From Paenibacillus sp. FSL R5-0345 (GTDB taxonomy: Bacteria > Bacillota > Bacilli > Paenibacillales > Paenibacillaceae), in NCBI RefSeq assembly GCF_000758585.1, contig NZ_CP009281.1, positions 1,612,001 to 1,676,000 on the forward strand: a DNA stretch of 64,000 nucleotides, written 5' to 3'. The position numbers and the translations under genes are program-made. Below are positions 1 through 64,000 of the stretch, in pieces. Positions within the stretch are counted from its first letter, which is position 1. Every line of letters starts with the position of its first letter. The notes beneath the pieces were generated by a model, which saw only the letters and a list, made by a program, of their open reading frames with translations, had not been told where the DNA came from and did not search any database.

Positions 1-86
1 TTGTTCTCGACATATGGAGAAGAACAGCCGGCCATCCACATAAGGCTTACAATCGCCAATAAACCATAGTGCTTATATGGTACCAT
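1..86 (-). CDS. gerAC: Spore germination lipoprotein GerAC, N-terminal part only (cut by window edge)
   Basis: Only the first 28 codons lie in the window. They read as a lipoprotein signal: a short positively charged start, a hydrophobic stretch, then a Met-Ala-Gly-Cys lipobox with Cys at residue 21. The ATG at 86 follows an AAAGGAG Shine-Dalgarno inside the end of gerAB. GerAC-type proteins are the membrane-anchored subunit of germinant receptors, and third place in the operon after gerAA and gerAB fits that role. The start and lipobox are seen; the name rests on operon order. Confidence 0.75.
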   Translation of the reverse strand, partial: MVPYKHYGLLAIVSLMWMAGCSSPYVEN

Positions 87-88
87 GC

Positions 89-1204
89 CTACATACGCTC
101 CTTTCGTTTAACTGCAGTGAAAAGGATCGTAGGAATAAGTAAATAAATGCATGAGCTGATCCAGATTTGAATGTTCAGTAACATATTTTGACCCGGAACC
201 GTTTGCCATAACCATTGATCCATTAAGATGATGCTTATCAAAATGACGAGCCAGCTCGACCAAAATCCAATCCGAGTCGTGCGTTCTTTCATTTTTCTCA
301 TAAAGATTCTTCCGGCTCCATAAAAACATAACAGAAGAATTGATATGTCAAACACATAATTAAACATATGGAAAGAGATAAGGATGTAATCGATTCGTTC
401 TAAACCGCTCGTTTGAATGTAGCTTCCCATATATCCTATCGGAAAATCGATCTTGCGTAAGTAATACGAACCGTAAAATAATACCGAAGCAACGAACAAT
501 AATAAATATTCCATGATCGATAGCATGTTTCCAATGACCAGATATTTCGATATTTTTTTATTGGAGCTTAACCATGGAACCATAAAAACCAAATATACCG
601 GACCGGAAAATGCCGACCAAATAAACAACAAACCTTGCCATGATTGTCCTGACCATTCGGTGGGTATGAGAGGATACAAATCGTGGTAATTTGCATCCGG
701 TTGAAAGAAAAAAGGAATAAACATGACTGAGATCCAAGCCCCGCAAAGAAAGGCGATGACGACAAAACGCAATGTATTCTCCATTCCATGTGAAGCCACA
801 TATAAGCTGATCAAAAGAATGATTAAGATCAGCCATCTTTTATCCATAGATGGAAAAATAAAATTATGAAGCATTTCAACGTATCCCAGTGTGATGATTG
901 AAATTTTTAATAATATTAGCAAAAATCCAAGTATTGCGAAAACTTGAACCGTCCTTTTCCCGAAAAGCTGTAAAAATCCTTGATAGCCTTTCGCTGCATA
1001 ACTGGAAGTAAACCATTTGGACATCATCATCAAATTAAGGTGGGACAGTAGCCCCATTGCGACAATTCCCCAAACCATATACGGATGAACTAAATAAACC
1101 GGCATGATTAAAATAAAATAATGCATTTGCATGCGATTGACTAAGAGAAGGAAATAGATACCGCCAAGGGTGGAAGTTCGATTATATAAGGATAAACTCT
1201 TCAC
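89..1204 (-). CDS. gerAB: Spore germination permease-like protein GerAB
   Basis: A very hydrophobic protein of 371 residues with about ten membrane segments, as in the GerAB/endospore germination family of the APC superfamily. It forms the membrane-embedded, probably germinant-binding subunit of the receptor in the inner spore membrane. I chose a GTG start at 1204 over the ATG at 1267. The GTG overlaps the gerAA stop as GTGA and lies 8 nt after AGGAG, and the resulting length is normal for the family. The overlap implies translational coupling to gerAA. The germinant cannot be read from the sequence. Confidence 0.88.
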   Translation of the reverse strand: MKSLSLYNRTSTLGGIYFLLLVNRMQMHYFILIMPVYLVHPYMVWGIVAMGLLSHLNLMMMSKWFTSSYAAKGYQGFLQLFGKRTVQVFAILGFLLILLKISIITLGYVEMLHNFIFPSMDKRWLILIILLISLYVASHGMENTLRFVVIAFLCGAWISVMFIPFFFQPDANYHDLYPLIPTEWSGQSWQGLLFIWSAFSGPVYLVFMVPWLSSNKKISKYLVIGNMLSIMEYLLLFVASVLFYGSYYLRKIDFPIGYMGSYIQTSGLERIDYILISFHMFNYVFDISILLLCFYGAGRIFMRKMKERTTRIGFWSSWLVILISIILMDQWLWQTVPGQNMLLNIQIWISSCIYLLIPTILFTAVKRKERM

Positions 1205-2655
1205 TTCTTCATCTCCTGTCGCCATTTCCGTAGTGGTTTTAGATAGTTCGGACGCGTTTTCATCCAAATTAAAGGTCCGCGGATAAAGAGGTCATTCCAA
1301 TCCTTTCCATAAAATGGAGCGATCGGTGCTAAATAAGGTTGACCTAATGACGTTAACGCATGGAGATGTGCAAGAATCCCGATTAGCCCGATCACGATTC
1401 CCGGCAACCCAAGAAACGATGCAAGGATAAGAAGAAGAATTTGTAACAGCACCATGGATTTTGTCACTTGATAATTGGGAACTAAAAAGAAAGCAATAGC
1501 GGATATACCCATCAACACTATCAATACTTTACTTGCAAAGCCTGCTTCTACAGCAGCTTGTCCTATGACGATACCACCGATAACCCCTAACGTTTGACTG
1601 GTTTTGGTCGGCATTCGCAAACTTGCTTCTTTGATGATTTCCAGCGTTACGATCATGAAAAGTCCTTCCGTAAACGGAGTAAAGGGCAATTTGCTTCTCG
1701 ATTCCAATAATACGAAAAGAATCGGCAGCGGAATCATTTGGTAATGAAATGTCGTTAACGCAACATAAAAAGGAATCATCGTCAAAGAAACAATAAAACT
1801 TCCGTACCGGATTAAACGTAAAAAACTGGCTACCGGCCAAGGAAGGAAGTAGTCTTCCGGCGATTGGATTAGATGGAAAAAAGTAATGGGAGCAATTAAG
1901 GCGAACGGTGAATTGGAAACCAATAGCGTCAGCTTTCCCTCACCTAAGGCGTAGGCACAGGCATCCGGCCGATCCGTTTGTAGAAATTGCGGAAAGACCG
2001 TATGGTTATGATCTTCAATAAAAGCTGCAAGCTGAGAGGAGTCTAAAAATTGATCGAAATCCACACTTTCAATTTTCTTTCTTGCAAGGGAAACAAATTC
2101 TGGATTAGTTAATCCGTCTATGTACAGTAACACAACTTTTGTTTTACTCAGTGAACCGATAGTAAAGCTTTCCGTTTTTAATGTCGTTATAGGCAAACGT
2201 CTGCGCAACATTGTAATGTTTTTATCGATTTGTTCACTGAAGCTGTCTTTCGCTCCATATATAACCGTTTCCGTTTGAGAAGGTTCAACTGCCCGACCAA
2301 GAGGGTTTTCTAGTTGGACGCCTAACCACTGATCGTTGACTGAATCGTTTAGAAGAATAAATCCTTGCATTATTTTTTGCTCAGCATCTTCGAACGATAG
2401 AACTTCCGAAACTTTGGCATTGGTTATGCATGAAGAAAGCGAATTGCAAGCAGAACGATGAAGTGGTTGAATAATCGTCTCGTTTAAACGCTCTGGATCG
2501 ATTAACGTTTTTATGTATAAAAGATGAACTGAGGCACTGGTACCTATTTTGTGCTCAATAATTTCGGCATCATCCATATGGTTTAATTTCTGTTTTAGTT
2601 CATCAAGCCATGTGGACATTTGATGAATTTTCATTTGGGGGTCGTATTGTTCCAT
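1201..2655 (-). CDS. gerAA: Spore germination protein GerAA
   Basis: First gene of the gerA-type operon. The N-terminal half is soluble. The C-terminal half carries about five membrane segments, beginning near the conserved FxxPWPVASFLRLIRY-like stretch and the LPFTPFTEGLFMIVTLEIIKEASLRMP region typical of GerA/SpoVAF proteins. The frame is open back to an ATG at 2805, but those 50 extra codons are atypical. The ATG at 2655 lies 12 nt after GGAG and gives 484 residues, near the family norm; 2673 is also possible. Transcription is expected in the forespore, but no convincing sigma-G promoter was seen. Confidence 0.88.
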   Translation of the reverse strand: MEQYDPQMKIHQMSTWLDELKQKLNHMDDAEIIEHKIGTSASVHLLYIKTLIDPERLNETIIQPLHRSACNSLSSCITNAKVSEVLSFEDAEQKIMQGFILLNDSVNDQWLGVQLENPLGRAVEPSQTETVIYGAKDSFSEQIDKNITMLRRRLPITTLKTESFTIGSLSKTKVVLLYIDGLTNPEFVSLARKKIESVDFDQFLDSSQLAAFIEDHNHTVFPQFLQTDRPDACAYALGEGKLTLLVSNSPFALIAPITFFHLIQSPEDYFLPWPVASFLRLIRYGSFIVSLTMIPFYVALTTFHYQMIPLPILFVLLESRSKLPFTPFTEGLFMIVTLEIIKEASLRMPTKTSQTLGVIGGIVIGQAAVEAGFASKVLIVLMGISAIAFFLVPNYQVTKSMVLLQILLLILASFLGLPGIVIGLIGILAHLHALTSLGQPYLAPIAPFYGKDWNDLFIRGPLIWMKTRPNYLKPLRKWRQEMKK

Positions 2656-2822
2656 TATAGTCTTCTTCTCCATCCTTAAAGTAATCAAAATATGTCGTAT
2701 TATCTTGCTCAGCAATCGAAAAATTATACAACCGGCATGAACGAAAAACGCGACATGTTCATGAAAGCTGCGAGTACGTTTAAAGAGGTTCAATAATCCA
2801 ACCATTTCTGCAGACTGAAGAA

Positions 2823-2861
2823 GACCCTGACACCACAGACGTGGAGTTCAGGGTCATTTTT
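2823..2861. terminator. Hairpin resembling a rho-independent terminator
   Basis: A perfect 8-bp stem (GACCCTGA and TCAGGGTC) with complementary bases inside the loop is followed on the plus strand by ATTTTT. No plus-strand gene lies upstream. On the minus strand the following bases are only moderately T-rich, so this may be a relic or a weak bidirectional terminator separating the MerR side from gerAA. Confidence 0.45.
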
Positions 2862-3002
2862 ATGCATCACTTGATTTTTGCTGTTAGAGTGATAAGGGGA
2901 ACTTTATAATAAGTAGGGAGAAAACTTTTGGGTTTTACCACTTTTCGTTCTGTCGTCTATGCCACTGTTATGTCTACAGGTAATAGATGAACCTTGTGCA
3001 GA

Positions 3003-3104
3003 TTAATTCCCATTCTGTGTATTCTTTTTGTTTATAATCAAAATTGCACTTGCGAATGTACCAATTAATAAGAAGATACCAATCAATAATGTTACATTTT
3101 GCAT
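3003..3104 (-). other. Small ORF (33 aa) resembling a cell-wall sorting-signal tail; possible gene remnant
   Basis: The minus strand encodes a 33-residue single-span peptide: about 20 hydrophobic residues, then Asn-Lys-Lys-Asn and a polar end. Codons just upstream in the same frame read Tyr-Pro-Asn-Ser-Gly. Together this has the layout of a sortase-type C-terminus (motif, hydrophobic span, basic tail). There is no SD before the ATG and no upstream body to the protein. It is either the 3' end of a deleted surface-protein gene or chance. It starts 20 nt after the MerR gene stops, on the same strand. Confidence 0.25.
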
Positions 3105-3124
3105 ACCAGAATTAGGATATATTG

Positions 3125-3526
3125 CTACTTTATTTCATTATACTTATGGACATCTTCCGTACCACTATCCAAGGCGGTCTTGTAGTAGAAGCATTTATGT
3201 TCTATGACTTCCATCGTTTTTTTCAATTCTTCCATCTGTGCTTCTACGGAAGATTTCCGCTCCAGGAACATGTCATATCTTTGCTGTAAGGTGGAATCCC
3301 CCTCAGAGCACCACTCAATGAAATGTTTTATTTCTTTAATTGGCATCCCGGATGACTTCAGGCATTCAATTACTTTTAAAGCGTCCATATCGGATTGTTT
3401 AAATATACGTTTACCGCCGGAGGTTCTATCTATAGCAGGGAAAAGACCTTCCTTGTCATAGTAACGCAGGGTATGTGGTGTCATGTTAAAGGACTCTGCA
3501 ACTTCACTTATAGAGTATGTCTTCAT
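3125..3526 (-). CDS. adhR: MerR family transcriptional regulator (AdhR-like)
   Basis: A 133-residue protein with the MerR winged helix at residues 3-70 (the TPHTLRYYDKEGL and RIFKQSDMDAL blocks), then a long dimerisation helix containing SGMPIKEIK and a heptad-rich end. Two cysteines in the effector half could sense electrophiles, as the single conserved Cys does in Bacillus AdhR. It is divergent from a zinc alcohol dehydrogenase, the AdhR/AdhA arrangement linked to aldehyde stress. Two ATGs are adjacent; the second, 7 nt after GGAG, was chosen. The family is certain; the AdhR name rests on context. Confidence 0.8.
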   Translation of the reverse strand: MKTYSISEVAESFNMTPHTLRYYDKEGLFPAIDRTSGGKRIFKQSDMDALKVIECLKSSGMPIKEIKHFIEWCSEGDSTLQQRYDMFLERKSSVEAQMEELKKTMEVIEHKCFYYKTALDSGTEDVHKYNEIK

Positions 3527-3558
3527 CATCTATCTCCAATCTCAAATATATTTTGTGC

Positions 3559-3589
3559 TTGACTTAGAGTTAACTTTAAGTAATAACAT
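3559..3589 (+). promoter_or_regulatory. MerR-type promoter with 19-bp spacer and dyad operator
   Basis: A -35 box TTGACT (3559-3564) and a -10 box TAACAT (3584-3589) are 19 bp apart, longer than the usual 17. The spacer contains the inverted repeat ACTTAGAG-TTAA-CTTTAAGT (3562-3581, 7 of 8 bases paired). A long spacer with a central dyad is the hallmark of promoters that MerR proteins untwist. It drives the alcohol dehydrogenase and probably also controls the divergent regulator. Confidence 0.75.
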
Positions 3590-3646
3590 ATGTTTTGTAA
3601 AGCTGACGTTATAGGTTTTAATATTATCTAGAAGAGAGGTTTCACT

Positions 3647-4696
3647 ATGATAAAAGTTAATGCTCGCGCAACATTCAGTCAGGAAGGGCCATTCAAGCTA
3701 ACCACAATCGAACGCCGAGATCTGCAGCCGCACGATGTTCTTATTGAGATTAAATACGCTGGCATCTGCCACTCGGACATTCATACTGCCCGCGGGGAGT
3801 GGGGACCGGTCAACTATCCACTCGTTCCGGGACATGAGATCGCCGGAATTGTCAGCCAGATTGGTTCTGAAGTCACAAAGTACTCAGTGGGCGATCGGGT
3901 AGGGGTAGGTTGTATGGTTGACTCTTGTGGAGAGTGCAGTAATTGCCATAAAGGTGAGGAACAATATTGCCTGAGTGGAAATACGGGCACCTATGGAGCT
4001 ATCGACCGGTATGGGCAATATACGCAAGGCGGCTATTCCACCCATATCGTCGTAACCGAAGATTTTGTGGTTCGAATCCCTGACAGTATTCCGCTTGACG
4101 CCGCTGCACCGCTTTTGTGTGCAGGGATCACCACCTATTCACCTCTGCGTCATTGGGGAGCCGCTCCCGGCAAAAAAGTAGCTGTAGTGGGTCTTGGCGG
4201 ACTTGGACATATGGCTGTGAAGATTGCTCATGCCATGGGAGCTGAGGTTACTGTTTTATCACAGTCACTAAAGAAGAAGGAAGATGGATTGCAATTAGGT
4301 GCAGACCATTATTATGCCACTAGCGATCCGGAGACATTTAAACAGCTTTCCGGTTCGTTCGATCTAATCGTAAATACTGTAAGCGCGCAGATTAATATCG
4401 ACGCCTATCTTTCGCTCTTGGCGCTGGATGGTACATTAGTCAATGTCGGCGCGCCTGCTGACCCCTTGGCAGTTAACGTATTCTCGCTGATCGGCCACCG
4501 CCGCTCGTTTGCCGGATCGATGATTGGAGGAATCCGTGAAACGCAGGAAATGCTTAATTTCTGCGCTGAACATAATATTGCATCTGAAATCGAAGTCATT
4601 TCTGCTGACCGGATTGATGAAGCCTGGGAGCGTGTGCTTGCTTCAGATGTCCGTTACCGGTTTGTCATCGACATTAGCACAATGGGGACCGAATAA
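3647..4696 (+). CDS. adhA: Zinc-dependent alcohol dehydrogenase (CAD/YahK type)
   Basis: A 349-residue medium-chain dehydrogenase. Catalytic zinc ligands are visible as Cys41 (GICHSD), His63-Glu64 (PGHE) and Cys158. Structural zinc ligands are Cys94, Cys97, Cys100 and Cys108. The nucleotide-binding glycine motif GLGGLGH lies at 182-188. Such enzymes reduce aldehydes with NAD(P)H in the cytoplasm. The divergent MerR gene and its promoter suggest induction by reactive aldehydes, as for Bacillus subtilis adhA. A GAGAGG Shine-Dalgarno precedes the ATG. Confidence 0.85.
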
Positions 4697-4810
4697 GAGA
4701 CGACCTCTTTGTTTACATCACAACATGCATTGGCTTGATTAATGCCATAAAGAGCTATCGTCCCAATAAAGGGAGTAGACTGGTCTTATGAAGTCTACCC
4801 AAAATAAAGA

Positions 4811-4850
4811 ACCCAAGCGATGGAATCTCAATCGCTTGGGTTCTTTGCTT
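4811..4850. terminator. Bidirectional rho-independent terminator between adhA and the LacI gene
   Basis: A perfect 11-bp stem (ACCCAAGCGAT and ATCGCTTGGGT) with a 9-nt loop is followed by TTCTTTGCTT on plus and TTCTTTATTTT on minus. It serves the convergent dehydrogenase and LacI genes. Confidence 0.8.
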
Positions 4851-4892
4851 CATTTTCATAGGTTGTCTTTTCATCTCGAAATTATGAATTCA

Positions 4893-5930
4893 TCAACTGA
4901 TATTAGGTGTAGATTCTCTTATGATGAGTTTGGTATAAATATGAGAAACCTGATAGGGTTGCTTCGGATCATTAATTCGGGAGAGCAGCATTTCGGCCGC
5001 TTTGACACCCATCTCATTACTATAAATATGAACTGTAGTGAGATGGGGTTCTACAATGCTTGATTCAGGACCGTTATCAAAACCACTAATGACGATGTCG
5101 TTAGGAACGGAGAGTATATTTTTAAGTGACTTCATAAAGGAAACCGCAATATAATCGTTAGCGCACACGAAAGCAGAAGGCAGCTCATTGATTTGACTTA
5201 GTCTAGTATCTGCCCACTCCGGACTTGAGAAAAATAGTCGATCGTCATCGAGAATGCATTGCGAGAGATCAAGCTGAATCCCGGATTCTATCATTGCGCG
5301 ATTAAAGCCCACCCATCTTTCATTAAAACTCCTACAGTGATTATAATCCCCGATGAACCCCAGTGATGTGTAACCGCCATCAATTAACTTTTTTGTGAGT
5401 TGATAGGTACTATGTTCGTTCTCCATGAGAAGGACATCTGCTTGGAATTCAGGATAACAGACATGTGCAGAGCAGTCGATGAAAATAGTTGGAATACCTA
5501 GACTTGTAATTAGCTTAGTATATTCCGAATTGAATAGCTCAATGCAAATAATTCCGTCTACATTGGAGACATCAAAATTATTTGGTAGAGACAGGGACTC
5601 CTGATCAACGTCTCTTATAATGTGCATAGATAAATTATATCCTTCTGCACTGATTCTTTTTTCCATGCCACTGATCAGTTTCGATCCAAAATGGGAAGTG
5701 TTCGGTAAGTTTTCTGTTAATAAAGCAATGTTTCCAGAGTTTCTTGATAGAGTACTCTCAGTGTCCATAAAAGCAAACTGTTTATATTTTAACTCTATCG
5801 CTTTCTTTATTACTTTGTTTCTGGTTTCATCGGGTATACCGTTCGTTCCATTTAAAGCTTTGGAAGCTGTATTTCTGGAGATTCCTAAAGCGTCTGCGAT
5901 GTCTTGTATAGTTACTTTTTTCCTGGCCAT
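4893..5930 (-). CDS. LacI family transcriptional regulator of the fructan locus
   Basis: 345 residues. The N-terminal HTH at residues 5-25 (VTIQDIADALGISRNTASKALNG) and hinge are followed by a periplasmic-binding-protein-like effector domain up to the C-terminus. It is divergent from the fructan uptake operon starting at 6363, so it most likely represses that operon and responds to fructose, sucrose or short fructans. The ATG at 5930 has a GAGGTG Shine-Dalgarno about 10 nt upstream. The target and inducer are inferred from position only. Confidence 0.85.
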   Translation of the reverse strand: MARKKVTIQDIADALGISRNTASKALNGTNGIPDETRNKVIKKAIELKYKQFAFMDTESTLSRNSGNIALLTENLPNTSHFGSKLISGMEKRISAEGYNLSMHIIRDVDQESLSLPNNFDVSNVDGIICIELFNSEYTKLITSLGIPTIFIDCSAHVCYPEFQADVLLMENEHSTYQLTKKLIDGGYTSLGFIGDYNHCRSFNERWVGFNRAMIESGIQLDLSQCILDDDRLFFSSPEWADTRLSQINELPSAFVCANDYIAVSFMKSLKNILSVPNDIVISGFDNGPESSIVEPHLTTVHIYSNEMGVKAAEMLLSRINDPKQPYQVSHIYTKLIIRESTPNIS

Positions 5931-6251
5931 CTATGTAATTCACCTCTATATTCTTGTTCTTGATATCCGCCACAAATCGTGTACTATTTTCCATTATTCC
6001 AACTCTCTTTAATGTATATTAGTTTTCCTAAAATAGCAACATAATTTTTACAAATGCACAATTTAGTTTACATTTTATTTGATATAAAGTGTGCAAAAAG
6101 ATAGTGTTATTTTCATTATATTGAGAATTTGGTGAGATTAAAGGATGTAATCCTATTTAAATTGGCTGTATTTGTAATTATGTAAAATAATTAACGCCAT
6201 TTATGAACAAAATAATTTGTCATATGCACATAAATATTTTTACAAAATGTA

Positions 6252-6280
6252 TTGACGAACGATTAAGTGTTTGGTAAATT
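6252..6280 (+). promoter_or_regulatory. Sigma-A promoter of the fructan operon
   Basis: TTGACG (6252-6257), a 17-bp spacer and TAAATT (6275-6280) lie about 80 bp before the first permease. The rest of the 432-bp divergent region (5931-6362) is AT-rich; I saw no clear LacI palindrome or cre site in it. Confidence 0.6.
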
Positions 6281-6362
6281 GTAAAAGCAGCAGGACATAA
6301 TTGAGATTGAAAGCCCTTACTGCATCAAGATGTAAACATTGATAAGAACGGAGGTAAAGGCA

Positions 6363-7316
6363 TTGCATAACCCAATAGAAGCCGAACACGGAATAACGGT
6401 GACGCGACATAAGAGTTCCTTAATGGATTATCTAAAGAAGCACTACTTTCTTTATATTTTGCTCGCACCAGCTGTTATTCTGACCCTAATTTTTAAATAC
6501 GGTCCTATGTATGGTGCGATTATCGCCTTTAAAGATTTCAGCCCAATCAAAGGTATTATGGGGAGTGAATGGGTAGGTTTGTACAACTTCGAGAAATTCC
6601 TTTCTTCCCCCAATTTCGAAGTGATCTTTATGAATACGCTTAAATTAAGTTTCTTCGGATTAATTCTGAGTTTTCCAATTCCGATTCTTCTTGCCTTGAT
6701 GTTGAATCAAATTCGCCGTGCAGGCGTCAAAAAGAACATTCAATTGTTCTTGTATGCACCTAACTTTATTTCTGTTGTCGTTGTGGTCGGGATGTTGTTT
6801 ATCTTCTTGTCCCCAACGGGACCGATTAACCAGTTTTTTACCTGGCTTACCGGTGAACCAATTATGTTTATGTCTCGTCCTGAGTACTTCCGTTCGATCT
6901 ACATTTTATCCGATATTTGGACCGGAGCCGGTTGGGCATCCATTATTTATGTAGCAGCGCTTGCTAATGTCGATCCTGAGTTACATAATGCAGCCAATCT
7001 CGACGGCGCTAATCTTCTACAAAGAATACGCCATATCGATCTGCCAACCATTCGTCCAATTATGGCTATCGTATTTATCCTTGCAGCTGGTGGGATTATG
7101 TCAATTGGCTTCGAGAAAGCCTACCTCATGCAAACGGCGATGAACTTGCCAACCTCAGAAATCATTCCGACTTACGTTTATAAAATTGGTTTGCAGTCGG
7201 GCGATTATGCCTATTCAGCCGCAGTAGGATTGTTTAACTCTATCATCAACATCGTCTTGCTCCTCACAGTTAACTTCACCGTGAAGAAACTGAATGAGGG
7301 TGACGGTCTTTACTAA
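6363..7316 (+). CDS. Sugar ABC transporter permease (LplB type), fructan uptake
   Basis: 317 residues with about six membrane segments. The inner-membrane EAA motif reads EL-HNAANLDGANLLQRIRHIDLP near residue 205. It resembles LplB/YtcP-family permeases that work with large binding lipoproteins. The frame is open from a TTG at 6339, but the TTG at 6363 sits exactly 7 nt after GGAGGT and is the probable start. It is the first gene of the operon permease-permease-binding protein-GH32-fructokinase. No ATPase gene is present, so a shared MsmX-like ATPase is expected. Confidence 0.88.
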   Translation: MHNPIEAEHGITVTRHKSSLMDYLKKHYFLYILLAPAVILTLIFKYGPMYGAIIAFKDFSPIKGIMGSEWVGLYNFEKFLSSPNFEVIFMNTLKLSFFGLILSFPIPILLALMLNQIRRAGVKKNIQLFLYAPNFISVVVVVGMLFIFLSPTGPINQFFTWLTGEPIMFMSRPEYFRSIYILSDIWTGAGWASIIYVAALANVDPELHNAANLDGANLLQRIRHIDLPTIRPIMAIVFILAAGGIMSIGFEKAYLMQTAMNLPTSEIIPTYVYKIGLQSGDYAYSAAVGLFNSIINIVLLLTVNFTVKKLNEGDGLY

Positions 7317-7333
7317 GAAAGGAGCAACAAGCT

Positions 7334-8215
7334 ATGCCTATTAAACATTCCGGATTAGATCGCTTTATCGTCGTGCTGAACGCGATCTTCCTGACACTGG
7401 CTGTACTTATCATCGTACTTCCTTTGATTTATGTAGTGATTGCTTCTTTTATGGATCCATCTGTGCTGCTCAGTAAAGGATTATCATTCAATCTTTCGGA
7501 CTGGTCATTAGAAGGGTATAAGAAAATTCTTTCTAATCCGGCCATGATCCGAGGTTTTGGAAACTCTGTTTTATACTCTGTTTCATTTGCTATGATTACC
7601 GTTCTCGTCTCAATCTGTGCCGGTTACGCACTGTCCGATGACAGGCTCAAAGGAAAAGGGTTTTTCATGACCTTGTTTATTATCACCATGTTCTTTGGGG
7701 GTGGACTCATACCTACATATCTACTCGTTAAGAACCTTGGTCTGCTTGATACAGTATGGGCGGTGATCATTCCAGGGGCGGTCAATGTTTGGAACATCAT
7801 TCTCTCTAGAACTTTCTTCAAAGGAGTTCCGAATGAAATGAAGGAAGCCGCTAATGTAGACGGAGCTTCGGAGATGCGGATTTTCTTCAGTGTCGTATTA
7901 CCGCTCTCCAAACCGATTGTTTTTGTGCTCGCTCTTTATGCCTTTGTTGGCCAGTGGAATTCCTACTTTGACGCTATGATCTATTTAGATAATCCGAATC
8001 TTCATCCACTGCAGCTCGTGTTGCGTTCCATCTTGATCCAGAATCAGGTAGATCCGGGCATGATCAGCGACCAACTCGCCATGGCGGAAATGAAGCGATT
8101 GTCTGAAATCATCAAGTATGCTGCCATTGTTGTTTCCAGTTTGCCACTCATTGTTATGTATCCGTTCTTCCAGAAGTACTTTGAAAAAGGTGTTATGGTC
8201 GGTTCCCTTAAGTAG
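7334..8215 (+). CDS. Sugar ABC transporter permease (LplC/YtcP type), fructan uptake
   Basis: 293 residues and six predicted membrane segments. The EAA loop motif reads EMKEAANVDGASEMRIFFSVVLP. It lies 17 nt after the first permease with AAGGAG upstream of the ATG. It pairs with the preceding permease as a heterodimeric channel for oligosaccharides, here probably fructo-oligosaccharides given the downstream GH32 and fructokinase. Confidence 0.88.
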   Translation: MPIKHSGLDRFIVVLNAIFLTLAVLIIVLPLIYVVIASFMDPSVLLSKGLSFNLSDWSLEGYKKILSNPAMIRGFGNSVLYSVSFAMITVLVSICAGYALSDDRLKGKGFFMTLFIITMFFGGGLIPTYLLVKNLGLLDTVWAVIIPGAVNVWNIILSRTFFKGVPNEMKEAANVDGASEMRIFFSVVLPLSKPIVFVLALYAFVGQWNSYFDAMIYLDNPNLHPLQLVLRSILIQNQVDPGMISDQLAMAEMKRLSEIIKYAAIVVSSLPLIVMYPFFQKYFEKGVMVGSLK

Positions 8216-8276
8216 GAAACAGGCTGCACATAGATAAAGATTAATTCATTCATATCTAATTTGGAGGTCATACCCT

Positions 8277-9887
8277 ATGAAAAGAATTAAGAAATCAAGA
8301 GTTTCGACGAAAGCAGCTTCTGTAACTGTACTTGCTTCACTTATGTTCCTTAGTGCATGCGGTGGAGGAGGAGGGGGAAGTGCAGCTAGTAAAGAACAGG
8401 ACGCCAGCGGTAAAGTAACTTTGAACTTTATTACGCAAAGCTCTCCACTTGCCCCAACTGATCCAAATGAAAAACTGATTAATAAACGTCTTGAAGAAAA
8501 GACGAATGTTCATATTAATTGGAAGAATTTTACTAAAGACGTATTTGTTGAAAAAAGAAACTTGGCTGTGGCAAGTGGTGATCTTCCTGATGCTATTTTT
8601 AATGCGGACTACAGTGACTATGAGCTGCTCAAGCTTGCTAAAGATGGTGCCATCGTCCCGCTGAATGATCTCATCGAGAATAATATGCCAAACTTCAAAA
8701 AGGTGCTGGAAGAAGCAACGGAATATAAGTCTATGATTACGGCACCAGATGGTAATATTTATGCGTTTCCATGGATTGAAGAGCTGGGTAGCGGTAAAGA
8801 AAGAATCCAGGCGGTAGATAGTATGCCTTGGATCAATGTGGAATGGCTTAAGAAGCTTGGCCTTGATATGCCTAAAACAACAGAAGAATTAAAGGAAGTA
8901 TTAATTGCATTCAAGACAAAAGACCCAAATGGCAACGGTAAGGCTGACGAAATTCCATTGTCCTTTATTAACAAGCCGGGAGCAGAAGATCTGGCATTCC
9001 TATTTGCTTCGTTTGGATTGGGTGAGAACCCTGACCATGCGGTTGTGAGCAATGATGGGAAAGTGATATTTACGGCGGCACAAGAAGATTACAAGGAAGC
9101 AGTTTCTTTTATTAACGAGCTGTATAAAGAAGGACTCATTGATATTGAAGCCTACACGCAAGACTGGAGTACTTACCTTGCAAAAGGAAAGGATCAGAAA
9201 TACGGACTTTACTTCTCATGGGATAAGGCAAACATCACCGGAGATAATGACAGCTACGAAGTTATGCCTCCACTTGCTGGACCTGATGGAGAAGTTAACG
9301 TAACAAGAACGAACGCGCTTGGTTTGGGAAGAGGGAAGATGGTTGTCACAAGCGCCAATAAGAACTTGGAAACGACAGCGAAGTGGGTTGATCAACTCTT
9401 CGATCCGATTCAATCTGTACAGAACAACTGGGGGACGTATGGAGATGATAAGCAGCAGAATATTTTCGAATTTGATAAAGAAAAAGGAATGCTGAAACAT
9501 TTGCCATTGGAGGGTGCAGCTCCTGTAGAACTACGTGAGAAAACAAGTGTGGGTGGTCCCTTAGCTATCCTTGATTCCTATTATGGAAAATACACAACCA
9601 TGCCGGATGATGCCAAAAGCAGAATGGACATTATCAAGAATATCATGGCGCCAAATATGAAAGCAGAAAACGTAATGCCAAGTGTATTCCACTCTATTCA
9701 AGAGCTTGATCGCCTTACGACAATTGAAACGGATCTTTTTGCCTACGTGCTTAGAATGCGCACGGAATGGTACCAAAACGGTAAAGTCGAAGCGCAATGG
9801 GATGAATACCTGAAAGAATTGGATCGTCTGGGCTTGCAAGAATGGCTTCAAATTAAACAAGGCGGATATGATAGAGCAACCCAATAA
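8277..9887 (+). CDS. Extracellular solute-binding lipoprotein (LplA-like), fructan uptake
   Basis: 536 residues with an N-terminal lipoprotein signal whose lipobox is Leu-Ser-Ala-Cys (Cys28), followed by a Gly/Ser-rich linker. The mature protein has the layout of the large 500-plus-residue sugar-binding proteins that accompany LplB/LplC permeases, including calcium-loop-like KDPNGNGKADEIP near residue 220. It would hold fructo-oligosaccharides outside the membrane. A GGAGG Shine-Dalgarno precedes the ATG. A strong hairpin just downstream may stabilise its mRNA. Confidence 0.87.
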   Translation: MKRIKKSRVSTKAASVTVLASLMFLSACGGGGGGSAASKEQDASGKVTLNFITQSSPLAPTDPNEKLINKRLEEKTNVHINWKNFTKDVFVEKRNLAVASGDLPDAIFNADYSDYELLKLAKDGAIVPLNDLIENNMPNFKKVLEEATEYKSMITAPDGNIYAFPWIEELGSGKERIQAVDSMPWINVEWLKKLGLDMPKTTEELKEVLIAFKTKDPNGNGKADEIPLSFINKPGAEDLAFLFASFGLGENPDHAVVSNDGKVIFTAAQEDYKEAVSFINELYKEGLIDIEAYTQDWSTYLAKGKDQKYGLYFSWDKANITGDNDSYEVMPPLAGPDGEVNVTRTNALGLGRGKMVVTSANKNLETTAKWVDQLFDPIQSVQNNWGTYGDDKQQNIFEFDKEKGMLKHLPLEGAAPVELREKTSVGGPLAILDSYYGKYTTMPDDAKSRMDIIKNIMAPNMKAENVMPSVFHSIQELDRLTTIETDLFAYVLRMRTEWYQNGKVEAQWDEYLKELDRLGLQEWLQIKQGGYDRATQ

Positions 9888-9909
9888 CAAATGATTAATA
9901 TTGTGGGGT

Positions 9910-9952
9910 GAAGGCCGTGTTCCATGCAGTTACACTGCTATACACGACCTTC
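9910..9952 (+). promoter_or_regulatory. Intercistronic mRNA hairpin after the binding-protein gene
   Basis: An imperfect stem, GAAGG-c-CGTGT pairing with ACACG-a-CCTTC, encloses a loop that itself contains a GCAGT/ACTGC helix. No T-run follows, so it is more likely an mRNA-stabilising or processing element than a full terminator. Binding-protein genes often need more product than their neighbours. Confidence 0.55.
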
Positions 9953-10017
9953 ATCTATATAAAGAGAGATGATCTTAGAGCTAAGATCTTATTACGGGAG
10001 TAAAGGAGAAAACAATA

Positions 10018-11499
10018 ATGTCTACGATTGCGAAACAAAATTACCGAGGTGTGTATCATTTTTCCCCAAAGGAAAAGTGGATGAACGATCCAAACGGAAT
10101 GGTTTATTTTGAGGGTGAATATCATTTGTTCTTTCAGCACCATCCGGGTGGAATGACCATGGGAGCTATGCACTGGGGCCATGCGGTTAGCAAGGATCTT
10201 GTTACATGGGAGGAACTGCCTATCGCTCTCGCTCCAGATGAATTAGGGATGATTTTTTCCGGCAGTGCTGTAGTTGATTGGAATAATACGACTGGATTTT
10301 TTGAAGGTAAACCAGGTTTAGTAGCGATTTTTACGCATCATTTGGATATGCCTGAAGGCAAGCCAGCCATTCAGCGTCAAAGCTTGGCCTACAGTAAAGA
10401 TAAAGGAAGAACCTGGACGAAATATGAAGGAAACCCGGTACTTGAACATGATACATTCATTGATTTCCGTGACCCCAAAGTATTTTGGAATCAAGATACG
10501 AATCAATGGGTGATGATTGTAGCTTGTGGTCAAACGGTGTGTTTATATCATTCTCCTGATCTAATTAACTGGACATATGCCAGCGAATTTGGTAACGGAA
10601 TCGGTTCTCATGACGGGGTATGGGAATGCCCAGACTTGTTCCCACTTGCTATTGATGGCGATCATTCGAACACGAAATGGGTGATGCTTGTGAGCATCGG
10701 TGCGGATCCTGCTTTTGTGGAAGGGTCAAGAACTCAGTATTTCACAGGGGATTTTGATGGAGAAGTGTTCACGCCAGATGAAGATTCGATAAAAGTTCGC
10801 TGGATTGATTATGGAAGAGATAATTATGCAGGTGTAAGCTGGTCTGATATACCGGCTGAAGATGGAAGACGACTATTTATCGGCTGGATGAGCAACTGGA
10901 TGTATGCTAACAAGACGCCGGCAGAAGAATTCCGCGGCGCGATGACGATTGCAAGGGAGCTTCAACTCGAATTAAGACAAGGGGAGATCTTTCTTGTGCA
11001 GAAGCCGGTACAAGAGTTGGAATCTGCTCGTGTACAAGTCCTTTCTGTGAAAGAGGCAACGGTGCAAGAAATCAATACTCTTCTTAAGGAGATTCACTTG
11101 GAATCTTATGAGATTATAGCTGAGTTCACTCGAGGTAAATCTGTAGGCTTCAAAGTAAGAGTAGGTGCGGATAGTCAAACAATAATCGGTATTAACGGTG
11201 AGACAGAGGAGCTTTATGTAGATCGGATGGCTTCAGGTCAGCATGATTTCCACGAACATTTCGTAGGACATCATTCAGCCAAGCTCGAAGCGCTTGATGA
11301 GTCAAATGATCTCCGTATTTATGTGGATCGCTCTTCAGTTGAGGCGTTCAGTAATGGTGGTCAGGCAGTGATTACGGATCTTATATTCCCTGGACTAGAA
11401 TCTAAAGGTATAGCTGTGTTTGCAGATAATGAGAATGACTTGCTGATTTCCCTGGATATCTATGAGCTTACTCCCTCTGCTGAGCAAGACAAGAATTAG
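10018..11499 (+). CDS. Glycoside hydrolase family 32, intracellular beta-fructosidase
   Basis: 493 residues with no signal peptide, so cytoplasmic. All three GH32 signatures are intact: WMNDPNG at 21-27 with nucleophile Asp24, FRDP at 150-153 with transition-state Asp152, and WECPD with acid/base Glu203. The five-bladed propeller is followed by the C-terminal beta-sandwich (YVDRSSVEAFSNGG near 440). It should cleave terminal fructosyl units from imported fructo-oligosaccharides or sucrose. The downstream fructokinase supports release of free fructose. Sucrose versus levan or inulin preference cannot be decided from sequence. Confidence 0.9.
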   Translation: MSTIAKQNYRGVYHFSPKEKWMNDPNGMVYFEGEYHLFFQHHPGGMTMGAMHWGHAVSKDLVTWEELPIALAPDELGMIFSGSAVVDWNNTTGFFEGKPGLVAIFTHHLDMPEGKPAIQRQSLAYSKDKGRTWTKYEGNPVLEHDTFIDFRDPKVFWNQDTNQWVMIVACGQTVCLYHSPDLINWTYASEFGNGIGSHDGVWECPDLFPLAIDGDHSNTKWVMLVSIGADPAFVEGSRTQYFTGDFDGEVFTPDEDSIKVRWIDYGRDNYAGVSWSDIPAEDGRRLFIGWMSNWMYANKTPAEEFRGAMTIARELQLELRQGEIFLVQKPVQELESARVQVLSVKEATVQEINTLLKEIHLESYEIIAEFTRGKSVGFKVRVGADSQTIIGINGETEELYVDRMASGQHDFHEHFVGHHSAKLEALDESNDLRIYVDRSSVEAFSNGGQAVITDLIFPGLESKGIAVFADNENDLLISLDIYELTPSAEQDKN

Positions 11500-11520
11500 T
11501 CATCGAGAGGAGTCGTGTAT

Positions 11521-12414
11521 ATGCGTATAGGAGCGATTGAAGCTGGCGGGACGAAGTTTATATGTGGCATTGGGAATGAAAATGGGGAAATTGAAGATCA
11601 GATTAGTTTCCCAACAGAACATCCTGAGGTGACGTTGCCCAAAGTTATTCAATATTTTCAAGGTAAGCAAGTAGAAGCTATCGGAATTGGATCGTTCGGT
11701 CCGATCGATATACGCCCAGACAGCCCAACGTATGGTTACGTTACTACAACACCAAAGCCAGGGTGGGGAAATTACGATATGCTGGGCACTTTGAAAAGAA
11801 ACTTTTCGGTTCCTTTTGGATGGGACACGGATGTCAATGCAGCGGCATTTGGTGAAGCCAAATGGGGCGCTGCCCAAGGGTTATCCAGCTGTTTGTACTA
11901 TACAGTTGGCACGGGTGTTGGTGTGGGAGTGTATTCAGAAGGTAAACTCATTCATGGTCTTGTGCATCCTGAAGGGGGTCATGTTCTTACGAGACGCCAT
12001 CCTGACGATGTATTCCCAGGGGGATGTCCCTATCATGGGGACTGCCTAGAAGGGATGGCGGCAGGTCCTGCTATTGAAGCAAGGTGGGGGAAGAAGGGCC
12101 ATGAACTTCCTATGGATCATCTTGCATGGGAAATGGAAGCATTTTATATTGCACAGTCGATTACGGGTGCTATATTGCTTAACTCTCCTCAGAAAATCAT
12201 TCTGGGTGGTGGTGTTATGCAGCAGTCACAATTGTTTCCACTGATCCGTCAGGCTGTGCTTCAGAACCTGAACGGCTATGTCAGCTCAAGTACTATTTTG
12301 GAACACATAGATGAGTATATCGTTCCACCAGGGTTAGGCCAACAGGCGGGATTATGCGGTGCTCTGGCTCTTGGACTCACAGCACTGGAAAGTCAGATTT
12401 CTGCTCAATTGTAA
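11521..12414 (+). CDS. ROK family fructokinase
   Basis: 297 residues. The N-terminal phosphate-binding motif EAGGTKF at residues 7-13 and the ROK zinc-binding region CPYHGDCLEGMAAGPAIEARWG match fructokinases of the YdhR/GmuE type, which phosphorylate fructose with ATP in the cytoplasm. The ATG at 11521 was preferred because AGGAG lies 8 nt upstream; an in-frame GTG at 11515 is too close. It sits directly after the GH32 gene and supplies the next step of fructan breakdown. Confidence 0.9.
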   Translation: MRIGAIEAGGTKFICGIGNENGEIEDQISFPTEHPEVTLPKVIQYFQGKQVEAIGIGSFGPIDIRPDSPTYGYVTTTPKPGWGNYDMLGTLKRNFSVPFGWDTDVNAAAFGEAKWGAAQGLSSCLYYTVGTGVGVGVYSEGKLIHGLVHPEGGHVLTRRHPDDVFPGGCPYHGDCLEGMAAGPAIEARWGKKGHELPMDHLAWEMEAFYIAQSITGAILLNSPQKIILGGGVMQQSQLFPLIRQAVLQNLNGYVSSSTILEHIDEYIVPPGLGQQAGLCGALALGLTALESQISAQL

Positions 12415-12426
12415 AAGAATATATAG

Positions 12427-12468
12427 AGGAGGTCAGTGCAGTAATGAATTGGCCTCCTTCTTGTTTTT
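12427..12468 (+). terminator. Rho-independent terminator after the fructokinase gene
   Basis: A 9-bp stem (AGGAGGTCA with TGGCCTCCT, one G-U pair) is followed by TCTTGTTTTT. It lies between the fructokinase and the large secreted GH32 gene, so it may lower or separate expression of the latter. Confidence 0.65.
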
Positions 12469-12486
12469 CAATATTAATGATAGAAA

Positions 12487-15400
12487 ATGAGGGCAAAGAA
12501 GATGAAAAATAAAGGAAAATTCGCAATATGCTTTCTTATGGCAATAGGACTTGTAATGACTTCAGCAGGCATTTATGTAGCAAATCCAGGGACTGGATGG
12601 GCTGCGCTCGCTGAACAGGAGGTAAGCAAACGAGCTAAGGAGGGACTTTCTATTTTTGAAAGCGTAACCAATGCAAAAACGAATTTGACAGGTTGGCAAA
12701 TAAAAGGAAAAGGTAACTTGGTGGATACTCCTGAAGGAATCTTACTGACTTCCGATCCAAAAGAAAATGTAATGGCAATCTCCGAAACGGTGTCAGAGGA
12801 TTTTATCTATGAAGCTGACGTCATGATCATGGATATGAAAGCTGACGCGACCTTATTGTTCCGTTCTAATGAAGATGGCTGGGGTTCCTACATGCTCCAA
12901 ATCGTACCGAATGCAGGTATGATTCGTTTACAAGACGCAAGTGGTAGTGAAGGGAAATTAAAAGTGGAGCGAAAAGTTACAGTCAAGGCAGGCGAAATCT
13001 ATCATCTCAAGGTGAAAGCAGAGGGTTCATCGCTGAAAATATATTGGGACAATGCATATAAACCTGTGATTGAGGTTCAGGATAACGCGTATCGTACAGG
13101 TAGGCTAGGACTCAATGTATGGGATGGTTCTGTTTTGTTCCAAAACATAATCGTAAGTGATCTGAAAGGAAATCTTGGTGCTGTGGTTACAAATCAAGGA
13201 CAATGGCAGCCTAATATCAGCGGCAAAAAAGGAATGGTAGCAAACCAGAGTAAGTCACTGCAAATATATAACAAACAAGCTGCTGATTTTGTATATGAAG
13301 GTAATATATCTCTTCGTCCTGATTCTGTTGCAGCGCTCGCCTTTCGTTCATCGGCTGATGGATCAAAGGGATATGAAGCTGTCCTTACGAAGGAAGGAAA
13401 TCAGGTCCGTGTAAGCTTGACGAAAGCTAACGGAACAACCATTGCAAGTTCACAGCATACCTATCCAAGTCAGACGGGAGCAAAACATCATGTAGAGATA
13501 AAGGCAAATGGAAACAGAATTCAGGTCTTCCTAGACGGATACACCCCGGCTGCAATCTATCTAACAGATAAAACCTACACCGATGGATATGCAGGAATCG
13601 TCGTTAAACAAGGAACGGCTTACTTCCAGGATACCTATGTGACGGATGCTAGCAGTTATTATAATGAAAAATATCGTCCTCAATATCACTATACGCCAAT
13701 TCATGGTTCTGCAAGTGATCCGAATGGACTGGTCTACTTCGAAGGAGAATATCATCTATTCCATCAGGACGGAGGCACATGGGCACATTCTGTCAGTAAA
13801 GATATGCTGAACTGGAAGCGGCTTCCGATTGCGCTGCCGTGGAATGATCATGGACATGTCTGGTCTGGATCGGCTGTGGCAGATTTGACGAATGCATCAG
13901 GCTTGTTCGGGGATTCAGGAGGTAAGGGGCTAATTGCCTACTACACTTCCTATAATCCCGATGGCCCGAATGGGAATCAGCGTATCGGTCTTGCATACAG
14001 CAAGGACCAAGGTCGTACTTGGGAATATTCCAAGGCGCGTCCAATGGTTATCGAGAATCCAGGCGATAATGGAGGGGAGCCCGGAGGTTGGGATTTCCGT
14101 GATCCGAAAGTGATTCGTGATAACGACAATAACAGGTGGGTCATGGTTGTATCCGGTGGAGATCATATTCGTTTCTTTACTTCAACGAATCTACTTGATT
14201 GGACCCTGACAGATAGTTGGGGATACGGGGATTATGTTCGCGGCGGTGTATGGGAATGTCCAGATTTGCTTCAACTTTCGGTAGACGGAACATCACAGAA
14301 GAAATGGGTTCTGATGATTAGTACAGGAGCGAATTCAAAAACAGGCGGATCAGATGCTGAATATTTTGTGGGTCATTTAACAGCGGAAGGTAAATTCGTT
14401 AATGATAATCCGGCAGGGAAAGTATTGCGAACTGATTTTGGAAAAGAATTCTACGCATCAATGTCTTTTTCTAACATGCCGGATCATCGCAGCGTAATGA
14501 TGGCATGGATGACAAACTGGGATTATCCGTTTGCTTTCCCAACAACCAATTGGAAAGGGGTACTGTCAATCCCAAGAGAAGTCTCATTAGTAACGACTAA
14601 AGATGGGATTCAGCTGGCTCAAAGCCCAATCAAGGAGCTCCAATCGCTGCGTAGTCAGCTATATTATACTGCTAACAAAGAGGTAAGTCCTTCTTCTCAG
14701 AATCTACTGAAAGGTGTTACTTCTGGTGCATACGAGATTGAAGCTGAAGTGGAAATTCCTGCAGGTAGTCAGGTAAGTGAATTTGGCTTTAACGTTCGCG
14801 TAGGGGGAAGTCAGAAAACGGTTGTTGGATATAGTCCTAGTGAGAGTCAGATTTTCGTGGATCGGTCTGCATCTGGTTTGACGGATTTTTCGAGTCTATT
14901 TAGTACAAGACATGAAGCACCAATGCAAATGGAGAACAAGCGTGTTAAGCTGCGTATCCTTGTAGACGAATCTTCTGTTGAGGTTTTTGGTAACAACGGT
15001 AAAGTCGTTTTCTCTGATGTCATTTTTCCGGATCCAGCCAGCAGAGCTTTGAGCTTTTACACCAAAGGAGGCAACGTAAAAGTCGTATCTTTGACAGTTA
15101 ATCAGTTAGGTTCTGTATGGAATCAGGAGTCCGGCTCAGCTACCAAGATAATGATGGATACAAGTGATCGTGAACTGAGCAAGGGGGAAAGCGACACACT
15201 TTTGGCAATGGTAGAGCATGGCACAGGTAATGGGGCACAGCCGCTTAAATGGAATTCCAGTAACAAGGATGTGGTTGAACTAAACGTGGTAGATAACTCA
15301 CAGGCAACCATTCTAGGCAAAAAAGAAGGCGAGTCTATCATTACTGTTTCTACTCCAAATGGGAAGACATCAGCCAGCGTATTAGTTAAGGTATCTGGCG

Positions 15401-16305
15401 GTGAATTCCATACGAACTTAAGTGGGTGGATTAAAGATCTATCAGCAGCCTCCTGGGTCATTAGTGAAAATGGAATTCGTGGAAATTACTTTAGTGACGC
15501 GAATTATATCGCAGAGAAGCAGGTAGGGAACTTTACTTATGAAGCAGAGATGATGTTAGGAAAATCCGGGGGAGCAGGCTCTGTGTTGTTCCGTGCTAGC
15601 GAAGATGGACGCAGCGGATACTACTTAAATCTAGATCCGAATACGAAGTCCATTCGACTGTTTTATAAAATTGACGGCCGTTTTGAAGAGCGTCAAGTTC
15701 TGGCGAAAGTTCCGACGTTCATTCAGCCGGGTCGAACCTATAAAGTGAAAATCGAAGCAAATGGCCCACATATTGTGGTATATACGGACGGACAGAAAGT
15801 GATCGACCTGCAGGATGGCACATTTGCAGAAGGACGCTTTGGACTACATGTATTTGGCGGATCGGTTTCATATCAAAACGTTAACGTGAGCGGAGAAGCA
15901 CCTGCCAATCTGACCACATCCAGTCTAGTAAATGCAGAACTACAGAAATCTCTCTATACAGCAAATCTTGTAAATGGTGAAGCTGTTGCTCTGAAGGATG
16001 CGAATGATTCTACGGATCAGAAGTGGGTATTCGTGCCGACGGGGGACGATTTAGGATCCTATTCCATTCGTACAACGGCCGGTCAGGCCCTTGATCTGGA
16101 CACAGGGCAAAATAAAATTCAGTTGTACCATTATCTCGGATATAACAATCAGCGTTGGATTCTTCAAAAGAATGATGATGGTACCATAAGTATTATTTCT
16201 GCTCATCATAAAAAAGCGCTGGAAGTATCAGCGGATGGAACGAGACTGTCTCTAAGTGAGCTAGATCCTACCCTTGATCGACAAAAATGGGTAATTACGA
16301 ATTAA
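12487..16305 (+). CDS. Secreted multimodular GH32 fructanase with CBM66-like, Big_2 and ricin-B modules
   Basis: 1272 residues. Order: Sec signal peptide (1-42), two laminin-G/CBM66-like modules (about 60-225 and 235-388), GH32 propeller and beta-sandwich (about 395-865), bacterial Ig-like Big_2 (884-968), a third CBM66-like module (972-1134) and a ricin-B type lectin with three Gln-x-Trp repeats (1144-1272). The acid/base WECPD (Glu590) and FRDP (Asp539) are intact. The nucleophile motif is altered: SASDPNG (Asp411) instead of WMNDPNG, and the usual HWGHA block is shortened to TWAHS. The Asp itself is kept. It likely attacks levan or inulin outside the cell. No SD precedes the first ATG; the ATG at 12502, 9 nt after GAGG, may be the true start. 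Confidence 0.88.
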   Translation: MRAKKMKNKGKFAICFLMAIGLVMTSAGIYVANPGTGWAALAEQEVSKRAKEGLSIFESVTNAKTNLTGWQIKGKGNLVDTPEGILLTSDPKENVMAISETVSEDFIYEADVMIMDMKADATLLFRSNEDGWGSYMLQIVPNAGMIRLQDASGSEGKLKVERKVTVKAGEIYHLKVKAEGSSLKIYWDNAYKPVIEVQDNAYRTGRLGLNVWDGSVLFQNIIVSDLKGNLGAVVTNQGQWQPNISGKKGMVANQSKSLQIYNKQAADFVYEGNISLRPDSVAALAFRSSADGSKGYEAVLTKEGNQVRVSLTKANGTTIASSQHTYPSQTGAKHHVEIKANGNRIQVFLDGYTPAAIYLTDKTYTDGYAGIVVKQGTAYFQDTYVTDASSYYNEKYRPQYHYTPIHGSASDPNGLVYFEGEYHLFHQDGGTWAHSVSKDMLNWKRLPIALPWNDHGHVWSGSAVADLTNASGLFGDSGGKGLIAYYTSYNPDGPNGNQRIGLAYSKDQGRTWEYSKARPMVIENPGDNGGEPGGWDFRDPKVIRDNDNNRWVMVVSGGDHIRFFTSTNLLDWTLTDSWGYGDYVRGGVWECPDLLQLSVDGTSQKKWVLMISTGANSKTGGSDAEYFVGHLTAEGKFVNDNPAGKVLRTDFGKEFYASMSFSNMPDHRSVMMAWMTNWDYPFAFPTTNWKGVLSIPREVSLVTTKDGIQLAQSPIKELQSLRSQLYYTANKEVSPSSQNLLKGVTSGAYEIEAEVEIPAGSQVSEFGFNVRVGGSQKTVVGYSPSESQIFVDRSASGLTDFSSLFSTRHEAPMQMENKRVKLRILVDESSVEVFGNNGKVVFSDVIFPDPASRALSFYTKGGNVKVVSLTVNQLGSVWNQESGSATKIMMDTSDRELSKGESDTLLAMVEHGTGNGAQPLKWNSSNKDVVELNVVDNSQATILGKKEGESIITVSTPNGKTSASVLVKVSGGEFHTNLSGWIKDLSAASWVISENGIRGNYFSDANYIAEKQVGNFTYEAEMMLGKSGGAGSVLFRASEDGRSGYYLNLDPNTKSIRLFYKIDGRFEERQVLAKVPTFIQPGRTYKVKIEANGPHIVVYTDGQKVIDLQDGTFAEGRFGLHVFGGSVSYQNVNVSGEAPANLTTSSLVNAELQKSLYTANLVNGEAVALKDANDSTDQKWVFVPTGDDLGSYSIRTTAGQALDLDTGQNKIQLYHYLGYNNQRWILQKNDDGTISIISAHHKKALEVSADGTRLSLSELDPTLDRQKWVITN

Positions 16306-16327
16306 CATGAGTATGATAGAAGTAATG

Positions 16328-16361
16328 GAAGAGCTGTTAAGATTGGCGGCTCTTCTTTTTT
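16328..16361 (+). terminator. Rho-independent terminator of the fructan locus
   Basis: GAAGAGC and GCTCTTC form a 7-bp stem with a 14-nt loop, followed by six T. It lies just after the secreted GH32 gene. The rest of 16306-16622 shows no recognisable gene. Confidence 0.75.
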
Positions 16362-16622
16362 ATAGCCGAAGCAGCCCAGACAGATGTGAGTTCATGCAGC
16401 AGAAAGCCGATCTATTCCAGAGCCAAGAGGTTGTCTCCAGTATGAAACGTATAGATTTCAACCTAGAGAATCAGTGTGGTAAAAATTAACTACCTCAATG
16501 CTATTTCATACACGGGTATGATAGTATATTGGTGAATACAGAAGGAAGGAGTAAGCTCTAGCTGTTGAATTGTCGTTGTTGTGTGGAAAATAGATCTATA
16601 ATATGAAAATAGGATGGACCAT

Positions 16623-17288
16623 ATGAAGTGGAATATTAATAAAGTAGATACAAAACGATTGATCATTATGGTTATGGGCAATGTATTTCTGGGCATGGGA
16701 ATCAGTATTTTTAAGCTGTCAGGTATGGGAAACGATCCCTTCAGTGGGATGGTGATGGCACTTGCAGAGTCCAGCGGTATCGTATATGCAAATTTTCTAA
16801 TCTTACTGAACCTGGTATTGTTTGTAATACAATTTATCACAGGACGAAAGCTTATCGGAGCCGGTACTTTCGTAAATGCAATTTTTCTGGGCTACATAGC
16901 TACATTCTTTCATAGTACCTGGCTACATCTGTTGGGCGAACCTCAGCTGTTTTGGCAGAGGGTAATCACTGTGGCCATTGGTGTAGTGGTATGTAGTTTT
17001 GGGGTATCCATGTATCAGAAATCGGATGTGGGAGTAGCTCCCTTTGACAGCTTGTCCCTGATAATGAAAACTAAATTACCGAAAATCTCATATTTTTGGC
17101 ATCGGATGTTTACAGATGCTCTTTGTGCTTTGATTTGTTTCCTGTCAGGAGGCGTTATAGGTTTGGGAACTCTAGTCTCCATGTTAGGCCTAGGGCCCAT
17201 CATTCATTTTTTTGATGTGCATTTTACGGAAAAGCTTCTGGCGAAAAAGGGTCCAAAAGCGAATAACGATTCAGTTTCGCTGACTTAA
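16623..17288 (+). CDS. YczE/YyaS/YitT-family integral membrane protein
   Basis: 221 residues with five to six hydrophobic spans. The repeated glycine-rich motif GMGNDPFSGMVMAL near residue 35 and the related SDVGVAPFDSLSLIM near residue 140 suggest an internally duplicated fold, as in YczE-like proteins. The function of this family is poorly defined. The ATG at 16623 follows AGGATGG by 5 nt and was chosen over 16614. It is monocistronic; no link to the fructan genes is evident. Confidence 0.75.
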   Translation: MKWNINKVDTKRLIIMVMGNVFLGMGISIFKLSGMGNDPFSGMVMALAESSGIVYANFLILLNLVLFVIQFITGRKLIGAGTFVNAIFLGYIATFFHSTWLHLLGEPQLFWQRVITVAIGVVVCSFGVSMYQKSDVGVAPFDSLSLIMKTKLPKISYFWHRMFTDALCALICFLSGGVIGLGTLVSMLGLGPIIHFFDVHFTEKLLAKKGPKANNDSVSLT

Positions 17289-17498
17289 TATAATGAAGTG
17301 TGGCAGGGTAACATCAGGATAGATGTATTTCATAAATTATAAGTGGAGACAGCACCTTCGCTTGGTGCTAGGCGGAGCAAGGGAATAAGCAGGGAATACT
17401 CTTACTGCAGGTTTTCTGCAAACGCATTCATGTCCCTAATCCTAGTAATGCTAACGTACTCGGAGAATCCGAAACCGGCTCTTACAAAATGAATCCTT

Positions 17499-17643
17499 TT
17501 TAGAATCGTTTTGTTATAGGTGGTGATGAGGAGTTATCGTTTTATGTGCAATCATCTGGGTAGGCGTGTATTTCAATCTAGCCGCATCGAAGGAATCGAT
17601 GGATGTGAAGCCTATCCGTTCTATGGATGATCTGTTTGAATAA
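17499..17643 (+). pseudogene. Possible C-terminal remnant of an EamA/DMT-type transporter
   Basis: After an in-frame stop, codons to the TAA at 17641 read GVIVLCAIIWVGVYFNLAAS followed by a polar tail ending Asp-Asp-Leu-Phe-Glu. A hydrophobic last span ending GVYF plus a short polar tail is typical of EamA drug/metabolite transporters. Just upstream another frame reads a short hydrophobic piece, consistent with a frameshift, and a strong terminator follows. There is no start or body. The remaining sequence between 17289 and 17985 holds nothing else recognisable. Confidence 0.3.
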
Positions 17644-17660
17644 TGAAAGAACAATGCTAA

Positions 17661-17696
17661 AAGCACTTGATCTATGATCAAATGCTTTTTTTTTTT
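17661..17696 (+). terminator. Strong rho-independent terminator
   Basis: A 12-bp stem (AAGCACTTGATC and GATCAAATGCTT, one mismatch) with a 3-nt loop is followed by an unbroken T-run to 17696. It follows the transporter remnant and supports a former gene there. Confidence 0.8.
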
Positions 17697-17791
17697 GATA
17701 GCACATAGATTCTACTCTTAATTCTTAAATAGATGTCGACTCTTCCAGAAACATCATGCCATAAATTTGTTGTCCCATGTCTTGTTATCCA

Positions 17792-17822
17792 AAAAGGGAG
17801 CCGCCTGAGCGGTTCCCTTTTC
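17792..17822. terminator. Bidirectional terminator hairpin upstream of the kinase gene
   Basis: AAAAGGGAGCCGC, loop CTGA, then GCGGTTCCCTTTT forms a 13-bp stem with one G-U pair and T-rich sequence on both sides. Confidence 0.65.
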
Positions 17823-17985
17823 TTAATGGGCGGAATGGTTTGGGGTGTCTTACATTTTTATAGAATATATATTTAAAATTTGAATTAAAATGATGATTAA
17901 GTGAGCCATAATGATTTACTGTGTTTTTGAAGCAGGAAAATATACATATGTATTGAATACAAAACAACAAAGAGGGAGGATGAAA

Positions 17986-19167
17986 ATGTCATACAGTGAA
18001 AAGGATTTACGTTCGTCATTAACCCTAGCTGTTCCAATCATTTTAGACAGGCATTATCATTCTATAACTATGAAAAATATCGAATCCGCCTGGTTTGTAG
18101 AGACACAAAAGGAAATGTTAGATTCGACATTTAGTATGATATTAATGAGTATGGTAGAAGCACTGTTCTTGGATTCCTTTGATTATGGCCAGTACCTAAA
18201 CCTACTAGAAAAAGAGGGGTTTGAGCAAGGCGTTTATACTGCAGAAATATTCGGTGATCATTTTGATATCCTACTTGAAATGAGCAAGGATTTAAACTTA
18301 ACCGCTCAGGGTATTATGTTTAAAATCATTGAAGAAATGGAAGATGATTCTACGATTCGATTGGTTTTTTATAATCGTTTAATGGAATGTAACTGGATCC
18401 GGTTTACTGGCTTTGCACAGGGTTATCTGTCTAATAAAAATCAACAGATCGACAACTTACATGAACAAAAAATTGCTCTGATGGGACAAATGGCAGCAGG
18501 GATGGCACATGAAATACGGAATCCGCTTGCTTCAATTAAAGGTTTTGCTCAGCTTGTTAATAACAGGCTATATGAACCGGAGATCAAGACGGATGAATTG
18601 CGTGCGTATCTGGATATAACCATCAATGAGATTGATGCTCTGAATGGATTAGTAACGGACTTCCTAGTACTGGCTCGAAAAGGTGATAGTGCGAAGAATA
18701 ACGTCGTGGTATTTAATATTATGGAGGTTATACATAGAGTTAATAACATCGTAAATCAACTCATACTTAGTGATGATATCATTCTTTCAGTGGATTATTC
18801 TCTTGAAAAAGTTCTAACGTATGGAAACGCCTCCCAACTTGAGCAGGTAATCCTGAATATTTTAAAAAATAGTATAGATTCATTCACAGCGTTTAGAGGC
18901 AGAATAGACATTACAGTTACGACCGATTCTGAGACTAACGAAATTATTCTTATTTTTAAAGACAATGGAGAAGGAATTCCACAGGATAAATTAAACCGAA
19001 TATTTGACCCTTTCTTTACAACCAAGCAAAAAGGGACAGGAATTGGATTATCGATCTGCAAGCAATTAATAGAAATGTACGGGGGGCAAATTAAGGTGGA
19101 TTCAGAGGTTCAGGTAGGTACCAGCGTGATGGTTATTTTGCCTTGGGTAAATGATTATCACATTTGA
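17986..19167 (+). CDS. Soluble histidine kinase, sporulation-kinase-like
   Basis: 393 residues and no membrane span. An N-terminal helical domain of about 155 residues has no recognisable PAS motif. It is followed by HisKA with phospho-acceptor His175 (MAHEIRNPLASIKGF) and HATPase with N box NILKNSID, G1 DNGEGIP and G2 GTGIGLSI. The H-box is of the class found in KinA-KinE sporulation kinases and NtrB. No response regulator is adjacent, as expected for an orphan phosphorelay kinase. The ATG at 17986 lies 6 nt after GGGAGG. The sporulation role is inferred. Confidence 0.85.
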   Translation: MSYSEKDLRSSLTLAVPIILDRHYHSITMKNIESAWFVETQKEMLDSTFSMILMSMVEALFLDSFDYGQYLNLLEKEGFEQGVYTAEIFGDHFDILLEMSKDLNLTAQGIMFKIIEEMEDDSTIRLVFYNRLMECNWIRFTGFAQGYLSNKNQQIDNLHEQKIALMGQMAAGMAHEIRNPLASIKGFAQLVNNRLYEPEIKTDELRAYLDITINEIDALNGLVTDFLVLARKGDSAKNNVVVFNIMEVIHRVNNIVNQLILSDDIILSVDYSLEKVLTYGNASQLEQVILNILKNSIDSFTAFRGRIDITVTTDSETNEIILIFKDNGEGIPQDKLNRIFDPFFTTKQKGTGIGLSICKQLIEMYGGQIKVDSEVQVGTSVMVILPWVNDYHI

Positions 19168-19183
19168 GATTACGAACAGAAAC

Positions 19184-19215
19184 AAGCCTGGCACAGAAGC
19201 CCGTCAGGCTTATTC
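19184..19215 (+). terminator. Probable terminator of the kinase gene
   Basis: AAGCCTG and CAGGCTT form a 7-bp stem, with a weak T-rich stretch after it. Confidence 0.5.
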
Positions 19216-19274
19216 CTTATATTTATCGCTAATTCCAAAGCATACGCGTCCCTTGGAAAACGGTACAGGCGGTT

Positions 19275-21206
19275 CTACTTGTCACTAAGTTGTATCCCTT
19301 TTTCCTTTACAAACTTCTCTAGCACCCCAAAGTCCTCGGTAACTTTTTTAAATGGCAAAGATCCCAGTACCTTTTCCTGGTAATCCTTTTTGGCGGCAGT
19401 GGACAGACGGGAATCAAGTATGCTGAGTACTCCGAGGTCAGTTTCACTACGGATCAGACGCCCGGTTCCTTGTCTTAAGCGAAGCAGCATGTCCGGTACA
19501 AAAACATCTTTTAAGGGATTCTCTGCTAAAGATGCCTTATGTTCATAGACAGGATCGGAAGGAACCGGGAAGGGCAGTCGGAAAATAATTAACTGCGACA
19601 AATCGGAACCTTCGATATTCACGCCTTCCCAGAATACACCGGTACTTAGAAGGACGCCCTTACTTCCCCGGAATTCAGCGATCACCCCGTCCTGGGACGA
19701 TCCTTCTCTTTGGACATGCACCGCCCATGCAAGCTTCTCGGAGCTTAACTTATTATGAATGTACTTCATATCCTCTTTAGCTGAAAAAAGGACCAATGTT
19801 CGCCCCTCCGTTAAATTACAGAGTCTTAGCATTTCCTTGTATGCCGCTTCAAGATAACTTTCCCGGTTCTGATGGTTATAGTATGGGATGTCCTTGGCAA
19901 TATACATCATGGTGTGGTTGTCATAGTCAAAAGGTGAAGCCTGACGCTCCATATAATCTCCTTTGTAACCGAGGGATTGCGTCAGATATGCATATTGCTC
20001 CTCTAGTGTTTCGCCGGTCTGGCACATCGTTGCTGATGTTAAGATAACAGATGTCTTCCCGTTAAATAAGGTATATCTCAGAAACTTACTTATACCTTTA
20101 GGACAGATACTAATGGTAGCTTCCCGCTGGGTATTACTTGCCCAGATCAGGTAGTTATCCTCCACTCCGGCGAGGACGTCAAAGAGATCTATAAGTCCGT
20201 TTATGGCTTCAAAAATATTGTCGATCTCCCGCTCATGCTTGGAAGTTAAGACGGAAACGCTGAGATTAACCTCTTTTAGAACCTGCGCCGCTCGTCTTAA
20301 GGAAATTCCGGTTATCTCCGACACTTTTATGCGGTCATTGTCTTGCTTGGCTGTTTGCAGCAAATCCAACTCAACTTGTTTGAAAATATGACCAACACAT
20401 CTTTTTAAAAATTTGAATTGTGACATTAGATCCGTATCTGCGGATTGCTTGAAGAGAATTTGTAAGGCGTCATCCAGCATGCGGCCGGTTCCCCGGAGTG
20501 TAAACTCAAGCGTTCTTGCATCTCTAACCTTTGCTTCCAGATTATGAGCTTCATCAATTACGATCAGAGCTGGCCGTTCAGTGATTAAACCCTTTGTTCC
20601 CTCTTTTTTCTTGATCAAATCACGGATGAGCAGGTCCTGGTTGACGATAATAAAATCCATGTCGCTGGCGTTAGCGTTAATCTTCGCTCTCATCTCATAG
20701 AACGAACATGTACTTTTATAATGGCAACGTTCAAATTTGCAATCATTCACACAAACGTTAGACCATACTGCATCCGTAACCCCGCCTTTAATATCTGCTC
20801 TCTCATCAATTTCGTAATTCAAAATACGCTGGGCAAGTGTAGATAGAGGGGAGCTTGAATCATCAGTCTTGAACAATTCTGCTGCTCTGTACCGGCAAGC
20901 ATATTGCCCCATGCCTTTTCCGACTACGGAGCGAACCGAAGTAAATCCGAGCCGGCTTCCGATGAATCTCAGATCCTTATGTATCTGTTCTGAAAGCTGT
21001 ATGGAGGATGTTGCAATAATGATCGGTTGCCTTGAGATTTGGTTAATAAGCAAGCTGGGAATGAGGTATGCAAAGGACTTACCGATGCCGACTCCAGCTT
21101 CAATCATCGCGTTTCGACCATGAATATAGGCATCAGCGATATCTAGAGACATATCCTGCTGGCCGATTCGCTCTTTAAGTCCAATCCTGGGAAATCTATC
21201 ATACAT
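19275..21206 (-). CDS. DinG/XPD-like ATP-dependent DNA helicase
   Basis: 643 residues from the ATG at 21206. Walker A is GVGIGKS (38-44) and the Walker B box is DEAH (218-221). Cys104, Cys156, Cys161 and Cys167 between them are placed like the four ligands of the XPD/DinG iron-sulfur cluster. The C-terminal helicase half contains GVFWEGVN and RLRQGTGRLIRS. Such 5'-3' helicases act in DNA repair and unwinding of unusual structures. The frame stays open for 31 codons upstream with plausible coding, but no ATG, GTG or TTG occurs there and no SD precedes the ATG at 21206. The real start may be ATT at 21293, after AAGGGG. Confidence 0.88.
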   Translation of the reverse strand: MYDRFPRIGLKERIGQQDMSLDIADAYIHGRNAMIEAGVGIGKSFAYLIPSLLINQISRQPIIIATSSIQLSEQIHKDLRFIGSRLGFTSVRSVVGKGMGQYACRYRAAELFKTDDSSSPLSTLAQRILNYEIDERADIKGGVTDAVWSNVCVNDCKFERCHYKSTCSFYEMRAKINANASDMDFIIVNQDLLIRDLIKKKEGTKGLITERPALIVIDEAHNLEAKVRDARTLEFTLRGTGRMLDDALQILFKQSADTDLMSQFKFLKRCVGHIFKQVELDLLQTAKQDNDRIKVSEITGISLRRAAQVLKEVNLSVSVLTSKHEREIDNIFEAINGLIDLFDVLAGVEDNYLIWASNTQREATISICPKGISKFLRYTLFNGKTSVILTSATMCQTGETLEEQYAYLTQSLGYKGDYMERQASPFDYDNHTMMYIAKDIPYYNHQNRESYLEAAYKEMLRLCNLTEGRTLVLFSAKEDMKYIHNKLSSEKLAWAVHVQREGSSQDGVIAEFRGSKGVLLSTGVFWEGVNIEGSDLSQLIIFRLPFPVPSDPVYEHKASLAENPLKDVFVPDMLLRLRQGTGRLIRSETDLGVLSILDSRLSTAAKKDYQEKVLGSLPFKKVTEDFGVLEKFVKEKGIQLSDK

Positions 21207-21453
21207 TCGAAAGATGGCATTGACTAAAGAGGGCTCGATATCCTTTTTTAGCTCCTGCTTCTGTAATTTATAGAATTCACTTAACCAGCTAATGACGACC
21301 GCCCCTTTTCAAATCAATGATCTTCCTAATTATAGTTTTTTTGGTTTTTTGGTGAGGTTGTAATTATCGTAGATGAAGCGCTAACAGTCAAGTGTCAGAA
21401 TATAAAATGATGCATGTATCCTTTGCTACGTAGGCAAGAGCCTGTTGAATATT

Positions 21454-22323
21454 CTATTCATAATAAATAGCATCATAAGGAAACTCTAGCTTCTTCATCC
21501 GATATTCCTTTGGTGTCATCGACATGTATTCCCGAAAGACTTTACCAAAATAACTTGGACTTTCAAAGCCGCAGCGTTGCCCAACCTCCTGCACAGGTAA
21601 ATCTGTAGTCCGTAGCAATGCTATGGCAGCCTCCATCCGGCGATCTCTAAGATAAGCGAGAGGAGAGGTCTGCTCCGATTTTTGAAACAACCTGCATAAG
21701 TGATATTTGTTTACTCCGCAATAGTCGGAAAGCATATCCAAGGTTACAGGTAATGCATAATTCTCTTTCAGATAGGTTTTAGCCCGCTGAATCAGCGTGA
21801 TGGAATTTGCGCTTATCTCCTTACGCATTTCCCCGCTCGTTTTTACTAATGTAAGCATCCAGTTATACACTTCGGCAGATAACAAAAACTTATCTGTTAC
21901 TTTCTCTTCCGAAATTCTTCTCAACAGTTCCCATAAACCTTGTATTAGAGGGGAGTTAGAATCTCTTTGAAGGATGTGGCCTTCTTGTTCTATTACTAAA
22001 TCCCAGATTCGATTAGTTTCTGCTCCGCGAATATTAAGCCATAGAATCTCCCAAGGCTCTGCCTGTTCTACATAGTAATATCGGTGCTTGCTTGGAATTT
22101 TGACTAGAAATCCCGAACCTTTGGGCAAAGGAATTGAGTGCTGTTCTAATTCAATATATCCCTGACCACTGAGTGTGTATTGAAAAATGACATGGCCGGA
22201 ATCGGGGCGTGTATCACCTGAAAAACTGTAATCGGGGCTCCTGATCTTCTGCCATCCTATAGAATCTAGTGTCAAGATCGATGTATCGTCATTTCGAAAT
22301 GCATAAGATAAAGGCTCAATCAT
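21454..22323 (-). CDS. AraC family transcriptional regulator
   Basis: 289 residues with an N-terminal cupin-like sugar-sensing domain (about 15-150) and a C-terminal double HTH. The second HTH carries the family signature GFESPSYFGKVFREYMSMTPKEYR. The frame runs to an ATG at 22446, but AAGGAAGG lies 8 nt before the ATG at 22323. The longer form would overlap the start of the divergent GH31 gene, which it probably activates. The effector is unknown. Confidence 0.87.
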   Translation of the reverse strand: MIEPLSYAFRNDDTSILTLDSIGWQKIRSPDYSFSGDTRPDSGHVIFQYTLSGQGYIELEQHSIPLPKGSGFLVKIPSKHRYYYVEQAEPWEILWLNIRGAETNRIWDLVIEQEGHILQRDSNSPLIQGLWELLRRISEEKVTDKFLLSAEVYNWMLTLVKTSGEMRKEISANSITLIQRAKTYLKENYALPVTLDMLSDYCGVNKYHLCRLFQKSEQTSPLAYLRDRRMEAAIALLRTTDLPVQEVGQRCGFESPSYFGKVFREYMSMTPKEYRMKKLEFPYDAIYYE

Positions 22324-22439
22324 TAGCGTTTCCTTCCTTATTAAAAAAGTCAATTTTGTTATATTGTAGCGCACAACATTTAGATTGTCTTGCGAATCCT
22401 TGAACGGTAAGATCAGGTTAGATAAAGGAGTGAATACAT

Positions 22440-23960
22440 ATGTCAAATCATAATCTCATACTCAATTTGCTTTTGGATGAGCACTGGTGGGGCGGACGGG
22501 TGGCAGACGGGACAAATATGCCATACGGTACGGCACTATTTAGTGCAGATCTGACTACCAGTCATAAAGCCAATCAAGCTTCTCCACTATTGATCTCTAA
22601 CAAGGGAAGGTTCATTTGGAGTGAAGAGCCGTTTGCATTTCGATTTGAACAAGGAAGTCTTTTGGTGGAAGGGAAAGGAGAATTCATTACGGGGGAGGGT
22701 CATGGAGCCTTGAAAGAAGTATTCCAATATGTCTCCCGTACCTTCTTCCCGCCTGTACCTAGCATCCCGGAGAAATTGCTATTTACGGCTCCGCAGTACA
22801 ATCTTTGGATTGAACTCCTCTACGAGCCTACACAGGACAAAGTATTACAATATGCCAAGGAGGTTATAAACCATGGTATGCCTCCGGGTGTGATCATGAT
22901 CGATGATAACTGGCATGAGCCGTATGGTACCTGGACTTTTCATTCCGGTCGCTTTCCTGATCCAAAGGGGATGGTGGAGGAGCTTCATGCTATGGGCTTT
23001 AAAGTAATGCTATGGGTATGTCCCTTTATTAGTCCTGATTCTCTTACTTTCCGTGAACTTGAATTTACGGGCTACCTGTTGAAGGATCGCGAGGGGCAGA
23101 ATGCCATTCGAAAATGGTGGAACGGGAACAGTGCGGTGCTCGACTGCACCAACCCCCAAGCCGTCATCTGGATACAAGATCAGTTGGATAATCTTCAGCA
23201 CGAGTATGGAATTGATGGCTTCAAGCTGGATGCCGGTGATGTAGAGTTTTATGAATCGGATGATTGTTGTTATGTGCCGACAAGCCGCAGCGGTCAAAGT
23301 GAAGCATGGGCCAGGGTCGGATTAAAATACGAACTGAATGAATACCGCGCCTGCTGGAAGCTCGCAGGTCAGCCGCTTGTACAGAGGTTGAAGGATAAGA
23401 TTCATGACTGGCAGGGGAACGGACTGGACACGTTAATTCCGGACGGCTTAGCGCAAGGGCTGCTAGGCTATGCCTATACTTGTCCTGATATGATCGGTGG
23501 AGGTGAATTCCTGAGCTTTACTTCGGCTGAATTAGATCAGGAGTTAGTGGTACGCTCAGCCCAATGCTCGGCATTATTCCCGATGATGCAGTTTTCTGCT
23601 GCGCCTTGGCGTATTTTGGATGAAGATCATTTACGATACTGCGTTGAGGCCGCACAACTTCATTCTCAGTTTGGTCAGGAGATTCTAGAGCTGGCCAGAC
23701 AATCCTCCTTAACGGGTGAACCTATCGTACGCCATATGGCTTATGAATTCCCTGAAGCAAGCTTTGAGACTATACAGGATCAATTTATGCTCGGAAGCTT
23801 CATACTCGTCGCCCCTGTTATTACAAAAGGAATGAGAACGCGCGTTGTGGCGTTCCCGGCAGGCACTTGGGATGGTGATGACGGCAGCATTGTGGAAGGT
23901 CCTTCGACCAAGCAAATTGATGTGCCTCTCAGCAGACTGCCTTACTATAGAAAGCGTTAA
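22440..23960 (+). CDS. Glycoside hydrolase family 31 (MYORG-like TIM-barrel clade)
   Basis: 506 residues with no signal peptide. The barrel is seen in VIMIDDNWHEPYG (151-163), RFPDPKGMVEELHAMGFKVMLWVCPF (171-196) and DGFKLDAGD (259-267), where Asp264 is the likely nucleophile. The DDNW...YG motif is more like the MYORG group than classical alpha-glucosidases, and the C-terminal domain is short. Substrate is probably an alpha-glycoside (glucoside, xyloside or galactoside). An AAAGGAG Shine-Dalgarno lies 9 nt before the ATG. It is divergent from an AraC regulator and upstream of a two-component/ABC system that may import its substrate. Confidence 0.85.
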   Translation: MSNHNLILNLLLDEHWWGGRVADGTNMPYGTALFSADLTTSHKANQASPLLISNKGRFIWSEEPFAFRFEQGSLLVEGKGEFITGEGHGALKEVFQYVSRTFFPPVPSIPEKLLFTAPQYNLWIELLYEPTQDKVLQYAKEVINHGMPPGVIMIDDNWHEPYGTWTFHSGRFPDPKGMVEELHAMGFKVMLWVCPFISPDSLTFRELEFTGYLLKDREGQNAIRKWWNGNSAVLDCTNPQAVIWIQDQLDNLQHEYGIDGFKLDAGDVEFYESDDCCYVPTSRSGQSEAWARVGLKYELNEYRACWKLAGQPLVQRLKDKIHDWQGNGLDTLIPDGLAQGLLGYAYTCPDMIGGGEFLSFTSAELDQELVVRSAQCSALFPMMQFSAAPWRILDEDHLRYCVEAAQLHSQFGQEILELARQSSLTGEPIVRHMAYEFPEASFETIQDQFMLGSFILVAPVITKGMRTRVVAFPAGTWDGDDGSIVEGPSTKQIDVPLSRLPYYRKR

Positions 23961-23972
23961 TATCGTTCCTTC

Positions 23973-23999
23973 AAAAGCCGCATTATTTGCGGCTTTTTT
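23973..23999 (+). terminator. Rho-independent terminator of the GH31 gene
   Basis: AAAAGCCGC, a 7-nt loop, GCGGCTTTTTT: a clean GC-rich stem with a T-run. Confidence 0.85.
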
Positions 24000-24086
24000 A
24001 ATATATAGGCAACCTTTATTAAATGTTGTTATAATTTATTCGATTCAAAAATAAGTACTCAACTTACAGCAGTGGGGGCTAAAGAA

Positions 24087-25853
24087 GTGAAATTCTCCTT
24101 GCGCCAGCAGATGATCATTTCCTTTTCGGTTGTTTTTAGTGTTCTGATCGTCGTCTTTGGCAGTTTGATTCTAAGATACAACTTATCCAGTTATCAGAAG
24201 CAAAGCTATGATTCTATGAATAAAGTGGTCAAGGCAAATATTTTATTAATTGATAATTATTTAACACAGATTATTTCCGTGTCCAAAATTGTAGCCAGTG
24301 ATCCGGATATTATTAAGGCTGTTACTTATCGCAACAGCATCGATGAAATAGATTACTCGGTTGAGCTCTATAATCAACGTAATGTCGACTCCAAAATCAA
24401 ACAGCTCGATGTTCTTGGCACGATTACGAATGCCTTGGTGATTGGCGATGATTATGAATATTTGTATTACTATGGCAGCTCTCCGGTCAGGGGATATCGC
24501 TTCGACCAACAGGAATGGTTCGTCAAATCCGCATTAAATGTTGACAAACCCATTCATTTTACCAACTTTCATTCATCCGACTATCTGCTGGATCATGCAA
24601 ACCATCAAACCGTATCGGTGATTATGCCAATCATTAACGGTAATCAATACAGTGCAACCCATACCTTTTTAATGACAGACTTTAATCATAATCCGATTAT
24701 CTCTGATAAGAGCGGCGAAGATAATGTGGAAATCGCTATTTATGATGGGACTACACCTATTCAATTTGCTAACAACAGCAATCTTTCCACGCTTCAAAAG
24801 AATGAAGTTGCCAAGCATCTAGAAAAGAATGAAAAATCATTTATTATTTCTAAATCCGGCAGTGATTCCGTATCATACCTCATTATCAATGAGCCATCTC
24901 TTGTTTCGGGTTGGTCCATTCTTGGGATCATGCCGCTTACGGAAATGGAGGAAATGAAATCGAATACTTCCAAAGTGGTTATAACGATTATCGTAACCGC
25001 TTGCATAGGCGTCATTATTTTGTCTGTGATGATTTCGCGATCCATCCTAAACCCTATGCAGAGCTTGTTGCAACGATTTAATCAAATTGCATCGGGGCGC
25101 AGAGATATCACCTTTAAATATTCCAAGAGCAAAGAAGTGAATTTGATTGCTGAAACGGCTGACTATATGCTCAAAAGTATCAACCATTTAACGGATGAGA
25201 TTGTAGAAGAGCAAACAAGATTAGCAGGTGAGCAGCTTAAAGCGCTTCAGCATCAGATCAATCCTCATTTCTTGAATAACGTGCTTCAGTCGATAAAAGC
25301 AATGGCAGTAACGGGCGATAATCATTCCATCTCTCGTGCAACGACGCTGCTCGGTAAAATCTTGTCGTATTCGGTTTATAACCCTTATGAAATGGTAGGG
25401 CTAAAACAGGAGTTTGAATACACCGAAAATTATATCGCCCTGCAAAATATACGCTTTAACGATCTGATTATTTTTGATGCACATTGTGATGAACAGCTGG
25501 AACATTTCTTGGTGCCAAAACTGATGATTCAGCCTCTGGTTGAAAATGCCATCGAGCATGGTTTTGAGAACCGGAAGGAAGGCTCCATTTTCGTATCGGC
25601 AGAAGATGATGGAGATGAAATTTATATATCCGTTACAAATAACGGCAATTCTATTGAGATTGCGGACATGGAGCGTATTAATGAGATGCTTTCCAGTCGG
25701 GATACCTATACACAAAGCAAAAGTATCGGACTATTAAATCTAAATCAAAGGCTGAAAAGCTGTTTTGGATCACAAGCAGAAGTGAAAATGTTATCGAAGG
25801 GCGGCATAAATACAACCATTGTTATTACGATACCCAAAGCAGGAAGAGGATGA
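24087..25853 (+). CDS. YesM-type membrane sensor histidine kinase
   Basis: 588 residues. One membrane span near residues 10-30, an extracellular dCache-like domain, a second span near 293-315, HAMP, then a His_kinase domain with QINPHFLNN (His394 the expected acceptor) and HATPase with PLVENAIEHGFENR. This class senses sugars or their binding proteins outside the cell. A GTG at 24087 was chosen because GGGGG lies 8 nt upstream; an in-frame GTG at 24072 has none. Its stop overlaps the region of the response-regulator start, so the two are translationally coupled. Confidence 0.9.
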   Translation: MKFSLRQQMIISFSVVFSVLIVVFGSLILRYNLSSYQKQSYDSMNKVVKANILLIDNYLTQIISVSKIVASDPDIIKAVTYRNSIDEIDYSVELYNQRNVDSKIKQLDVLGTITNALVIGDDYEYLYYYGSSPVRGYRFDQQEWFVKSALNVDKPIHFTNFHSSDYLLDHANHQTVSVIMPIINGNQYSATHTFLMTDFNHNPIISDKSGEDNVEIAIYDGTTPIQFANNSNLSTLQKNEVAKHLEKNEKSFIISKSGSDSVSYLIINEPSLVSGWSILGIMPLTEMEEMKSNTSKVVITIIVTACIGVIILSVMISRSILNPMQSLLQRFNQIASGRRDITFKYSKSKEVNLIAETADYMLKSINHLTDEIVEEQTRLAGEQLKALQHQINPHFLNNVLQSIKAMAVTGDNHSISRATTLLGKILSYSVYNPYEMVGLKQEFEYTENYIALQNIRFNDLIIFDAHCDEQLEHFLVPKLMIQPLVENAIEHGFENRKEGSIFVSAEDDGDEIYISVTNNGNSIEIADMERINEMLSSRDTYTQSKSIGLLNLNQRLKSCFGSQAEVKMLSKGGINTTIVITIPKAGRG

Positions 25854-25855
25854 AT

Positions 25856-27433
25856 ATGCTGACAGCAATTATTGTAGATGATGAGAATTTGTCCGTTAAA
25901 ATGATGGAAAGTATTTTGGATTGGCATGGGCTTGGCATTAGCATCAGTGGAACAGCAGAGAACGGTATTGAAGCTTTGGAACTTTTTTACCGTGTGAATC
26001 CCAATATCATCATTACAGATATAAGAATGCCAGGATTGAATGGACTCGATTTTATTAAAAAAGCGAAGCTTATGAATCCTGAAGCTGAATTTATTTTAAT
26101 CAGTGCTTTTGCTGATTTTGATTATGTTAAAAAAGCGATGGAACTCGGTTGTTGCAATTATATTTTAAAGCCGGTAGATGAATATGAGCTGGAGCAGACA
26201 CTGAAAAAAATCGTTGCCAAAATAGAGGATAAAAAAGCAGCTGAAAAAGATGCGCTGAAAAAGCAAATGGAGCATCATAAATTGGCGATTTACCATTATA
26301 TGAATTCGGGTGCTAATCCGCTAGCCGCAGGAAAAAGTGCTGGAAAGCTGGAGGTCAATTTCGAAAGTTACTGCTTATTTAACTTTATCCTTAAGGATCA
26401 ATCTATTAATGATTATATTGAAGGCGGCATGCAATTGGACGCACAAATGCCTTTTATTATGGAACGGATGTCCTCGGTGATTAAAGAGTTTGGGCAATGT
26501 ATGCTGTTCCCTTATAGCGACTATTCCTGGACAGCCATTCTCAGTGGGAACTGCTCGCAGGAGGATCTGCAGAAGTGCGCTTTGAAAATGATCACTTTAT
26601 TTAAAAATGAAATTCACAGAGACATTAATGTCTGCTTTAGTCCGCAAGGAACCCGGTTTGATGAATTGCCACAGCTATATCGACACCTTACTTCTCTTAT
26701 CCGTTACAGTGCCTACGTCAGGGATGAGCCAATCCTGGGTTACGGCTACAATATAATAGAAGAATATATACAGCAAACGGATTTTTTGGTCTATATTAAG
26801 CAGCTGACCGATGCCTTAAACAATAACGAATCGGAGGACGCGGCATGTATCGTTGAAGAAGTACTGATGTTATCATGCAAATCCAATCCGGAATATCTGC
26901 ACTTGTTTATTGATTTCTACTATACGGTTTTCTGTGCGATACGAGAAAAATTAGTCGAAGAAAACAATCTATCTGAAGAGCATCATGAAATCCTCAACTT
27001 GAGTTATAAGGATATATCCGATATGTCCACTGCGAACGAAATAAGCTGCTTTTTGAATCGGATCATTCAGCTTCTCCAGGGAAATCATCTTCAACCAGCG
27101 AGATCTCAATACGGTCAATTGGTTGAAACAGCTATCCGCTATTTGAGTGAAAACTACAACCGCAATTTGTCTTTGGAAGAAATATGTACTGAACTGGCAG
27201 TTAGTAAAAACTACTTTAGTTATTTATTTAAACAAAAAACAGGGAAAAATTTATGGGCTTATTTGACGGATATTCGGGTTAGTAAATCCAAGGAACTATT
27301 GCGAACGACAGCGTATAAGAGCTACGAAATCGCGTATATGGTCGGGTATGATAACCCAAGCTATTTTTCTAAATTATTCAAGAAATCCACCGGTCAGACA
27401 CCGAATGAATATCGTGCGGCAATTAAGTCATAA
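25856..27433 (+). CDS. YesN-type response regulator with AraC output domain
   Basis: 525 residues. Receiver domain 1-120 with acidic pair DDE (8-10), phospho-acceptor Asp55 (IITDIRMPG) and Lys near 104 (ILKP). A long middle region follows, then an AraC double HTH in the last 100 residues (GYDNPSYFSKLFKKSTGQTPNEYR). The ATG at 25856 is 6 nt after AGAGG and gives the usual MLxxIIVDDE start; the ATG at 25850 is too close to the SD. It is expected to activate the ABC importer operon downstream. Confidence 0.9.
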   Translation: MLTAIIVDDENLSVKMMESILDWHGLGISISGTAENGIEALELFYRVNPNIIITDIRMPGLNGLDFIKKAKLMNPEAEFILISAFADFDYVKKAMELGCCNYILKPVDEYELEQTLKKIVAKIEDKKAAEKDALKKQMEHHKLAIYHYMNSGANPLAAGKSAGKLEVNFESYCLFNFILKDQSINDYIEGGMQLDAQMPFIMERMSSVIKEFGQCMLFPYSDYSWTAILSGNCSQEDLQKCALKMITLFKNEIHRDINVCFSPQGTRFDELPQLYRHLTSLIRYSAYVRDEPILGYGYNIIEEYIQQTDFLVYIKQLTDALNNNESEDAACIVEEVLMLSCKSNPEYLHLFIDFYYTVFCAIREKLVEENNLSEEHHEILNLSYKDISDMSTANEISCFLNRIIQLLQGNHLQPARSQYGQLVETAIRYLSENYNRNLSLEEICTELAVSKNYFSYLFKQKTGKNLWAYLTDIRVSKSKELLRTTAYKSYEIAYMVGYDNPSYFSKLFKKSTGQTPNEYRAAIKS

Positions 27434-27467
27434 AGAGTCTGTCTGTTGAAATCTATAAAACATTGAT

Positions 27468-27509
27468 AAAAGGCTTACCCTCCGGTAGTGCAGATGGGGG
27501 TAGGCTTTT
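27468..27509 (+). terminator. Probable terminator after the response regulator
   Basis: AAAAGGCTTACCC pairs imperfectly with GGGGGTAGGCTTTT around a 15-nt loop, ending in TTTTG. Confidence 0.55.
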
Positions 27510-27568
27510 GTGATTTAGGATGCCGATCTTAATAAATTACATAATTTATTTCTTTAATCGTAATATAT

Positions 27569-27583
27569 TTGCAATCGTTTACA
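27569..27583 (+). promoter_or_regulatory. CcpA-binding cre site
   Basis: TTGCAATCGTTTACA matches every fixed position of the cre consensus WTGNAANCGNWNNCW. It lies about 150 bp before the binding-protein gene, so carbon catabolite control of this importer is likely. Confidence 0.65.
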
Positions 27584-27689
27584 AGCAGGGGAGAAATTCG
27601 CTCAACTAAAAATCAAACTCCTTAATTTATTGCCATAAGTACGGAATACGCTTTCTTTTATGCGAAGAGAGAACGTTTTATCATAATCA

Positions 27690-27703
27690 TGTAAACACTT
27701 TCA
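27690..27703 (-). promoter_or_regulatory. Second cre-like site
   Basis: On the minus strand it reads TGAAAGTGTTTACA, one base (central C to T) from the ideal TGAAAGCGTTTACA. It sits about 27 bp before the start codon, where bound CcpA would block the promoter region or early transcription. Confidence 0.5.
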
Positions 27704-27729
27704 ATCAAATTAAAGGGGGAAACACAATA

Positions 27730-29022
27730 ATGAACAAGAAATGGATGCCTCTGCTGCTGGCTTTTGCAATGCCGATGGCTATGGTGGCAGGCTGCAGCAA
27801 AAGCAATCAAACAGAAAATGCGACTGCATCCTCAGACCAGGGAACTAAAACAGAGGGGCAAGTTTCGATCCGGATTATGGGCTACAACTCGGAAGCATCA
27901 AGAGCAACCTATTTGAAGATGCTGCAAGAAAAGCTTCCCAATATCAAAGTAGAATTTCAATTTGTCGCGCTCGATAATTTTAATAATGTTTTAAACACTC
28001 AACTGCAAGCAGGTGAAGGCCCAGATATTATTGAATTGGGCGGAGAAGCCCGATTGCTTGCCAAAGCAGGTTATTTGATGGATTTGACGAGCGAAAGCTT
28101 TGTGTCCAAATATGCAGATGCGGGTCTGACTCCTTATTCTGTTGAAGGTAAAGTTTATGCGACCCCGTTACAAAGCTGGTACGAAGGGATTTTCTACAAT
28201 AAGAAAATATTTAACGATAACGGGATTCAAATTCCAAAAAACTTCGACCAGTTCATTGAAATTCAGAAGGATCTAGCGGCTAAGGGAATTAAGCCTCAAA
28301 CTATGGGAGCTCAATCTTGGGAGCCAATGATGAAGCAAAGCATTGGTCTTGTAAATAATGATTATTATTCAAATCCGAGTAATAAGGGCTTCGACGAGAA
28401 ATTTAATAAAGGGGAAGCGAGCCTTGCGGAGACATGGGAACCTTATGTAGAAAACTGGTCGCGTATGATCAAAGAAGGCATTCTTAAGCCGGATATGCTG
28501 GGACTGAGCTATGATCAGGCACTGGATGAGTTCGCTACAGGTAAAGCGGCTATGTGGGAAAGTGGTCCGTGGGCAGTGAGCACCATTCTGGAAAAAAGCC
28601 CGGATTTTGAACTTGGCATGTTCCCGATCCCTGGCTCTAATGAAGGTCCAGGCTGGTTAGTGGGTGGACCTGGATCAGCTTTTGCCATTAACGCGAACAC
28701 GAAGCATAAAGCCGAAGCGCTTCAGATTCTGGAACTTACTGCAACACCAGAGGCGCAGCAAGCATTAATCAAAGATAATGCTGGGAGCTCTTTCCTTAAG
28801 GGAGTAGATGTGGATCTCGGAGAGATTTATGCGGACGCTAAAGAGGCTTTTAAGGCAGGAAACGTATACGCTCCTTGGACAGCGGCATGGGATTCAGGAA
28901 ATCCGATTGTAGAAGCTTACGGGAAATCGCTACAAGAAGTACTTGCTGGGACCAAAACTGTGAAGCAAGCGCTTGAAGATGCGGATCAAGTGAATCAGAC
29001 GATGCGTGATTCGTTGAAATAA
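27730..29022 (+). CDS. Sugar-binding lipoprotein of ABC importer (family 1 type)
   Basis: 430 residues with a lipoprotein signal (VAGC lipobox, Cys22), then a Ser/Thr-rich linker and a typical sugar-binding fold (WYEGIFYNKKIFNDNGIQIPKNFDQF near 150; AMWESGPWAV near 280). It delivers sugar to the two permeases that follow. GGGGGA precedes the ATG. Control by the upstream YesM/YesN pair and CcpA is inferred from order and cre sites. The substrate may be an alpha-glycoside, given the GH31 gene nearby. Confidence 0.88.
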   Translation: MNKKWMPLLLAFAMPMAMVAGCSKSNQTENATASSDQGTKTEGQVSIRIMGYNSEASRATYLKMLQEKLPNIKVEFQFVALDNFNNVLNTQLQAGEGPDIIELGGEARLLAKAGYLMDLTSESFVSKYADAGLTPYSVEGKVYATPLQSWYEGIFYNKKIFNDNGIQIPKNFDQFIEIQKDLAAKGIKPQTMGAQSWEPMMKQSIGLVNNDYYSNPSNKGFDEKFNKGEASLAETWEPYVENWSRMIKEGILKPDMLGLSYDQALDEFATGKAAMWESGPWAVSTILEKSPDFELGMFPIPGSNEGPGWLVGGPGSAFAINANTKHKAEALQILELTATPEAQQALIKDNAGSSFLKGVDVDLGEIYADAKEAFKAGNVYAPWTAAWDSGNPIVEAYGKSLQEVLAGTKTVKQALEDADQVNQTMRDSLK

Positions 29023-29043
29023 CAAGAGAAAGCTACAGGGGAT

Positions 29044-29076
29044 AAAGCCGGCTGCTATATAGCTCACCGGCCTTTT
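29044..29076 (+). promoter_or_regulatory. Hairpin between binding-protein and permease genes
   Basis: AAAGCCGG and CCGGCCTTT form a stem with one bulge, followed by TTCTCT. It is likely a partial terminator or mRNA-stability element that keeps binding-protein expression above that of the permeases, as after 9887. Confidence 0.5.
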
Positions 29077-29109
29077 CTCTAGGGTAGACATAGAAAGGAG
29101 AGACACCGC

Positions 29110-29991
29110 TTGAATATCAAACATAGAGATCGGGTTTTTCTTATGATGATCCTTCCTGCCTTTATTGGTTTTACAATACTTTTTATTGTTCCGACACTCA
29201 TGAGCTTTGGGTATAGTGTAACGAATTGGTCGGTGTATAAGCCCAATTTCAGCTTTATTGGCCTAGATAATTATGTGAAATTATTTCATGATACCAAAAA
29301 TATGACAGCGATCAAAAACTCTGTAAATTATGCGTTAGTGATCACGATCATCCAGAATACCCTGGCGATTCTATTCGCAACGCTGCTTAATAAAACAGGA
29401 TTTGTCACCAATCTCGTCAAATCTATTTTCTTTTTTCCGGCAGTGTTAAGTGTATTGGTCGTAGGGTTTTTGTTCCAATACATAATGACCTCGGCAGATT
29501 ACGGATTGTTAAACAATATTATTCAGTTTTTTGGAGGTCATCCTGTCAATTGGCTAGGAAACGGTAAAATTGCACTTTATTCTGTACTGTCGACTCAGGT
29601 ATGGCAATGGACAGGTTGGAGTATGGTTATTTATATCGCCAATTTGAAAAGCATTGATTCTTCCCTTTATGAAGCGGCCAATATCGACGGCGCCAGCAAG
29701 CTTCAAACCTTTAGAACAATTACGCTTCCTCTGCTGTATCCTGCTGCCTCATTTAATATTTTGATGAGTCTGATCGGAGGAGTGAAGGTATTTGATGTTG
29801 TATTTGCTATGACTAAAGGGGGACCCGGTTCTGCTACGGAGACCATCATGACAACATTGATTCGGGAAGGGTTCAGTTCAGGACGAACTGCGTACGCTTC
29901 GGCATTTGCTGTTGTATTCTTTGTCATTGTATTTACCCTATCCAAACTGGTTACCTTCTTCTTGAATAAATGGGAGGAGAGAATTTCATGA
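29110..29991 (+). CDS. Sugar ABC transporter permease (MalF/UgpA type)
   Basis: 293 residues with six membrane spans. The EAA motif reads SLYEAANIDGASKLQTFRTITLPLL. TTG start at 29110 with AAAGGAG 9 nt upstream; the next Met is inside the first hydrophobic span. It forms the channel with the next gene, which overlaps its stop codon (ATGA). Confidence 0.9.
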   Translation: MNIKHRDRVFLMMILPAFIGFTILFIVPTLMSFGYSVTNWSVYKPNFSFIGLDNYVKLFHDTKNMTAIKNSVNYALVITIIQNTLAILFATLLNKTGFVTNLVKSIFFFPAVLSVLVVGFLFQYIMTSADYGLLNNIIQFFGGHPVNWLGNGKIALYSVLSTQVWQWTGWSMVIYIANLKSIDSSLYEAANIDGASKLQTFRTITLPLLYPAASFNILMSLIGGVKVFDVVFAMTKGGPGSATETIMTTLIREGFSSGRTAYASAFAVVFFVIVFTLSKLVTFFLNKWEERIS

Positions 29992-30824
29992 AAATCAAGA
30001 ATAGAAAATTACGATCTTCGTTTACTAATATAATGTATCTGTTGGCTGGAGCGGTTGTATTTCTTCCGATTTATTATTTGCTGATCACTACGTTTAAGAC
30101 ACCGGCAGAAGCCACAGCAAGCCCGTTTGGGCTTCCCAAGTCACTGAATTTTAGCAATTATAGTAAGGCATACAGCGCTATGGATTATCCGAGAGCAGTA
30201 TCAAACAATCTGTTAATTACCGTGTGTTCTGTCATTATTATTATTTTAATCTCTTCTATGGCCGCTTATGTAATCGCTAGAAGTGACCGGAAAATTTTTA
30301 AATGGATGTTTTCGATATTTATGGTCGGGTTGATTATTCCTTTTCAAATTGCGATTATCCCTCTGTATAAAATCATTTCGGGAATGAATCTCATGAATAC
30401 TTTTCCCGGCATCATACTAATTGATGTTTTCTGCATCAACTTGCCATTATCCATCTTTTTGTTCAGGGGTTTTATTTATACCGTACCGATAGAACTGGAG
30501 GAAGCAGCGGCTATTGATGGATATGGAACTTTCCGTACGTTCTGGAGCATTATATTTCCATTACTAAAACCCATCGTTTCTACTGTGGCAATTTTAGATG
30601 CCTTGGCAATCTGGAATGACTTTCTGACGCCGCTTCTGTTCCTCCAAGATCCGAACAAAGCGGTACTGCTGCAAGAGGTATATAAAAACGTCGGTCCGTT
30701 TTCTACGGATTGGACCTCCTTTTTCCCAATGCTAGTGTTGGCCACTCTGCCTTTGGTTATCTTCTTCCTGATTATGCAGAAGAGCATCATCGACGGTGTT
30801 GTCGCTGGTGCGGTGAAAGGATAA
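29988..30824 (+). CDS. Sugar ABC transporter permease (MalG/UgpE type)
   Basis: 278 residues with six membrane spans. The EAA motif reads ELEEAAAIDGYGTFRTFWSIIFPLLKP. The start is the ATG of an ATGA overlap with the previous permease, 8 nt after GGGAGGAG; a GTG-like extension to 29970 is not needed. No ATPase follows; a terminator does, so energising depends on an ATPase encoded elsewhere. Confidence 0.9.
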   Translation: MKIKNRKLRSSFTNIMYLLAGAVVFLPIYYLLITTFKTPAEATASPFGLPKSLNFSNYSKAYSAMDYPRAVSNNLLITVCSVIIIILISSMAAYVIARSDRKIFKWMFSIFMVGLIIPFQIAIIPLYKIISGMNLMNTFPGIILIDVFCINLPLSIFLFRGFIYTVPIELEEAAAIDGYGTFRTFWSIIFPLLKPIVSTVAILDALAIWNDFLTPLLFLQDPNKAVLLQEVYKNVGPFSTDWTSFFPMLVLATLPLVIFFLIMQKSIIDGVVAGAVKG

Positions 30825-30840
30825 GTTATAAACAACAGAA

Positions 30841-30880
30841 GAACAGCGATCCTCCATCCTTGGAGAATCGCTGTTCTGTC
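30841..30880. terminator. Bidirectional terminator between the importer and the P-type ATPase
   Basis: GAACAGCGAT and ATCGCTGTTC form a 10-bp stem with an inner CTCCA/TGGAG helix, followed by TGTCTTTT on plus. It serves convergent genes. Confidence 0.75.
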
Positions 30881-30897
30881 TTTTCGGTCAATTGTGA

Positions 30898-33552
30898 TTA
30901 AGAAGCTGATTTAGGAGTAAACGCTCTACGAATAACCTTCGTCAATTCCATTAGGATGACGGCGCCGAGTGCCAGACCACTTGCAATCAGCCAATCGGAC
31001 ATTCCGAACGAAGCTGGAATCGAGAAGATTTCTCTAACCCCAGGTAGAACCGCAATGCCATAAAAGGCAAAGCAGACCAGAACAGCTCCGATGACGTATT
31101 TGTTGCTGAAAAAGCCAGCTTCAATAGCGGTTTGACTGTTCGAGCGGGCGGCAAAGGTCTGAAGCGTACGAGACAGAATCAGGGTTGTGAACGCCATAGC
31201 CACGCCCATATCAGGGGAATGCTGGAGTCCGATATACAAGGATACAATTACGGCTATACCAATCAGTAGACCACGGGTAATAATAGCCTGCATCATTCCT
31301 CCAGCAAATATACCTTCCTTGAGTTCTCTTGGATTTCTATTCATCACATTAGGTTCAGGTTTCTCCATACCAAGCGCAATGGCTGGGAGAGAATCATTCG
31401 CCAGGTTGATAAATAGAAGCTGAATCGCCGTGAAGGGATTAATCCAGTCGAAAATCAGGGCAAAGAGTATGGCGATAATCGCACCCAGGTTACCTGAAAA
31501 TAAATAGGCGATCGCTTTTTTGATATTGTCGAATACCGTTCTGCCCACAGATACAGCATTAACAATCGATACAAAATTATCATCGGTCAAAATCATGGCA
31601 GCCGCATCTTTAGCAACGTCGGTTCCACTGCCCATAGCAACACCGATATCTGCTTGCTTCAAGGCAGGTGCGTCATTTACGCCATCACCGGTCATGGCTG
31701 TAATTTTGCCTTTTCGCTGCCACGCACGGACAATTCTGATCTTGTTCTCCGGGGAGACTCGGGCGTATACACCAATCTGCTCAAGCTTATTATCCAGTTC
31801 TTCGTCAGACATGGCATCGAGCTCTTGACCGGTTACGGCAATTTCTTTTTCGGTCATCAGGCCGATATCGCGTCCAATCGCTTGTGCGGTTGTCTTATGA
31901 TCACCAGTAATCATGATGGTCCGAATTCCAGCCTTCTTAGATTCTTCGATCGCACCATAGACAGCTTCCCGAGGGGGATCAATCATAGCTGTCAAACCTA
32001 CGAGTACCAGGTTTTGCTCATCCTCCAGTCCGACTTCAGTGACCGTATTGGGTACAGTTTTGTAAGCATAGGCAAGTACACGTAGTGCTCTGCTGGAGAA
32101 TTCCTCATTGGCTTCAATGAAACGATCAAGAACTTCCGGAGTCATCGGCACTTCTTGTCCACTTAGTAGTACATGCGTACAAAGACTAAAGAGTACATCC
32201 GGTCCGCCTTTGGTGATCATTGCTTTTTGTCCGTTAAAAGTGTGTAAGGTCGTCATCAGCTTGCGATCCGAGTCAAAAGGAAGTTCGGCTTCGCGAGGGA
32301 AATTGTCGCGTATTTCCTTGTAATCTTTGTTCATGCTGTTACTGAAGGCAATAAGTGCCACCTCAGTTGGATCGCCTAGTTCTTTACCATCCTCATTAAT
32401 GTTAGAGTCGTTACAAAGCACGGCAATGTGTAGGAGGCGCCGGGCTTCCTCAGACCATTCTTCGGGCTCACGATTGAATTGATCACGGTCACCTTCCGGT
32501 AAAAAGTAATCTACAACCGTCATTTTATTCTGGGTCAGGGTGCCGGTTTTGTCCGTACAGATGACACTGGTTGACCCAAGTGCCTCGACGGCTGGAAGCT
32601 TACGGATAATCGCATGTTGCTTAGCCATCTTGTTCGTACCTACAGATAAGACAATCGTTACAATGGAGGATAGAGCTTCTGGAATAGCGGCGACCGCTAC
32701 AGCGACTGCAAACATTAGGGCATTCAGAATGGCTTCCGTGGTATCCACTGTATCATTCGACAGCCAAACACGTCCGGCTTGGATGGCAAAGATCAAAACG
32801 GACAGCACGATAATCGCTACACCCAACTGCTTGCTAAAGGTTTCGAGCTTACGCTGTAGTGGCGTCTGCTTGGCTTCGGCGCTCTCAATGAGTTCAGCGA
32901 TTTTGCCGATTTCGGTTGTCAGTGCAGTTCCTGTTACTACAAGAGTTCCACGGCCATATACAACCAAAGAACCGCTAAACGCCATATTACGGCGGTCCCC
33001 GAGTGGAGATTCTTTCGCGATGGTATCCGTATGCTTCTCTACAGCTTCGGATTCTCCGGTCAGCATGCCTTCATTGATCTTCAAGCTTCCCGATTCTATG
33101 ATACGGCCGTCGGCAGGTACAAAATCTCCAGCCTCCAGTAATACGATATCACCGCGAACAAGCTCTCTGGCAGGGACGGTTTTTAAGGCTCCATCCCGCA
33201 ACACTTTGGCCTCGGGTGCTGACATCTGCTGCAGGGCATCAAGTGAACTCTCCGCTTTACGTGTTTGGATGACACTTATAACTGCATTGAGAATCAACAC
33301 GAGGAAAATGATAAGCGACTCCATAACTTGGCCCATAACAATCTGGACAATGGCCGCAATAAGCAGTACGACCACCATAGGGTCCTTGAAATTTTCAAGA
33401 AAAAGCTTCCAGAGGGGATCTTTTTTCTTTCCTTTTAATTCATTGTAACCATCACGTTCCAGTCGTTTGTCGACTTCTGCCGACTTAAGCCCGTTAGTTG
33501 TACTCTGCACTTCCTGTAAACTGTCTGTTACATTCTTGCGGTAATACTCCAC
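30898..33552 (-). CDS. Cation-translocating P-type ATPase, probable Ca2+ exporter
   Basis: 884 residues with the full P2-type layout: N-terminal cation domain, TGES (165-168), the ion-binding IPEAL in span 4 (290-294), phosphorylation site DKTGTLT (Asp334), KGGPD nucleotide-binding loop, [22 protein letters not shown] hinge and a four-span C-terminal cation domain. The PEAL motif and NDSLPA in a late span fit SERCA-like Ca2+ pumps such as YloB or PacL, not Na+ or heavy-metal pumps. It stands alone and needs no partner subunit. Confidence 0.9.
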
Positions 33553-34223
33553 TAATGATAGCTCCTCTCCGCTGTGCTGTGTCTTTGTTTAGGTCTCATA
33601 AGCTTCGATTTACTGCATAAGTGCACATAACTGCGTGTTCTACACAAGTATGGTATATCAGTTCGTCAAATCAGTAGACTTCAGGACCTATCTTCAAACT
33701 TACGATTTAACTTGGCGCAAGTTTCAAAATATGGAGCTTAGTATGCGCATATCTAAAAAAAGATCATTCGTAATCGTCTATATTGTGAAATCTTTTTAAT
33801 GAATAGTATTGGATTACCTATGAAGAAGTCTTATTACATGGGAAGACATAAGGAATTCCTGGATCCTGCGTGTGTTTTCCTATGATTATGGGGTAACGCC
33901 TTTAGTATCAGTATAGTAGTGGATAGAATCGGAAGGTAAAATAATGTGAGTATATATGTAAGCGTTCACAGAATGGAGGCGATTAATACCAAGAAAAGAT
34001 GTTTCTGCAATGAGTGTACAAATGGGTACAACATTATCCGACATTGCGAATTAGATTGGTGGACCTGCACCTGATACGACAGCACTTTATTCGTGATTTG
34101 TTTAAGATAATTATTGGCCTCAGCTAATTCTGCGGAAGCTTCCGCCTTTGTCATAGTCTTCCATACACCTTCGGCATGGTTAACCGTATGAACCATCCGT
34201 ATGATTCGCCTCGTTGGTTACGG
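33553..34223. other. Gene-poor, decayed stretch
   Basis: No intact gene was found. A minus-strand open stretch of 76 codons (33966-34196) directly beyond the truncated MFS gene resembles nothing I recognise and is probably rearranged debris. A cre-like match, ATGTAAGCGTTCACA (33956-33970), has no gene downstream on either strand that it could serve. Confidence 0.4.
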
Positions 34224-34739
34224 TCAGCGTTTCAGAGTAGGTCCAATGGCAGGTGCAAAAATAATAGCTAACCCTACCATTCCCATGGCAGCCCCTCTTT
34301 TTGCAGGAGGGAACAGAGTCAAGATGACATTCGTGAGCAGTGGCATGATAATTACGGCCCCGGCAGCCTGAATCATACGGCCGGTCAGCAGAATAGGGAA
34401 GTTTGTTGCGATTGCCGAGACGATCGTTCCGGCCAGAAATATAAACATAGAAGCTTGAAAAAGTTCTCGCGTCGTAAACCGTTGCATCAAATAAGCGGTA
34501 ATTGGGATTAGAACCCCGTTCACCAGCATATAGCCTGTTGTTAGCCACTGAGCGGTTGCAGCCGAAATATTGAAATCATGCATAAATTCGGGAACGGCTA
34601 CGCTCATTACCGTATGATTCAGTGTCGCAAGAAAGGCGCCCAATATCATGATGAATAAGATGGGTCCCTTTTTTACGGAACTGCTTGTTACTTCTGTCTT
34701 TGTACTCACTCCACTCCATCCTTTCAAATCGTCGATCAT
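34224..34739 (-). pseudogene. Truncated MFS drug-efflux transporter (DHA2/EmrB type)
   Basis: 171 codons cover only the first five or so membrane spans of a 14-span DHA2 transporter: GAFLATLNHTVMSVAVPEF, WLTTGYMLVNGVLIPI, then RMIQAAGAVIIMPLLTNVI and APAIGPT. The frame stops right after GPT, where family members continue with a further 300 or so residues that are absent from the window. It is divergent from a broken TetR gene. Loss of the C-terminal two thirds makes it non-functional as an efflux pump. Confidence 0.8.
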
Positions 34740-34758
34740 GGACTAAATTTACAGTGTG

Positions 34759-34914
34759 TTGTATAGTTTACAATGCATGAATTAGATTATAAATGAAATT
34801 TTCATGTAATCAAGCAACGATTTGCGATAAAATGTAAAATAGTTTACATTCAATTTAAATTTGTAGTGTTTTCTCATTAAAAAACAACAATTTTTTGTAA
34901 AATGTAGTTTACGA
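34759..34914. promoter_or_regulatory. Three TetR-type operator repeats in the MFS/TetR divergent region
   Basis: A perfect 20-bp palindrome AATGTAAAATAGTTTACATT (34831-34850) is flanked by related imperfect sites TTGTATAGTTTACAA (34759-34773) and TTGTAAAATGTAGTTTACGA (34895-34914). All share the core TAGTTTAC. They lie where a TetR repressor would control both divergent genes, although both genes are now broken. Confidence 0.6.
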
Positions 34915-34943
34915 TAAGTTAGTTAAAGATTGGAGAGAGTAAG

Positions 34944-35524
34944 ATGAATAACACAACGCAACGTACAGATCCCCGGGTACTTCGTACACGTCAATTGCTT
35001 AGAGATGCTGTGATTTAATTGCTGGAGGAAATGGATATTGAGAAAATATCAGTAAACCGTATTGCAGAGCGGGCTAAAATCAATCGTGTTACTTTTTATC
35101 TGCATTATCGGGACCTCCCGGATATGTTGGAAAAGATGGCGGATGAGATGGTGGAGGACATTCTGCAAGTGGTGAACAACGATAACGACCATCACGAATC
35201 GGTTGAGGAAGAGAATTTAAGGATATTAGAGAGTCTGCTTGAGCATATTGCGGAAAATGCAAAATTCCACAAAGTTATACTCACATCGAAACGGAACCGA
35301 TTTTTACAGATCGCCTGTTCAACTTGATGGCGGAGATCATTTCTGCTCACCAGGAGAAAAAGGAGGGCGCCGCTGATCATTCCAAGATGCCCATACAGAA
35401 GGACATTGCCGTTTGGTACGGTTCAGCCGCCCTAATTGGCACGGTTATTTCTTGGCTTCGAGATGACATGCCTTATACGCCGGTATATCTAGCCAGACAA
35501 ATCAGTATACTGCGCGCTAACTAG
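34944..35524 (+). pseudogene. Broken TetR/AcrR family regulator
   Basis: Reading starts well (ATG at 34944 after GGAGAGAG) and encodes a TetR HTH (IAERAKINRVTFYLHYRDLPDML). It carries an in-frame TAA at 35016 inside helix 1, where the family usually has an acidic residue. It then needs a frameshift near 35285-35300 to continue as EPIFTDRLFNLMAEIISAH and the TetR C-terminal domain ending at 35524. Two lesions argue for true decay rather than one sequencing error. It probably once repressed the adjacent MFS gene. Confidence 0.8.
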
Positions 35525-35546
35525 CCAAATGAATATGCTCAAAAGA

Positions 35547-35574
35547 AAAAGCCGCGCAACGTTGCGCGGCTTTT
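35547..35574. terminator. Bidirectional terminator, perfect 28-bp palindrome
   Basis: AAAAGCCGCGCAAC followed by its exact reverse complement GTTGCGCGGCTTTT. It ends the convergent TetR pseudogene and the sugar-binding-protein operon. Confidence 0.85.
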
Positions 35575-35595
35575 GATGTGTACAGAGCGGGTAAA

Positions 35596-36867
35596 TCACT
35601 GCACACTGAGATTATCCCAGTTGACTTGGAATTCCTTCAGCATGCCTTCTTTGGTCAGCTTGCCACCGAGATAGCCTTGAATGCTGCTGGATAATTCCTG
35701 CGGCATCCCGTTCGGCAGGCGGGTCCAGTTCCAGGTCAGCGCTTGATCATTATCGGTATAGGCCAGCACCTCAGCACCTAGTGCTCCAAGATCTTCTTCG
35801 GTTCCGTTAATGTTGTCGAGCGCAGGGATGAACTGGAATTCCTTGGTGATATATTTTTTCCCCGTCTCGGAGGTGACGAGCCAATTCAGGAAGACCTTGG
35901 CCTCTTCTTTGACGGGGGAGTTCTTATTGATCACCCAATTGCTTGGTACGCCTACATACAGCTTGTCGTTATCTTCGGGTGTGTCATCAATGGGCATCGG
36001 CAGGATGCCCAGATTAAGATTGGAATCAATGCCGTCGATCTGTCCTTGTGTCCAGTTGCCCTGCTGCATCATTGCGGCTTCGCCGCTCGCTACCATAGTG
36101 ACTTGGGTATTATAGTCGGTCGAGAGCGGGTTCTTGTTGCCATATTCAACAGTAAGGTCGAGTAGATCGATCCACTTGGAGAAAATAGGATCTCCGGCAA
36201 AGGTCTTGGAGCCGTCTGTAAGTCCGGCGATAAACGCTTCGGGATCTGGTTGCTGAGCGAAAGCTACGTTCACATTATGATTGCCGAGCACGAACCATTC
36301 CTGGTACCCATTGGCAAAAGGTGTGATCCCTGCCGACTTTAACTTCTCGGAGGCTTCACGTAGTGCGGTTAGGGTCAATGGCTTCTCTGTGATGCCGGCC
36401 TTCTTAAACAGATCCTTATTATAGATGAAGCCGTAGCCTTCCAGATTCATCGGCATGCCATAGAGCTTTCCATCTATGGTCATTTGTTCTGCTGCAAGCG
36501 GCTTTACATCCTTAGCCCAAGCTTCACCGCTCAGATCCTCTAGATATTCCAGCCACATATCTCTTTCATTGTTGCCGCCGATGGTGAAGATATCCGGTTC
36601 ATCTCCGGAAGAGAATTTGGCGCGTAGGGAAGCACCGTAATCGGTACCGCCACCCACGCTCTGAATCTCCAGTTTAATATCTGGGTGTTCCTTCTCGAAT
36701 TCAGTCTTAAGCGAAGCCAGCGCTTCGGATATTTCAACCTTGAACTGGTAGATATGCACGGTTTTGACTCCATTTGCATTGTCGCTGCTGCGTCCGCAGC
36801 CGGCTGTCAGGGTAGCCAGCAGCAGGGAGCATGCGAGGAGAATTCCACGTTGTATTCTCATATTCAT
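35596..36867 (-). CDS. Sugar-binding lipoprotein of second ABC importer
   Basis: 423 residues with a lipoprotein signal (TAGC lipobox, Cys24). Family 1 sugar-binding features include LYGMPMNLEGYGFIYNKDLFKKAG and GEAAMMQQGNWTQGQID. It is the last gene of its operon, after the two permeases, whereas such genes usually come first. No glycosidase or regulator is adjacent, so the substrate is unknown. Confidence 0.87.
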   Translation of the reverse strand: MNMRIQRGILLACSLLLATLTAGCGRSSDNANGVKTVHIYQFKVEISEALASLKTEFEKEHPDIKLEIQSVGGGTDYGASLRAKFSSGDEPDIFTIGGNNERDMWLEYLEDLSGEAWAKDVKPLAAEQMTIDGKLYGMPMNLEGYGFIYNKDLFKKAGITEKPLTLTALREASEKLKSAGITPFANGYQEWFVLGNHNVNVAFAQQPDPEAFIAGLTDGSKTFAGDPIFSKWIDLLDLTVEYGNKNPLSTDYNTQVTMVASGEAAMMQQGNWTQGQIDGIDSNLNLGILPMPIDDTPEDNDKLYVGVPSNWVINKNSPVKEEAKVFLNWLVTSETGKKYITKEFQFIPALDNINGTEEDLGALGAEVLAYTDNDQALTWNWTRLPNGMPQELSSSIQGYLGGKLTKEGMLKEFQVNWDNLSVQ

Positions 36868-36904
36868 TCATTCATCCTCTCTGGCTGAAAGTAACTTGTA
36901 GTCG

Positions 36905-37744
36905 TTAGCCCTTTACGGAGCCTTGGGCAATGCCTTCAATAATATATTTTTGCATGACTAGGAAAAAGATGACCACGGGCGTAATCCCGAGCACGAGTCC
37001 CGGAAGTGCCAAATCCCACTGCTTCGTATATTGTCCGAAAAAGCTATAAGTGGCGATGGGAATGGTGCGAAGCCCCGGGTCCTGCAGAATAAGCGAAGGC
37101 ATCAGGTAATCGTTCCAGATCCACAGGGTATTCAGAATGATGACGGTGATAATAATCGGCTGCATGAGCGGAAGTACAATTCGGAAAAAAGTGCCGTAAG
37201 GACTGCTGCCATCCACCCTTGAAGCCTCTTCAATATCAAGAGGTACCGATTTGACGAAGCCATGGAACAGAAAGACAGTCATCGGGGCGCCAAATCCAAG
37301 ATAGGCTAAGATCAAACCAGCGGTTGAATCCATAACCCCGATTCCGCTGACGACCTGCACCAGCGGAATCATGATCGACTGAAACGGGATAACCATAGCG
37401 GCTACTAATGCAATATAAAGCATGCGGTTGTACAAGCTGTTATTGCGGACCATTTTATAGGCACACATAGAGCAGAGGAACGCTAGCAGAATATTACTAA
37501 CCACCGTGATGATAAAAGAGTTCAGGAAGGCACGAGGGAAATTGGTAGCTTTCCAAGCTTCGGCGTAGTTGCTCCACTGGAACGCGGTAGGCAGCGCAGC
37601 AGAATCTGAAAGAATCTCACTATAGCTTTTTACTGAGTTCGCTAGCAAAAAGTAAAATGGCACCAGGAATAGAAGACCTAGCAGGATCACAATCACTTCG
37701 ACGAGAAGCAGAGGCACGTTGAATTTTTTGGCAGTAGTCTCCAT
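36905..37744 (-). CDS. Sugar ABC transporter permease (MalG/UgpE type)
   Basis: 279 residues with six membrane spans. The EAA motif reads DIEEASRVDGSSPYGTFFRIVLPLMQP. Its ATG shares one base with the stop of the upstream permease (TAATG), which implies coupled translation. It pairs with that permease and the downstream binding lipoprotein. Confidence 0.9.
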   Translation of the reverse strand: METTAKKFNVPLLLVEVIVILLGLLFLVPFYFLLANSVKSYSEILSDSAALPTAFQWSNYAEAWKATNFPRAFLNSFIITVVSNILLAFLCSMCAYKMVRNNSLYNRMLYIALVAAMVIPFQSIMIPLVQVVSGIGVMDSTAGLILAYLGFGAPMTVFLFHGFVKSVPLDIEEASRVDGSSPYGTFFRIVLPLMQPIIITVIILNTLWIWNDYLMPSLILQDPGLRTIPIATYSFFGQYTKQWDLALPGLVLGITPVVIFFLVMQKYIIEGIAQGSVKG

Positions 37745-38625
37745 TACAGCTCCACCTCTCTTTTCTTGGTTGCTCTAACCTGCAGCAGGGAGATCACAGC
37801 TACGATGACGAAGAAAATCATTGCTTTGGCCGAGCCCATACCGAACCTGCTGATCGTGTAGGCCTCATTATAAATATTCAACGCTACAGATTCGGTAGCT
37901 TTGAAGGGGCCGCCCTTGGTCAGCGACAGGTTAAGGTCGAATAGCTTAAACGACCAGGAGATCGACAGGAACAGGCAGACGGTTACAGCTGGCATAACGA
38001 GCGGGATGGTGACATGGCGTAAAGCCTGAAAACGTCCAGCGCCATCCACCTTCGAGGCTTCAATCAGGCTTTTGGGAACGTTGTTGATTGCGGAGATGTA
38101 GATGACCATCAGGTACCCTGCATTTTGCCAGACAAATACGATCACAATCGCCCAGAAGGCCGTCCCTCCGGTGCCCAGCCATGGAAGATTGAAGAAGGAC
38201 CAACCGGTAGCTTGTCCGATAGAAGAGAATCCTCTAACAAAAATAAACTGCCAAATGAACCCGAGCAAAAGTCCGCCGATGACATGAGGGACAAAAAATA
38301 CCGTTCTTAGAACATTGCGCGTAAACAGCTTGCGGGTCAGCACATAAGCGAGTGCAAAGCCGAGCAGATTGGTCAGTACTAAACCAAAGAAAGTGAACTT
38401 CGCTGTGAACCAGAAAGAATTAAGAAAGGAAGGATCTTTAGTGAAGATATGTAGATAATTCCGGAGCCCGGTCCACTCCACATGACGCGAGATTCCGTTC
38501 CAGCTGGTAAATGAATAATAGAGTCCCAGAAAGAAAGGAATCAGCACAATAATAAAGAAAAACAGGGAAGTTGGCCCGACAAAAACAAACTGTTGTATCA
38601 GGCGTGATCTTTTTCTATGGTCCAT
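37744..38625 (-). CDS. Sugar ABC transporter permease (MalF/UgpA type)
   Basis: 293 residues with six membrane spans. The EAA motif reads SLIEASKVDGAGRFQALRHVTIPLVMP, and LTKGGPFKATESVALNIYNEAY follows as in UgpA-like proteins. First gene of the minus-strand importer operon. No good promoter was identified between it and the divergent VOC gene. No ATPase is present. Confidence 0.9.
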   Translation of the reverse strand: MDHRKRSRLIQQFVFVGPTSLFFFIIVLIPFFLGLYYSFTSWNGISRHVEWTGLRNYLHIFTKDPSFLNSFWFTAKFTFFGLVLTNLLGFALAYVLTRKLFTRNVLRTVFFVPHVIGGLLLGFIWQFIFVRGFSSIGQATGWSFFNLPWLGTGGTAFWAIVIVFVWQNAGYLMVIYISAINNVPKSLIEASKVDGAGRFQALRHVTIPLVMPAVTVCLFLSISWSFKLFDLNLSLTKGGPFKATESVALNIYNEAYTISRFGMGSAKAMIFFVIVAVISLLQVRATKKREVEL

Positions 38626-38739
38626 CGTTCCTCACCCCTTTTTGTTAATGTAAACTTTTCATTCTATAACCGGATTGGTGATTAACCGAAACAAGCAGGC
38701 TAGAAATCCGCTCTGCTTCAGAATGATTTCTTCTCAGGC

Positions 38740-38769
38740 TTGACAGCCCTTTCAAAGAATCAGTATGGT
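38740..38769 (+). promoter_or_regulatory. Sigma-A promoter for the VOC/SDR pair
   Basis: TTGACA (38740-38745), an 18-bp spacer and TATGGT (38764-38769), about 30 bp before the start codon. Confidence 0.6.
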
Positions 38770-38800
38770 GGACTTGTCAGACAAATAGGAGGTTGAACAG

Positions 38801-39271
38801 ATGTCAGGATTGCTTAGCAATTTTGTTACGCAGATTGGAATCTTGGTGAATGATGTTGAGAAGGTAAGTACGGCATATGCGGAGTTTTTTGGACTGAAGA
38901 AGCCGGAAATTATCGTTACTGATACAGAAGATATTGCGCAGACCCGTCATAAGGGCTTGGCGACGCAGGCACGGGCAAAGCTGGCTTTTTTTGATATGGG
39001 GTCCTTGCAGTTGGAACTGATTGAGCCGGATCATGAGCCGAGCACATGGCGTGATTACTTGAATGAGCATGGGGAAGGGCCTCATCATATAGCTTTTGTG
39101 GTTGAAGGGATGAAGGAGAAGATTATGCTGCTCGAAGGCAAAGGCTTCCCGCTCCAGCAAAAGGGTGAGTATATCGGAGGGCGTTATGCTTATATGGATA
39201 CGTTCAAGGAGTTAAAGGTAATCGTAGAGCTGCTAGAGAACGACAAGGATAAAGGAGAGGACTCATTATGA
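38801..39271 (+). CDS. VOC (glyoxalase/methylmalonyl-CoA epimerase-like) family protein
   Basis: 156 residues with two beta-alpha-beta-beta-beta modules. Candidate metal ligands are Gln17 in TQIGILV, Glu71 in LQLELIEPD, His in GPHHIAF and Glu in VIVELLE. The arrangement is like methylmalonyl-CoA epimerase, but no mutase is nearby, so the substrate is open. GGAGG precedes the ATG. The stop overlaps the next gene as ATGA, so the two probably act together. Confidence 0.75.
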   Translation: MSGLLSNFVTQIGILVNDVEKVSTAYAEFFGLKKPEIIVTDTEDIAQTRHKGLATQARAKLAFFDMGSLQLELIEPDHEPSTWRDYLNEHGEGPHHIAFVVEGMKEKIMLLEGKGFPLQQKGEYIGGRYAYMDTFKELKVIVELLENDKDKGEDSL

Positions 39272-39966
39272 ATATTATAATTACCGGCGCCGGACGTGGA
39301 TTGGGGTATGAACTGACGGCTGAGGCATTAAAGCGTGGTCATGGAGTGATTGCTGGGGTTCGCCGTCCTGATCAGGATCAAACAGCGTTATCCCAGCTTA
39401 CTGAAACCTACGGAGATAAGCTAACTGTCGCAGCGTTGGATGTGACGGATGAAGCGGGAATCGCAGCACTGGCTGCTAGTCTACAAAAACAAGGGCGGAC
39501 GCTGGGTGCCATTATTAATAATGCGGCGGTGCTCAGTGCCCGGGATACATCGATTGAAACGTTGGATTTCCAAGATATGCTTACAACAATGGATATTAAT
39601 CTGTATGGACCAATGCGAGTGGTTAAGCATTTCCTGCCGCTACTCACGGAATCTGAATGCTCGATCATCAATGTATCGTCGGAAGCAGGCAGCATGACTA
39701 ATGCATATCCAAACGACTATCCATATGGCATTTCCAAAACAGCGCTCAATATGTTCTCTCAGCAGCTGCATGTTTATGTAAAAGAACGCGGAATTCAAGT
39801 GCTTAGCGTGCATCCCGGGTGGATGCATACAGATATGGGCGGGGCAGAGGCCCCGACAAATCCAAATCAAAGTGCCGAAGGGATCCTTGACCTGATCGAG
39901 AAGCGGACTACACCTGAAGGTCATTTCATGTTTGTGGATTATACGGGTAAGGATATGAAGATTTGA
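39268..39966 (+). CDS. Short-chain dehydrogenase/reductase (SDR)
   Basis: 232 residues. Classical SDR layout: Rossmann motif TGAGRGLG at 6-13, NNAAV near 88, catalytic Ser in NVSSEAG and the YxxxK pair in YPYGISKTAL. Length and C-terminus resemble the C-factor (CsgA-like) SDR group. Coupled by ATGA overlap to the VOC gene. NAD(P) preference and substrate are unknown. Confidence 0.83.
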   Translation: MNIIITGAGRGLGYELTAEALKRGHGVIAGVRRPDQDQTALSQLTETYGDKLTVAALDVTDEAGIAALAASLQKQGRTLGAIINNAAVLSARDTSIETLDFQDMLTTMDINLYGPMRVVKHFLPLLTESECSIINVSSEAGSMTNAYPNDYPYGISKTALNMFSQQLHVYVKERGIQVLSVHPGWMHTDMGGAEAPTNPNQSAEGILDLIEKRTTPEGHFMFVDYTGKDMKI

Positions 39967-40024
39967 GTACATCAGTTGAAATTAAAATTTATTCTATTAA
40001 GGTAAGTACGTGACTGCGGTGAAT

Positions 40025-40132
40025 GTTTGGACTTCCGGCCGCTGTTGTCACCAGATTTCTTGATTAGATACCGCTCTTCGCGGTGGAAATCCGGTGACAA
40101 AGGCGGTCGCTAGCGCTCCTACAGTTCCAAAC
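40025..40132. repeat. Long imperfect inverted-repeat element (about 108 bp)
   Basis: The ends are GTTTGGA and TCCAAAC. Further in, TGTCACCAGATTTC faces GAAATCCGGTGACA, and the centre holds an ACCGC-TCTTC-GCGGT hairpin. It is GC-richer than its AT-rich flanks and encodes nothing obvious. It looks like a REP/MITE-like intergenic element that folds into a cruciform or RNA hairpin. Confidence 0.55.
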
Positions 40133-40206
40133 TTCCCCTCCTTCACTTTTCCTTTTTAGAATGTTTTTAAGTTCAACTTATATAAATAGCAGTTGTAAGT
40201 AAAGAG

Positions 40207-40232
40207 AACCTCGGTAATGCCGAGGTTTTTTT
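40207..40232. terminator. Terminator between the SDR and iron-transport genes
   Basis: AACCTCGG, a 5-nt loop and CCGAGGTT followed by a T-run to 40232 on plus. It lies between convergent operons. Confidence 0.75.
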
Positions 40233-40246
40233 GTCTAAACAAATGC

Positions 40247-41254
40247 TTATTTCTTAAGCAATAAATAAGCGAAATAAGGTACGCCGATTAGCGACACCAT
40301 GATCCCTGCCGGGATACCGTCAGGATCGACGAGATTGCGGCCAACAGTATCTGCGATCAGAAGCAACCAGCCGCCAAGCAATACAGCGACGGGAATAAAC
40401 ATCTGATTGCGCGGGCCCACAAGCGATTTTGCAATATGCGGAGCCATCAGCCCGATAAAGGCGATCCCGCCTGTGACGGATACTGCTGAGGCGGAAGCTG
40501 CAACAGCCGTGAGAATCAGGACGATACGTTCACGTTCCAGATTCAGGCCGACACCAATGGCGGATACTTCACTAAGACTGAGCAGGTTGAGTCGCTGTGA
40601 TTTGTACAGGGTAAAGGGAACTAGCAAGATCAACCAAGGCAGTAAAGCCCAGATGAACGGCCAATCTGTACCCCATATATTCCCTGCAATCCATTTTGCA
40701 ATAAAATCTACCTTGGCACGATCCGCGGACGAAATGATCACGATCATAACGCCAGACAACGCTAGGGAGAACCCTACCCCAACTAGCACCAGCCGAACAG
40801 GATCAAGTCCCTTAGTTCGACTATATGAAAATAGATAGATTAACGCGGCCGTAAGTAATGCCCCTATAAAAGCAACCAGCGGCAAAGCAAAAATAAATGA
40901 TCCGGCGCTGACCGGAAAAAATAGAAAGAACACAGCGACAGCTACACCTGCACCGGAATTGATACCAATAATACCGGGGTCGGCTAGATCGTTTCGTGTA
41001 ACGCTTTGCAGAATGGAACCGGATAACGCCAAGGCCATACCTGCCAGCAGTGTAATCAGAATTCGCGGCAATCTTACAGAGAATAATACAAAATCCTCTT
41101 TAAAGGTTCCGTGCCCGAATAGAACCGGAAGCAGCCTGTCAAAAGATAGGGAAGAGTATCCGATTCCCATGCTGACGATTGCTGTTAGCAGAATCAATCC
41201 GGTGCATACACATAGGATAATCCGTTGTTTTCGTACGGGTGCAGAGGAAATCAT
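40247..41254 (-). CDS. feuC: Iron-siderophore ABC permease (FecCD family, FeuC-like)
   Basis: 335 residues with about nine to ten membrane spans. FecCD signatures include GSILQSVTRNDLADPGIIGINSGAG and GGIAFIGLMAPHIAKSLVG. It overlaps the upstream permease stop (ATGA) and forms the importer channel with it. Fur control is expected through the box at 43297. No ATPase gene is present, as in the feu operon, where YusV is encoded elsewhere. Confidence 0.87.
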   Translation of the reverse strand: MISSAPVRKQRIILCVCTGLILLTAIVSMGIGYSSLSFDRLLPVLFGHGTFKEDFVLFSVRLPRILITLLAGMALALSGSILQSVTRNDLADPGIIGINSGAGVAVAVFFLFFPVSAGSFIFALPLVAFIGALLTAALIYLFSYSRTKGLDPVRLVLVGVGFSLALSGVMIVIISSADRAKVDFIAKWIAGNIWGTDWPFIWALLPWLILLVPFTLYKSQRLNLLSLSEVSAIGVGLNLERERIVLILTAVAASASAVSVTGGIAFIGLMAPHIAKSLVGPRNQMFIPVAVLLGGWLLLIADTVGRNLVDPDGIPAGIMVSLIGVPYFAYLLLKK

Positions 41255-42258
41255 GAGAGTGTTTTACCTCCTTTCCGAACAACAATCAAGAAGAAAGGCA
41301 GCCCAAGCATAGCTACGACGGCGACCACTGGCGTCTCATAAGGTGCATGAATTGTCCGTCCAATTGTATCCGCGAGAAGCATGAACGATGCACCCGTAAA
41401 GATCGAAATCGGCAAAATATACCGGTAATCGGTACCGACAATCTTACGGACAATATGCGGAATCATCAGCCCTACAAAAGCCATATCGCCAATCAGAGCG
41501 ACCGATGCTCCGGTCAGCAGAATAATAAGAGTAAATAGAGTCCCTTTAACCAAAGCAAGGTTTTGTCCTAATCCGATGGCTACCTCGTCACTTAAGCTAA
41601 GAATTGTTAACTGGTTTGAAAATATTAATGCCACCACGATGCCGATGAGAATAACGGGTGCGATAGCCTGAAGCTGGCCCCAGGTTGTGCCGATCAATCC
41701 ACCCGCTGTCCACATGGATACATCCTTGGATATTTTGAAGGCAATGCTCACGCCACTTGCGATAGCATACAGGAAGGCAGATACGGCAGCACCAGCAAGC
41801 ACGATTCGAATCGGAGAGAAGCCGCCTTGACGCGCGGAGCCGAGAATAAGCACTAACAAGGCTCCTAGAGCAGCGCCGAAGAAACAAGCGATCATGGTAC
41901 CAAAATAATTCAGTCCCGGCAGAAATACAAACGTAAGAGCCAGCGCCATATTAGCTCCCGAGGTCAGACCGAGCAGGCCGGGGTCGGCTAACGGATTACG
42001 TGTAACCCCCTGCATGATAGCACCGGATACGGCAAAGGCGGCACCGATTAGCATGGCGGCCAGTTCGCGAGGCAGCCGGATTTCACGCAGAATAAGAACA
42101 TTGTCTGCTTTTGAATTTGAGGTGATGGCAAGCCATAGGTCATTGAAAGTGGTTTCTTTAGCCCCGAATAGCATAGCAATCACGAGGCATATCACCATTA
42201 CCAGCACGCTACCAAGCAGCTTATATAAAAATGGAATGGAAGTTTGCTTCGTAGTCAT
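41251..42258 (-). CDS. feuB: Iron-siderophore ABC permease (FecCD family, FeuB-like)
   Basis: 335 residues and the same family as its neighbour: GAIMQGVTRNPLADPGLLGLTSGAN and GDMAFVGLMIPHIVRKIVG. It starts 5 nt after the end of the binding-protein gene. Order binding protein-permease-permease with an AraC/Btr-like regulator upstream matches the Bacillus feuABC-btr arrangement for bacillibactin/enterobactin uptake. Confidence 0.87.
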   Translation of the reverse strand: MTTKQTSIPFLYKLLGSVLVMVICLVIAMLFGAKETTFNDLWLAITSNSKADNVLILREIRLPRELAAMLIGAAFAVSGAIMQGVTRNPLADPGLLGLTSGANMALALTFVFLPGLNYFGTMIACFFGAALGALLVLILGSARQGGFSPIRIVLAGAAVSAFLYAIASGVSIAFKISKDVSMWTAGGLIGTTWGQLQAIAPVILIGIVVALIFSNQLTILSLSDEVAIGLGQNLALVKGTLFTLIILLTGASVALIGDMAFVGLMIPHIVRKIVGTDYRYILPISIFTGASFMLLADTIGRTIHAPYETPVVAVVAMLGLPFFLIVVRKGGKTLS

Positions 42259-42263
42259 GATCT

Positions 42264-43210
42264 TTATTTTCCAAGAAATTGTTGTTCAAAAAATTCCAAC
42301 TGGTACTCTAGGCTGAGTGGATCGTTAAAGTAGAATGCTTTTGCATCAGCCTCGAAAACACGATTGTTTTTGACGGCAGGGATGCTCTTGTAGATTTCTG
42401 TATTCTGGAAGGAATTATCCTCATCCGCGTTCTTGCTGAAAATCACGTAATCACCCAGATAATCCTTCAGCACTTCCGTCGAAACTGCGAAGAATCCATC
42501 CGTTTTGGTGCTTTCTTTTACTGATTCTGGCATACCGAGTTTGAAGTCCCCATAAAGAAGCTCAGTTCCGCGGCCAAAGTTATATCCGTAAACATATAAT
42601 TGCTTATTGAAGGTCTCAATAACAGAGACAGTTGCATTATCGCCGATCTTCGCTCTGATTTCTTCACCAGCTTTTTAGTGCGGGCACTAAAGTCATCGAC
42701 CCAAGCTTGAGCTTCTTTTTCTTTGTTCACCAATTTGCCGACTTCCAGCTGTTGGGTTAAATAATCTACATTATTATAAGTATAAGTAACGGTTGGTGCG
42801 ATTTGCTTGAATTTATCGATATTCTTAATATCGGAGAGCCCGATGATCAGATCCGGTTGCAGTTCAATGATTTTCTCCAGACTTTCATCGCTAACCGCAT
42901 CAACGTCTTTCAGCTGTTCTTCAAAGCGTGGGTTGGTTTTGGACATTTCATCTACGCCTACAACAGGCACACCCAGCGCCATAACATTACCTGTTAAAAA
43001 ACGGGTGAGTACAACGACACGCTGAGGATGTGTTGGAACCTCAACAGGCCCGTCTTCGGATTGATAAGTAAAAGTTGCACTTTCTGACTCTGCAGCAGGA
43101 GCAGAAGATGGGCTTTTTGTAGGACTAGCCTCATTTTTCGCCTGGTTTCCCCCACAAGCACTGAGTGCAAGCCCCATAATAAGTACAAACGGAATAAATA
43201 TCTTTCTCAT
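42264..43210 (-). pseudogene. feuA: Iron-siderophore binding lipoprotein (FeuA-like), frameshifted
   Basis: The ATG at 43210 (9 nt after GGGGAG) begins a lipoprotein signal with LSAC lipobox and a FeuA-type binding domain (HPQRVVVLTRFLTGNVMALGVPVVGVDE, LQPDLIIGL). The frame fails near 42672-42676. A run of five A codes Thr-Lys-Lys-Leu; a sixth A would restore Thr-Lys-Lys-Ala-Gly-Glu-Glu-Ile and run unbroken into the C-terminal part ending at 42264. One homopolymer base therefore separates a broken from an intact gene: real mutation, phase variation or sequencing error are all possible. Confidence 0.82.
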
Positions 43211-43296
43211 TAAATAAGTCTCCCCTTTTTTGTATGACAGTGTTTCTTGGAACAATTCCAGAAGTGTAAATCAATCTTCAGCTATACCTAAGAGTG

Positions 43297-43315
43297 ATTA
43301 TGAGAATCATTCGCA
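43297..43315. promoter_or_regulatory. Fur box upstream of the siderophore importer
   Basis: GATTATGAGAATCATTCGC agrees with the classical 19-bp Fur box at 15 of 19 positions and lies about 90 bp before the binding-protein start, in the divergent-free gap to the regulator gene. Iron repression of the operon is expected. Confidence 0.7.
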
Positions 43316-43384
43316 TTTGTAATCATTATAGGGATCACTTATGTGCCTAGCCATGCCTTTTTGTTGGAAAAAAGGCTTGGACTA

Positions 43385-45037
43385 TTATTTGCCTCCGAAT
43401 AAAGCTACAGCACGTCCCAGTTGTAAACGAATCGAAGCCGGATTATAAGGTACCCAGTCATCTAGATCAAGCAGCTGTACTTTCTTCTGCTGCACTGCGG
43501 GAAGCTGGCTCCAATAAGGGGATTGGAAGATCGCTTCAGTATGTGCTGTAGAGCCTTTGGCATCAGGAAATACAATGACTAAAATTCGGTTTCCTGCATA
43601 ATCTGCAAGATCAGAAACCTCGATTGAAATCGAATGGAACCGATCTCCCAGCCTTTTTATCTCATTGTCAATCAAGGTTGGAGCTCTAAGCCCAAGGGAT
43701 TGGTACATCACATAACCAACATTCCGTGCTCCGTAAACGAGTAGTTCCTCAGGCTTGATCACGAGAATGGTGACAATAGCTTTAGCGACAGTGCTGTGCT
43801 GCACTACTTCGCGGGCTTCTAGCTCTTCTTGTTCAAAATCGTTCAGCCACTGCTCCGCCCGTTCACTCCGCTGAATGGCTCGGCCGATTAATCGCAGCTG
43901 ATCTTTCCATCCGATTTCGTTCCAAGAGATTTCCATAATCGGTGCTACAGCTCGCAGCTGCCCGGCCTTCAATCCGTATTCCTCCAGATGTTCTTTCGCC
44001 GCAATAATCAGTTCGACGTTGGCCTCAAGTAACAGCGACCTGATCTGTTCAGCAGAGCTGTTTGTATTGATAAATTTCATCGACTGCGGTGGTTCCTGAT
44101 CCGAAAGATTCAAATATTCACTGCTTTCAGAGATGGTAACCGCAGGTTCTAAGCCAAGTAACAGTAGATGACTGGCATAAGGGGTAAGCATTACGGCAAC
44201 TCGCTGGAACGAGCTTCGGCTGTAACCTGATGGAGATGCACCTGTCTGCAGCTTAAAGCGACGACTGAGATAAAATTCATCCTTGTAGCCTACCTTCAGC
44301 GCAATTTCCCTAAGTGTGCCTGAACCGTTAAGCAAAAGCTCCTTGGCACTATGAACCCGTAGCCGTGACAGATATTCGCTTTGGCTGAAGCCTGTCACCT
44401 GCTTGAACAGCGTTGAATAATGCGAGCTGCTTACACCCGCAATGGCGGCCAAGTACTCACGTGTTATTTTTTCGCTAAAGTGATTCTCCAGGTAAGAAAT
44501 GCTCCGTTCCATCGAAGGTTGCTCATTGACTGTATATCTGGCTTCCTGCTGTTCTAATAATTGCAGAATAATTTGATGAAAGAGCATTTGATTCTGTATA
44601 TGGCGTGTTTCTCGATCTGGCAGTCGGTGGAGATACAACTCCCTGATACTCGATACAATCGCAGGCTCATAGGGAAACAACAGCATATTTGAACCCGAAG
44701 CAATCTCGCTTTTTCGGATCATTGCACCGCCAGGTATGGCCTGTGTCTGCTCCTGAATCCAGATGGTGAGCTTATACACATGAAGCGGCTGCTGAAGATT
44801 TGTAATTAAAGCGGCATGAGTATTAGCGGGGAGTAGAATTACGCTTCCTTCTGTAAGCTCATAAGTTAGATTATTGACCTCAAGGCTCCCTTTACCAGCG
44901 GCAACGGCCAGCAGCACGGTTAGATTCTCATGGATCTGAGCTCTTGGTAGATTTGAGGTCCCATACATCGATTGAATGCTGCCAGCGCTATATAAAGGAA
45001 AATGAGATTCGGCCCATTCCGGGATAACGTTATTCAA
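43385..45037 (-). CDS. btr: AraC regulator fused to siderophore-binding domain (Btr-like)
   Basis: 550 residues. N-terminal cupin-like part, AraC double HTH at roughly 165-265 (GVSSSHYSTLFKQVTGFSQSEYL and GYKDEFYLSRRFKLQTGASPSGY), then a periplasmic-binding-protein-like domain to the end (AVMLTPYASHLLLLGLEPAVTIS). Bacillus Btr has the same fusion: it binds ferric siderophore in the cytoplasm and activates feuABC, which is the operon downstream here. TTG start at 45037, exactly 7 nt after GGAGG; an upstream ATG at 45070 lacks an SD. Confidence 0.85.
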   Translation of the reverse strand: MNNVIPEWAESHFPLYSAGSIQSMYGTSNLPRAQIHENLTVLLAVAAGKGSLEVNNLTYELTEGSVILLPANTHAALITNLQQPLHVYKLTIWIQEQTQAIPGGAMIRKSEIASGSNMLLFPYEPAIVSSIRELYLHRLPDRETRHIQNQMLFHQIILQLLEQQEARYTVNEQPSMERSISYLENHFSEKITREYLAAIAGVSSSHYSTLFKQVTGFSQSEYLSRLRVHSAKELLLNGSGTLREIALKVGYKDEFYLSRRFKLQTGASPSGYSRSSFQRVAVMLTPYASHLLLLGLEPAVTISESSEYLNLSDQEPPQSMKFINTNSSAEQIRSLLLEANVELIIAAKEHLEEYGLKAGQLRAVAPIMEISWNEIGWKDQLRLIGRAIQRSERAEQWLNDFEQEELEAREVVQHSTVAKAIVTILVIKPEELLVYGARNVGYVMYQSLGLRAPTLIDNEIKRLGDRFHSISIEVSDLADYAGNRILVIVFPDAKGSTAHTEAIFQSPYWSQLPAVQQKKVQLLDLDDWVPYNPASIRLQLGRAVALFGGK

Positions 45038-45226
45038 AATAAGGCCTCCGTTAGTTGAATATATTTTCAAACTATAAATCTATGGATTGAACAGTATTAT
45101 TGACTTCTGTGGAACCAATTATAACATCTTCCCTTTTTAAAAGATTTGTCTGTCCAAGAGAAAGCATATTGGATCGAATATACATACTACCAGGTATTCT
45201 TTATCCATTTTAAAGAGGTGATTAAG

Positions 45227-46060
45227 ATGAAAAAGCAGTTAGCCTCAGCCAAGAAGCGCAAGCTTTTCTCCAGACCTAAACCCAAATCTAATCTGAATCC
45301 TAAAGCAACAGCCCAGACCATTAACTTCGCGGTTATTGGGGACAGCCATGTCGGATATGGGAATAGCGCTAGCATTTTTAAGAATCTTTTGCCAAAGGCA
45401 GTAAGCAGCGGGAATAAGAGATTTGTTATTTTTGGAGGAGATAACACGCAAGCGGGAGCGAATCATGGAAATAATGCAAATGCTTACTACAAGGATTTTA
45501 AAGATACGGTAACAAGCACGCTGGGGAGCATCCCTTATAAAGCATCTATAGGGAATTGGGAGGCTAGTACACAGTCCTTGTTCACGCAATATTTAGGTGC
45601 AGTGGAAGGGCAAATGAATTTTCCGGGGACACAGGGTATGGTGAAGTACGTGTGGCTTAATTGTGCTATGGGGCAGTTCACTCCGGGCAGTATTAATATA
45701 TTGAAAAATTTAGATGATCAGCATTTTTATATTATTGATTTTCATTGGCCTTTAAAGGTGAGCGGGATCACGGTTGATCCAAGCCATGTATTAAGCGCGG
45801 CGGAAACTGCTAAGTTTTTTGGGGCTATTCCTGCGAAGGTGAGAGATAAGATACTTGCCATTTTTACGCATCATGGGCACAAGTTTTACCGGAAGCTTAC
45901 CAATATTTATCCTGGCTATACGAAAACTAAATTCTTCGTGTGCGGATGTTCTGGTGATTATAAATGTACGCCAAATGGGAATCGAGGCTATTATAATGCC
46001 ACATTGACCATCAATGGATCGGTATTAAACGTCGACGCATTTAAAGTAGCAGTCACTTAG
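45227..46060 (+). CDS. Metallophosphoesterase-like protein
   Basis: 277 residues. Calcineurin-like motifs are visible as GDSHVGY (I), GGDNTQAG (II), GNWEAS (III, where families usually have GNHE), FHWPL and THHGHKFY (V). The N-terminus is Lys/Arg-rich with no signal peptide, so it is probably cytoplasmic or DNA/RNA-associated. The ATG at 45227 follows GAGGTG by 6 nt; a TTG at 45146 opens the frame earlier without an SD. It stands alone between terminators. The substrate cannot be predicted. Confidence 0.65.
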   Translation: MKKQLASAKKRKLFSRPKPKSNLNPKATAQTINFAVIGDSHVGYGNSASIFKNLLPKAVSSGNKRFVIFGGDNTQAGANHGNNANAYYKDFKDTVTSTLGSIPYKASIGNWEASTQSLFTQYLGAVEGQMNFPGTQGMVKYVWLNCAMGQFTPGSINILKNLDDQHFYIIDFHWPLKVSGITVDPSHVLSAAETAKFFGAIPAKVRDKILAIFTHHGHKFYRKLTNIYPGYTKTKFFVCGCSGDYKCTPNGNRGYYNATLTINGSVLNVDAFKVAVT

Positions 46061-46082
46061 TGAAGAAAAAGAACGTTGTTGG

Positions 46083-46120
46083 AGCTGATTTTCGGGAAAA
46101 ATCCGAGATCAGCTTTTTTT
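46083..46120 (+). terminator. Rho-independent terminator of the phosphoesterase gene
   Basis: AGCTGATTTTCGG pairs with CCGAGATCAGCT (G-U pairs, one bulge), followed by seven T. Confidence 0.7.
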
Positions 46121-46225
46121 ATTAATAATCGGCTAACAGGAAAATAGCAAGTAAGCAGGATTATTTAATATATTTGTATAATAGTTTATATATGTATTAA
46201 ATAAAATTATTTAGGAGGGCTACCT

Positions 46226-47386
46226 ATGAAAGGACTATCATTTAATGGGCTAGAACAGGCGGGGATGTCGGCTTACGGCGTGGAGCGCATACGTACAGCA
46301 GCTGCACAAATGGTTGAAGACAACATCACACCGGCACAAGTGATACTTGCTGCGAGAAAGGGGGGACTACTAGTCCATCAAGCGAACGGTAAATTCGGTC
46401 CAGAGCCAGGCGCAGCGGAATTAACTGTGGATGCTATATATCCACTATGCTCCATAACAAAGCTGTTTACGGCAACCGCTATTATGATGTTAATGGAACA
46501 AGGGAAAGTAGGTCTAAACAGACCTGTTTCCGATTACATCCCCGAATTTACAGGTGAAGGCAAAACTAAGGTATGCGTACATCACTTGTTAACACATACC
46601 TCTGGTCTGGAGGGTGAGGTCATTTGGCAGAATGGGCAAGCGAAACAGGAGCAAGGGGAGTACCCTCCGCACGAACCTAATCAAGACCCAGATCAACATA
46701 AGTACTTGTATGGCGGTTATGATGCACCGCTTAGTAATGAGCCTGGTACAGTCATGTCTTACTGTGGGTATGGTTATGAGCTGTTGGGTGAAATCATCCG
46801 GCGAGTGAGTGGACAAGCTTATGATGTATTCGTAAATGAAAACATCTTTATACCGCTTGGCATGGAAAATACATATTATCGTGTGCCGATGGAAGTACGG
46901 GACCAAGTAGTTAGACGTGCACCAGAAGCAGCGTGCGCGGAATGGGTAGACAGTGAGTACAATCTGAATTCTGTCTCTGCGGGGGGCGGCGCTTATTCAA
47001 CGGCGATGGATTTGGCTGTCTTTGGTCAGATGTTTCTTAACGGTGGGATTTATAACGGAATACGATTCCTTAGTCCGGTAACAGTGAGAGAAATGACCCG
47101 TAATCAAATTCCAGGCGTATCCTCACAATATAGAGACGAGATTTTTCCTGAAGCCTATTGGGGTTACGGATGGGCGATTAACGGCACGAAGCGTGACGGT
47201 GGAGATTTGTTCTCTCCAGAAGCTTATTCACACTGGGGTGCGGCAGGTCCATTCCTCTGTGTGGATCCGGTTTATCAGACAGTTACAGTACATTTATCCG
47301 TAGAGCTAGATCACCAGAAGCCATTTAAAAATATGTATGTGGATTACTTCAATAATACTGTTCTGGCAGCCATCACTGATCTTTAA
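46226..47386 (+). CDS. Serine hydrolase, class C beta-lactamase-like (CubicO family)
   Basis: 386 residues with no signal peptide. Active-site SITK (Ser76, Lys79), Tyr of the YCGYGYEL box as the second motif, and a late SHWGAAG region as the KTG-equivalent. Members are esterases or D-Ala peptidases acting on varied small molecules, so the substrate is unknown. AGGAGGG precedes the ATG. It is monocistronic and convergent with the AraC gene at 47422. Confidence 0.8.
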   Translation: MKGLSFNGLEQAGMSAYGVERIRTAAAQMVEDNITPAQVILAARKGGLLVHQANGKFGPEPGAAELTVDAIYPLCSITKLFTATAIMMLMEQGKVGLNRPVSDYIPEFTGEGKTKVCVHHLLTHTSGLEGEVIWQNGQAKQEQGEYPPHEPNQDPDQHKYLYGGYDAPLSNEPGTVMSYCGYGYELLGEIIRRVSGQAYDVFVNENIFIPLGMENTYYRVPMEVRDQVVRRAPEAACAEWVDSEYNLNSVSAGGGAYSTAMDLAVFGQMFLNGGIYNGIRFLSPVTVREMTRNQIPGVSSQYRDEIFPEAYWGYGWAINGTKRDGGDLFSPEAYSHWGAAGPFLCVDPVYQTVTVHLSVELDHQKPFKNMYVDYFNNTVLAAITDL

Positions 47387-47421
47387 TTATCCTTTTAGAT
47401 TTTTAGTCGTGTCTCCTATGC

Positions 47422-48696
47422 CTATAGCGTACTTTCCCAGTTTTTTCTGAATTGTTTAGGGGTGGTTCCGGTATACTTCTTAAACACTTTGGTAAAATAG
47501 CTCTGGTCATTGAAATGTAGCCTCGTAGCGATATCCGATAAGCTAATGCCCGGTAATTCGATTAATCGTTTGGCTTCTACAATCCGCTCGAATTGAATAA
47601 AATCACTGACCGTGAATCCTGTTTCCTTCTTAAATAATTGGGAGAGATAGCTCCTGTTTAATCCTGCGACTTCAGCTAGCTTATCTAAAGAGAGTTCCTC
47701 ATATAGGTGGTTGAAAATATAGTTTTGACAGAGGGCCACGGTGCGCGAGAATTTCGCCATTCGGCTCTCTTTGACATGGTCAGCGAAATCGCAAAGAGCA
47801 TTAAGAATAGCATGATCTACGGCAGGAATATCCTTTAGTTCTTCGATATGCTGGATGTGAAAGTCACTTAGGGTATAAGAAATCTCCCAATACAGTCCTC
47901 CATCAATAGCGGCACGTGTAGCAAGCGTAATGCAGGAGATCGCCAGATTCTTTTTGTTGCGTAAATGGCTCTTCTTGGAGAGTACTCCGTAATTCTCTTC
48001 AGAGAAGGTTGCCTGGACACGAAGCAGCTCAGCCTTATTCCCATTTTTGATATGGTGAAATAATGCTTTTTCCAGCATGGGTTCGTGGTGCAGCCATGTA
48101 TTCTCACGTCGGTAGGAAACGTCTAAGTCTAAACTGTCTGAGAGAGGCTGTTTATGTTCAAAAGTTCGAGTGTTCAATAACAGTTCGCTAAGGGATAGCG
48201 TCTTTCCAGTGACGAGCGAGTATAGCAGCATAGCGGTATGGTTGAGTCTCATTCTATTAAGCACAGCTAAACTGCGGTAGTATTTCATCCATTGCTCGTG
48301 CAGTCTGAGTGGAACCTCATGGTCACGCATCAGACTTGTCATATTATTCTCTGAAAGTTGAGTATACAGTGTAGGACCGATCACAATACTTCCCCCGTTA
48401 CTGCTGCCAGAGGGCAGATGGAGAAGGATGTAATTCTCTAGGAAACTAGTAGTGCGAATGATCGGTATGGAGGCATTGGAGTGATCCAGAATAGAATTGT
48501 TCTCTCTTTTAGTAGAATCTGCAATTTCCGAAAGGAATTCATTAATGTCATAAACCCATGGGGCGCCTTCCGTTGAGGAAGGCAGCGCTAGCTCAATTCT
48601 CCGATTGGCGTCTAGCAGAAACACAGGAATATGCAGCGATTCATACAACACTTTACAGATATATTGCGCTCCTTCATGATCATCTAAATGATTCAA
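47422..48696 (-). CDS. AraC family transcriptional regulator, likely of the GH3 gene
   Basis: 424 residues. A long N-terminal sensory part is followed by a C-terminal AraC double HTH (AEVAGLNRSYLSQLFKKETGF and RLHFNDQSYFTKVFKKYTGTTPKQFRKN). A TTG at 48696 sits 9 nt after GAGGAGG and is the likely start; the longer frame to 48825 would run into the divergent GH3 gene and lacks an SD. Divergent position, about 110 bp apart, suggests it activates the beta-glucosidase. Confidence 0.83.
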   Translation of the reverse strand: MNHLDDHEGAQYICKVLYESLHIPVFLLDANRRIELALPSSTEGAPWVYDINEFLSEIADSTKRENNSILDHSNASIPIIRTTSFLENYILLHLPSGSSNGGSIVIGPTLYTQLSENNMTSLMRDHEVPLRLHEQWMKYYRSLAVLNRMRLNHTAMLLYSLVTGKTLSLSELLLNTRTFEHKQPLSDSLDLDVSYRRENTWLHHEPMLEKALFHHIKNGNKAELLRVQATFSEENYGVLSKKSHLRNKKNLAISCITLATRAAIDGGLYWEISYTLSDFHIQHIEELKDIPAVDHAILNALCDFADHVKESRMAKFSRTVALCQNYIFNHLYEELSLDKLAEVAGLNRSYLSQLFKKETGFTVSDFIQFERIVEAKRLIELPGISLSDIATRLHFNDQSYFTKVFKKYTGTTPKQFRKNWESTL

Positions 48697-48807
48697 TATT
48701 TTCAGCCTCCTCGCCCAACCAGAATACCAAAAATACAATAATAATGCCATAAATCTAATATGAAGTCGATTAAAATGGGGATAGATACATTCAGAGGAGG
48801 TATTTTT

Positions 48808-51072
48808 ATGAAAACCAACATTCAAGAACTCATATCAAAAATGACCCTTGAGGAGAAAGCAGGACTCTGCTCAGGGCTTGATTTCTGGCATACGAAGGGC
48901 ATTGAACGACTCGGAATCCCCTCTTTAATGGTAACGGACGGACCCCATGGTTTACGCAAGCAAAAAGAGAGCGCCGATCATCTCGGACTCCATAATAGTG
49001 TACCTGCGACTTGTTTTCCCTCAGCAGCAGGGATGGCTTCTTCTTGGGATCGGGATTTAATCGGGCGTGTGGGTAAAGCACTCGGGAAAGAGTGTCAAGC
49101 AGAGAACGTTGCTGTTCTGCTTGGACCGGGAACAAATATTAAGCGCTCTCCATTGAACGGCCGTAACTTTGAATATTTTTCGGAAGACCCATACCTTTCT
49201 TCGGAGATGGGCGGGAATCATATCAAAGGTGTGCAAAGTGAAGGAGTAGGAACCTCACTCAAGCATTTTGCCGCTAATAATCAGGAGCACCGGAGAATGT
49301 CTGTTGATGCCGTTGTTGATGAGCGGACGCTGCGGGAGATTTATCTGGCTAGCTTTGAAGGCGCAGTTAAGAATGGTCAGCCATGGAGCGTGATGTGCTC
49401 TTACAATCGAGTGAACGGTGAGTATGCTTCCGAGAGTGAATTTCTTCTGACTAAGATTCTTAGAGAAGAATGGGGCTACGAGGGATTCGTCGTCTCCGAC
49501 TGGGGTGCGGTCAATGAACGGGTGAAGGCGCTGCAAGCAGGGCTGGAGCTGGAAATGCCTTCAACCGGAGGAATTGGTGATGCTAAGATTGTCGCAGCAG
49601 TACAAAGCGGCGAGCTGGCTGAAGAAACGTTGGATCTTGCAGTGGAACGGTTACTTGCCTTTGTTTTTAAGGCGGTGGAGAACCGTAAAGATAATGCATC
49701 ATTTAATGCGGAAGAACATCACCAACTGGCTCGTGAAGTGGCACGGGAGAGCATGGTGCTCCTTAGAAATGAGGATCATATTTTACCGATAGCTAAACAA
49801 GGAACGATTGCGGTCATAGGTGAGTTTGCTAGAAATCCACGATATCAGGGCGGGGGCAGCTCACATGTGAATCCGACGAAATTAGATGACGCTTTTGAAG
49901 AGATGAAGGCTCTCGCAGGTTCTGCCGAACTGCTGTATGTACAAGGTTATGAACTGAATCATGACGGAATTAATGAAGCCTTGCTGCAAGAGGCGCGGGA
50001 TACAGCGGCAAAAGGGGATATAGCCGTATTGTTCCTTGGACTTCCGGATAACTATGAATCAGAGGGGTATGATCGCAGTCACTTGTCACTTCCAGAGAGC
50101 CATAAAGCACTGATCGATGCAGTGGCTGAGGTGCAAACCAATATCGTTGTCGTGCTCAGCAATGGTTCACCCATAGAAATGTCTTGGATCCATAAAACGA
50201 AGGGGATTCTTGAAGGTTATCTAGGTGGGCAGGCTTTTGGCGGTGCAGTTGCAGATCTATTGTTTGGAGAGGTTAGTCCAAGCGGTAAACTGGCAGAGAC
50301 CTTCCCGATGAAGCTGAGCGACAATCCATCCTTTCTTAATTTCCCGGGTGAAGGGGATACAGTGGAGTATAAAGAAGGTTTGTTTGTAGGCTATCGTTAT
50401 TATGATAAAAAAGAGCTTGAACCGCTGTTTCCTTTCGGCTTTGGCCTAAGCTACACAGAATTTCAATACAGTAATTTAACAATTTCCAAGAGCAGTATAA
50501 AAGATAACGAGTCCGTAAAAGTTACGGCTACCGTCAAAAATACAGGTACTCATGCTGGAAAAGAAATCGTTCAGCTCTATGTTAGTGATGTGGAGAGCAG
50601 CGTAATCCGCCCAATTAAGGAGCTAAAGGGCTTTCAGAAGCTAGCGCTTCAGCCTGGGGAAGAGCAAGAGGTTGCTTTTGAACTGGATAAACGTTCCTTT
50701 GCTTATTACAACGTTAACATTGGGGATTGGCATGTGGAAAGTGGCATTTTTGACATTGCTATCGGTTCCTCTTCAAGGGATATTCGTCTGACTGCTTCTA
50801 TTGAAGTGGAATCGACAGTTCCGCTTGCGTTACGATATCATCGCAACAGTACCGTTGGTGATTTGCTAGTCAATCCACGGACGGCAGATAAAGTGAAGAA
50901 ATTCAGCAGTGTTTTTGGGTTAGGCGATGCGATGGGCGATAATCCAGAAATGTTCATGGCGATGATGAAATATATGCCGCTGCGGGCACTGATTGGATTC
51001 GGCCAAGGGAAATACACGGAAGAAGATTTAGCCAAGGATCTGCAAGAATTTAATGCTTTGGCTGCGGAGTAG
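48808..51072 (+). CDS. Glycoside hydrolase family 3 beta-glucosidase
   Basis: 754 residues with no signal peptide. N-terminal barrel ([44 protein letters not shown]) with nucleophile Asp231 in VVSDWG. Next come the alpha/beta domain and the fibronectin-III-like domain ([19 protein letters not shown]). A further 70-residue tail follows with a Met-rich stretch. It hydrolyses terminal beta-glucosides from imported oligosaccharides. The ATG at 48808 is 7 nt after GAGGAGG; the earlier in-frame ATG at 48760 has no SD. Confidence 0.9.
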
Positions 51073-51118
51073 GAGATAGAAAAGGCCAAGTCTGATCTTT
51101 AATAAAAATCTAATATAA

Positions 51119-51177
51119 GTAAGCCAGTAGTCCATATTAGTCATATTTGATATGCACCACTGGCTTACTTTTTTTTA
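51119..51177 (+). terminator. Rho-independent terminator of the GH3 gene
   Basis: GTAAGCCAGT and ACTGGCTTAC form a perfect 10-bp stem around a 30-nt loop, followed by TTTTTTTT. Confidence 0.75.
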
Positions 51178-51240
51178 TTTCTTGTTCAGTTGCCGATATC
51201 AGTAAACTTGATGATTGTGGCATGATTTCTTAGGTGTGCC

Positions 51241-52401
51241 TCAACGCTTCCTTGAAGGAAATCCGTATTCTTTAGCTTGCCACGCTACTAGTAGCGCAAG
51301 AATTAATAGAATAAACAATGCCAACGGGAAGGAGCGGACACCAACTGTTTCAATAAGAATCCCACCCATCACGCCGCCACCGCCGATAGCTAGGTTCCAT
51401 GCCATTACTAACATCGACTGGGCCATATCTGCACTTTCGCCAGCTGCTTCAGCAACTGCTGTTTGTAGCAAAGTAGCCGCTCCTCCGAACGTCAACCCCC
51501 ATACAGCAACCACTAAATAGATCATTATTTGGCTGCTACTAATGCCCAGCACAATGGATGACAAGGCGAAAGCCACGAGGCTGATTAGAACCAATGGACG
51601 TAGTTTACGGTCGATCAAAATACCGATGATCCAGATGCCAACAAGTGCAGTTATGCCAAAAATAAGCAGTATCAAGTCAACGCGTTGGGTAAGCCCTGCC
51701 TGAGTAAGATAGGGTGCAATGTAGGTATACAGGATGTTATGTGCTAGCACCCATGCCAGAACGACAAACAGTACCGGCCGTACTCCCGGAATAACAAAAA
51801 CCTTGTAGAGAGGGAGCCGCTTATCAGGAGCCTCCCCTGGATAGTCCGGTAGCTTCCAAACTACCCAGGCGACAAGCATCAGAGCCAGAAGCGACATGAT
51901 CCCGAAGATGGAGCGCCAGCCCACAAGGGTGCCAAGAAGTGTTCCGGCAGGGACACCGAGTGCTAGAGCGAGAGGCGTGCCCACCATCGCCACCGCCATA
52001 GCTCGGCCCTTGCGTGATTCCGGGACCATACGCCGGGCATAACCTGCAATCATGCCCCATAAGACTCCAGCGGATACGCCTGCGAAGAACCGAGCTCCCA
52101 GCGTAAGTAAATAATTTGAAGAAAGAGTGGTGACGGTGTTGAATACGAGAAAACCAAGGATGCACATTAGCAGAAGGGGACGCCGCCGCCATCCGCGTGT
52201 CACGGTGGTTATAGGAATCGCGGCTAACAGCGAACCAAGGGCGTACAAAGTGACAAGTTGACCTGCAAGGGCCTCGGAGACGCCAAGCCCGTCCCCAATT
52301 TGGAGCAATAGCCCGGCTGGGATGGTTTCGGTAAGAATACAGATAAACCCCGTCATAGCAAGGGCAAGTAATCCAGCCCATGGGAAACGTTCAGTTGTCA
52401 T
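51241..52401 (-). CDS. MFS transporter (DHA1, AraJ/YtbD type)
   Basis: 386 residues with about twelve membrane spans; typical RGRAMAVAMVGTPLALALGVPAGTLLG (motif A and span 5 region). A Met at 52401 gives the expected start MTTERFPWAGLLALAM. The longer frame to 52515 lies inside the serine hydrolase gene and is unlikely. It overlaps that gene's end by 11 nt, so they form one operon, perhaps modifying and exporting the same compound. Substrate unknown. Confidence 0.85.
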   Translation of the reverse strand: MTTERFPWAGLLALAMTGFICILTETIPAGLLLQIGDGLGVSEALAGQLVTLYALGSLLAAIPITTVTRGWRRRPLLLMCILGFLVFNTVTTLSSNYLLTLGARFFAGVSAGVLWGMIAGYARRMVPESRKGRAMAVAMVGTPLALALGVPAGTLLGTLVGWRSIFGIMSLLALMLVAWVVWKLPDYPGEAPDKRLPLYKVFVIPGVRPVLFVVLAWVLAHNILYTYIAPYLTQAGLTQRVDLILLIFGITALVGIWIIGILIDRKLRPLVLISLVAFALSSIVLGISSSQIMIYLVVAVWGLTFGGAATLLQTAVAEAAGESADMAQSMLVMAWNLAIGGGGVMGGILIETVGVRSFPLALFILLILALLVAWQAKEYGFPSRKR

Positions 52402-53557
52402 ATATAGCTTCACACAGGTCAACTGTAAACTGACCTGACATGCCTTCCAGTGCGGTATTGGTGAACGCGACAACACTGAGCCGCTGCTTGGGATCGACGA
52501 ACCACGAATGACCATAGGTACCGCCCATTCGCCATGTCCCTGGGGATTCTGGAGTGTCTGCGGCTGCAGGGTCCTTGAGTACCGTAATGCCTAGGCCAAA
52601 GCCTCGGCCTGGCCAAAAGGCCATTGGCAGATCACCGATCTGGTTGGATGTCATATCCTGAACCAAAGATTCCGGCAGCAGAGGGGCTCCGCCTTTGCGT
52701 AATGTTTCTAGTAGTTGCAAAAAGTCTCCGGCGCTGCCGACCATACCAGCTCCCCCTGAAGGATAGGCAGTGTCGTCCAGTGCTCGGCCAGGTGCAAGCA
52801 AGAATCCTGCTGTACCCTCGACGAAGGAAATGCTGTCCGAATCAAGCAAAGGCCGTGGCTCTGGACTATCATTGGTATAGGAAGTGGCCAACCGTTCTAA
52901 ATCGACTGCAATAAATCCGGTATCATTCATACCCAACGGTTTTGTAATGAGCGCATGTATGGCCTCGCTGAGTGGTGTCTCTGTGACCTTTGCAATTACT
53001 GCTCCAAGCACATCTGTTGCGATGGAATATCTCCACTCGGTACCTGGCGTATAGAGGAGGGGGACAGAGGCTAGCCGACGTAGGTTCTCTTCCAACGTAA
53101 TACCGGGCTGATCCATGCCATCTGATACTCCCGCTTGTTGGTAGGAGCCATTCTCTTCTTGAAAGAAACGGTAAGACAGACCTGCGGTGTGTGTCATCAA
53201 ATGACGGATCGTCATTGTGGCCACCTCACCGTTCTGCAAACGTGGCTGGAATTCTGGAAGCCAACGATCAACACGATCGTCCAACCGCAGGCGACCTTGC
53301 GCCACTAATACTAGAGCAGCAGTTGAAACGATAGGTTTAGTAACCGAAGCGAGCCGAAATAAGGCGTCTTCTTGCATAAGCAGGTTCTTTTCGCGGTCGG
53401 CAAGACCGGCAGCGCAGCTATAAACCAGTTCTCCATCTATCGCCACTTTAACAACAGCACCAACTAACCGCTTGTCGGCAAGTGTACGATCAATTACCTC
53501 ACCGACACGACGGGGTAATCCCTCTGAATTAATTTTATGTGAATCCAATATCTCCAA
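52391..53557 (-). CDS. Serine hydrolase, beta-lactamase-like (CubicO family)
   Basis: 388 residues with no signal peptide. Active-site SVTK (Ser71, Lys74), Tyr in TEWRYSIA, and a C-terminal GGTYGHSWFVDP equivalent of the KTG box. TTG start at 53557, preceded by GGAAGGG. Not closely similar to the other serine hydrolase at 46226. It is the first gene of an operon with an MFS transporter, divergent from an Lrp-type regulator that probably controls both. Confidence 0.82.
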   Translation of the reverse strand: MEILDSHKINSEGLPRRVGEVIDRTLADKRLVGAVVKVAIDGELVYSCAAGLADREKNLLMQEDALFRLASVTKPIVSTAALVLVAQGRLRLDDRVDRWLPEFQPRLQNGEVATMTIRHLMTHTAGLSYRFFQEENGSYQQAGVSDGMDQPGITLEENLRRLASVPLLYTPGTEWRYSIATDVLGAVIAKVTETPLSEAIHALITKPLGMNDTGFIAVDLERLATSYTNDSPEPRPLLDSDSISFVEGTAGFLLAPGRALDDTAYPSGGAGMVGSAGDFLQLLETLRKGGAPLLPESLVQDMTSNQIGDLPMAFWPGRGFGLGITVLKDPAAADTPESPGTWRMGGTYGHSWFVDPKQRLSVVAFTNTALEGMSGQFTVDLCEAIYDN

Positions 53558-53625
53558 CAGTCTTCATCCCTTCCGAATAGTTAAAGTCATAAATGCTTTA
53601 CTATTGTAGGGTTATTATATAAAAT

Positions 53626-53667
53626 AAGGTACCTTGATTACATAAGGTAACTAAGTTAAATTACCTT
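53626..53667. promoter_or_regulatory. Palindromic operator-like repeats between the Lrp and hydrolase genes
   Basis: AAGGTACCTT (53626-53635) is a perfect 10-bp palindrome. Beside it AAGGTAA (53644-53650) faces TTACCTT (53661-53667). Repeated AAGGTA half-sites in the divergent gap suggest cooperative binding of the Lrp-type regulator. Confidence 0.5.
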
Positions 53668-53729
53668 TATAACGATTAATTACAAGTTAGTTTATAGGAT
53701 TGACCTTAAATTTAAAGGAGGAGATTTCG

Positions 53730-54194
53730 ATGGATCATATTGATAAGCAAATTCTTCTTCACCTTCAGAGTCAAGCGAGAATTTCTATGACAGAGCTGGG
53801 AAAATGTGTTGGTTTATCACAACCTGCAGTTACGGAAAGAGTTAGGCGCATGGAGGAAAAAGGCATCATCAGCGAGTATCGCACCATAATTTCCCCTGAA
53901 AAGATTGGCAAGCATGCTGCTGCCTACATGTTATTTCATTCAAGGGATTGTAATGCATTTCTTGATTTCTGCCGTTCGTCTCCCGATGTCGTTGAATGTT
54001 ACCGTATAAGTGGGGAACACAACTACTTATTGAAAGTAGTAACCGACTCTACCCGAGCGCTTGAGGAGTTCGGAAATCAATGTGATAAATACGGTACCTA
54101 CACCATTCTAATCGTGATGTCATCGCCAATCGATCATAAATTTCTTATACCATCGCTTGAAGAAGCGGGCATCAACTTGCTGAATAAGAATTGA
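53730..54194 (+). CDS. Lrp/AsnC family transcriptional regulator
   Basis: 154 residues. N-terminal HTH (MTELGKCVGLSQPAVTERVRRMEEKGII) and C-terminal RAM/AsnC ligand domain (VECYRISGEHNYLLKVV, IVMSSPIDHK). The ATG at 53730 is 6 nt after GGAGGAG; the frame opens upstream at 53700 without need. It is divergent from the serine hydrolase/MFS pair, the likely targets. Ligand unknown, possibly an amino acid or analogue. Confidence 0.87.
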   Translation: MDHIDKQILLHLQSQARISMTELGKCVGLSQPAVTERVRRMEEKGIISEYRTIISPEKIGKHAAAYMLFHSRDCNAFLDFCRSSPDVVECYRISGEHNYLLKVVTDSTRALEEFGNQCDKYGTYTILIVMSSPIDHKFLIPSLEEAGINLLNKN

Positions 54195-54787
54195 ACATTA
54201 CTCTTCCAGCCCATAGCACCGCAAAAAGACTCTCCTATGTAAAAAAGAGGACGTTGGTCGTAATAACGGTTTAGATAATCCACTATCTCAAATATTTTTT
54301 ATTGAAGACACAAACTTCTTCAGTAGGTACTTTAGATCAATATGAAGTGGAGTAAGATGGAGTAATCCCTAACGTTCGTAATCAATGATGTATTTAGAAA
54401 AAAGGCTGCCCTTAGAGGCGGCTTTTTTGGTTTTAAAGGATTGAGTTAATGAATCTAAATTATCCATTCATTCTCTTCTATATGACTTATATTACATTAA
54501 ATACCATAATGTCATATGACAAAAGTGATGACAACGTACACTATTTTTATGCTCTTTTTTTATATATATTGTTGGAATGACTTGTACAAGATGCTAGTAG
54601 TGGTATGAAAAAAGATAAGATAATCGATAATTTTCTTGATGTACGGGTGAGTTTTAAATAGCAACTTTAGTTGTCTTGATTGAACCACGGATAGAATGGT
54701 AGGTTTAGGTGAATTGTCGAATGCTGGAGGAGATATGGGGCTTTAAGGAATTAATCGTATTTGGAAGCGATCTACAACTAAATAATA
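54195..54787. other. Gene-free stretch ahead of the surface locus
   Basis: No credible gene was seen. It holds one terminator and an AT-rich region (54430-54650) that probably contains the promoter of the glycosyltransferase/collagen locus; I could not assign -35 and -10 boxes with confidence. Confidence 0.5.
54397..54428 (+). terminator. Rho-independent terminator downstream of the Lrp gene
   Basis: AAAAAAGGCTGCC, loop CTTAGA, GGCGGCTTTTTT: a short GC stem with A- and T-tracts on either side. Confidence 0.7.
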
Positions 54788-56629
54788 ATGGATGGTACAA
54801 AGCGAATGAATATTAGCATTATATTGTTGGCTCAGCACTTTAACGTAACCGTACAATGTCTGGATCGAATTAAGCAATATACGTCTATGTCCTATGAACT
54901 TATTGTTGTCTCGGATAATGAATCTGCCGAAGTATCGAATTTCCTTGCTTATGAATACGGTGTTCATGTCATTCATAGCAGGAGTAAAGGGGTTGCAGCT
55001 TCATTTAATCTGGGCGCGCGGTCCGCTTCGGGTGATCGTCTTGTATTTATCCGCGATCAGATCATGGTAAATGAGGGGTGGCTTGAGCAGTTGTCGGGCT
55101 GTCTGGACCATCATCCGAATGCTGCGATCGTGGGTCCGAGGATGAATGACGTTAGCGGTGGCCAAAGGATTCCGATTGTTTATCAGAACATGGAGCAACT
55201 CTATCAGTCGGCGTCAATGCTTGCCATTGGGAAATCGATGTCTTGGACCCGGGTTCCTAGGCTTGTCAGTTTGCTAATGATGATACCGCGTCACTATTTT
55301 GAGCAGATGGGGTCCTTCGATGAGAGGTTTGAGGTTGAATCCTATGAGGACGATGATCTGTGTTATCGCGCATTATCTATGAATCTGGATATTTACATAG
55401 CGGAAGGATGCGTAGTCTTCCGGAAGGAACCTCCTTCAGTCAATCCCAATGATCCCGATTGGTACAATAACAGATTAATCTTGAATCGTGCTATGGCCAT
55501 AAGTAAATGGGGATTCGATTTAACTTCGTCATTGCATTGCAGTACGCGAAAGGTCACGGTCAGCTTATGCATGATCGTGAAGAATGAAGAGCAAACCTTA
55601 GGACGTTGTTTATCCAGCGTGCGGGAGCTAGTCGATGAGATCATTATTGTGGATACGGGTTCGAGTGATGGAACCAAAGAGCTCGCGGCTTCTTATGGAG
55701 CTCGGGTTTATGATTTCGAATGGGTGAACGATTTCTCCAAAGCAAGAAATTATGCCTTCAGTCTCGCCACTCAAGAGTATCTGCTGTGGTTGGATGCGGA
55801 TGATTATCTGCAGTCAGAGGATGCAGAGGCTCTAGAGTCCATTGTATCCGAATTGCCATGGGACATCGATGCCGTATCGATGCATTATTATCTCGATCGA
55901 GATAAGGACGGAAGCGTAACTTCGAGTTTAAGGCGGAATCGTCTGGTTAGACGAAGTTGTGGTTTTCGTTGGATTGGAATCGTTCATGAGTACCTGGAGG
56001 TCGAAGGCAAAGTACTCTATGCCGAGTTAGGCATAACGCATGATAGAAAGCATACGCAGTCTTCGCGTAATCTGCTTATCTATGAGGGGATGATAGAAGC
56101 GCAGGCGAGCTTCACTCCGCGGGATTTATTTTATTATGCTAACGAGCTGTATGATCACGGCCAATGGCAGCGAGCGATAGAGCAATATGATACCTTCATT
56201 GCAATGCCGGATGGCTGGATGGAGGACAAGCTGCTAGCGAGTCGGCGTGCCGCCGATGCATTGGCGCAATTAAGCCGCTTTCAAGAAGCTAAGCTTAAAG
56301 TACTTCAAGCCTTTGCATTGTCACCTCCCCGAGCAGAAGCTTGTTGCCAATTAGGGTCTTATGAGCTAGTTGAACAACGGTTCGAGAATGCTGTTTTTTG
56401 GTACAAGCTAGCCACAGAAGTTCCTAAGCCGACTGAGCCTAACGCTAGAATAGACAATTCGGTATGGACGTGGCTGCCACATCTGCAATTATGCGTTTGT
56501 TATGATCGATTAGGTCAACACGAAGAAGCTAACTATCACAATGAATTAGCTAGGGGTTATGTACCGAAGCATCCGAGCGTCATAGCAAATCGCGATTATT
56601 TAAAGCAATACGTAACTTTATATACTTGA
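54788..56629 (+). CDS. Tandem GT2 glycosyltransferase with TPR-like C-terminus
   Basis: 613 residues without signal or membrane span, so cytoplasmic. First GT-A domain 8-235: [34 protein letters not shown] (RDQ where a DxD is expected) and [11 protein letters not shown]. Second GT2 domain about 255-420: [37 protein letters not shown] (intact DxD) and [15 protein letters not shown]-like helical repeats follow to the end, a layout seen in SunS-like and other protein glycosyltransferases. It ends 14 nt before a collagen-like gene rich in Thr, its probable acceptor. The SD is weak; the ATG at 54806 is an alternative start. Confidence 0.83.
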
Positions 56630-56643
56630 GGGGGATATTGTTA

Positions 56644-58920
56644 ATGGCAAGACTAAAGAGAGCGAAGGCAAGTGGCAAGAAGAATGGGAATCAATTAGCC
56701 TACAAGAGCTCAATGGCATTTATTTTAATGAGTCAGTTAATTGCACCATTGAGCCCTGCCTTTAGTGGTATTCTACCCCGGGCAAGCGCAGCGGCTTACA
56801 GCGATGTCAATACTTCTTCATGGGCGTACCAGTATATTACCAAAGCGTCCGCATTAGGGGTAATTGAAGGAGATGGTTCAGGCAACTTCAACCCGAACCG
56901 TCCAATCACGAATCAGGAAGCGGTAGTTATGGTGCTTAGGTTCATGGGATATGAGCAACCAAAAGAAAATGGAACGAGCCTGCCCTTCACTGTGGATTCA
57001 TGGGCTACTGTATGGATACAGCAAGCCATTGATATCGGCCTAGTAATCCCAAGTGAGGAAGAGAGACCAAACACCGTCATCTGGGGAAAAGAGCAAGCGA
57101 GTCGCGAGTGGATAACACGTCTAGTTATTCGTGCGGCAGGCAAGGAATCTGAGGCGATAGAGTTTAAGGATAGTAGCATCGGTTTTTCGGATGCGTCAGA
57201 TGCATCGGACTGGGCAACAGGCTACATTAAAGCTGCAGTAAACCGTAATGTCATTTCGGGTTTCCCTAATAATACTTTTAAACCTAAGCAGACGGCTACT
57301 CGTGCTGAGTTTGCTGCTATTTTATCTAAGACGGAAATATTTGCGAGCACGGTATCCGATCGAATTATCCATGGTTCTGTCGTCTCGATGTCGAAGAATT
57401 CTATCGAATTGTTAAGCAGCAGCGGCCAGACGTCGAAGTTCGAAATCAATACGCATTCAGTTCTGTTCGGAGACAATGGCAAGGGTGTGTTGCCTACAGG
57501 GGCATTGGTGACGCTCATCCATAATGGAGGAGTGGCTTCCTTCGTTGAAGTATTAGGAATGGTGGCAGTAGGCCAGACAGGTTCAAAAGGTGATAAGGGA
57601 GACACGGGCGCAACTGGCGCAGCAGGTCAAAACGGGTCCTCTGGCTCCAGTGGACCGCAAGGCGCTACGGGAGCAACTGGAGCAGTTGGAGCAACAGGCG
57701 CAACTGGAGCTGTAGGAGCAACCGGAGCGACCGGACCACAGGGAGTGCAAGGCATTCAAGGAGTAACCGGGGCGACTGGAGCTAACGGTGTAGCTGGGGC
57801 AGTCGGTGCGACTGGAGCAACCGGACCGCAGGGAGTCCAAGGCATTCAAGGAGTAACCGGAGCAACCGGGGCGACTGGAGCTAACGGTGTAACTGGAGCA
57901 GTTGGAGCGACTGGAGCAACCGGAGCAACCGGAGCGATCGGACCACAGGGAGTCCAAGGTATTCAAGGAGTAACCGGAGCAACCGGGGCGGCTGGAGCTA
58001 ACGGTGTAACTGGAGCAGTTGGAGCGACTGGACCGACTGGAGCAATCGGAGCAACTGGACCACAGGGAGTCCAAGGTATTCAAGGAGCAACCGGAGCAAC
58101 CGGAGCAACCGGGGCGACTGGAGCTAACGGTGTAACTGGAGCAGTCGGCGCGACTGGAGCAATCGGAGCAACTGGACCACAGGGAGTCCAAGGTATTCAA
58201 GGAGCAACCGGAGCACAGGGAGTGCAAGGCATTCAAGGAGTAACCGGAGCAACCGGGGCGGCTGGAGCTAACGGTGTAACTGGAGCAGTTGGAGCGACTG
58301 GACCGACTGGACCGACTGGAGCAATCGGAGCGACCGGACCACAGGGAGTCCAAGGCATTCAAGGAGTAACCGGAGCAACCGGGGCAGCTGGCGCATCAGG
58401 TGCATCAACAATAATTCCATTCTCTTCCGGAGCACCAATTACCGTAACGACAATCCCGGGGGGATTAACCGGCACAGGGGCAATGCTCGGATTTGGCAAT
58501 TCGTACTCAGGAGCTAGCATAATAGGTAATACAATAGATTTGACTGGAAATTATGGTTCGAATCTTAACCTGGCGTTTGTCGTTCCGCGTAATGGTACGA
58601 TTACTTCGATTTATGCTTTCTTCAGTACAACTACAGCAATGTCTTTAGTAGGCACAACCGTAAACATTCAAGCACAAATGTATAAAGCGGGTAGTAACAG
58701 CAATAGTTTTACTCCTATTAGTGGTGCAGCAGTATCCTTGGCGCCTAGTTTTACAGGAATAATATCTATCGGATCTATTAGTACCGGATCAGCAACAGGA
58801 TTAAATGCTGCTGTTCAGGCTGGTGATCGCTTAATGCTAGTATTCACTTCTACAGCTGCCGGTCTAAGCTTGATAAATTCAGTAACAGGTTATGCGAGCG
58901 CTGGAATTGAAATTAAGTAA
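56644..58920 (+). CDS. SLH-anchored collagen-like surface protein with BclB-type C-terminal domain
   Basis: 758 residues. Signal region (1-50), SLH domains (about 52-240), a linker, then 92 uninterrupted Gly-X-Y triplets (residues 313-588). A C-terminal domain of 170 residues (from [12 protein letters not shown] to [10 protein letters not shown]) strongly resembles the C-terminal domain of Bacillus exosporium protein BclB. About 42 triplets carry Thr in Y, candidate O-glycosylation sites. Charges occur only in the first three triplets. SLH domains bind pyruvylated wall polymers, so the fibre should sit on the cell or spore surface with the BclB domain outward. The ATG at 56644 follows GGGGGAT. 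Confidence 0.9.
57580..58407 (+). repeat. Gly-X-Y coding tandem repeat with 117-bp higher-order period
   Basis: The triplet block GPQ-GVQ-GIQ recurs at triplets 18, 28, 41, 54, 67 and 85, with a GAQ variant at 71. Spacing is mostly 13 triplets (39 residues, 117 bp), separated by GAT-rich segments. Near-identical DNA across copies implies recent duplication and length variation by slippage or recombination. Confidence 0.85.
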
Positions 58921-58972
58921 TTCAAGATTTGGGGCTGGACCATCCATTTTATTTGATAGGAAGTGATTAAAT

Positions 58973-60802
58973 TTGGCAAGAAAGCTAGTTTCGATAAAAA
59001 GATTGAGCTTACTGTTGGTGTTAGTTCTTATATTTCCATTCGTCATTCAATTTCCGTCTGCGGGGTATGCAAAAGGGCGTGCTTTTGAACAAGTAAAGCT
59101 GCTGGCTGCACCGGCGAATCTGGCAGTTAGCGGTACAACCTCCACAAGCATCGGCCTTACCTGGGATGCCGTAGTGGGAAGCTCTGACTCCGATGTGAGT
59201 TATAAGGTAAGCCTAGCGGAGCAGACCAATTCTAGCGTGACCGATGTGGTCTACACCTTTAATTCAGGTGGGTTAACGGAGTATACGGTGAAGGGATTAG
59301 CTTCTGACCGGAGCTATACATTCACGGTCCAAGCGGTAAAATTATCTGGACCTGTGTCAAAAATAAGTCTCCCTTTAATCGCAAGTACGCTTCCAGCAGA
59401 AGCACAATCTCCGACAACGAAGGAAGAGGAACTCCCACTGGCCGATCAAGAACCGCCGAGTAGCCCTAAGTTAAGTCTTATCGGTCGCACATCGGATAGT
59501 ATTAGCATGGCATGGAGTTCATCCGATGATAATGTGGGAGTTGCGGAATATGTTCTATATCAGGACTCTAATCTGTTGGCAGAAGTAACGGTCAACACAA
59601 CAGTCTACTCGGCCGTCAACTTGAAGGCTGGACAAGAGTACACCTTTTTAGTACAAGCTATAGACGAAGCGGGGAATAAATCAGCATTCAGTAACGAGTT
59701 GAAGGTTAGTACACTTGATGATGTAAGTGTGGTTGGTCCGGTTATGAGCATGGGCAACGGGAATTCCTTCCATACATTGACTATCCAGCCGGATGGTACC
59801 GTATGGGCTTGGGGCAATAATAGGAAAGGTCAGCTCGGTGATAGTACGACCATTACTCGTAATAAGCCTGTGCGAATTGTTGGTTTGCCGGAGATAAGTG
59901 CCGCATCCGTTGGACAAGACCATTCCATCGCACTTGCGACGGACGGAACGGTTTGGACATGGGGAGGCAATAATGTGGGCCAGCTGGGTAATGGTGCGGT
60001 GGAGTCCCAGCTTATGCCGCAGCAAGTGCCTGGATTGGCGCATGTCGTAGCGGTTCAAGCGGGTGAGCAGCATTCGTTAGCGTTATTGTCCGATGGAACG
60101 GTGTGGGCGTGGGGACTTAATGCTTATGGGCAGCTTGGAAATGGTACCAACGAGGATAGCACATTACCGGTGCAGGTTGTAGGTTTGGAGCCAATCGCAT
60201 CAATCTCGGCCGGAGCCTTTCATAATCTAGCGGTTAGCCGCGAGGGTCAGGTTTATGGATGGGGGTTCAATGCGTATGGTCAACTCGGCGATGACACAAA
60301 GATTGACCGCTCGACTCCCGTGCAAGTTGCTGAATTAAACGGGGTTGCGTCCGTATCTGCCGGTTTCTACCACAGCATGGCAGTGAAAAAGGACGGAACC
60401 GTATGGAGCTGGGGAACGAACGCCAAGGGGATTTTGGGTGATGGGACAACCGAAGATCATTATACTCCCGTTCAAGCGGTGGATCTTGGCTCAGTGATCA
60501 GCGTATCCGCTGGCGCCTTGCACAGCATAGCGCTGAAGAGGGACGGAACCGTATGGCTATGGGGAGCGAACAACGAGGGTCAACTCGGTGGTGGAGCTGA
60601 GTCAGAGCGTTCTATCGCGTCAATGCTCAATATTGGCAGTCGTATCGTTACTATTAGTGCAGGTTATATGAGCGGCGGAGCGGTTAGCGAAGAGGGAGCC
60701 TTGCTGACTTGGGGTTACAATGGACTAGCCCAGCTTGGTGACGGCACTTATACTAATGTCATTGATCCGGTTACAATTTCACTTGTAGAAGAAACTAATT
60801 GA
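58973..60802 (+). CDS. Secreted FN3 and RCC1-repeat protein
   Basis: 609 residues. Signal peptide (1-34, cleavage near AGYA-KG), two fibronectin type III domains (about 43-140 and 162-250) and seven RCC1-type repeats (255-605) of the form GTVWAWGNNxxGQLGDGT, enough for one closed seven-bladed propeller. No wall-anchor motif. TTG start at 58973 with GGAAGTG 7 nt upstream. It follows the collagen-like gene by 52 nt with no terminator between, so the two are probably co-transcribed. It may bind the fibre or a host or matrix partner. Confidence 0.85.
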   Translation: MARKLVSIKRLSLLLVLVLIFPFVIQFPSAGYAKGRAFEQVKLLAAPANLAVSGTTSTSIGLTWDAVVGSSDSDVSYKVSLAEQTNSSVTDVVYTFNSGGLTEYTVKGLASDRSYTFTVQAVKLSGPVSKISLPLIASTLPAEAQSPTTKEEELPLADQEPPSSPKLSLIGRTSDSISMAWSSSDDNVGVAEYVLYQDSNLLAEVTVNTTVYSAVNLKAGQEYTFLVQAIDEAGNKSAFSNELKVSTLDDVSVVGPVMSMGNGNSFHTLTIQPDGTVWAWGNNRKGQLGDSTTITRNKPVRIVGLPEISAASVGQDHSIALATDGTVWTWGGNNVGQLGNGAVESQLMPQQVPGLAHVVAVQAGEQHSLALLSDGTVWAWGLNAYGQLGNGTNEDSTLPVQVVGLEPIASISAGAFHNLAVSREGQVYGWGFNAYGQLGDDTKIDRSTPVQVAELNGVASVSAGFYHSMAVKKDGTVWSWGTNAKGILGDGTTEDHYTPVQAVDLGSVISVSAGALHSIALKRDGTVWLWGANNEGQLGGGAESERSIASMLNIGSRIVTISAGYMSGGAVSEEGALLTWGYNGLAQLGDGTYTNVIDPVTISLVEETN

Positions 60803-60812
60803 ATTTGAAGAG

Positions 60813-60854
60813 TAGGGAATTCCATGCCTAAGTGGCAGGGAATTCCCTATTTTT
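60813..60854 (+). terminator. Rho-independent terminator of the surface locus
   Basis: TAGGGAATTCC and GGAATTCCCTA form a perfect 11-bp stem, loop 15 nt, followed by TTTTT. Confidence 0.85.
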
Positions 60855-60912
60855 GTATGTCGAAAGAGAAAACTCTCTGCTTTGTTATTTGAAAGCAAAT
60901 GTCTTTGTGGCT

Positions 60913-60953
60913 AAAAAAAGAGACTCTTCTATATAAATAGAGGAGTCTCTTTA
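60913..60953 (-). terminator. Terminator of the CoA-disulfide reductase operon
   Basis: AAAGAGACTC with TCTAT inside pairs with its complement ATAGA-GAGTCTCTTT. On the minus strand it is followed by a run of seven T. Confidence 0.8.
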
Positions 60954-60964
60954 ATGATAACAAT

Positions 60965-63520
60965 TTAGATAAATAGATTATGATTAGATTGATCGGCTTG
61001 ACCGAGGTAATACCCTACACCGCCGATTTTTACGCCGTCGATCAGTTCTTCACGGGTGATGCCCATAAGGTCCATAGACATTTGGCAGGCAACGATCTCG
61101 ACACCTTGGTCGACAGCCATCTGAATCAACTCTTCCAAAGAAGAGACATTGTTGTTCTTCATTACAGAACGAATCATTTTGGAGCCCATGCCCATCATGT
61201 TCATATTGGAAAGGGTTAGCTTCCGGCTGCCGCGTGGCATCATCGCTCCGAACATTTTTCCGATGAAATTTTTGTTCACAGGTACTTTCTCATCCTTGCG
61301 GATAATGTTTAAGCCCCAGAAGGTAAAGAACATCGTTACTTTTTTGCCGCTGGAGGCTGCTCCATTAGCAATGATGAAGGAAGCAATCGCTTTATCCAAA
61401 TCCCCGCTGAACACAACCATCGTACTTGCGTTACTAGTTTGGACGGGGTGTGCTCCTGCTAGTGCGGATTCTTCGCTCAATCCTTTGCACAGATAAGCTT
61501 CGATCATGCCCGTAGGCAGCTTCGTTAATTGTAAAAGCGTGTGCTTAGACATACGAGCCCATGCCTTAATATCTTCATAGAATCCCGGATCGGAAGCCGT
61601 TACCTTCAAGATTTGTCCGTCCAAGAGCGGGTCCATGCTCATCTTGACTTGAATCAGCGGCCCGGGACAGCATAGTCCGCAAGCATCTAGCACGGAATCA
61701 GGTGTTAGATCTAATTCTTGTTTGACTGGTGCGGATACGGGAATCCCATTTTCATTTCTCGTGGCCGTCGCCATCGCTGACCCAGACGCCGTGGCTGACC
61801 CAGATCCCGCTGCTGCAATCTCTTTGCTGGCTGCTGAAATCGTAGCGGTTGGCGCTGAGATATCTTTTTTCGTAGGAGTAAATTTGCTCAGTTGGTACGT
61901 CTTATAGCCGCCGGTCAGATTCTTCACACGGAAACCTTTTTGCTGCAAAATCCGGGAAGCCGTATAGCCTCTAAGTCCAACTTGGCAATACACCCAAATT
62001 TCTTTACTAGAGTCAAGCTCACTTAGACGACCACGCAAATCATCTACAGGGATATTAATGGAGCCTTCAATATGGCCGTTGGCATGTTCGATTTCCGAAC
62101 GCACGTCAACTAAAATGGTGTTGTTCTTGTCGCGTCCTTCTAAATCCTTTGGAACGAATACCGTGGTCATGCCTTGCAAAATATTTTCAGCGGCAAAGCC
62201 AGCCATGTTCACCGGATCTTTAGCGGAAGAATAAGGAGGGGCGTAAGAAAGCTCCAATTCCGATAAATCAGTGACCGTACCTCTGAACCGAATAACTGTG
62301 GCGATATCGTCGATACGTTTATCTACTCCGCTGTAACCGACAGCTTGTGCTCCTAGCACCGTACCTTTTGGATCAAAAATCAGCTTCATAGATATCGGAG
62401 TTGCCCCCGGATAATAAGTTGCATGAGAGCTTGGATGTACGTAAATCACGTGATAAGGTAAGCCCAAACGCTGTAGTGTTTTTTCGTTATTGCCGGTAGA
62501 AGCACCTGTGATTCCAAATACTTTGATAATGGAAGTTCCTTGGGAACCTTTATAAGTAGTGTTTAGACCGCTAACGTTGTCTGCTGCAATCCGACCTTGT
62601 TTATTGGCAGGGCCTGCTAATGGAATGGCGGTTTTAGTTCCGTTCACGAAATCCACCACTTCGATCGCGTCACCGACAGCGTAAACCTGATCCAAATTTG
62701 TCTCCATACGCTCGTTGACCAAGATATGCCCGCGTGGACCGAACTCTAAGCCACTATCCTTCAGGAAAGAGGTATCCGGCGAAACGCCGATAGCCAGCAG
62801 AACCATATCACTTTGCAGCACCGTGCCACTTGCCAATTGAACTTCTATTTGTTCACCAACATCTGCAAACCCTTGAACCATATCCGAAAAAATAAGATTA
62901 ACGCCATGCTCATCAAGCTCTTTTGCCAAAATAGAAGACATTTCAGGATCGAACGGAGCTAAGATTTGCGGACCCGCCTCGATCAAGGATACTTCCAGTC
63001 CAGCTTCTCTAAGGTTCTCAGCCATCTCAACACCGATAAATCCACCACCAATCACAACGGCTGAACGAGTGCCTTCGGCTGCGACTTTGGTTTTGATTTT
63101 GTCAGTGTCGGGAATGTTGCGCAGCATGTGAATTTTGGAACTCTCGATACCAGGTAGATTCGGACGAATTGGCTTAGCACCGGGTGATAAAATAAGCGCA
63201 TCATAGCTCTCTTCATAGGAGCCTTTTTCTTTACTTTCTACTCGCACTTTCTTGTTCACAGGGTCGATAGACACCACTTCGCTTTGAATCCGAACATCGA
63301 TGTTAAACCGTTTATGCATCGCCTCCGGTGTCTGCACCAGCAGCTTGGAACGGTCCTGAATGGAACCTCCGATATAATAAGGTAGTCCGCAATTGGCAAA
63401 AGAAATGTACGGATCACGCTCAAACATTACAATATGAGCCTCTTCATCTAATCTCCGAAGCCTGGCGGCGGCTGATGCGCCTCCTGCAACTCCTCCGACA
63501 ATCAGTACTTTTTTACTCAT
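60965..63520 (-). CDS. CoA-disulfide reductase fused to rhodanese, TusA and DsrE-like domains
   Basis: 851 residues and four domains. FAD/NAD(P)H disulfide reductase (1-450; GGVAGGASAAAR, redox Cys44 in SFANCGLPYY, GGGFIGVEMAENL). Rhodanese (about 465-555; Cys512 in WVYCQVGLRG). TusA-like (about 605-680; LDACGLCCPGPL). DsrE/F-like (about 690-851; ACQMSMDLMGI). The first pair matches CoA-disulfide reductase-rhodanese fusions that reduce CoA persulfides; the last two are sulfur-relay carriers. The cytoplasmic enzyme thus combines reduction and transfer of sulfane sulfur. A Ser/Ala-rich linker separates rhodanese from TusA. An ArsR gene precedes it by 6 nt. Confidence 0.9.
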   Translation of the reverse strand: MSKKVLIVGGVAGGASAAARLRRLDEEAHIVMFERDPYISFANCGLPYYIGGSIQDRSKLLVQTPEAMHKRFNIDVRIQSEVVSIDPVNKKVRVESKEKGSYEESYDALILSPGAKPIRPNLPGIESSKIHMLRNIPDTDKIKTKVAAEGTRSAVVIGGGFIGVEMAENLREAGLEVSLIEAGPQILAPFDPEMSSILAKELDEHGVNLIFSDMVQGFADVGEQIEVQLASGTVLQSDMVLLAIGVSPDTSFLKDSGLEFGPRGHILVNERMETNLDQVYAVGDAIEVVDFVNGTKTAIPLAGPANKQGRIAADNVSGLNTTYKGSQGTSIIKVFGITGASTGNNEKTLQRLGLPYHVIYVHPSSHATYYPGATPISMKLIFDPKGTVLGAQAVGYSGVDKRIDDIATVIRFRGTVTDLSELELSYAPPYSSAKDPVNMAGFAAENILQGMTTVFVPKDLEGRDKNNTILVDVRSEIEHANGHIEGSINIPVDDLRGRLSELDSSKEIWVYCQVGLRGYTASRILQQKGFRVKNLTGGYKTYQLSKFTPTKKDISAPTATISAASKEIAAAGSGSATASGSAMATATRNENGIPVSAPVKQELDLTPDSVLDACGLCCPGPLIQVKMSMDPLLDGQILKVTASDPGFYEDIKAWARMSKHTLLQLTKLPTGMIEAYLCKGLSEESALAGAHPVQTSNASTMVVFSGDLDKAIASFIIANGAASSGKKVTMFFTFWGLNIIRKDEKVPVNKNFIGKMFGAMMPRGSRKLTLSNMNMMGMGSKMIRSVMKNNNVSSLEELIQMAVDQGVEIVACQMSMDLMGITREELIDGVKIGGVGYYLGQADQSNHNLFI

Positions 63521-63526
63521 GATGAT

Positions 63527-63811
63527 TTAGTCCTCCCCTAAAAATAGCTGAATTAGATGTTTGATCTTCTCGTCTTTAACAGAATAGTTAATTTCCAGTC
63601 CATTACGTTCGGTTTCGACAATGCCTAGGGATCTAAGCTTCTGTAAATGCTGTGATACCGTAGATTGTGGAAGGTCAAGACAGTCTTGCATGAAGCTAAC
63701 GTTGCAGCTGCCTTTTTCAAGCAGTCCTTTAATGATGCATAAGCGAACGGGATGAGCGATAGCCTTTAAGGTTTCGGCGGTTTGGTTATAGGCTTTAAAA
63801 TTTTTGTCCAT
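63527..63811 (-). CDS. ArsR family regulator, candidate persulfide sensor
   Basis: 94 residues with a winged helix (CLDLPQSTVSQHLQKLRSLGIVETERNG). Cys25, Cys36 and Cys44 lie around the first helices. ArsR regulators next to rhodanese and persulfide reductase genes (SqrR/BigR group) sense persulfides through cysteine pairs, a plausible but unproven role here. First gene of the minus-strand operon; it also faces a rhodanese gene on the plus strand across a dyad operator. Confidence 0.83.
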   Translation of the reverse strand: MDKNFKAYNQTAETLKAIAHPVRLCIIKGLLEKGSCNVSFMQDCLDLPQSTVSQHLQKLRSLGIVETERNGLEINYSVKDEKIKHLIQLFLGED

Positions 63812-63843
63812 GGTTATGAACTCCTCGCTTTACAATATCCTTA

Positions 63844-63861
63844 TATCGTAATATTATGATA
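63844..63861. promoter_or_regulatory. Dyad operator for the ArsR regulator
   Basis: TATCGTAATATTATGATA is an 18-bp inverted repeat with 8 of 9 bases paired, in the gap between the divergent ArsR and rhodanese genes. Related AT-rich half-sites flank it. It is the obvious binding site for shared control. Confidence 0.6.
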
Positions 63862-63912
63862 TAGTGATATAAAAATCAAGTTATTTTTACAAAAGAGAAG
63901 GAGAGATGCTCG

Positions 63913-64000
63913 ATGGCTTTTAAAATTCCAAAGGAAATTACTCCTCAGCAAGTGGCGGAACGTCTGAAGAATGGAGAAGCTCCTACGCTGCTGGATGTAC
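63913..64000 (+). CDS. Rhodanese-like domain protein, N-terminal part only (cut by window edge)
   Basis: The first 29 codons read MAFKIPKEITPQQVAERLKN and end in LLDV, the typical opening of a single-domain rhodanese (sulfurtransferase) before its DxR element. GAAGGAGAG precedes the ATG. It is divergent from the ArsR gene and belongs to the same sulfane-sulfur locus. The active site lies outside the window. Confidence 0.7.
   Translation, partial: MAFKIPKEITPQQVAERLKNGEAPTLLDV

Follow-up and report, generated by a model that had tools for sequence, protein, structure and literature searches.

Three consecutive genes in the genome of Paenibacillus sp. FSL R5-0345 appear to form a co-transcribed cassette for an O-glycosylated, wall-anchored collagen fibre, a reading to which we give a probability of about 75%. 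The first gene encodes a glycosyltransferase with two GT2 domains, the second a collagen-like surface protein with SLH domains and the third a secreted propeller protein. Relatives show the same pairing of the first two genes, an indication that the enzyme sugar-coats this collagen.

The window analysed is the whole stretch of 64,000 nucleotides, which occupies bases 1612001-1676000 in a genome of 6.79 Mb on a single contig. Its + strand carries successive open reading frames at 54788-56629 (613 aa), 56626-58920 (764 aa from a TTG start) and 58973-60802 (609 aa). For the collagen gene, the ATG at 56644, which lies behind GAGGGGG, is a likelier start than the TTG. The gap to the enzyme gene is then 14 nt, and a further 52 nt separate the SLH-collagen gene from the RCC1 propeller gene. 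The three-gene set ends in an intrinsic terminator (60808-60854, + strand), which consists of a hairpin and a T run [-30.5 kcal/mol; z -6.66; 0/200 shuffled sequences equally stable]. Open reading frames and hairpin folding thus reproduced the gene order, the gaps of 14 and 52 nt and the single closing terminator given in an earlier note on this DNA. A simple promoter and terminator scan (sigma-70 sites only) missed the closing hairpin, and its other promoter- and terminator-like sites occurred at chance level. Upstream of the enzyme gene, a conserved non-coding block contains the perfect palindrome TGTCATATGACA (54510-54521, no strand assigned). The palindrome is kept in 4/4 genomes of the window's clade (clade A, below), including G039, where it stands in a different chromosomal context. 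Comparison of these genomes showed that the upstream block moves together with the cassette. The palindrome is possibly an operator.

The first gene (54788-56629, + strand) encodes the 613-aa GT2-GT2-TPR glycosyltransferase. Pfam returned two GT2 stretches and a weak TPR match, in agreement with the dual GT2 plus TPR enzyme proposed earlier. Inspection by eye revealed neither a signal peptide nor a membrane segment in the protein. Its second GT2 domain and TPR part (aa 254-607; 55547-56608, + strand) resemble SgtA of C. difficile, whose gene we located through the primer printed in PMC7157674. SgtA aligned to residues 256-608 of the window enzyme with 40% identity over 354 aa (E 2e-101). In C. 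difficile L196, bclA3 lies 66 nt downstream of sgtA, which is the same order as in the window; the 10-kb stretch around this pair contained no RCC1 gene. The portion of PMC7157674 used here describes SgtA as a protein with GT-A and TPR parts, encoded directly upstream of bclA3, that adds beta-O-GlcNAc onto Thr of BclA3 collagen peptides. The same portion states that the native BclA3 glycan is longer, yet that the extending enzyme was sought and not found. Judging from the 40% identity, the second, SgtA-like domain of the window enzyme would initiate glycosylation with GlcNAc.

The N-terminal GT2 domain (54806-55528, + strand) is a candidate glycan-extending domain. Among the 24 dual enzymes described below, 21 retain its YEDDD motif, L121 has EEDYD, and the motif is lost in L131 and L138. 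A single Asp (IRDQ or MRDH) stands where DXD is usual, and structure prediction returned a well-folded domain. The reduced DXD and the loss of the ED motif in L131 and L138 would fit a first domain that is degenerate or structural, in which case the second domain alone would be active and the collagen would bear a single GlcNAc. We consider this rather unlikely, since YEDDD is kept in most of the enzymes, the fold is predicted to be intact, and a second glycosyltransferase, separate or fused, recurs beside SgtA-like domains with an unrelated, Anp1-like partner. The conserved ED motif and this recurrent association make it possible that the first domain extends the glycan.

The PDB sequence nearest to the second GT2 domain was GmaR, the Listeria flagellin glycosyltransferase and anti-repressor (E 1.2e-28 over 152 residues), with SunS also near. 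In sequence comparison, SunS and the two-domain chondroitin polymerase also resembled the enzyme. From these likenesses it might be argued that the enzyme mainly modifies an S-layer protein, flagellin or a polysaccharide, with the collagen just a neighbour. However, GmaR belongs to a flagellar system, and judging from open reading frame translations and Pfam, none of the genes next to the three-gene set is a flagellar, S-layer or polysaccharide gene (flagellar genes were checked across 50000-64000). The peptide S-glycosyltransferases SunS and ThuS act on Cys of small peptides and share 19-21% identity with the enzyme. K4 chondroitin polymerase makes a polysaccharide, lacks a collagen partner and, to our knowledge, has no TPR part. 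Moreover, collagen is the target of the closest biochemically known homologue, and an SLH-collagen gene adjoins nearly all dual-enzyme genes found (below). A target other than collagen is therefore highly improbable, and the enzyme likely acts on the neighbouring collagen.

The second gene (56644-58920, + strand) encodes this SLH-collagen-BclB-type surface protein. The SLH region (56785-57330, + strand) has two repeats above the Pfam cut-off (PF00395, 94.9 bits), in keeping with the SLH-anchored surface protein of the earlier note. The collagen region (57571-58407, + strand; PF01391, 142.4 bits) was previously given as 92 Gly-X-Y triplets, about 42 of them with Thr in Y; direct counting bore out the perfect run and corrected the numbers to 93 and 43. 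Absent from that reading was the BclB/BclA3-type C-terminal domain (58399-58914, + strand), which matched TIGR03721 with 183.8 bits (cut-off 93.15) and shares 58% identity with that of BclA3 over 166 aa. A signal peptide was seen by eye.

A collagen repeat followed by a BclB-type C-terminal domain is the arrangement of BclA/BclB-type proteins, and BclA3 and BclA are spore proteins according to the parts of PMC7157674 and PMC8968730 used here. The window protein could hence be a spore-surface glycoprotein of the BclA/BclB type that has acquired SLH domains, rather than a protein of the growing cell. We think this doubtful. SLH domains bind the cell's secondary wall polymer (PMC6030368 and PMC11464976, in the parts consulted), and a search of Pfam and NCBIfam matched no exosporium leader in the protein. 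The BclA proteins of B. anthracis and B. cereus, which we compared by description only, likewise have short Thr-linked glycans, a collagen stalk and a C-terminal trimerising domain (PMC11952670 and PMC8968730, in part). They differ in being targeted to the exosporium, and their glycan genes are not shown as a dual glycosyltransferase beside the collagen. Its SLH domains would place the window protein on the wall.

With the full enzyme as query, we detected the full-length two-domain enzyme in 12 of 100 genomes of the genus. Four constitute clade A (G000, G038, G078 and G039; 90-100% identity) and eight clade B (50-52%). SLH-collagen was the next gene in all 12 loci, although split over two frames in G087 and running off the contig in G038. 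The two genes overlap in 8/8 clade-B loci, by 4 nt in seven and by 1 nt in L077. Within the genus the pair occupies three chromosomal settings, two in clade A and the third in clade B. Searching with the SLH part gave E values of 1e-60 or better in 11 of the 12 dual-enzyme genomes; the weaker value in G087 (1.2e-35) is due to the split frame. One of the 88 other genomes (G004) carries an SLH-collagen without the dual enzyme.

The search of 394 family genomes added at least 10 full-length loci (L118-L127), spread over nine genomes from other genera. Another two dual loci of greater divergence (L131, L138) were recognised when their surroundings were inspected. Long-frame matches of the single-domain type were inspected in part (L143-L145, L167 and 12 others, one of the 12, G110, being dual). 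In total, we found at least 24 compact GT2-GT2-TPR loci. Absence of a conserved neighbourhood in relatives had been named beforehand as a refuting result; it did not occur, the enzyme and SLH-collagen genes being adjacent in 23 of the 24 loci found. The lone exception, G298, had no collagen in the 12 kb examined, and its contig ends 1.6 kb from the enzyme gene. Gene order and strand vary across the loci, as would be expected if selection, rather than just descent from a single operon, keeps the pair together. Of the three-gene co-occurrence expected in the earlier note, the enzyme/SLH-collagen pair was conserved, whereas the RCC1 gene was constant in clade A only.

A quick tree search on the second GT2-TPR domain of 88 proteins grouped the 24 dual enzymes in one clade (SH-aLRT 100). 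The compact dual enzyme has a single origin. Distances between enzymes and between SLH parts were correlated over 22 pairs (Mantel r 0.957; 0/5000 permutations), a high value that history shared along the tree would yield by itself. G109 has two paralogous pairs, and in this comparison each locus matches its own counterparts. Three other fused enzymes (G110, G538 and G728) were paired with collagens without SLH domains. G538 and G728 are from outside the family and fell outside the clade of 24; G110 (753 aa) is from inside the family. The rule that two GT2 domains always mean an SLH-collagen is ruled out by these three. In the SLH search, we opened the 10 otherwise unexplained matches with E values of 1.2e-77 or better; collagen repeats were present in nine and absent from one (G142). 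Weaker matches grade into an SLH protein that is common and about 930 aa long. The nine SLH-collagens have no glycosyltransferase beside them, which rules out the reverse rule that an SLH-collagen always has one. Four of the nine occur in genomes with a dual enzyme elsewhere.

The Thr content of the SLH-collagens follows the dual enzyme. In genomes with the enzyme, the median fraction of Y positions occupied by Thr was 0.72 (n=26), with the two contig-broken genes (G038 and the second copy in G279) omitted from the count. The 22 proteins encoded beside the enzyme ranged from 0.29 to 0.91 (mean 0.66); of the four encoded elsewhere, three had 0.77-0.83 and a 20-triplet fragment (G367) had 0.00. 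SLH-collagens from genomes without the dual enzyme had 0.05-0.24 (n=5; Mann-Whitney p 0.0014). A fraction of at least 0.29, a cut chosen after the data had been seen, was reached by 25/26 versus 0/5 proteins. The five enzyme-free proteins come from two genera, all from genomes with a single-domain enzyme, so relatedness may explain part of the difference. BclA3 has 0.70. Further collagen loci of the window's own genome, at about 2.34, 5.41 and 5.76 Mb, have no GT2-TPR gene beside them; collagens of this genome without a neighbouring glycosyltransferase had Thr fractions of 0.25-0.74, not significantly different from those of the dual-enzyme partners (p 0.40). In Gram-positive collagens Thr in Y averages 48.3%, according to the part of PMC8968730 consulted. 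This average and the similar own-genome collagens undo Thr-rich Y positions as sole proof of glycosylation.

The single-domain GT2-TPR form (about 365 aa) is widespread: 283 of 394 family genomes gave a match, a count that includes the dual enzymes, as did 104 of 398 genomes taken from the class. We picked 20 single-domain loci by hand down the ranked list of family matches, one per genome and with neighbours unseen at the time of choice. A collagen run of at least 12 triplets lay within about 5.5 kb in 13/20 of these loci compared with 1/20 shifted controls, all but three of which came from the same contigs (Fisher p 1.4e-4). This indicates that SgtA-like enzymes as a group accompany collagen genes, with 7/20 lacking a collagen nearby. 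In a separate set of 20 loci, 14/20 had at least 12 triplets in a row; for this set and another of 20 loci, the choice followed rank or length or a special interest in the locus, and neither serves as a sample.

The third gene (58973-60802, + strand) encodes a secreted FN3-FN3-RCC1 propeller protein. Pfam reports two FN3 domains and six RCC1 stretches; in the translation, seven WG-N-GQLG-type blades can be counted by eye, in line with the seven repeats described earlier. Close relatives (at least 87% identity) were found only in the four clade-A genomes among the 100 of the genus. There the RCC1 gene is the third gene after SLH-collagen in 4/4 cases, including G039 with its different chromosomal site. 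In the window's clade, the unit includes the RCC1 gene. Directly 3' of an SLH-collagen gene, RCC1 genes also occur in G367 (405 aa, 14-nt gap, 38% identity) and in G363 (117-nt gap, 30% identity). G363 has no dual enzyme there, and its product is a long RCC1 plus SLH protein reaching the end of the examined stretch. The gene is missing at the other 20 dual-enzyme loci, G367 excepted, and from 8/8 clade-B loci. It could thus be a passenger that shares the terminator by chance, an explanation that we hold to be a real contender, though short of even odds. Its constancy in clade A, relocated G039 included, counts against this. Occurrence beside SLH-collagen in three lineages makes chance less likely; most loci still lack RCC1. 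For the proposal that the propeller protein is a partner of the fibre, clade A and the two other lineages thus speak in favour and its absence from other loci against; that it is a cap found no support.

We infer the following mechanism, including the enzyme's activity, the sugar, which of its two domains acts first, export and what the RCC1 protein does. The TPR part of the cytoplasmic enzyme would bind the unfolded collagen chain. The second GT2 domain would put the first sugar on Thr in Y, which by homology to SgtA would be GlcNAc from UDP-GlcNAc, and the first domain would add a further sugar. The chain would then be exported and trimerised via the BclB-type C-terminal domain, and the SLH domains would hold the fibre on the secondary wall polymer. 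In the window's clade, the FN3-RCC1 protein, made from the putative shared transcription unit, may associate with the fibre or the adjoining wall.

The C. difficile sgtA-bclA3 pair is alike in that both genes are homologous, the enzyme gene lies immediately upstream and Y positions are rich in Thr. C. difficile SgtA has 358 aa and one GT2 domain, whereas the window enzyme has a second GT2 fused in front; with two GT2 domains and 613 aa, we rank it as a variant of SgtA and not as SgtA itself. BclA3 belongs to the spore and lacks SLH domains, and the gap between the two genes is larger than in the window. Relative to sgtA-bclA3, the fused second GT2 and the SLH wall-binding domains are new. We found no paper on an SLH-anchored collagen with a glycosyltransferase in the open-access literature, nor anything directly usable there on Riftia-type Thr glycosylation.

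Thr glycans may stabilise bacterial triple helices in the way that hydroxyproline does in animals. We tentatively suggest, at somewhat less than an even chance, that the dual enzyme is a one-protein initiator and extender that arose once in the family together with SLH-collagens, turning a spore-type glycocollagen into a wall fibre in which the Thr glycan takes over the role of hydroxyproline. In materials work, bacterial collagen might be glycosylated with this single enzyme. Its first GT2 domain is a concrete candidate for the extending activity missing from the SgtA study, and SLH-collagens with and without the enzyme provide a natural comparison for stabilisation by Thr glycans of triple helices that lack hydroxyproline. 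The cassette would extend sgtA-bclA3, which among collagen-glycosylating pairs was the only one for which we found published enzymology, to a family-wide, wall-anchored form.

Two loci, L146 and L147, carry a single-domain GT2-TPR gene followed directly 3' by a separate gene whose product is related to the first domain of the window's enzyme (L146:14060-15304 and L147:4402-5649; 30% identity). This arrangement is the GT2-GT2-TPR fusion in a two-gene version. An Anp1-like glycosyltransferase (PF03452, weak match) was found fused N-terminal to SgtA-like domains at L143 and L251, and as a separate gene adjoining the SgtA-like gene at L128; further loci have similar-looking enzyme starts, and these three cases come from the loci scanned. 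The Anp1-like partner is a second, unrelated route to pairing another glycosyltransferase with the collagen glycosyltransferase.

The fused enzyme of genome G110 (L276:6726-8987) is 753 aa long, with ~160 additional residues separating its domains, and adjoins an 1854-aa collagen in which a single run comprises 457 triplets. In SgtA, the collagen transferase of C. difficile (L196:6366-7448), the TPR part scored 21.5 bits against PF23558, below the cut-off of 27. PF23558 describes the TPR domain with which animal prolyl 4-hydroxylase, likewise an enzyme that modifies collagen, binds peptides.

Upstream of the three-gene unit, a perfect palindrome, TGTCATATGACA (window 54510-54521), lies within a conserved stretch of non-coding DNA shared by the four genomes of the window's own clade, including one with a different chromosomal setting. 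The palindrome, also kept throughout this clade, is a possible operator of the unit.

Elsewhere in the window's genome, three consecutive GT2-TPR genes are preceded by a DUF6385 protein gene (C1:5724375-5728524). Two RCC1-type proteins are encoded ~10 kb or less from another collagen gene (C1:2329302-2339771); the one member scanned has a copper amine oxidase N-terminal domain. The genome also carries a second SecA-like gene (780 aa; C1:2995673-2996791). In other organisms, accessory SecA2 exports pre-glycosylated protein. By analogy, the second SecA-like protein might play a SecA2-like role as exporter of pre-glycosylated protein.
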